The notes under the pieces are model-generated. The model saw nothing but the letters and a program-made list of their open reading frames with translations, did not search any database and was not told where the DNA came from. The position numbers and the translations under genes are program-made. Positions 1-20,815 of a DNA stretch of 20,815 nucleotides are shown one piece after another; the first letter of the stretch is position 1; the number at the start of each line of letters is the position of its first letter. The stretch comes from a virus. The stretch spans positions 1-20,815 of the IMG/VR virus record IMGVR_UViG_3300030090_001966; one strand, written 5' to 3'.

Positions 1-781
1 AATATTCCCCGATTTGTTTTCGAGAACCTAAATTAAATTCTTGTAACTCTTGTCGCATAAATGGTTTTATGTCTTGAGTTTCTTGTAATCGTTCATACTC
101 CTCTAAAGTTAGTCCTGACTTAGATAATGTTCCATCTTTCTTCAACTTCGGAGTTACTTCTTTAACATCAACAAGTTTTGGTTTAAATGTTATCTGTACT
201 TCATCCTCTACTTCAGTCATTCGAGCTTTTAATTTTGCTAATAGCTTCATAGCTTTTTCAACATCAAATAAAAAACCAGTCTGTTCTTGCTCAATCATTA
301 TTCGAGCAACATCAGTTTCTAATTTTAAACTTTCGGGGTCAAAGTTCTTGCCCTCATCTAACAAAGCAAAGTAAACTTTTTCATTTAGTAAAACATCTTG
401 AACACAATACTCTAACATCTCTGGAGTATATACATCAAAGTCATCGGGTTGTTCTTGCTTGTAAAACTTAACTCGGTATCCCCAAGTTTTTAAGCTATGT
501 CCGTTTTCTCTGACTGGTTGGTATAATCTTGACATGATTAATGTATCAAGAACAACGCACTTAAAATTAGCCCCATGAAGTTTTTCTAAGACTGGCATAT
601 CATAACCTAGAATATTGTGACCAATTAGAACATCAGCCTCCTCTAATAATTTAATCCCTTCTTTTAATTCATCAGGACCAAACTTATAGACTTTTTGTTC
701 ATCAATATCCTTGGCTACAATACACCAGACTTTACTAGGGGTTAAACCATCTGCTTCAATATCAAAAATCAAGTTCTTCAT
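1..781 (-). CDS. T7-like family A DNA polymerase, N-terminal part (runs off left edge)
   Basis: This is the 5' part of a replicative DNA polymerase, about 260 codons, with no stop before the window edge. The N-terminal 3'-5' exonuclease domain is clear: Exo I FDIEADGL near residues 6-13, the segment around LIGHNILGYDMPVL near residue 55, DTLIMSRLYQP near residue 80, and an Exo III-like YCVQDVLLNEKVY near residue 130. The last visible residues, LGSRKQIGEY, match the conserved entry into the polymerase region of family A enzymes. The WGYR and QDV context resembles T7 gp5 rather than bacterial Pol I. The ATG at 781 overlaps the end of the primase-helicase gene by 20 bases, so the two are translationally coupled. 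The palm and fingers active-site motifs lie outside the window. The family call is secure; processivity partners cannot be judged. Confidence 0.93.
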   Translation of the reverse strand, partial: MKNLIFDIEADGLTPSKVWCIVAKDIDEQKVYKFGPDELKEGIKLLEEADVLIGHNILGYDMPVLEKLHGANFKCVVLDTLIMSRLYQPVRENGHSLKTWGYRVKFYKQEQPDDFDVYTPEMLEYCVQDVLLNEKVYFALLDEGKNFDPESLKLETDVARIMIEQEQTGFLFDVEKAMKLLAKLKARMTEVEDEVQITFKPKLVDVKEVTPKLKKDGTLSKSGLTLEEYERLQETQDIKPFMRQELQEFNLGSRKQIGEY

Positions 782-2426
782 TTTCAAATGTCTCGTCATT
801 ACTTACTTCAAATAATCTACCAGTTTCAGGATTGTATTGCAAAGAACAAGCTAATCCAGTATCACCAGTATATCTTGATTTTAATACTCTAACCTTAGTC
901 GTGTTAGCCTCTGCCGGGTCAGTTGCCTGTTGATTTCTTTCCAATGCTATTACGCAGTCAGAGAGCTGTGCTATGCCCTGCGAACCTTTAAGATGACTCA
1001 GGGAGACAGTCACACCTTTTTCGTGCCCCCTGTCGCCTGTAGCACGTCTTAAATGGGATACTAAGATGAGTCCTACATTCGTTTCTTCAACAAGGCTACG
1101 AAGTCTGTTCATTAAAGTATCAATTCCACGTCTTTCATCGCCTTCTGTCAAGACATTGACAAGCATATGTAAGTGGTCAACCACGACCCATTTACATTCA
1201 CAACCTACAATCATATAACGTAGCTTTGCAAATATCTCATCAATGTCCGTTGCACCGAGGTGTGAATGAATAAAGACTCTATTCTTTTCAATTACTTTGT
1301 CAAATAAAGCATTTAAATCTTCTTCGCTATAACTATCTCGTTTTTCATTTAGATATAGCCGGTCATTAGCTTCAATAGATATTAAACCATCAGCAGTTCT
1401 TAACCAGTTTTCTTCAAGGGCAATGATACCAACATTATCTTTGGTTGTCTTGATAAGCCAATGCTCTAGCTCTCTAGTCACAGAAGACTTACCAAGACCC
1501 GTACCACCGGTTAAAGTTACTAATTCTCCTTGTCTTAATCCATATAGTTTTTTGTTTAAACCTTCCCAAGGGTAGGCAATACTTTCTTTTACTTCTCTGT
1601 TTAACCAGTTATCTTTTTGACTGGACAACTCCATGATTCCAGATGGAGTATATGTTTTAGCTTCCCACCATGCTTTAGTAAATCCTTGGAATTGTTTTTG
1701 ACTAAGCATATCGTTAGCATCTTTGTAACCATTAGGGAAAGACATGATTCTTACCTTCCCGGGTTTTAATATTCTAGCTACCTGTCGTGCTGCTTCTCGC
1801 CCTGCTTTGTCATTATCAAAACACAAAACTATGTTTTCAAATGATTCAACAAACTCTATGCTTTCTCGAATATCTTTTACTGCACCTGATGCCCCACGTT
1901 TCAATGAGACTACTGCCCACTTACCTTGAAATAATTCATCAACTGCCATCGCATCACATTCACCTTCGGTTATTGTTAAATACTTTCCACCGGTATTACG
2001 ATACAGTTGTTCTCCAAATAACCCAGTACCTTCAAATGTACCTTTGGTCATAAAATTCTTATCAGCTACAAACCTTGTCTTAGTTATTGCTATCTCATTA
2101 CCATTAAAGTATGGATAGATGTGCTGAGTGATACCACCTTTTGCATCCTTGACTATCCTAACTCCAAACTTTTTAGCAGTGCTTTCGCTTATGCCTCTGT
2201 CGGTTAGTTCGCCAAAGATTCCAGTGTAAGAATCTAAAAATGTATTTGTTGCTTTTGGTGTTGTTTCCACAATCTTGCCCTCACTTGCAGTTTCATAATC
2301 GGTAAAAAAAGTAGAGCAACTGAAACAATAAGCTGACTTATCAGCATTCATTGAAACAGCATCAGAGCTACCACATTTTGGACAGGGCAACCTGTGCTTT
2401 ACAAATTTACTTTTTTCGTATTGCAT
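762..2426 (-). CDS. T7-type bifunctional DNA primase-helicase
   Basis: This replisome enzyme should synthesise primers and unwind DNA at the fork (T7 gp4 type, 554 aa, close to T7 length). Domains in order: zinc-binding CPKC (C15, C18) and CFSC (C34, C37); TOPRIM primase core with E154 in TITEGECDA and FDNDKAG (D204, D206); RecA-like helicase with Walker A GGTGLGKSS (307-315), Walker B VVVDH (D417) and a LILVSH motif (H458) typical of DnaB/gp4 helicases. The acidic C-terminus ENEELDF ends in Phe, as in T7 gp4, where the terminal Phe contacts the polymerase. The ATG at 2426 follows GGAG at good spacing. It lies downstream of a 13-bp intercistronic hairpin (2443-2489) and overlaps the polymerase start. 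Confidence 0.96.
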   Translation of the reverse strand: MQYEKSKFVKHRLPCPKCGSSDAVSMNADKSAYCFSCSTFFTDYETASEGKIVETTPKATNTFLDSYTGIFGELTDRGISESTAKKFGVRIVKDAKGGITQHIYPYFNGNEIAITKTRFVADKNFMTKGTFEGTGLFGEQLYRNTGGKYLTITEGECDAMAVDELFQGKWAVVSLKRGASGAVKDIRESIEFVESFENIVLCFDNDKAGREAARQVARILKPGKVRIMSFPNGYKDANDMLSQKQFQGFTKAWWEAKTYTPSGIMELSSQKDNWLNREVKESIAYPWEGLNKKLYGLRQGELVTLTGGTGLGKSSVTRELEHWLIKTTKDNVGIIALEENWLRTADGLISIEANDRLYLNEKRDSYSEEDLNALFDKVIEKNRVFIHSHLGATDIDEIFAKLRYMIVGCECKWVVVDHLHMLVNVLTEGDERRGIDTLMNRLRSLVEETNVGLILVSHLRRATGDRGHEKGVTVSLSHLKGSQGIAQLSDCVIALERNQQATDPAEANTTKVRVLKSRYTGDTGLACSLQYNPETGRLFEVSNDETFENEELDF

Positions 2427-2442
2427 TCTATCTCCAATAAGA

Positions 2443-2489
2443 AAGCTAGGCTAGGAACAAATAGAGGTATGAAAAACCTAACCTAGCTT
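2443..2489 (-). other. Intercistronic 13-bp RNA hairpin before primase-helicase
   Basis: The arms at 2443-2455 and 2477-2489 are inverted repeats of 13 bases around a 21-base loop. The one non-identical position reads as a G-U pair only in leftward RNA (A-C in the other strand). This suggests an RNA element in the leftward transcript, 17 bases upstream of the primase-helicase start and 10 bases after the preceding stop. A processing site or an attenuator is possible. The following TCTTATT is a poor terminator T-tract, so full termination is unlikely. Confidence 0.6.
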
Positions 2490-2498
2490 AATGTTATG

Positions 2499-2780
2499 TT
2501 ATGAATCAGATTCTTCTGCGACCTCTACATCACTGATTGTTTTAGTCTCTGATTCTACCTCAGTTGTACCAGACTTTTCTTCATTAATTATTTGCACAAT
2601 CTTATCTGAAAAAAAGTTAATAGCTGCTTGAGTTTCCTCAAGGTCTAAAGTCTGATTTACTTTTTTCTGATTGAGTCGTTGTAATCTACCGAATACTCCT
2701 TGTCCTGCTTCGGGCAAGTCTTCGACATTTATATCAACTCCATCAATCGTAACGTATGGCTTTTGTTCTACTTGTTCCAT
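2499..2780 (-). CDS. Small acidic protein next to SSB (possible DUF6447-like)
   Basis: A 93-aa acidic protein of unknown function. The N-terminal part carries YVTIDGVDINVEDLPEAGQG, followed by a helical stretch with LDLEETQAAINFF, and a disordered, strongly acidic tail (EVESETKTISDVEVAEESDS). The pattern 'TIDGV-x-(5)-LP/S ... LQ-x-A/TxNFF' resembles a small family seen beside replication genes in marine phages, which I believe is catalogued as DUF6447; that match is from memory. The ATG overlaps the SSB stop (TAATG), and the RBS GAGGAG lies within the SSB tail codons. Its position between SSB and primase-helicase suggests a replication accessory role, which is inference. Confidence 0.8.
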   Translation of the reverse strand: MEQVEQKPYVTIDGVDINVEDLPEAGQGVFGRLQRLNQKKVNQTLDLEETQAAINFFSDKIVQIINEEKSGTTEVESETKTISDVEVAEESDS

Positions 2781-3196
2781 TAAAACTCCTCGCCATCTTG
2801 TAATAGCTCATCGCCATCAGCACCTTTGTACTCAACAAGGTCAGTCACTTGTACTGCTTGTAAGTCAAGACCTATGTAAGGACCAAACTTCCCCTCGCCA
2901 CTATACTCATTGTACTGAACTCTAACTTTAGAGCCATTACCAACAGCAACATTTATTTCTTGCTTGTCTTTATCAAGAAGTCTAGGAGCAGACCTAACCA
3001 TTCCGTTAGGACCATTCACTTTTCTTTTGATAACTAAAGCAGGACCTTCATCATGTTGCTTTACTTTATGACCCCTAGATGCAAAGTCATTCGCAATGCT
3101 TTCCTCGACAATTAAGTCAAGTGTATACACTGGTTCAAACCTAGTATTAGGAGTTGTGATACTCGCCCACTTGGCGACACCATTTAATATAGCCAT
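2780..3196 (-). CDS. Single-stranded DNA-binding protein, T7 gp2.5-like
   Basis: A 138-aa protein expected to coat ssDNA at the replication fork. What is seen: a beta-rich body with segments such as YTLDLIVEE, VRVQYNEYSGEGKFGPYIGLDLQAVQV and LVEYKG, consistent with an OB fold, and an acidic C-terminus GDELLQDGEEF ending in Phe. An acidic tail with terminal aromatic is the hallmark of T7 gp2.5 and of bacterial SSB, where it recruits replisome partners. The start at 3196 is chosen because GGAGG sits 7 bases upstream; an upstream in-frame extension to 3256 lacks a ribosome site and overlaps another gene. It lies in the replication cluster just before primase-helicase and polymerase. Confidence 0.85.
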   Translation of the reverse strand: MAILNGVAKWASITTPNTRFEPVYTLDLIVEESIANDFASRGHKVKQHDEGPALVIKRKVNGPNGMVRSAPRLLDKDKQEINVAVGNGSKVRVQYNEYSGEGKFGPYIGLDLQAVQVTDLVEYKGADGDELLQDGEEF

Positions 3197-3200
3197 AGTT

Positions 3201-3377
3201 TTACCTCCACTTAGCTTTATTATTATTAAAAAATCTAGTGACAGTTTTTGAGCCAACTACTGTCGGAGTTCTAACCACAGAAGCAGTTAAACCAAACCAT
3301 TCTAATTGGAGATAGAGGGCTTGTTGGGTCTGATTACTCATGTTCATTCCTAACATTATAGCATAAATAATTTTCAT
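3201..3377 (-). CDS. 58-aa protein of unknown function
   Basis: A short gene filling the gap upstream of SSB. The translation begins MKIIYAIMLGMNMSNQTQQA, continues with LYLQLEWFGLTASVVRTPTV and ends in a basic FFNNNKAKWR. Its ATG overlaps the stop of the preceding gene (TAATG), and its last codons TGG AGG TAA form the ribosome site of SSB, so it is knitted tightly into the operon. Internal Met codons at residues 8, 11 and 13 leave the start uncertain. There are no recognisable domains. A shortened neck-type or regulatory protein cannot be excluded. Confidence 0.6.
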   Translation of the reverse strand: MKIIYAIMLGMNMSNQTQQALYLQLEWFGLTASVVRTPTVVGSKTVTRFFNNNKAKWR

Positions 3378-3532
3378 TATCTACCTTGTCCTCTATATTT
3401 TTTATAACTACGTTTGCGATGTTTATTCATATGTTTCATAGAAACTTTTATTCTTCTGCCTCTTCCACCTGTACCTTGTGAGGTACTTTTCTTAGTGGGG
3501 TTTATTGATACTACTGTCTTCTTGACTGCCAT
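3377..3532 (-). CDS. 51-aa highly basic peptide
   Basis: The translation begins MAVKKTVVSINPTKK, has a glycine-arginine patch GTGGRGRRIKV, and ends in a Lys/Arg/His-rich tail (MKHMNKHRKRSYKKYRGQGR). With about 18 Lys/Arg of 51 residues it should bind nucleic acid non-specifically. It overlaps the end of the upstream 92-aa gene by 41 bases in another frame and shares TAATG with the next gene. The composition resembles the basic peptides of the rightward module (11567-12870). No family recognised. Confidence 0.6.
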   Translation of the reverse strand: MAVKKTVVSINPTKKSTSQGTGGRGRRIKVSMKHMNKHRKRSYKKYRGQGR

Positions 3533-3770
3533 TTATTAGTGTCTCATATATTAATTGTTCATTATCTATTTTACTTCGCATTTGACGAAGCAATTTTATA
3601 TCACCCATGAATGGATAATTCTTACCTGTATCTATTTGAGTTAAATTTACAATGTCTTGTACTGCTGTCATGCCTATTAAATTATCAATAGCCTCAACCA
3701 CAGTAAAGGCAAAAGTTTTTATAGTCTCAACTTCGCTATCTATGATTACTTCACATTCATATTCATGCAT
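3492..3770 (-). CDS. 92-aa early protein, unknown function
   Basis: The sequence starts MHEYECEVIIDSEVETIKTFAFTVVEAIDNL, a beta-strand pattern followed by a helix. The form 'YEVEVIxxxExxxxxFxVxAxxxxxA' is common in small phage proteins with a double-psi-like beta hairpin and suggests a compact fold. The tail (LINGSQEDSSINKPH) is polar. The ATG overlaps the end of the upstream gene by 8 bases, with AGGAA ahead of it. I cannot name a function. Confidence 0.7.
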   Translation of the reverse strand: MHEYECEVIIDSEVETIKTFAFTVVEAIDNLIGMTAVQDIVNLTQIDTGKNYPFMGDIKLLRQMRSKIDNEQLIYETLINGSQEDSSINKPH

Positions 3771-4023
3771 TTATTTTTTCCTGTAATTGTTTGTAGGTTT
3801 TTATTTCTGGATATCTTTTTAACTTTTTCATTAACCACTTATCACTCATAAAAGAAAGAATAGTTTTGTCGGTGGTGTGCATATGAGTTTCACTAGGTAA
3901 TAACTCATCAACATTATCAACAGTCAATGTCTTTGCTTGTTCTTCTGGCAACAAACTCCTCAACCATTCAACCTGAATTGGTTTAATTCTTTTTTTTAGT
4001 TCTCGAACTTTGCGTTGGTTCAA
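3763..4023 (-). CDS. 86-aa basic early protein, TTG start
   Basis: The start codon is TTG at 4023, supported by AGGAG nine bases upstream and by the absence of an ATG close by. The sequence is basic and helical: MNQRKVRELKKRIKPIQVEW, then LLPEEQAKTLTVDNVDELLP, and a C-terminal KWLMKKLKRYPEIKTYKQLQ. It overlaps the end of the preceding 58-aa gene by 41 bases and the next gene by 8. No domain recognised; the predicted all-helical, charged character would fit a small binding or inhibitor protein, which is inference. Confidence 0.65.
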   Translation of the reverse strand: MNQRKVRELKKRIKPIQVEWLRSLLPEEQAKTLTVDNVDELLPSETHMHTTDKTILSFMSDKWLMKKLKRYPEIKTYKQLQEKINA

Positions 4024-4159
4024 TTTTAATTACTCCTTCTTCTAATAAATCTTGCACAAACTTTTTTGAATTACCTATTAGTACAGATTTAACTTCCTCA
4101 ACATTTTCTGCATCAACTGAAAGACCTGCTAAGTGTCCTATATAAATATCAAATTTCAT
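3983..4159 (-). CDS. 58-aa early protein, unknown function
   Basis: The gene begins with ATG at 4159, sharing ATGA with the stop of the preceding gene. It encodes MKFDIYIGHLAGLSVDAENV, then a helical EEVKSVLIGNSKKFVQDLLEEG, and ends KIEPTQSSRTKKKN. The amphipathic helix and short strands suggest a folded mini-protein. The final third overlaps the TTG-started 86-aa gene in another frame. No homologue recognised. Confidence 0.6.
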   Translation of the reverse strand: MKFDIYIGHLAGLSVDAENVEEVKSVLIGNSKKFVQDLLEEGVIKIEPTQSSRTKKKN

Positions 4160-4404
4160 TTTCTAACTTTATAAATTCCTGAAAGTTTTTCTTTTTTAGT
4201 ATGTTCACTTTGCATAATCTCATTGTATAATTGTTGTTGAATTATTTTATATTCCGTCTTGTCCTCTACATTTAACAGTTTAACATTTTCTAATTTAGGT
4301 TTCCAAGTTTTCCACCATATTTTTTTTAATGGTCTAACATTCCATTGCCATTCTATATTCCTGCCTTCGTAGTCATAGCCAAAAATAGGATTATGTTCAA
4401 ACAC
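4156..4404 (-). CDS. 82-aa Trp-rich early protein, GTG start
   Basis: The start is GTG at 4404, with GGAGG six bases upstream inside the preceding coding region. The N-terminal half is unusually aromatic (five Trp between residues 18 and 33: IEWQWNVRPLKKIWWKTWKP); the C-terminal half is charged and helical (NVEDKTEYKIIQQQLYNEIM). It overlaps the previous gene by 8 bases and the next by 4 (ATGA). Function unknown. Such tryptophan-lysine clusters can bind nucleic acid or membranes, but the sequence alone does not decide this. Confidence 0.65.
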   Translation of the reverse strand: MFEHNPIFGYDYEGRNIEWQWNVRPLKKIWWKTWKPKLENVKLLNVEDKTEYKIIQQQLYNEIMQSEHTKKEKLSGIYKVRK

Positions 4405-4648
4405 TATCTGCCTCCATCATACATTTATGTTGCAATGACATTGCTTCAATATCTTTAGAAGATATAGCAGTATCACAATGAGTTGATAAAAAGGCAATAA
4501 TTAAATTAGGAATAGTATTTTCTTCATAATGTTCCCAAACATAATCGCAACAATCAGCTTCTAAATCTGGTCTAGTTGGCAACTGCCATAACTCCGCTAC
4601 CACTTCACTTATTGTTTCTAATATTCTCTCATTGAATTTATTACTCAT
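4397..4648 (-). CDS. 83-aa early protein with four Cys and an acidic helix
   Basis: The sequence is MSNKFNERILETISEVVAEL, then a region with adjacent Cys (LEADCCDYVWEHYEEN), a hydrophobic helix (TIPNLIIAFLSTHCDTA) and a tail containing a further Cys. Two start codons are adjacent; the second, at 4648, is preferred because the GGAGG would otherwise be only two bases away. The four Cys could form a metal site or disulfides, but no known motif spacing is present. It overlaps the preceding gene in another frame. Confidence 0.65.
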   Translation of the reverse strand: MSNKFNERILETISEVVAELWQLPTRPDLEADCCDYVWEHYEENTIPNLIIAFLSTHCDTAISSKDIEAMSLQHKCMMEADSV

Positions 4649-4847
4649 CATTACCTCCTAGCATTTCCTCAAAAGTATAATCAGAATGATTGGTCACAAA
4701 AAATTTATCGCCATGATAAAACACTTCATGCCCCCATTTGTTAGTATAAAATTCTTCATAATGATTATCAATAAAGTCATTAAACTTTTTGTATTCTTCT
4801 TTAGTTAGAATTTTAGTATTGTCTTCATAAAAATTAAACATTGCCAT
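4641..4847 (-). CDS. 68-aa aromatic acidic early protein
   Basis: The sequence runs MAMFNFYEDNTKILTKEEYK and KFNDFIDNHYEEFYTNKWGH, then EVFYHGDKFFVTNHSDYTFE. It is rich in Phe, Tyr and acidic residues, typical of small phage early proteins that may mimic DNA or bind host enzymes; that role is inference. The RBS GAGGAG is formed by the last codons of the preceding gene (AEE stop), so translation is coupled. No family recognised. Confidence 0.7.
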   Translation of the reverse strand: MAMFNFYEDNTKILTKEEYKKFNDFIDNHYEEFYTNKWGHEVFYHGDKFFVTNHSDYTFEEMLGGNDE

Positions 4848-4850
4848 TTG

Positions 4851-5168
4851 CTACTCCTCTGCTAATGCTTCAAAAAGAGTATTAGCTTTTTCATCTAAAC
4901 GATTTGGTAAAGATAATTCTCTTTTCAGTTCTTCTATTTCTATTTGAGCTATAAATAATTCAGTCGATAAATTATCAACAACTTCTGTTAACATTGTTAA
5001 ACTATCAATAGTTTCTTTTTGCATTTCTTGTGTATAAAATGTTATCTCTTCAACATCATTGACGTTGTTATTAACAGTTGCAAATGCTCTTTGTGTACCA
5101 TACATAGTAATTATATAAACACCAACAAAGGCAACTAGAATAATACTGGTAATTGTTTTATATATCAT
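4851..5168 (-). CDS. Single-pass membrane protein with coiled coil (105 aa)
   Basis: The N-terminus carries one hydrophobic segment, residues about 4-24 (KTITSIILVAFVGVYIITMY), followed by a long heptad-like helix (EMQKETIDSLTMLTEVVDNL and ELFIAQIEIEELKRELSLP). Few basic residues precede the membrane segment, so orientation is uncertain. The layout resembles spanin-like or superinfection-type anchored coiled coils. However, it sits in the early leftward operon far from lysis genes and no lipobox is seen, so a lysis role is not favoured. Starts with ATG after GGAG; overlaps the preceding gene by ATGA. Confidence 0.75.
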   Translation of the reverse strand: MIYKTITSIILVAFVGVYIITMYGTQRAFATVNNNVNDVEEITFYTQEMQKETIDSLTMLTEVVDNLSTELFIAQIEIEELKRELSLPNRLDEKANTLFEALAEE

Positions 5169-5398
5169 GCGTTCTCCAATGCTTCTACTCGTTCAATAAT
5201 GTCTGACATATTATCATTTATTTGGTCATCTACATAGCTTTCCATGTCGTAATATGTAGGTCTATCATCTACATCTATACGCATACCAGCTACCTCATTT
5301 ACATTCTCTACTAGTTCATTATCAATCTGAGTTAGTTGACCTTCTAACTCATCAATCTCTAAAAACTTCTTGATAAATTTTATTATTTTTTGTTTCAT
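5165..5398 (-). CDS. 77-aa acidic coiled-coil-like early protein
   Basis: The start at 5398 is chosen because GGAGG lies six bases upstream; an in-frame ATG at 5410 would place the ribosome site inside the gene. The N-terminus is basic (MKQKIIKFIKKFLEIDELEG), the rest acidic and helical (QLTQIDNELVENVNEVAG, DQINDNMSDIIERVEALENA). It precedes the membrane coiled-coil gene with a four-base overlap, so the two products could interact. Function unknown. Confidence 0.7.
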   Translation of the reverse strand: MKQKIIKFIKKFLEIDELEGQLTQIDNELVENVNEVAGMRIDVDDRPTYYDMESYVDDQINDNMSDIIERVEALENA

Positions 5399-5410
5399 TA
5401 TTACCTCCAT

Positions 5411-6121
5411 TTAGGTTATTGAAATTACAAACCCTGATGTATCTTTCTTAGCTTTACCTTTAGCAGTCAAGCCAACAACAACATTGGGTTCATCTAAAAA
5501 TCGCATATCATATTTATCGCCATCAATAACCTTACGACCTTTATACCATAAGGGCAGGGCATGATTAAATACAACTGCAATATTATAACTTAACTTGTCA
5601 AACCATGAAGCATATTTTTTATTAGCTTCTGAGTATGACCAAGTTAAATGATAATTCTTTATGTGACTAACTTTCCTAGTAGGTATTTTAGTATAGTCAT
5701 AAAACTGTATGTCGGGGAAAGTATCAAAGACATTAGCTCCTTGAAGCTCTTGATACTCCCATTGAATATCAGATGTACCGTTTAATCTGACACAAGGTTT
5801 TTTATTTAAGCGTTTTGCTTTTTGCTCAAACTTATATATCTCATCATAAAGTTTTTCAAGAAATAACTCTGGAGTATCTAAAAACATTTTAGTCCTACGC
5901 TTACGAGCTTCTTGAATCACATTAGTAGTCTCGCCTTTTTTAAATATACCACCACGACCAGCAGTATTTAAACAAGCATCTTTGCATTTAGCAATATCTT
6001 GATAAGGACATATTTTAGTACTGTTGGGGTGTAAGTGCATGATAGCACTTGTCCATTGGTCATGTAGCTTATCACCTTTTATTAATTTAGGATTACCTTG
6101 TACTGTTAGTAGTGTTGTCAT
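5411..6121 (-). CDS. Conserved Cys-motif phage protein (Gp88-like / DUF7227-like)
   Basis: A 236-aa protein, the largest of the small-gene cluster. Features in order: three Cys near the N-terminus, C38-x7-C46-x3-C50, within CPYQDIAKCKDACLNTAGRG; a basic helix (ARKRRTKMFL); PCVRLNGTSDIQWE near residue 108; FYDYTKIPTRK near 140; NYHLTWSYSEANKK near 157; VVFNHALPLWYKGRKVIDGD; and a C-terminal VVGLTAKGKAKKDTSGFV. This motif order is familiar from a family spread across marine and actinobacterial phages (mycobacteriophage Gp88-type), whose biochemical role I do not know. The repeated strand-helix blocks would fit a barrel fold, and the Cys triad could bind metal or an Fe-S cluster; both are inference. 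The RBS is AGAGGG, with start ATG at 6121. Confidence 0.8.
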   Translation of the reverse strand: MTTLLTVQGNPKLIKGDKLHDQWTSAIMHLHPNSTKICPYQDIAKCKDACLNTAGRGGIFKKGETTNVIQEARKRRTKMFLDTPELFLEKLYDEIYKFEQKAKRLNKKPCVRLNGTSDIQWEYQELQGANVFDTFPDIQFYDYTKIPTRKVSHIKNYHLTWSYSEANKKYASWFDKLSYNIAVVFNHALPLWYKGRKVIDGDKYDMRFLDEPNVVVGLTAKGKAKKDTSGFVISIT

Positions 6122-6224
6122 TTTTTGCCCTCTTGACTTTTGGTTTAATCTTATCTGGAAAAGGTTCTAAACCTTGTCTAATTCTTGCCATCATTTGCAT
6201 ATGGTCTTTTGCTGTCATACTCAT
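6093..6224 (-). CDS. 43-aa basic peptide
   Basis: A short gene with GAGG eight bases ahead of its ATG. It encodes MSMTAKDHMQMMARIRQGLE followed by a Lys-rich tail (FPDKIKPKVKRAKNDN). The last 29 bases overlap the Cys-motif gene in another frame and supply its ribosome site. Several early Met codons make the exact start uncertain. No family recognised. Confidence 0.55.
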   Translation of the reverse strand: MSMTAKDHMQMMARIRQGLEPFPDKIKPKVKRAKNDNTTNSTR

Positions 6225-6227
6225 AAT

Positions 6228-6362
6228 CTACCTCGTATTATTTTTAATTATGTGCCAAGCTTTTTGAATATCATCAGTCGGCTCGTCTGCCCATTCTATT
6301 TCTCTAGTAATAACATCATCAATAATTTTAATTGCATCAGATACACTTCTTATACTATCCAT
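6228..6362 (-). CDS. 44-aa acidic peptide
   Basis: The sequence is MDSIRSVSDAIKIIDDVITR plus EIEWADEPTDDIQKAWHIIK. An amphipathic helix pair is likely. The RBS is GAGG seven bases upstream and the gene sits three bases from the next start, which supports it as real. No function can be assigned. Confidence 0.55.
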   Translation of the reverse strand: MDSIRSVSDAIKIIDDVITREIEWADEPTDDIQKAWHIIKNNTR

Positions 6363-6370
6363 AAAACACC

Positions 6371-6508
6371 TCAATAATCATTGTCGTTATATTTTACTAT
6401 ACCTTGTTTGTCAAACTTTTTAGGTTCGTGAGGTTTAACAAAAAACAAAGTTGCCATAGCACTTGTGAATACTATGATACAAAACATTAATAAATAACCA
6501 TTATCCAT
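6371..6508 (-). CDS. 45-aa single-pass membrane peptide
   Basis: The first 24 residues form one hydrophobic segment (GYLLMFCIIVFTSAMATLFF) followed by a hydrophilic basic-to-acidic tail (KPHEPKKFDKQGIVKYNDND). The charge pattern (acidic before, basic after the helix) favours a cytoplasmic C-terminus. ATG at 6508 follows GGATG at moderate spacing. It is placed among early genes, so a role in host membrane modification or superinfection exclusion is possible; a holin is less likely here. Confidence 0.6.
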   Translation of the reverse strand: MDNGYLLMFCIIVFTSAMATLFFVKPHEPKKFDKQGIVKYNDNDY

Positions 6509-6510
6509 AA

Positions 6511-6765
6511 TTACATCCTATAAAAATATACATCCCACCTTACCGCATGTTCTAATGGGCAAAAGGGAATTGTTCTCTGATTGTAGTGAGGATTTTTTCT
6601 ACCCCACCTACCTTGACACTTCACATAATGGTTAGTAAGTCCTAACTTATTAGTGTAAGTTATTGTTTTTCTTAGCTTTTTTAATTCATCTAAACCTTCT
6701 GATTTATCTTTATCATTAGGATTGAATACAGTAAAAGCATAACTGCTTGTGCGAGGTTTACTCAT
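6511..6765 (-). CDS. 84-aa basic early protein
   Basis: The start at 6765 uses AAGGAGGAAGC directly before ATG; a longer reading from 6783 would put this ribosome site inside the gene. The sequence is MSKPRTSSYAFTVFNPNDKD, then KLRKTITYTNKLGLTNHYVK, and a C-terminus with CQGRWGRKNPHYNQ and two Cys in total. It is basic and strand-rich. No domain recognised. It overlaps the preceding gene by the ATGA cassette shared with two other neighbours. Confidence 0.7.
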   Translation of the reverse strand: MSKPRTSSYAFTVFNPNDKDKSEGLDELKKLRKTITYTNKLGLTNHYVKCQGRWGRKNPHYNQRTIPFCPLEHAVRWDVYFYRM

Positions 6766-6998
6766 GCTTCCTCCTTTTGCCATTCATTATATTTTTCAAA
6801 GATAAAATCTCTTTCTGCTTCGGTACAAAACCACTCTGCATCTACAATAGACTCACAATCATCTTTCCCTATTTTAATAGTACGAATACCAAAAGGCAGA
6901 CCTTCGTTGTACCAAACTTTTTCACCATTACCATTTACTCTATAATATCTGTCAGTTTGTTTGGTTTCTTTATCTACTTTTATCTGTTTATATTTCAT
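6762..6998 (-). CDS. 78-aa early protein ending in EEA
   Basis: The start is at 6998, right after GGGGAGGAAGC; the upstream ATG at 7019 would read through this site. The protein is MKYKQIKVDKETKQTDRYYR, then NGEKVWYNEGLPFGIRTIKI, and an acidic helical end (AERDFIFEKYNEWQKEEA). The N-terminal half looks like a beta hairpin fold. Its last codons are the ribosome site of the next gene. Unknown function. Confidence 0.72.
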   Translation of the reverse strand: MKYKQIKVDKETKQTDRYYRVNGNGEKVWYNEGLPFGIRTIKIGKDDCESIVDAEWFCTEAERDFIFEKYNEWQKEEA

Positions 6999-7183
6999 GC
7001 TTCCTCCCCATATATCCATTCATACTGCTCTTTAATTTCTTCATCACTCATTGATTTAAAATTACTAAAACAATTAAGATAAACAAACTCAAACAGTTCG
7101 TCATATTTATCTGTAATAACTAAATCTTTTAAATAATCTATTTCGTTATCAACTAATCTATCTTTCATTTCTTCAATGCTCAT
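6995..7183 (-). CDS. 62-aa acidic early protein ending in EEA
   Basis: The protein is strongly acidic and helical: MSIEEMKDRLVDNEIDYLKD, LVITDKYDELFEFVYLNCF, and a terminal EIKEQYEWIYGEEA. Acidic small early proteins of phages often inhibit host nucleases or RNA polymerase; nothing here proves it. AAGGAGGAAGC precedes the ATG, which overlaps the stop of the upstream gene. Confidence 0.7.
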   Translation of the reverse strand: MSIEEMKDRLVDNEIDYLKDLVITDKYDELFEFVYLNCFSNFKSMSDEEIKEQYEWIYGEEA

Positions 7184-7431
7184 GCTTCCTCCTTATTTTC
7201 TGCTCGTTGCCTTGCATATTCTAAACTCTGCCATTGGTCAGCATCTCCTAATATTGCAACTGCAATACCATTTACCAAGTCTTCCAAAGTATAACCTTCT
7301 CTGAGTTTTACTTTAGCTTCTGAGTAATCATACTCACACATATCATAAATAACATCTTCCATGCCACTAAATAATCGCATAGCATCTGCCCCCTTTTGTA
7401 TATCATCTGAATCAAAACTTACATAGCTCAT
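7180..7431 (-). CDS. 83-aa acidic early protein ending in EEA
   Basis: The sequence is MSYVSFDSDDIQKGADAMRL, FSGMEDVIYDMCEYDYSEAK, then VKLREGYTLEDLVNGIAVAI and a charged tail ARQRAENKEEA. It is mainly helical with a net negative charge. GAGG sits upstream and the ATG overlaps the preceding stop (TAATG). No homologue recognised. Confidence 0.7.
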   Translation of the reverse strand: MSYVSFDSDDIQKGADAMRLFSGMEDVIYDMCEYDYSEAKVKLREGYTLEDLVNGIAVAILGDADQWQSLEYARQRAENKEEA

Positions 7432-7619
7432 TATTCTACCTCAATTTTACAAGTATTTAAATTTTCTTCTGGTATCAAACAAGATATTTCAAACTCTTGC
7501 CCACCACTATGAACAATAATAATATCTTTGCTACCAAAAGTCTTACCAGCACTTTCGTGTTCTCTAGTTCTTAAAACTATTCGTTCTACATTGTGCAAAC
7601 TAATCTCTTTCAATGCCAT
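7431..7619 (-). CDS. 62-aa early protein, beta-rich
   Basis: The sequence is MALKEISLHNVERIVLRTRE, HESAGKTFGSKDIIIVHSGG, QEFEISCLIPEENLNTCKIE. Alternating hydrophobic residues suggest a small beta sandwich. The ATG follows GGAG by nine bases and overlaps the preceding gene by 20 bases. Unknown function. Confidence 0.68.
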   Translation of the reverse strand: MALKEISLHNVERIVLRTREHESAGKTFGSKDIIIVHSGGQEFEISCLIPEENLNTCKIEVE

Positions 7620-7860
7620 CTTGTTTCTCCAACTCTTCTACAAAATCTTTAATCTGTTGAAACTTATCATTATGATATCGTTCTACTTCTAATTTACTTT
7701 CAAGATTTAAAGCACGAACTACATGAACTAAATCCATGTCAAGTATATTTACCCAATCTCCTTTGCTTCTTGACCAATATTTAAATTCATTTGTCATATC
7801 GCAAGGTATTTTACTTTCTTCAATAACAGATTGTATTTCTAATAATTTTTTAACTTTCAT
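7600..7860 (-). CDS. 86-aa early protein, unknown function
   Basis: The sequence is MKVKKLLEIQSVIEESKIPC, DMTNEFKYWSRSKGDWVNIL, DMDLVHVVRALNLESKLEVE and a charged helical end DFVEELEKQDGIERD. The GAGGG ribosome site lies in the end of the preceding gene, and the ATG shares TAATG with its stop. The mix of helices and a Trp/Tyr patch suggests a globular fold, but no family is recognised. Confidence 0.68.
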   Translation of the reverse strand: MKVKKLLEIQSVIEESKIPCDMTNEFKYWSRSKGDWVNILDMDLVHVVRALNLESKLEVERYHNDKFQQIKDFVEELEKQDGIERD

Positions 7861-8066
7861 TAAACTACCCTCACTATATCTTCAACATAAATACTACCCA
7901 TTTCATCAAAGAAACCAACTTCACTAGCTTTCATATCAACAAGTAAAGTAGTTTTAAAACCTCTGCCTTGTTTAATAGATTCTAGAGCATAAGCATTACA
8001 CTCTCCTAGTCCATTATTAACTCTTAACAGAGTACCTTTTTTGATTGTTTCTAATTTATCTATCAT
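7860..8066 (-). CDS. 68-aa first gene of the leftward operon
   Basis: The start at 8066 is preferred because GGAGG lies eight bases upstream; an in-frame ATG at 8099 lacks one. The sequence is MIDKLETIKKGTLLRVNNGL, GECNAYALESIKQGRGFKTT, LLVDMKASEVGFFDEMGSIY. The strand pattern (GTLLRV ... KTTLLVDM ... GSIYVEDIVRVV) is that of a small beta-barrel, such as an SH3-like fold; this is inference. It is the promoter-proximal member of the leftward small-gene cluster and should be among the first expressed. Confidence 0.7.
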   Translation of the reverse strand: MIDKLETIKKGTLLRVNNGLGECNAYALESIKQGRGFKTTLLVDMKASEVGFFDEMGSIYVEDIVRVV

Positions 8067-8069
8067 AAT
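8041..8069 (+). promoter_or_regulatory. Possible rightward sigma70 promoter into structured region
   Basis: TTGATT (8041-8046), a 17-base spacer and CATAAT (8064-8069) would start an RNA near 8076, just before the long hairpin at 8103. The match is moderate (4/6 and 5/6), and the -10 coincides with the start region of the leftward gene at 8066, so it may be chance in AT-rich DNA. Confidence 0.25.
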
Positions 8070-8102
8070 ACACCTCCAATAATGTATATAGTTTATCATG
8101 TG

Positions 8103-8186
8103 CGAAACCTAGCAGAGTTATTAGGAGAGACAAAGTTCAGCTCTCTTACTAGGTTTCGACTTTTATGAATAATCAGCCGAACTCTG
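8103..8186. ncRNA. Long hairpin with possible pseudoknot
   Basis: Perfect 10-base inverted repeats CGAAACCTAG (8103-8112) and CTAGGTTTCG (8149-8158) enclose a second helix (8122-8129 with 8141-8148, one G-U when read rightward). The bulge CAGAGTT (8113-8119) is complementary to AACTCTG at 8180-8186, outside the stem, which would make a pseudoknot. The element is non-coding, between the leftward operon start and its likely promoter. It could be the 5' leader of that operon or an independent small RNA. Confidence 0.5.
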
Positions 8187-8244
8187 TTATGAAATCTGTG
8201 GTAGTTTTTAGAAGGTCTACCAACTTCTCCTAACTCGGTATTAA

Positions 8245-8269
8245 AGTCTTTTTATAGGAACTAAAGACT
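8245..8269. repeat. Inverted repeat AGTCTTT / AAAGACT
   Basis: A perfect 7-base inverted repeat with an 11-base loop, lying in the same non-coding segment as the other hairpins. It may be one helix of a larger folded RNA. Confidence 0.4.
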
Positions 8270-8310
8270 GTTGATGGTTCATATCTCTATATTAATCTAG
8301 GTTATAATAC

Positions 8311-8344
8311 AAACCACCTTGATAAGTTTTCAGTTGGTTTTTTT
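8311..8344 (+). terminator. Weak rightward terminator-like hairpin
   Basis: AAACCA (8311-8316) pairs with TGGTTT (8335-8340), and the T-run continues to 8344. The stem is short and AT-rich, so efficiency would be low. It would end a rightward RNA starting near 8076. Confidence 0.3.
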
Positions 8345-8345
8345 A

Positions 8346-8385
8346 TATCGGTAATAACTGTGCTTCTCAAGGCAAAAGACCGATA
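8346..8385. repeat. Nested inverted repeat TATCGGT / ACCGATA
   Basis: Perfect 7-base arms at 8346-8352 and 8379-8385 surround an inner 5-bp hairpin (TGCTT ... AAGGCA with loop CTCA, one G-U). A quasi-palindrome GTCTC-C-GAGAC follows at 8390-8400. The nested arrangement favours a folded RNA over a protein site. Confidence 0.4.
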
Positions 8386-8537
8386 GTGTGTCTCCGAGAC
8401 CTCATCATATAAATAATTTATGACCACTTCCTGATGGTAGAACCTAAATCGGTGAGGTTATTTCAAGAACTCATTAACTACTGCCACTCTGAAATTATTT
8501 ACATAATTTAATCTTAGGTTGCCCTGAGACCTCGCAA

Positions 8538-8567
8538 AGTCTAACCGAACCAACCCAGAAAAGTCAA
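8538..8567 (-). promoter_or_regulatory. Possible leftward promoter of the early operon
   Basis: Read leftward: TTGACT (8567-8562), an 18-base spacer, TAGACT (8543-8538). The -35 matches 5/6 and the -10 matches 4/6 of the sigma70 consensus. A start near 8531 would give a leader of about 465 bases before the first gene at 8066, holding the inverted repeats described here. No better leftward promoter is seen nearby. Confidence 0.3.
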
Positions 8568-8648
8568 CATGTCTTTAAGTATTAATGTTCTTTAAAGATA
8601 CTTTATAGCTCTTTGACTTCTTCTTACCTTTTCTATCAAGAAAACTAA

Positions 8649-8668
8649 TTAGCCCTCAATAGGGCTAA
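8649..8668 (-). terminator. Leftward terminator hairpin downstream of the 71-aa gene
   Basis: TTAGCCCT (8649-8656) and AGGGCTAA (8661-8668) form an 8-bp stem with a 4-base loop. Read leftward it is followed by TTAGTTTTCTT, a moderate U-tract. It lies 45 bases beyond the stop of the small leftward gene at 8714 and incorporates one copy of the ATTGAGGGCTA repeat. Confidence 0.5.
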
Positions 8669-9032
8669 AGAGTATAACCTTGAGCCAAACCACACGTCAA
8701 GTAGTGTTTAATATTAATAGCGATTCCATGTGGAAAGGATATAAATAGTTCCCATGTCCATACTATAATTATTTAAATAATCATACTCAGTATTTAACAT
8801 AGCCCTCAATCCACCTTTGCGATACAGTTTAGCTCTAGTATTTTTGTAAGAAATATCCTCAATAAATGAATATTTTAATGCTCTAATATATTCCTCTGCT
8901 TGTTGTTTGCTTGTAAATTTTTTAATCATAATAGCCCTCAATAGTTATATATATTAATATGTTCGTTGAACTCCCTTCATTGTCGCTTATCTTCCGCAAC
9001 AAAGCTAGGGGTGTTATTTAATAGCCCTCAAT
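8650..9032 (-). repeat. Four dispersed copies of ATTGAGGGCTA
   Basis: Identical 11-base copies, read leftward, end at 8650-8660, 8800-8810, 8932-8942 and 9022-9032. Three extend to ATTGAGGGCTAT. The copy at 8932 provides the GAGGG ribosome site of the 71-aa gene, and the copy at 8650 is one arm of a terminator hairpin. Neither use explains the others, so this may be a recurring mobile or regulatory motif. Confidence 0.6.
8714..8929 (-). CDS. 71-aa small leftward gene of unknown function
   Basis: The sequence is MIKKFTSKQQAEEYIRALKY, SFIEDISYKNTRAKLYRKGG, LRAMLNTEYDYLNNYSMDMG and TIYILSTWNRY. The start at 8929 is chosen because GAGGG lies five bases upstream; an in-frame TTG at 8941 is weaker. 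The first helix followed by strands (GTIYILSTWNRY) looks like a compact alpha/beta mini-protein. It stands alone in an otherwise non-coding region, with a terminator after it, so it is likely its own transcript. No family recognised. Confidence 0.55.
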   Translation of the reverse strand: MIKKFTSKQQAEEYIRALKYSFIEDISYKNTRAKLYRKGGLRAMLNTEYDYLNNYSMDMGTIYILSTWNRY

Positions 9033-9041
9033 CGCAACTTT

Positions 9042-9047
9042 ATTATA
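9042..9047 (-). promoter_or_regulatory. Leftward -10 element beside the AAAGGTACA array
   Basis: A perfect TATAAT, read leftward, lies 17 bases from the first AAAGGTACA copy. No TTGACA is present at -35; the array copy occupies that position. An activator binding the repeats could substitute for the -35. It would drive the 71-aa gene. Confidence 0.35.
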
Positions 9048-9064
9048 ATGCTCAATAATAAAAA

Positions 9065-9173
9065 AAAGGTACAATTTAAAAAGGTACATCAAAAAAATTC
9101 AAAGGTACAAAAGATAAAAAGGTACAATGATTAAAAGGTACATAAAAATTTAAAGGTACATTGAAAAGGTACA
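9065..9173. repeat. Seven-copy AAAGGTACA iteron-like array
   Basis: Exact copies of AAAGGTACA start at 9065, 9080, 9101, 9118, 9134, 9152 and 9165, all in one orientation. Start-to-start distances are 15, 21, 17, 16, 18 and 13 bases, with AT-rich spacers of unrelated sequence. This is unlike a CRISPR (repeat too short) and unlike a simple tandem duplication (spacers differ). It is the pattern of iterons at a replication origin or of multiple operator sites. It lies in the divergent region between leftward replication genes and rightward genes. The same motif recurs as an inverted pair at 10202-10238. Confidence 0.8.
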
Positions 9174-9185
9174 TAGTTTTTAATG

Positions 9186-9201
9186 CTGTATAAATTTACA
9201 G
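9186..9201. promoter_or_regulatory. LexA-box-like palindrome with adjacent TTGACA
   Basis: CTGTATAAATTTACAG has the CTGT-N8-ACAG form of the gammaproteobacterial SOS box and an AT-rich centre. Three bases later comes TTGACA (9204-9209), a consensus -35 element, though no good -10 follows at 17 bases. A phage- or host-encoded repressor binding here would cover the promoter. Alphaproteobacterial LexA uses a different (GTTC-N7-GTTC) site, so a match to host LexA depends on the host. Confidence 0.35.
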
Positions 9202-9536
9202 TATTGACAAGGTTTCTAAAATGTGCATTGGTTGGAAAAATAAATTTGCATTTAGTTTTTTCTTCTGGCAATATATATATAGATTTTTGATATTGATAAC
9301 TCTTAAATTAGTCTTACGTTAAAAATCTAATCCGATAGGGATTTAAAAAAATGGCTCATTAGCCCTAGTATGAAACGAGGTTGTACTTAAAAATCAAAAG
9401 GCGGAGAGAGGGAAAAGCCCGATTTAAACGGGATTAAACTCAGAGCAAAATAAAACATAGTTTGCAAAGCTAGGGATAACTAGGATAAATAAAAACTGTA
9501 AAACTTAAATTTTAATTAAATCAATAGAGGTAAATT
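9202..9536. other. Non-coding AT-rich region before the 63-aa gene
   Basis: No convincing ORF is present. It contains an ATATATATA tract near 9271, a CCCG/CGGG inverted repeat (around 9418-9432), and a weak promoter candidate TTTGCA (9461-9466) with GATAAA 17 bases on (9484-9489), which could serve the two rightward genes that follow. CAAAGCTAGGG near 9465 repeats the sequence near 8999. Confidence 0.4.
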
Positions 9537-9728
9537 ATGATTCATATAATTAATAAAAAAGGTTATGTCTATGAGTGTTCTTCGTTCCGAGAAGCAATGC
9601 AAATAATTTTGAGGTTGTCATTCAAGAATGAAAAACCAAAAGGCATAATTTCCGATAATATGAAGAATAAAAGAGGGCTAGAGCGTTATTGTGATAGTCT
9701 TCACGATTCTATAAACAACGAGGTATAA
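9537..9728 (+). CDS. 63-aa rightward early protein
   Basis: The sequence is MIHIINKKGYVYECSSFREA, MQIILRLSFKNEKPKGIISD and NMKNKRGLERYCDSLHDSIN. AGAGG lies six bases before the ATG. An N-terminal strand pair followed by helices is likely. It is cotranscribed with the next gene (two bases between stop and start). Function unknown; position right after the repeat array and palindrome would suit a small regulator, but no HTH signature is evident. Confidence 0.65.
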   Translation: MIHIINKKGYVYECSSFREAMQIILRLSFKNEKPKGIISDNMKNKRGLERYCDSLHDSINNEV

Positions 9729-9730
9729 TT

Positions 9731-10024
9731 ATGAAAGTATCAGAAGAAACGTTAGAAAATTGGAAGGGCATTCAAGCCAGTAAAGCAACAATATTTGCGG
9801 TAGCAAGTAAAGAAGCTAATCGGCTCAAAGAGTCTTCTAAATTTAAAACTGACAAAGAGAGTGCTAATTTCTTTTTTACGTGGCGTTCGAGGATTTATGG
9901 GTGCTTAAAGGGTGAGCAAAAATTTACCCAGTTTGAAGCTCATAATATCTTGAACGGACAAAAAGAGTTGGCTAAGAAATACTATAACAAGATTGAAAAG
10001 TATATCGATGCTCAAGTGGATTAA
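9731..10024 (+). CDS. 97-aa rightward early protein, basic helical
   Basis: The sequence is MKVSEETLENWKGIQASKAT, then IFAVASKEANRLKESSKFKT, SANFFFTWRSRIYGCLKGEQ and a C-terminal KKYYNKIEKYIDAQ. It is basic, helical and rich in aromatic residues. GAGG lies seven bases before the ATG. A DNA-binding or scaffold role is possible from charge only. A strong terminator follows at 10089, so this is the last gene of a two-gene transcript. Confidence 0.7.
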   Translation: MKVSEETLENWKGIQASKATIFAVASKEANRLKESSKFKTDKESANFFFTWRSRIYGCLKGEQKFTQFEAHNILNGQKELAKKYYNKIEKYIDAQVD

Positions 10025-10088
10025 TTTCCCCCTAGATAATGCAAGTAGTACCACCGAGAAGCATTTAAAAAAATAAAGGCATGAGAAG

Positions 10089-10123
10089 CCCTTCGAAGTC
10101 TTTCGAGTCTTCGGGGGGTTTTT
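10089..10123 (+). terminator. Rho-independent terminator after the two rightward early genes
   Basis: A 10-bp stem, CCCTTCGAAG (10089-10098) with CTTCGGGGGG (10109-10118), two G-U pairs, 10-base loop, then TTTTT (10119-10123). It ends transcription before the late control region. Confidence 0.8.
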
Positions 10124-10201
10124 CTGGTAGCATTCTAACTCTTCAAAACTTAGGAAACTTTGTTAACTTGATAAATCTTTTTAAGTTTCTGGAGTGTTGG
10201 C

Positions 10202-10238
10202 TGTACCTTTCAAGTTCTTCGAAGTTCTAAAAGGTACA
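10202..10238. promoter_or_regulatory. Inverted pair of the AAAGGTACA motif
   Basis: TGTACCTTT (10202-10210) and AAAGGTACA (10230-10238) are exact inverted copies of the 9-base array motif. They are centred within one base of the palindrome CTTCGAAG (10217-10224). The distance between arms matches about two helical turns. It suggests that the factor binding the array also binds here as a dimer. Confidence 0.6.
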
Positions 10239-10337
10239 AATACAGGGCTTTCGAGCTTGTGAAGTCTTACAGGTGGGCAGGAGACCACCCCCCCTCCCCC
10301 ATATATCTATAGCATACTCATACAAAATTACAGAAAC

Positions 10338-10382
10338 CGGGCATTAACCAGTTAGACTTATCTGGTTTACAAAATCGCCCCG
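10338..10382. repeat. Compound inverted repeat
   Basis: AACCAG (10346-10351) pairs with CTGGTT (10362-10367), and CGGGC (10338-10342) pairs with GCCCCG (10377-10382) with one bulge. It resembles a fragment of tRNA-like folding but lacks a complete cloverleaf. An RNA or protein site is possible. Confidence 0.35.
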
Positions 10383-10448
10383 AACCCGATGGATTCTTTT
10401 AACTGACTTGGGAGTTTTTGGGAGGGTTGGTTTGGGCTACATCTACTA

Positions 10449-10470
10449 TAGTGAACCCCGGGGGGCACTA
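10449..10470. promoter_or_regulatory. 22-bp GC-rich dyad upstream of the late promoter
   Basis: The two 11-base halves, TAGTGaaCCCC and GGGGggCACTA, are perfect inverted repeats except for two positions each side. The eight central bases CCCCGGGG are exceptional in AT-rich DNA. It lies 40 bases upstream of the -35, in a position for an activator or for a terminase recognition site. Confidence 0.4.
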
Positions 10471-10509
10471 AAGTTATTATACCTAATAAAAGTGAATTTG
10501 TCAATAGCC

Positions 10510-10538
10510 TTGACAACTTTATTTTACGACTGTATACT
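10510..10538 (+). promoter_or_regulatory. Near-consensus sigma70 late promoter
   Basis: TTGACA (10510-10515), exactly 17 bases, TATACT (10533-10538). The expected start site is at 10545-10546, which is the first base of the small terminase ATG. This is the best promoter in the window and should drive the rightward packaging and structural module with host RNA polymerase. Confidence 0.75.
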
Positions 10539-10545
10539 AGATAAC

Positions 10546-10980
10546 ATGGCAATACTTCCGAGTGCAACAAATGATAATCAAAGACAGTTAACCGAAAAGC
10601 AGCAATCTTTTTTGGACCACCTAGTTGAAACCCAAGGAGATGCTAAAAAGGCTGCTGAGTTGGCTGGATATACTAGCCATTATCACCATGTTGTTAAGAC
10701 ATTAAAGAATGAAATCCTAGAATTAACTCAGGAGGTCTTAGCAAACTCTGCTCCTAAAGCTGCATTTAAGCTTGTGGAGATTATGGAGTCTAATAGACCA
10801 ATTGTACAGGCTAATAATAAGTTAGCAGCAGCTCAAACTTTATTAGATAGAGTAGGAGTTTCTAAAGTAGATAAATTAGATGTTAATCATAATGTGAGCA
10901 GTGGTATCTTTTTGATGCCGGATAAAGCTCCGATAAATTTAGATAAGGAAGATTATGAAGATATTTCTGACGGAAGTTGA
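10546..10980 (+). CDS. terS: Terminase small subunit
   Basis: A 144-aa DNA-recognition subunit of the packaging motor. The N-terminal helix-turn-helix LTEKQQSFLDHLVETQGDAKKAAELAGYTS is typical of small terminases, where it binds the packaging start. A central helical oligomerisation region follows (KAAFKLVEIMESNRPIVQAN, NKLAAAQTLLDRVGV), then a flexible C-terminus ending in EDYEDISDGS. The start is taken as ATG 10546. An open frame continues back to 10408 but that extension is hydrophobic and unlike the family, and it would cross the promoter. No ribosome site precedes 10546; the promoter suggests a leaderless mRNA. It overlaps the next gene by 26 bases. Confidence 0.85.
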   Translation: MAILPSATNDNQRQLTEKQQSFLDHLVETQGDAKKAAELAGYTSHYHHVVKTLKNEILELTQEVLANSAPKAAFKLVEIMESNRPIVQANNKLAAAQTLLDRVGVSKVDKLDVNHNVSSGIFLMPDKAPINLDKEDYEDISDGS

Positions 10981-11155
10981 AAAAGAAGGTAAAAGATACG
11001 CAGGTCCTAACATACTTGCCGAGACTTGGGAGTTAGCTGAAGAGGCTGCTACCTTCAACGGTTTAATTTTAATTGGTGAGTTTCAAGAAATCGTTGCTGA
11101 TGGTACAGTAATGCACTATTTAGAACGAGATATAGAACCTCGAACCCTGCACTAA
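10955..11155 (+). CDS. 66-aa conserved phage protein of unknown function
   Basis: The sequence is MKIFLTEVEKEGKRYAGPNI, LAETWELAEEAATFNGLILI, GEFQEIVADGTVMHYLERDI. A pattern of strand, helix (ETWELAEEAA) and strand is common to short phage proteins located between small terminase and downstream genes. It overlaps the end of terS by 26 bases and the IscU start by one base (TAATG). GGAAGATT ahead of the ATG is a modest ribosome site. Function unknown. Confidence 0.75.
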   Translation: MKIFLTEVEKEGKRYAGPNILAETWELAEEAATFNGLILIGEFQEIVADGTVMHYLERDIEPRTLH

Positions 11156-11577
11156 TGGCATACTCAAGACAAGTAGTAGATAGGTTTGAAAGTGTTTTAA
11201 ATAACCCTGACAAACATGCGGTTGGTAGGTTTGACCCTAATGACCCAAATGTAGCTACCGGTTTAACCGGAGCACCTGCTTGTGGCGATGTTATGAAGTT
11301 GCAGTTAAAGTTAAATGGTGATATTATCGAAGATGTAAAGTTTAAAACTTATGGTTGTGGTTCGGCAATAGCCTCTAGCACTATGTTTGTTGATATGTTA
11401 AAAGGTAAAACAATTACTGAAGCTAAACAAATAAAAGATGCAGATATAGCTAAAGCCTTAGATTTACCTCCAATAAAACTACATTGTAGTGTTTTAGCCG
11501 AAGAAAGTATTTCCAAAGCAATAGCAGATTGGGAAGCAAAAGTAAAACATAGACAACATAATCAATATGGCAACTAA
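11155..11577 (+). CDS. iscU: IscU-type iron-sulfur cluster scaffold protein
   Basis: IscU assembles [2Fe-2S] and [4Fe-4S] clusters from iron and IscS-derived sulfur and passes them to apoproteins with HscA/HscB. All key features are present in this 140-aa protein: N-terminal MAYSRQVVDRFE, C43-G-D45 in APACGDVMKLQ, C68 in YGCGSAIASS, and H110-C111 in LPPIKLHCSVLAEE; LPPIK (104-108) matches the LPPVK chaperone motif with Val to Ile. E. coli IscU has equivalents C37, D39, C63, H105, C106. Differences are a six-residue insertion near residues 13-21 and an extended C-terminus (HRQHNQYGN). The gene starts at TAATG coupling with the 66-aa gene and is inside the terminase region, so it is phage-encoded cargo, not host flank. 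No IscS, ErpA or HscA gene is visible, so it would depend on host partners. Confidence 0.95.
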   Translation: MAYSRQVVDRFESVLNNPDKHAVGRFDPNDPNVATGLTGAPACGDVMKLQLKLNGDIIEDVKFKTYGCGSAIASSTMFVDMLKGKTITEAKQIKDADIAKALDLPPIKLHCSVLAEESISKAIADWEAKVKHRQHNQYGN

Positions 11578-11752
11578 AAAAAAGAAAAGCACAGTAAACA
11601 AAGCCGGTAATTATACTAAACCTACCATGCGTAAGAATCTTTTTAATAGGATTAAAGCTGGTAGTAAAGGTGGTAAGCCGGGGCAATGGTCAGCTCGTAA
11701 GGCTCAAATGTTAGCCAAACAATACAAAGCTAAAGGTGGTGGTTATAAATAA
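11567..11752 (+). CDS. 61-aa conserved basic phage peptide
   Basis: The sequence is MATKKKKSTVNKAGNYTKPT, MRKNLFNRIKAGSKGGKPGQ, WSARKAQMLAKQYKAKGGGY. The WSARKAQMLAKQYK helix and GGKPGQ turn are familiar from short peptides widely encoded by marine and other environmental phages; their function is not known to me. The pI is very high, which suggests nucleic acid or capsid-interior binding. It overlaps the end of iscU by 11 bases. Confidence 0.85.
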   Translation: MATKKKKSTVNKAGNYTKPTMRKNLFNRIKAGSKGGKPGQWSARKAQMLAKQYKAKGGGYK

Positions 11753-11754
11753 TA

Positions 11755-11859
11755 ATGGAGTTAGTTGGAATTTTTATTTTAGTAATACCTTTTGCGATTG
11801 GCTATCTAATCGGCAAACAAGCAGGTATTAAAGAAGAATATAATAAAAAAAACAATTAA
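11755..11859 (+). CDS. 34-aa single-pass membrane peptide
   Basis: The sequence is MELVGIFILVIPFAIGYLIG then KQAGIKEEYNKKNN. Residues 3-20 form a hydrophobic segment followed by a charged tail. It begins two bases after the preceding stop and shares TAATG with the next gene, which supports it as real. It could be a small holin or accessory lysis peptide, but no experimentally known match is recognised. Confidence 0.55.
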   Translation: MELVGIFILVIPFAIGYLIGKQAGIKEEYNKKNN

Positions 11860-12038
11860 TGACAGATTTTATTTTATTAACAACTTTAACTTTATGTATT
11901 CTTGCTATGATAGGTGAAAATTCAAATCCTCGAGGCATGAATATATTTTGGTATAAAGTTAATGTTAAAAGAAGAGCTTACTGGAAAGCTTTAACAGAAT
12001 ACGATTCTGGTAATAACAAAGGTAACGGACCAAGATAA
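11859..12038 (+). CDS. 59-aa membrane-anchored peptide
   Basis: The N-terminal segment MTDFILLTTLTLCILAMIGE is hydrophobic, followed by NSNPRGMNIFWYKVNVKRRA and YWKALTEYDSGNNKGNGPR. The basic patch KVNVKRRA after the membrane segment favours a cytoplasmic C-terminus. It is coupled to the preceding membrane peptide; the two together are candidates for a membrane lesion or host envelope module. Function not established. Confidence 0.55.
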   Translation: MTDFILLTTLTLCILAMIGENSNPRGMNIFWYKVNVKRRAYWKALTEYDSGNNKGNGPR

Positions 12039-12039
12039 A

Positions 12040-12339
12040 ATGGCTGACCCTAAAAAAGGTACAGGTAAAAAACCTAAAGGTTCTGGTAGACGTTTATATA
12101 CTGACGAGAATCCTAAAGATACCGTTAGTATTAAATATAAAACACCTGCAGATGCTCGAGCAACTGTAGCTAAAGTAAAAAGAATTAAAAAACCTTTTGC
12201 TCGTAAGATACAAATATTAACAGTTTTAGAACAACGTGCTAAAGTAGCTGGTAAAAAAGAACAAGCTATGATAGCTAAAAAAGGTAAAGAAGCAATTAGA
12301 AAAAAACATGGCACTAAAAAAAAGTCAAAAAAGTCTTAG
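12040..12339 (+). CDS. 99-aa conserved basic phage protein
   Basis: The N-terminus MADPKKGTGKKPKGSGRRLY is followed by TDENPKDTVSIKYKTPADAR, then a helical, Lys-rich ATVAKVKRIKKPFARKIQIL and a terminal KKHGTKKKSKKS. 'GTGKKPKGSGRRLYTDENP' recalls a protein I know from marine metagenomic phages next to terminase. About one third of residues are Lys or Arg. A packaged-DNA or virion-associated role is inference. It overlaps the next basic gene by 32 bases. Confidence 0.85.
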   Translation: MADPKKGTGKKPKGSGRRLYTDENPKDTVSIKYKTPADARATVAKVKRIKKPFARKIQILTVLEQRAKVAGKKEQAMIAKKGKEAIRKKHGTKKKSKKS

Positions 12340-12562
12340 AAAGTGGACTAAACAAAAGTGGCGAACTCCAAGCGGTAAGAAGTCTTCGGAGACTGGTGAA
12401 GTATACGCACCTTCTGCTAAGATTAAAAAACTTAAATCAACTCCAGCAGGAAGACGTAAATTAGCAGCAGCTAATAAAAAGAAACGAGAAGCTACTGCCA
12501 AAGGTAAACAACATGCTCAACATGGCTTACATCGAAAAACTAAAAAGAAAAAGAAGAAGTAA
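12308..12562 (+). CDS. 84-aa conserved basic phage protein (DUF5872-like)
   Basis: The sequence is MALKKSQKSLRKWTKQKWRT, PSGKKSSETGEVYAPSAKIK, KLKSTPAGRRKLAAANKKKR and a tail KTKKKKKK. The opening 'KSLxxWTKQKWRTxSGKxS' followed by 'TGExYxPxxxIKxL' is a recurring environmental phage family; I believe it is catalogued as DUF5872, from memory. The poly-Lys end overlaps the next ATG (TAATG). Function unknown. Confidence 0.85.
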   Translation: MALKKSQKSLRKWTKQKWRTPSGKKSSETGEVYAPSAKIKKLKSTPAGRRKLAAANKKKREATAKGKQHAQHGLHRKTKKKKKK

Positions 12563-12870
12563 TGACTAAAAAGAAAGATTCACGATTAGAAAAAGCTGGA
12601 GTATCTGGATATAATAAACCTAAACGTACTCCTAATCATCCTACTAAATCACACGTAGTCGTTGCAAAAGAAGGTGATAAAATAAAAACCATTAGGTTTG
12701 GACAACAAGGTAAAAAAGTAGGAACATTAAAAGGTACAGCAGGTAAACCTAAAAAAGGTGAGTCTGCTCGAATGAAAGCAAAACGAAAAAGTTTTAAAGC
12801 ACGTCATGCTAAAAACATTAGAAAAGGTAAAATGTCAGCAGCATGGTGGGCAGATAAAGTAAAATGGTAA
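12562..12870 (+). CDS. 102-aa conserved basic phage protein (DUF6321-like)
   Basis: The protein has ordered motifs: LEKAGVSGYNKPKRTPNHPT, KSHVVVAKEGDKIKTIRFGQ, GTAGKPKKGESARMKAKRKS and a C-terminal AAWWADKVKW. These are diagnostic of a small family in phages and metagenomes that I believe is DUF6321. The mixed beta and Lys-rich helical layout suggests a nucleic-acid-associated structural protein. It is the last of the three large basic genes, in the same reading direction as terminase. Confidence 0.87.
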   Translation: MTKKKDSRLEKAGVSGYNKPKRTPNHPTKSHVVVAKEGDKIKTIRFGQQGKKVGTLKGTAGKPKKGESARMKAKRKSFKARHAKNIRKGKMSAAWWADKVKW

Positions 12871-12874
12871 TACA

Positions 12875-12970
12875 ATGGCACAACCACAGCAAGAACAACC
12901 ACAACTGCTTACTGCAGAAGAATTAAAAGAATTGATTAGACAGCAATCATTAGCTTGTCATAATCAGTAA
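12875..12970 (+). CDS. 31-aa Gln-rich peptide
   Basis: The sequence is MAQPQQEQPQLLTAEELKEL then IRQQSLACHNQ. It starts five bases after the preceding gene. The short helix LTAEELKELIRQQ is plausible, the N-terminus is low complexity. It stops immediately before the folded segment at 12971. It may be a leader peptide for that RNA, or a spurious reading. Confidence 0.4.
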   Translation: MAQPQQEQPQLLTAEELKELIRQQSLACHNQ

Positions 12971-13105
12971 CTCGTTCAGCTCGTAAGAGCCGGAAGTAGA
13001 TTAGAAAGGAAAACCTCCTTGCAAAAGGGTAAGCTAAGTACCAGTAATGGGAACAGAGACCGACATCTATCGAAGGAACGCAATGGGTGATGTACAAAAG
13101 TACAT
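12971..13105 (+). ncRNA. Candidate structured RNA with GNRA tetraloops
   Basis: This non-coding segment holds several hairpins: GCTC-GTAA-GAGC (12979-12990) extended by TTC/GAA; CCTT-GCAA-AAGG (13017-13028); GGTA/TACC (13028-13031 with 13039-13042, alternative to the previous); and ATGTAC-AAAA-GTACAT (13090-13105) followed by an AT tract. Two GNRA tetraloops in succession are unlikely by chance in an AT-rich intergenic stretch. All frames carry stops. It precedes the YRG-repeat mini-protein by about 30 bases, so it may be a leader, a processing element or an independent RNA. It is not a tRNA and too short for a group I intron. Confidence 0.5.
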
Positions 13106-13134
13106 TTAATTTAATTGCAAAACTGGAGATTAAT

Positions 13135-13251
13135 ATGTATTGCTACAGAGGTATTAGATATAATGCACAAGACCTTAAGAAGCAAGTCAAGAAATCTAAG
13201 AAAAGTGACACTGTTACTTATCGTGGAATAACTGGCAAACTTGCTGCTTAA
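13135..13251 (+). CDS. 38-aa YRG-repeat mini-protein (DUF4278-like)
   Basis: The sequence is MYCYRGIRYNAQDLKKQVKK, SKKSDTVTYRGITGKLAA. Two copies of the YRGI motif separated by a basic linker match the signature of the DUF4278 family ('YRGxxY ... YRG'), which is common in cyanobacteria and their phages. GGAG lies seven bases before the ATG. Function of the family is unknown. The downstream gap to the next start is 40 bases. Confidence 0.7.
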   Translation: MYCYRGIRYNAQDLKKQVKKSKKSDTVTYRGITGKLAA

Positions 13252-13291
13252 ACAAATTTCCTGAGTAAGAAGTTAAACTGCTCAATTTATT

Positions 13292-13444
13292 ATGCCACAT
13301 GCAGGACACTTTAAAGTAAAATCAGCTCAAGTTCGTAATCGCATGGCTCGTAACAAAGCCAGAGCAAAAACGAAAGGAGTTAGCGATGAACAGTTTGCTG
13401 ACAACTGGGATAAGATTTTTGGTAAAAAAGATAAAAAGAAATAA
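13292..13444 (+). CDS. 50-aa basic peptide
   Basis: The sequence is MPHAGHFKVKSAQVRNRMAR, NKARAKTKGVSDEQFADNWD, KIFGKKDKKK. A helical basic region (KSAQVRNRMARNKARAK) and Lys-rich end. No ribosome site of note. It lies two bases before the HTH-like gene and is probably coupled with it. Unknown function; similar in character to the other basic peptides upstream. Confidence 0.6.
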   Translation: MPHAGHFKVKSAQVRNRMARNKARAKTKGVSDEQFADNWDKIFGKKDKKK

Positions 13445-13446
13445 TT

Positions 13447-13716
13447 ATGAAGATGTTACCTGATGGATATCGCAGACGGTCTTCGTCAACTATTCCTTTT
13501 GGTTATGAAGAAGATGAGCTAGTAGAAGGTTATTTAAAACCTATCGAACACGAATTAGACATCTTGCGAGAGGTATCTGAAGCTATTTTTCATGGTGAGA
13601 TTAGTTTGGGTATTGGTGTGGATTGGTTAGAAGCAGAGACTGGTAAGAAAATATCTCGACCCGGTTTAAAAAAACATGTAGATAAAGTGTATGGAAGAGT
13701 GGGAAAAAAATCCTGA
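13447..13716 (+). CDS. 89-aa HTH-like protein next to large terminase
   Basis: The C-terminal half, ISLGIGVDWLEAETGKKISRPGLKKHVDK, reads as a helix-turn-helix of the resolvase type. The N-terminal MKMLPDGYRRRSSSTIPFGY is followed by EEDELVEGYLKPIEHELDIL. Immediate position before large terminase and overlap of 26 bases would suit a second small-terminase or a packaging regulator, but the clear terS is at 10546. It may instead be a DNA-binding adaptor. Assignment as DNA-binding is moderate. Confidence 0.7.
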   Translation: MKMLPDGYRRRSSSTIPFGYEEDELVEGYLKPIEHELDILREVSEAIFHGEISLGIGVDWLEAETGKKISRPGLKKHVDKVYGRVGKKS

Positions 13717-15337
13717 AAAGTACTTGACAAACCCTGATGGGAGCTATATACTTAACAAAGACGGTACTCCACGTAAAAAAGGTGGTAGACCAAAGAATTC
13801 AGAACTATCTGATGTTCAATTAGCTTTACGAGCTAAGAAGAAATTAGATAGAAAAAATAGTAAAGTAAAAAAGCTAACAAGAAGTTTAGCTAAAGTAAAA
13901 AAAGAAGTTAGTGCTGAAGAAAAAGCTTTAACTTCAAATGTACTATCAGAAGAAGAAACAAAAGTTCTTCCAAATGAAATACAAGAACATTTAGATAGTA
14001 CCGGTTCACATGTAGCATTTATGCCAAATGAAGGACCGCAAACAGATTTTTTAGCTGCATCAGAAAAAGATGTTCTTTATGGAGGTGCAGCCGGTGGAGG
14101 AAAAAGCTTTGCAATGCTTATCGACCCACTGAGGTATTGCCATAAGTCGGCTCATAGAGCTTTAATACTTAGAAGGTCAATGCCAGAGCTTAGAGAACTT
14201 ATAGATAAATCTAGGGAACTGTATCCAAAAGCTTTTCCCGGAGCTAAGTTTAGAGAAGTAGAAAAGTTATGGAACTTTCCTTCTGGAGCAAAAATAGAAT
14301 TTGGATTTTTGGAACGAGATGCAGATGTGTATCGTTATCAAGGACAAGCATACAGTTGGATTGGCTTTGATGAAATTACACACTTACCAACAGAGTTTGG
14401 TTGGAACTATCTAGCATCAAGGTTGAGAACAACTGACCCAGAGCTGCCAACGTATTTACGTTGCACAGCCAACCCGGGAGGAGTTGGTGCTCAATGGGTT
14501 AAGAAAAGATACGTTGAACCTGCTGACCATAATAAAAGTTTTAGAGGTCATGATGGTTTAACTAGGAAGTTTATCCCGGCTCGATTGCAGGATAATCCTT
14601 TCCTTGCCGAAGACGGTGAGTATGAACGAATGTTACTTTCGTTACCTGCTGTACAAAGAAAGCAGTTATTAGAAGGTAATTGGGATATTAGTGAAGGTGC
14701 TGCTTTTGCTGAGTTTGACCCAAGCATTCATGTCATTACTCCATTTGAAATACCTACTTGGTGGGAGAGGACAAAAGCAGTAGACTATGGATATGCTTCG
14801 GAGAGTTGCTGTCTATGGGCTGCAATTGACCCTGAAGATAAGACCATCATTATATATAGAGAATTATACGAAAAGGGTCTTACAGGGGAAGCTCTAGGTA
14901 GTAAGATAACAGAATTAGAAAGTAGTGAAGTTAAGTCAATAACAGGTGTATTAGATACTGCTGCTTGGTCAAGGACTGGATATACTGGTCCTACTATTGG
15001 TGAAACCTTAATTAAACAAGGTCATAAATTAAGACGAGCTGATAAGAACCGAATAGCAGGTAAGATTCAAATACATGAACATTTGCGACAAGACAGGAAT
15101 ACCGGTAGACCTAGATTGCAAATATTAAGTACATGTACGAATTTAATAAAGGAATTACAAAGTCTGCCTTTGTCACGTTCTAACTCAGAGGATGTAGATA
15201 CGCATTCGGCTGACCACGCATATGATGCTTTACGTTATATGTTGATGAGTAGACCGAAACTTGACCATCCTTATGATAGAATGTTGAGGATTAAAACAGA
15301 TATATATGAGCCATCGGATGGCACGTTTGGATACTAA
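13691..15337 (+). CDS. terL: Terminase large subunit
   Basis: The ATPase-nuclease that drives DNA into the prohead (548 aa). Walker A GGAAGGGKS (131-139), Walker B IGFDEI (D227, E228), a coupling region CTANPGG (258-264), and the RNase H-like nuclease with D365 in KAVDYGY, D422 in GVLDTAAW and D508/D512 in SADHAYDALRYML. The N-terminal 110 residues precede the ATPase core and include an AT-hook-like GGRPK (31-35) and Lys-rich coiled coil. It begins inside the HTH-like gene (26-base overlap) and shares TAATG with portal. Confidence 0.97.
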   Translation: MEEWEKNPEKYLTNPDGSYILNKDGTPRKKGGRPKNSELSDVQLALRAKKKLDRKNSKVKKLTRSLAKVKKEVSAEEKALTSNVLSEEETKVLPNEIQEHLDSTGSHVAFMPNEGPQTDFLAASEKDVLYGGAAGGGKSFAMLIDPLRYCHKSAHRALILRRSMPELRELIDKSRELYPKAFPGAKFREVEKLWNFPSGAKIEFGFLERDADVYRYQGQAYSWIGFDEITHLPTEFGWNYLASRLRTTDPELPTYLRCTANPGGVGAQWVKKRYVEPADHNKSFRGHDGLTRKFIPARLQDNPFLAEDGEYERMLLSLPAVQRKQLLEGNWDISEGAAFAEFDPSIHVITPFEIPTWWERTKAVDYGYASESCCLWAAIDPEDKTIIIYRELYEKGLTGEALGSKITELESSEVKSITGVLDTAAWSRTGYTGPTIGETLIKQGHKLRRADKNRIAGKIQIHEHLRQDRNTGRPRLQILSTCTNLIKELQSLPLSRSNSEDVDTHSADHAYDALRYMLMSRPKLDHPYDRMLRIKTDIYEPSDGTFGY

Positions 15338-17553
15338 TGGCAGAAAACGATAATACATTTTTAAATGCAGATAACATCTACGAAGACGTAGAAGGTGAAG
15401 CTGGTAAAAGTATAGTACTTGAAGAAGACCAAAGAATTAATTTAGTTGGTATTATTCAAGGTCGTTTTGCTCAAGCCGAAGAAGCTAGAGAAAGCGATGA
15501 AACACGTTGGTTAAAAGCTTATGAAAATTATCGTGGTTTATATGCTAAAAATATTAAATTTAGAGAATCTGAAAAATCTAGAATTTTTGTTAAGATAACT
15601 AAAACAAAAGTACTAGCAGCTTTTGGACAACTAGTAGATGTTATTTTTGGTACAGGTAAATTTCCAATTGGTGTTAGTGAAACTAAAATACCAGAAGGTG
15701 AAAAAGAATTTGCTTTTCTAGATACTAGTAATCCAATACCGGGAATAGAATCTGGTGAAATACCTGATAATATTGGCAATAGATTAGAAGATGCTCCAGT
15801 AGAAAGTATTTATGATGTTGGTTTTGAGGGTGATGGTAAAACTTTAAAACCCGGAGCAACGTTTGGTTCTGGTGAATTATTTGAAGGGTCATTAGAGCAA
15901 CAAGCAGAAGAACTTGGAATTTTATCCGAAGGCACTAATGCTGACCCAAATGTTATTGAAATATCTCCAGCAAAAAGAGCTGCGAGAAGAATGGAAAAAC
16001 TTATTCATGACCAAATAGAAGAATCTAATGGTTCATCAGAAATAAGAAATGCTTTATTAGAATGTTCTTTACTAGGTACAGGTATTGTTAAAGGACCATT
16101 TAATTTTAATAAACAATTACACAAATGGGATTATGATGAAGAAGGTGATAGAAATTATAATCCTTTAGAAGTTAGAGTACCTAGAATTGAATTTGTTAGT
16201 TGTTGGGATTTTTATCCAGACCCAGCAGCAACTAATATAGATGAATGTGAATATGTAGTACATAGACACAAAATGAATAAAAGTCAATTAAGGCAGTTAA
16301 GAAATATGCCTTACTTTGATAAAGATATGATTCGTGCTTGTTTGCAAGAAGGTGCAAACTACACTGAAAAAGATTTTGAATCACAGTTAAAAGATGATAA
16401 TAGAACTGATTATGATTCAACCTCCAACTTTGAAGTGCTTGAGTACTGGGGTATTATGGATGCTGAGTACGCAAGAGAAGTTGGTATTGAACTTCCTGAA
16501 TCAATAGATGATTTAGATGAAGTACAAATTAATGCATGGATATGTGGTGATAAATTACTAAGAGCAGTAATTAATCCATTTACACCTTATCGTATTCCTT
16601 ATAATGCATTTCCATACGAAAGAAATCCATATAATTTCTTTGGTATTGGGGTCGCTGAGAATATGGATGATTCTCAACAAATTATGAATGGTCATGCAAG
16701 AATGGCTATTGATAATTTAGCGATGGCAGGGTCATTAGTATTTGATGTTGATGAGTCTGCTCTTGTCGGTGGTCAAAATATGGATATTTATCCCGGCAAG
16801 ATATTTAGGAGACAAGCTGGGATGCCCGGGCAATCAATTTATGGATTGAAGTTCCCAAACACCGCACCTGAAAATATGATGATGTTCGATAGATTCAGGC
16901 AACTTGCTGACGAGCAAACAGGGCTTCCCAGCTACTCACATGGACAAACCGGAGTGCAAAGTATGACAAGAACTGCATCTGGTATGTCAATGTTGTTAGG
17001 GGCTGCTAGTTTAAATATTAAAACAGTTGTTAAAAATCTTGATGACTTTTTATTGAAACCGCTAGGAGAATCATACTTTCAATGGAACATGCAATTCTTT
17101 GAAGGTACATTAGATGTAATTGGTGATTTAGAAATTAAAGCCACTGGTACAAATAGTTTGATGCAGAAAGAAGTTCGAAGTCAAAGACTTACTATGTTCT
17201 TACAAACTGCACAAAATCCAACTATTGCACCATTCGTTAAAGTTTCTAAATTGATTAGTGAACTTGCCTATAGCTTAGACTTAGACCCTGACGAAATATT
17301 AAATGACCCAGAGGAAGCTGCTATGATGGCACAAATTATAGGAATGCAAAATGTTGGACAAAACACAGGCGAGGAAACTGAACCCGGTAGTGAACAACCC
17401 GGCAATATGGGAAGCCCTGCTGGAGTACCTCAAGGACCGCAAGAACTTGGAGTTACAGGCACTGGCGGTGGCAACATCGGAACAGGAAATGTACCGGTTG
17501 CAGGGGAGGATACATTCTCTGGTACACTTAGAGGAACTGCCCCAGAAGGTTAA
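15337..17553 (+). CDS. Portal protein (P22-like size)
   Basis: This 738-aa protein forms the dodecameric gate at the capsid vertex. It has the family layout: N-terminal helical region (QGRFAQAEEARESDETRWLK), a central domain with PRIEFVSCWDFYPDPAATNI, then EVLEYWGIMDAEY and NPYNFFGIGVAENMDDSQQI, and the stem/crown region MTRTASGMSMLLGAASLNIK. Its length is near P22 portal. The final ~75 residues are Gly/Pro/Thr-rich and share DNA with another gene in a second frame. The first ATG overlaps terL by TAATG. Confident from order and content. Confidence 0.92.
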   Translation: MAENDNTFLNADNIYEDVEGEAGKSIVLEEDQRINLVGIIQGRFAQAEEARESDETRWLKAYENYRGLYAKNIKFRESEKSRIFVKITKTKVLAAFGQLVDVIFGTGKFPIGVSETKIPEGEKEFAFLDTSNPIPGIESGEIPDNIGNRLEDAPVESIYDVGFEGDGKTLKPGATFGSGELFEGSLEQQAEELGILSEGTNADPNVIEISPAKRAARRMEKLIHDQIEESNGSSEIRNALLECSLLGTGIVKGPFNFNKQLHKWDYDEEGDRNYNPLEVRVPRIEFVSCWDFYPDPAATNIDECEYVVHRHKMNKSQLRQLRNMPYFDKDMIRACLQEGANYTEKDFESQLKDDNRTDYDSTSNFEVLEYWGIMDAEYAREVGIELPESIDDLDEVQINAWICGDKLLRAVINPFTPYRIPYNAFPYERNPYNFFGIGVAENMDDSQQIMNGHARMAIDNLAMAGSLVFDVDESALVGGQNMDIYPGKIFRRQAGMPGQSIYGLKFPNTAPENMMMFDRFRQLADEQTGLPSYSHGQTGVQSMTRTASGMSMLLGAASLNIKTVVKNLDDFLLKPLGESYFQWNMQFFEGTLDVIGDLEIKATGTNSLMQKEVRSQRLTMFLQTAQNPTIAPFVKVSKLISELAYSLDLDPDEILNDPEEAAMMAQIIGMQNVGQNTGEETEPGSEQPGNMGSPAGVPQGPQELGVTGTGGGNIGTGNVPVAGEDTFSGTLRGTAPEG

Positions 17554-17581
17554 AGAAGCTTTAAAAAGATTAGAACAATAA
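17351..17581 (+). CDS. 76-aa protein overlapping the portal C-terminus
   Basis: Encoded in the +2 frame relative to portal for 203 of 231 bases. The product is well folded: MLDKTQARKLNPVVNNPAIW, EALLEYLKDRKNLELQALAV, ATSEQEMYRLQGRIHSLVHL, EELPQKVKEALKRLEQ. 'PVVNNPxxWExLxEYL ... QxLxxATSEQEMYRLQGRIxxL' resembles helical proteins I know beside portal in other phages. The portal reading of the same DNA is low complexity, which suggests this gene constrains the sequence. ATG 17351 lacks a strong ribosome site, so coupling to portal translation is likely. Confidence 0.75.
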   Translation: MLDKTQARKLNPVVNNPAIWEALLEYLKDRKNLELQALAVATSEQEMYRLQGRIHSLVHLEELPQKVKEALKRLEQ

Positions 17582-17585
17582 TAAT

Positions 17586-17762
17586 ATGATAGATTTTATA
17601 AGCTGGATAATATCAATAATAGAAATAGTACCTTGGATTATTTCAGGTGCTTCAACAATAGCTGCACTAACCCCTACCCCCAAAGATGATTTGTTAATTG
17701 GTAAACTATATAAAATTATAGACTTCTGTTCTATAAACATAGGTAAAGCCAAGGAGAAATAA
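17586..17762 (+). CDS. 58-aa conserved membrane peptide
   Basis: The sequence is MIDFISWIISIIEIVPWIIS, GASTIAALTPTPKDDLLIGK, LYKIIDFCSINIGKAKEK. One hydrophobic N-terminal segment (residues 2-28), then the motif TPTPKDDxxxGKLYKIIDF and NIGKAKEK, which I recognise from a widespread short protein of environmental phages. Function unknown; a holin-like or virion-associated role is often assumed. Its last codons AAG GAG AAA form the ribosome site of the next gene. Confidence 0.75.
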   Translation: MIDFISWIISIIEIVPWIISGASTIAALTPTPKDDLLIGKLYKIIDFCSINIGKAKEK

Positions 17763-17763
17763 T

Positions 17764-18537
17764 ATGAAAAAAGGTATGTTGCAAAACGATAAAGACCGTA
17801 TGAATATGGCAGAAGGCGGTTTACAAAATCCAGAAAAAGCTGATTTAGATAAAGATGGTAAGATATCTTCTTACGAAGAAACTAGGGGCAAAGCTATCGA
17901 AGAATCTATGCGAGAACAAAAACAAGAAGGTGGTCCAATGTCTATGGATGACCAAATGAAAATGGCTATGAATATGGCTGATGAATCAGAAATGTCTCCA
18001 AAACAAGAGATGCAACCTGATGAAGAAATGGAAGATGATTATGTTGACTATGTAGTTAGTCAATCATTAGACCAAGAAGAAGAAGAATTTTTAATGAAAG
18101 AATTAGAAGGCAATCCACAACTTAGTATGATATTTGATAAAGTTATGGAAACTGCCTCAGAATTTTCAGGCTCTGGTCCTATTGAAGGACCGGGCACGGA
18201 AGTCTCAGATTCGATACCTGCAAGGTTATCGGATGGAGAGTTTGTCTTTACTGCTAAAGCAGTGGATGTTATCGGAGCTGACAATTTAATGTCATTGATG
18301 AAACAAGCTGAAGCTAAAGCAGATGAAAGACTACCAGCTCAAGAAGGTGGAGCTATAAGGGAAGAAATGCAGCAACAAGCTGGGTTCGCACAACCTCAAG
18401 AAACTACTCAAAATATTAGAGTAACGAAAGAGACTGTTGACCCTAGTGCGATGGTGCAGGAAGAAAGTGATTTAACGGGAGATGAGATTCGTTCCCAGAT
18501 GATGCTTGACCCTTATCAGCGACACGTCAGGAGCTAA
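17764..18537 (+). CDS. Acidic head-associated protein with EF-hand-like loop
   Basis: A 257-aa acidic, Met- and Gln-rich protein between portal and scaffold genes. Residues 27-38 form DLDKDGKISSYE, which fits an EF-hand or dockerin-like Ca-binding loop. Further along come a strongly acidic segment (DEEMEDDYVDYVVSQSLDQE), then SGPIEGPGTEVSDSIPARLS followed by DGEFVFTAKAVDVIGADNLM. The 'GPGT-SDSIPARLSDGEFVxTAKAV' motif is known from phage virion proteins next to portal. The rest is disordered, Q-rich. Role in head assembly is inferred from position. AAGGAGAAATAAT precedes the ATG. Confidence 0.8.
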   Translation: MKKGMLQNDKDRMNMAEGGLQNPEKADLDKDGKISSYEETRGKAIEESMREQKQEGGPMSMDDQMKMAMNMADESEMSPKQEMQPDEEMEDDYVDYVVSQSLDQEEEEFLMKELEGNPQLSMIFDKVMETASEFSGSGPIEGPGTEVSDSIPARLSDGEFVFTAKAVDVIGADNLMSLMKQAEAKADERLPAQEGGAIREEMQQQAGFAQPQETTQNIRVTKETVDPSAMVQEESDLTGDEIRSQMMLDPYQRHVRS

Positions 18538-18543
18538 TAGGAA

Positions 18544-18650
18544 TAAAGCCACCCAAGGAAACTTGGCACTTTATAAAACATAACCGAAAGGCTACCTTTA
18601 CAAGACAAGCCCTGCAAGTGCACACGCAGCTACCTTGTTAAACGAAGCCC
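18544..18650 (+). ncRNA. Folded leader RNA upstream of the scaffold gene
   Basis: Three helices are evident. (1) TAAAG (18544-18548) / CTTTA (18569-18573) enclose CCAAG-GAAA-CTTGG (18553-18566). (2) CC-GAAA-GG (18584-18591), extended by TA/TA. (3) TTTACAAG (18597-18604) pairs with CTTGT(T)AAA (18634-18642), enclosing AG-CTGC / GCAG-CT (18608-18615 with 18626-18631). Two GNRA loops are present and all frames are closed. The segment ends about 8 bases before the GGAG of the scaffold gene, so it is part of its 5' leader or a processing or translational control element. Confidence 0.6.
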
Positions 18651-18666
18651 CGAATAGGAGTAGAAA

Positions 18667-19551
18667 ATGACTGAACAAGTCCAAAAAGAGGAAACTGCCA
18701 ATCCTTATAATTTAAAAAAATCTTGGCATACTGGTGAAGATGAACCTTTTAAATCAGCAGACCAGCTTTACTTTGAAGAACCATCTGAGAAGAATAAGTT
18801 ATTCAAATCAAGTGATGTTAATGAAGCAGAGCAGGTTGGTAATGTTGAAACTGGTAATTTAGAAGCATCAAAAGATGAACCTTATAAAAAACCAGATTAT
18901 AAAAAACGTTACGATGATTTAAAAAAACATTATGATACTAAACTAAATGAGTTTAGAAGCAGAGAAGAAGAGTTATTAAGACAGGCAACCCCTGAATATA
19001 AAGCTCCAAAAACTGAAGAAGAACTTGAAAAGTTTAAAAAAGAGTATCCAGATGTGTTTGAAGTTGTAGAAACTGTTGCTCACATGCAAAGCGAATCTAA
19101 GGCAAAAGTTCTAGAAGAACGTCTTAGTAAACTCCAAGAACGTGAAGCAGAAATGATACAACAACAAGCTGAACAAAGGTTATATGATAGACATCCAGAT
19201 TTTGATGATATTCGAAATAGTGATGACTTTCATGAATGGGCAAAAGAGCAGCCTGAGTCTATCCAACAATGGATATACAATAATGCTGACGATGCTGATT
19301 TAGCTAGTAGAGCTATTGATTTATTTAAAAAAGATAAAGGTATTGACCTTCCTAAAAAGGAAAATAAGTCATCTTCTAAAAAGGCTAGACAATCTGCTGC
19401 CGACATGGTTTCAACTAAAACAACTGCGGTTGAACCAGTCCAAGAGAAAGTTTGGTCTGAAAGGGAGATTGCTGCAATGAGCATGGATGAGTTTGATAAG
19501 TATGAAGACGAAATCAGCGAAGCTATGCAACAAGGCAGAATCGTTAAATAA
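18667..19551 (+). CDS. Scaffold-like capsid assembly protein
   Basis: A 294-aa highly charged protein directly before the major capsid gene, the usual place for scaffold. The N-terminus is disordered with repeated motifs (DEPFKSADQLYFEEP, DEPYKKPDYKKRYDDL). Residues about 75-175 form a coiled coil (KKHYDTKLNEFRSREEELLR, ESKAKVLEERLSKLQEREAE). The C-terminus is helical (WSEREIAAMSMDEFDKYEDE ... MQQGRIVK), as in phage scaffolds that bind coat protein. GGAG precedes the ATG and the folded leader lies upstream. The role is well supported by position and composition, not by a diagnostic motif. Confidence 0.85.
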   Translation: MTEQVQKEETANPYNLKKSWHTGEDEPFKSADQLYFEEPSEKNKLFKSSDVNEAEQVGNVETGNLEASKDEPYKKPDYKKRYDDLKKHYDTKLNEFRSREEELLRQATPEYKAPKTEEELEKFKKEYPDVFEVVETVAHMQSESKAKVLEERLSKLQEREAEMIQQQAEQRLYDRHPDFDDIRNSDDFHEWAKEQPESIQQWIYNNADDADLASRAIDLFKKDKGIDLPKKENKSSSKKARQSAADMVSTKTTAVEPVQEKVWSEREIAAMSMDEFDKYEDEISEAMQQGRIVK

Positions 19552-19576
19552 ACTATAAACACAAAGGAGTATTATC

Positions 19577-20560
19577 ATGGCTCAATTTTTTGAACCGTCA
19601 ACTGATACTGATGCTAACTTTGCAAACTCCGTTAGTGGACAAACTAATAGTTTTTTCCTACCTAAGATTTATTCGAAAAAGGTTTTAAACTTCTTTAGAA
19701 AAGCCTCGGTAGTTGAAGCTATTACTAACACTGACTATGCTGGTGAAATATCCGCTTTCGGAGACTCTGTTAGGATTATCAAAGAACCTGTGATTTCAGT
19801 TTCTGATTACACAAGAGGTTCTGACACTACTCAAACAAAGTTAACTGACCAAGAGATAACTTTGGTTGTAGATAGTGCAAAAGCTTTCAAATTCATCGTA
19901 GATGATATTGAAACTAATATGTCACATGTAAACTTCAAAGAAGTCGCTACATCATCTGCTGCATATGCATTGAGAGATTCATATGATGCTGCTGTTATAG
20001 CTTCTATGTTCTCTGGAGTTTCTACATCTTCACCTGACCACGTGCTAGGTGCGGATGCTTCTGCTGCTACTCAAACTATGGGTCAGCATCAAGGTGGCTC
20101 TAACGCTATAGACTTAACTGGTTCTGATGGAACAGGAACTGACCCTCTAGATGTAATGTCATTTATGGCTAAACTTCTAGATGAGCAAAGTGTTCCAGAA
20201 GAAGGAAGATGGTTCGTTGCACCACCTTCATTCTACAATGAACTAGCTCAATCTGGTTCTAAGTTACTGTCTGTAGACTTTAACGCAGGTCAAGGCTCTA
20301 TAAGAAATGGTCTTGTATCTAGTGGTAAACTAAGAGGATTTGACATGTACAAATCTAACAACGTTGCTGCTGCTAGTACAGCTACTGGTAAAATACTTGC
20401 CGGTCACATTTCTTCGACTGCAACTGCTCAAACTATCATCTCAACTGAGGTTCTAAGAGACCCTAGTTCTTTCGGTGATATCGTAAGAGGATTGCACGTT
20501 TACGGAGCAAAAGTGTTAAGACCTGAAGCATTAGTTTCAGCTTTTTACACAGTTGATTAA
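19577..20560 (+). CDS. Major capsid protein
   Basis: A 327-aa coat protein with a start region MAQFFEPSTDTDANFANSVS, followed by PKIYSKKVLNFFRKASVVEA and FGDSVRIIKEPVISVSDYTR. The rest has alternating beta and helical segments (EITLVVDSAKAFKFIVDDIE, DPLDVMSFMAKLLDEQSVPE, RWFVAPPSFYNELAQSGSKL, GDIVRGLHVYGAKVLRPEAL), which fits the HK97 fold of podovirus-like coat proteins. AAAGGAG lies ahead of the ATG, and a strong terminator follows. It is the most abundant virion protein and its codon use is more even than the early genes. Confidence 0.93.
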   Translation: MAQFFEPSTDTDANFANSVSGQTNSFFLPKIYSKKVLNFFRKASVVEAITNTDYAGEISAFGDSVRIIKEPVISVSDYTRGSDTTQTKLTDQEITLVVDSAKAFKFIVDDIETNMSHVNFKEVATSSAAYALRDSYDAAVIASMFSGVSTSSPDHVLGADASAATQTMGQHQGGSNAIDLTGSDGTGTDPLDVMSFMAKLLDEQSVPEEGRWFVAPPSFYNELAQSGSKLLSVDFNAGQGSIRNGLVSSGKLRGFDMYKSNNVAAASTATGKILAGHISSTATAQTIISTEVLRDPSSFGDIVRGLHVYGAKVLRPEALVSAFYTVD

Positions 20561-20567
20561 TAAAATT

Positions 20568-20596
20568 GGGGGAGTCTTCGGACTCCTCCTTTTTTT
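20568..20596 (+). terminator. UUCG-loop terminator after the major capsid gene
   Basis: GGGGGAGTC (20568-20576), loop TTCG, GACTCCTCC (20581-20589): a 9-bp stem with one G-U, followed by TTTTTTT (20590-20596). Very stable; expected to reduce transcription past the capsid gene so that the capsid is the most abundant late transcript. Confidence 0.9.
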
Positions 20597-20607
20597 AAGG
20601 AGATACA

Positions 20608-20724
20608 ATGGAAAAACAAATTAGTTACTACGAAACAATTCATGAAAAAGAAGAAAAGTGTTCAGAGATGGTAGGTCACAACACTATGAGATTTGAATAC
20701 GAAAACGACAAGGGAGAAAAGTAA
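20608..20724 (+). CDS. 38-aa charged peptide
   Basis: The sequence is MEKQISYYETIHEKEEKCSE, MVGHNTMRFEYENDKGEK. AAGGAG lies seven bases before the ATG, a good ribosome site. It is placed right after the terminator and shares TAATG with the next gene. It is acidic with a beta-strand pattern. Function unknown. Confidence 0.65.
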   Translation: MEKQISYYETIHEKEEKCSEMVGHNTMRFEYENDKGEK

Positions 20725-20815
20725 TGGAACACGGAAAGAAAAAAATGATGTACGGTGGCATGGCTCGTAAGAAAAAAATGTACGGTGGTATGGCTCGTAA
20801 GAAAATGAAACATGG
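20724..20815 (+). CDS. Met/Gly/Lys repeat protein, N-terminal part (runs off right edge)
   Basis: The visible residues are MEHGKKKMMYGGMARKKKMY, GGMARKKMKHG, with the unit MYGGMARKK present twice. Basic, Met- and Gly-rich short repeats are known from small phage structural or DNA-condensing proteins in environmental phages. The stop lies beyond the window. The start overlaps the preceding stop (TAATG) and a GGGAG ribosome site precedes it. Confidence 0.65.
   Translation, partial: MEHGKKKMMYGGMARKKKMYGGMARKKMKH

Follow-up and report, generated by a model that had tools for sequence, protein, structure and literature searches.

A conserved array of seven identical 9-bp sites in a marine podovirus-like phage, a candidate origin element that alternates with DnaA-box rows among relatives

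Overall organization of the locus

The window, by which we mean the whole stretch of DNA analysed, comprises an entire IMG/VR record (20,815 bases), which is itself a fragment of a larger genome. It is from an uncultured marine podovirus-like phage that is a distant relative of the HTVC115P/HMO-2011-type phages. The nearest annotated phages are the Pelagibacter phages HTVC115P, HTVC103P, and HTVC104P (terL 65–67% identical). The leftward arm encodes the exonuclease part of DNA polymerase, a T7-type primase-helicase, and a Gp2.5-like SSB, and the rightward arm encodes terminase, portal, scaffold, and capsid proteins together with an IscU-like protein. An array of seven copies of the 9-mer AAAGGTACA sits between the leftward early arm and the rightward late genes (Table 1). 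Its position in non-coding DNA between divergent genes, the leftward o8714 and the rightward o9537, is as an earlier note on this DNA had described.

The cumulative GC skew has its minimum at the divergent array region, both in the window and in longer relatives; it tracks gene direction, and an origin and divergent transcription are therefore not separable by skew. When 80-bp segments of the window are ranked by stability, 9039–9118, 9270–9349, and 9481–9560 are in the lowest 12, and the least stable of all, which starts at 9481, is located ~300 bp from the array. The anchor motif TTGAGGGC is on the early side of the array in the window and precedes the array in most other relatives.

Table 1. 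Features of the array locus (positions in the window)
Feature	Position	Strand	Remark
First leftward early gene (o8714 family), 71 aa	8717–8929	−	Adjoins the array in all near-complete relatives
TTGAGGGC anchor motif	9024–9031	−	Lies by the array or DnaA boxes of almost every relative
Low-stability, AT-rich DNA that overlaps the array	9039–9118		Possible unwinding region
Array of seven exact AAAGGTACA sites	9065–9173	+	Kept at the same place in relatives
Palindrome CTGTATAAATTTACAG, LexA/SOS-box type	9186–9201	+	Right of the last repeat, overlaps the rightward −35 (TTTACA)
Small gene o9537, 63 aa	9537–9728	+	Early-strand homologue in other lineages; orientation reversed in that of the window
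Small gene o9731, 97 aa	9731–10024	+	Homologous to the o37398 family; inverted here
Outlying AAAGGTACA site	10202–10210	−	~340 bp before terS; DnaA boxes at the equivalent place in L109/L105
Second outlying AAAGGTACA site	10230–10238	+	Inverted relative to 10202; also corresponds to DnaA boxes in L105/L109

Structure of the array and its flanks

The seven copies are exact, share one orientation, and start at positions 9065, 9080, 9101, 9118, 9134, 9152, and 9165 of the + strand, which bears out the earlier note. The number is far above chance. Among 500 second-order Markov sequences of the window's length, in which 9-mers with at least three G/C were counted, the highest copy number of any such 9-mer within a span of this size was two in 495 sequences, three in three, and one in two. 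The sites are asymmetric, and the spacers vary in length and sequence while the 9-mer stays exact. The near-helical spacing that the note had also claimed did not hold up: the start-to-start distances are 15, 21, 17, 16, 18, and 13 bp, and the phase coherence at 10.5–11 bp (0.36–0.40) is about that of random positions. Helical phasing was rejected on these values.

The same note had placed the array at the −35 position of a leftward TATAAT. The TATAAT (9042–9047) is indeed 17 bp from the first copy, so that the −35 geometry fits, but the remainder of the claim was not supported. The hexamer at the −35 place is ACCTTT, with no match to TTGACA, and a promoter scan of the window listed no promoter at this TATAAT. 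In L015/L042, whose terL is 99% identical to that of the window, the array is kept and the TATAAT is lost. A sigma-70 promoter with the array at its −35 position was therefore rejected.

The palindrome CTGTATAAATTTACAG, examined as CTGT-N8-ACAG, is exact in L014, L015, L009, and L032, has one mismatch in L034, and has a similar counterpart in L109/L107. The motif (at most one mismatch) is not enriched in the window. The palindrome accompanies the inverted o9537 gene wherever this can be checked (the window, L015/L042, L009, and L032); therefore, it may control the inverted genes beside it through the host SOS response. Both o9537 and o9731 are rightward in the window and on the early strand in most relatives, which represents a local inversion beside the array. 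Genes of the o37398 family adjoin the array or DnaA boxes in other lineages, and the fold prediction for o9731 was poor.

Conservation of the array among relatives

The array recurs at the same place in many relatives with terL identities of 60–99%. The earlier note had named absence from close relatives as the observation that would speak against it; every relative with a terL identity of at least 87% in which the site is adequately covered has the array. Scanning for three spaced copies yielded 32 viral contigs, and most of those with irregular spacing are from this clade and carry the array by an o8714-family gene or upstream of terS. This first set of carriers was chosen by pattern, and most of the loci are metagenomic fragments. 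L014 and L015 keep the spacers as well as the copies, and there are about six copies each in L009, L032, and L034. Another architecture, which combines three copies of one orientation with an inverted fourth, is found in L011, L012, L023, L029, L035, L046, and others. A search for the F-F-R arrangement gave 17 contigs, 16 of them from this clade. The exception, L276, is a phage without detectable kinship to the clade that has seven AAGGTACA sites in mixed orientation at 12090–12245. In L056 (5853–6011), the array is expanded to a strict 11-bp tandem of AAGGTACA(A/G)TT, the period of the DnaA-box rows in relatives.

The orientation of the array relative to the early gene flips between lineages, and its distance to the first conserved early gene varies widely, from about 100 to about 630 bp. 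A sigma-70-like promoter (TTGACA/TAAAAT-like) of the first early gene follows the array in many relatives.

DnaA-box rows at the homologous position

The key comparison loci were fetched by terminase, independently of the array. In L068, L074, L075, and L091 (terL 82–84%), the homologous place is occupied by six DnaA-type boxes at 10–11 bp steps, for example TTATCCACAGGTTATACATACTTATCTACA, and a row of this length was reached by none of 200 shuffles. The corresponding rows of L070, L082, and L096 consist of five, four, and four DnaA boxes, respectively. Composite loci also occur: six DnaA boxes are located beside three AAGGTACA copies in L283, L286, L290, L293, L302, and L336 (L297 is similar), and five beside four copies in L209 and L343. 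L023 is also a hybrid of DnaA boxes and repeats. L287, L294, and L298 are locally very similar to L283/L302 but lack the AAGGTACA part. Next to one and the same flank, GCCCTCCAC...GCC, L298/L294 have a DnaA row, while L292/L280 have AAGGTACA units in that interval. In the window, no DnaA box within one mismatch was found in the 3 kb before terS.

Of 54 non-redundant loci, AAGGTACA occurs alone in 12, a DnaA row alone in 10, both in seven, and neither in 25, where the threshold for a DnaA row is a scoring devised for this analysis. In loci with at least three AAGGTACA copies, fewer copies go with a longer DnaA row (rho −0.64, p 0.003, uncorrected for kinship). On the well supported branches of the terL tree, at least two gains or losses are needed for each label. 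These arrangements suggest that DnaA-box arrays and AAAGGTACA arrays at homologous positions are exchangeable modules, which supports a role in an origin.

The array place of L057, L062, and L073 is taken by TGTCACA-like units in 11-bp rows. Such 11-bp rows, resembling TGTCACATAa or TTTCACATA, are found there in L044, L048, L057, L062, L073, and L109, either by themselves or adjoining AAAGGTACA or DnaA boxes. In appearance, they are similar to the direct-repeat sites of OmpR-type response regulators.

Search for a binding protein

Pfam scans of the early and most late proteins of a 51.6-kb relative recognised no Rep, HTH protein, integrase, or RNA polymerase. For G001 (early and most late proteins) and for G002, G004, and the window (early proteins), no Rep or winged-helix match above the cut-off was obtained. 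A Rep of an unrecognised family is possible. The o8714 product, whose gene adjoins the array, was modeled by AlphaFold as a β-α-β-β-β-β fold (pLDDT 90) that is not HTH and has no convincing PDB match. It was rejected as the array binder because this confidently predicted fold has no DNA-binding match.

Gene presence was compared across both clades, and no family was universal to array carriers and absent from non-carriers. In a closer set, a family of 67–117 aa (L349:11205–11450, L350:13384–13734, L351:11691–11891, and L167:11715–12101) occurs in L018 as well as in five array carriers, and three close non-carriers lack it. It has only a sub-threshold WYL match, and it was not found in the window's clade or in the 5.5 kb of L285. 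Within that sub-clade, this family is a candidate for a regulator or for the array binder. When 84,980 species genomes were scanned for the word, only minisatellite-like repeats were obtained; therefore, a host operator or host oriC carrying the word was rejected, although the host may be outside this set.

A possible role in replication initiation

To our knowledge, the start of replication has not been established in the abundant marine podoviruses without their own RNA polymerase. A literature search on the replication origins of these phages found nothing, and a term search of the paper comparing HMO-2011-type phages revealed no treatment of replication origins or promoters. From the sequence comparisons, we consider that the array is probably the part of the phage's replication origin to which an initiator binds and that it is interchangeable with a DnaA-box array. 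The earlier note had left origin and operator side by side. The origin option has gained support because the homologous positions of relatives carry DnaA rows, AAAGGTACA arrays, or both.

The origin would be placed in the gap that separates the divergent early (replication) and late arms. A phage or host protein with sequence specificity would bind in several molecules to the seven asymmetric sites, load onto the adjoining AT-rich DNA, and aid its opening. The presumed strand opening at this locus would admit the phage's replication proteins, namely the T7-type primase-helicase, SSB, and family-A polymerase. Related phages would rely for this on host DnaA bound to a row of DnaA boxes, or on both arrays, and the window's lineage would have retained only the AAAGGTACA array. 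We infer here that the DnaA rows are origins and that the AAAGGTACA rows are equivalent to them. The array locus of the window has no DnaA boxes and is therefore not a DnaA origin, whereas relatives carry such boxes. A more tentative proposal, which we regard as plausible, is that rows for DnaA and for a different, hitherto undescribed initiator have been exchanged as a cassette beside the fixed GC-rich motif, and that the window's lineage has left DnaA dependence entirely. If this exchange is real, the relatives form a natural series of origins (DnaA only, both, and AAAGGTACA only) that would allow the study of how replicons switch initiators. The series also supplies a specific bait with which a new initiator or regulator protein could be sought.

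Several observations count against a role in an origin. By the thresholds used, 25 of the 54 loci have neither array, some of them having a TGTCACA-type row instead; no initiator protein was recognised; the array does not keep one orientation with respect to the early gene; and cultured relatives lack both arrays. Moreover, the array is upstream of a sigma-70-like early promoter in many relatives, and DnaA can also act on promoters. Multi-site operators are common, and they resemble the window's array in being clustered, identical short sites close to an early promoter. The main alternative is that a transcription factor of the host or phage switches the early, and perhaps also the rightward, promoter from this array, as DnaA would in relatives. 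We regard this explanation as doubtful but retain it because the early promoter comes after the array in many relatives; a LexA-type box between the array and the rightward promoter is also in its favor. However, the variable distance and flipping orientation of the array, the loss of the neighboring TATAAT in L015/L042, and the exchange with DnaA rows do not fit an operator well. At least six DnaA boxes with an 11-bp period would seem to exceed the need of a promoter. Furthermore, no repressor gene was found, and no HTH regulator was recognised in the 51.6-kb relative.

The sites might instead bind a host factor that modulates the origin without being its initiator, the window's lineage opening its DNA by other means. 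CtrA is one factor known to act near DnaA boxes in oriC. MtrA boxes between DnaA boxes in bacterial oriC provide a further precedent (PMC4285127). The hybrid loci hold both arrays, and the lack of any phage protein that is universal to carriers in both clades and absent from non-carriers is consistent with a host factor. However, the array would then modulate an unseen element in the window, which has no DnaA-box cluster, and the genome scan revealed no host operator cluster within its set; we consider this improbable. Binding of the terminase small subunit (a pac/cos region) is highly improbable. The two outlying copies do adjoin the strongly conserved non-coding element before terS (described below), but the array is 1.4 kb from terS and tracks DnaA-box modules instead. 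TerS is 74–83% identical in relatives without any AAAGGTACA array, and its site should not vanish where the protein is conserved. Almost no credence can be given to chance or a decaying minisatellite. The same word does occur in true minisatellites elsewhere, and L056 shows a tandem expansion; however, an exact 9-mer with differing spacers, conserved at one place across terL identities of 60–99%, refutes this explanation.

Comparison with known systems

Iteron units are mostly 17–22 bp, iteron plasmids as a rule have DnaA boxes adjoining their iterons, and the R6K origin has seven repeats (PMC4980987). Like the iteron plasmid origins (RK2 oriV, F, P1, and R6K), the array consists of multiple direct repeats in a single intergenic region with AT-rich DNA nearby, and hybrid relatives, unlike the window itself, also have DnaA boxes beside the repeats. 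However, the unit in the window is conserved over 9 bp only, its spacing is irregular (13–21 bp), no Rep gene was recognised here, and some relatives mix orientations. Because the array lacks a regular 17–22 bp unit and a recognisable Rep gene nearby, it was not filed as an iteron origin, although it would work in a similar manner.

DnaA-box clusters are the core of bacterial origins (PMC4285127). A cluster of this kind, which would mark a DnaA-dependent origin, is present in L068, L075, and L298 and absent from the window. The loci of relatives resemble bacterial oriC in having four to six same-strand boxes with an 11-bp period by a GC-rich motif and AT-rich DNA. They differ in belonging to a phage genome with its own T7-type replisome. 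The lambda ori is a phage origin with repeated sites for its initiator, O. In contrast to lambda ori, the array is not inside an initiator gene, its sites are not palindromic, and no O homologue was found. The HMO-2011-type/HTVC115P-like marine podoviruses share terL (62–67%) and primase (47% to HTVC115P) with the window, and HTVC115P has the same two-arm layout. However, the cultured HTVC104P, HTVC115P, and HTVC033P were examined and have neither the AAAGGTACA array nor a DnaA row.

Other features of the late arm

A non-coding element at 10275–10352 (GGTGGGCAGGAG...ATATATCTATAG...ATTAACCAG) is strongly conserved ~200–270 bp before terS in six relatives, and it is possibly a packaging or terminus site. 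A glutamine riboswitch (Rfam RF01739; 46.7 bits, E 1.5e-7) was detected at 12971–13084 on the + strand of the late arm. The gene for the IscU/NifU-like Fe-S scaffold protein (11155–11577) is also present in many relatives, and its product shows at most about 58% identity to anything in the annotated phage collection.
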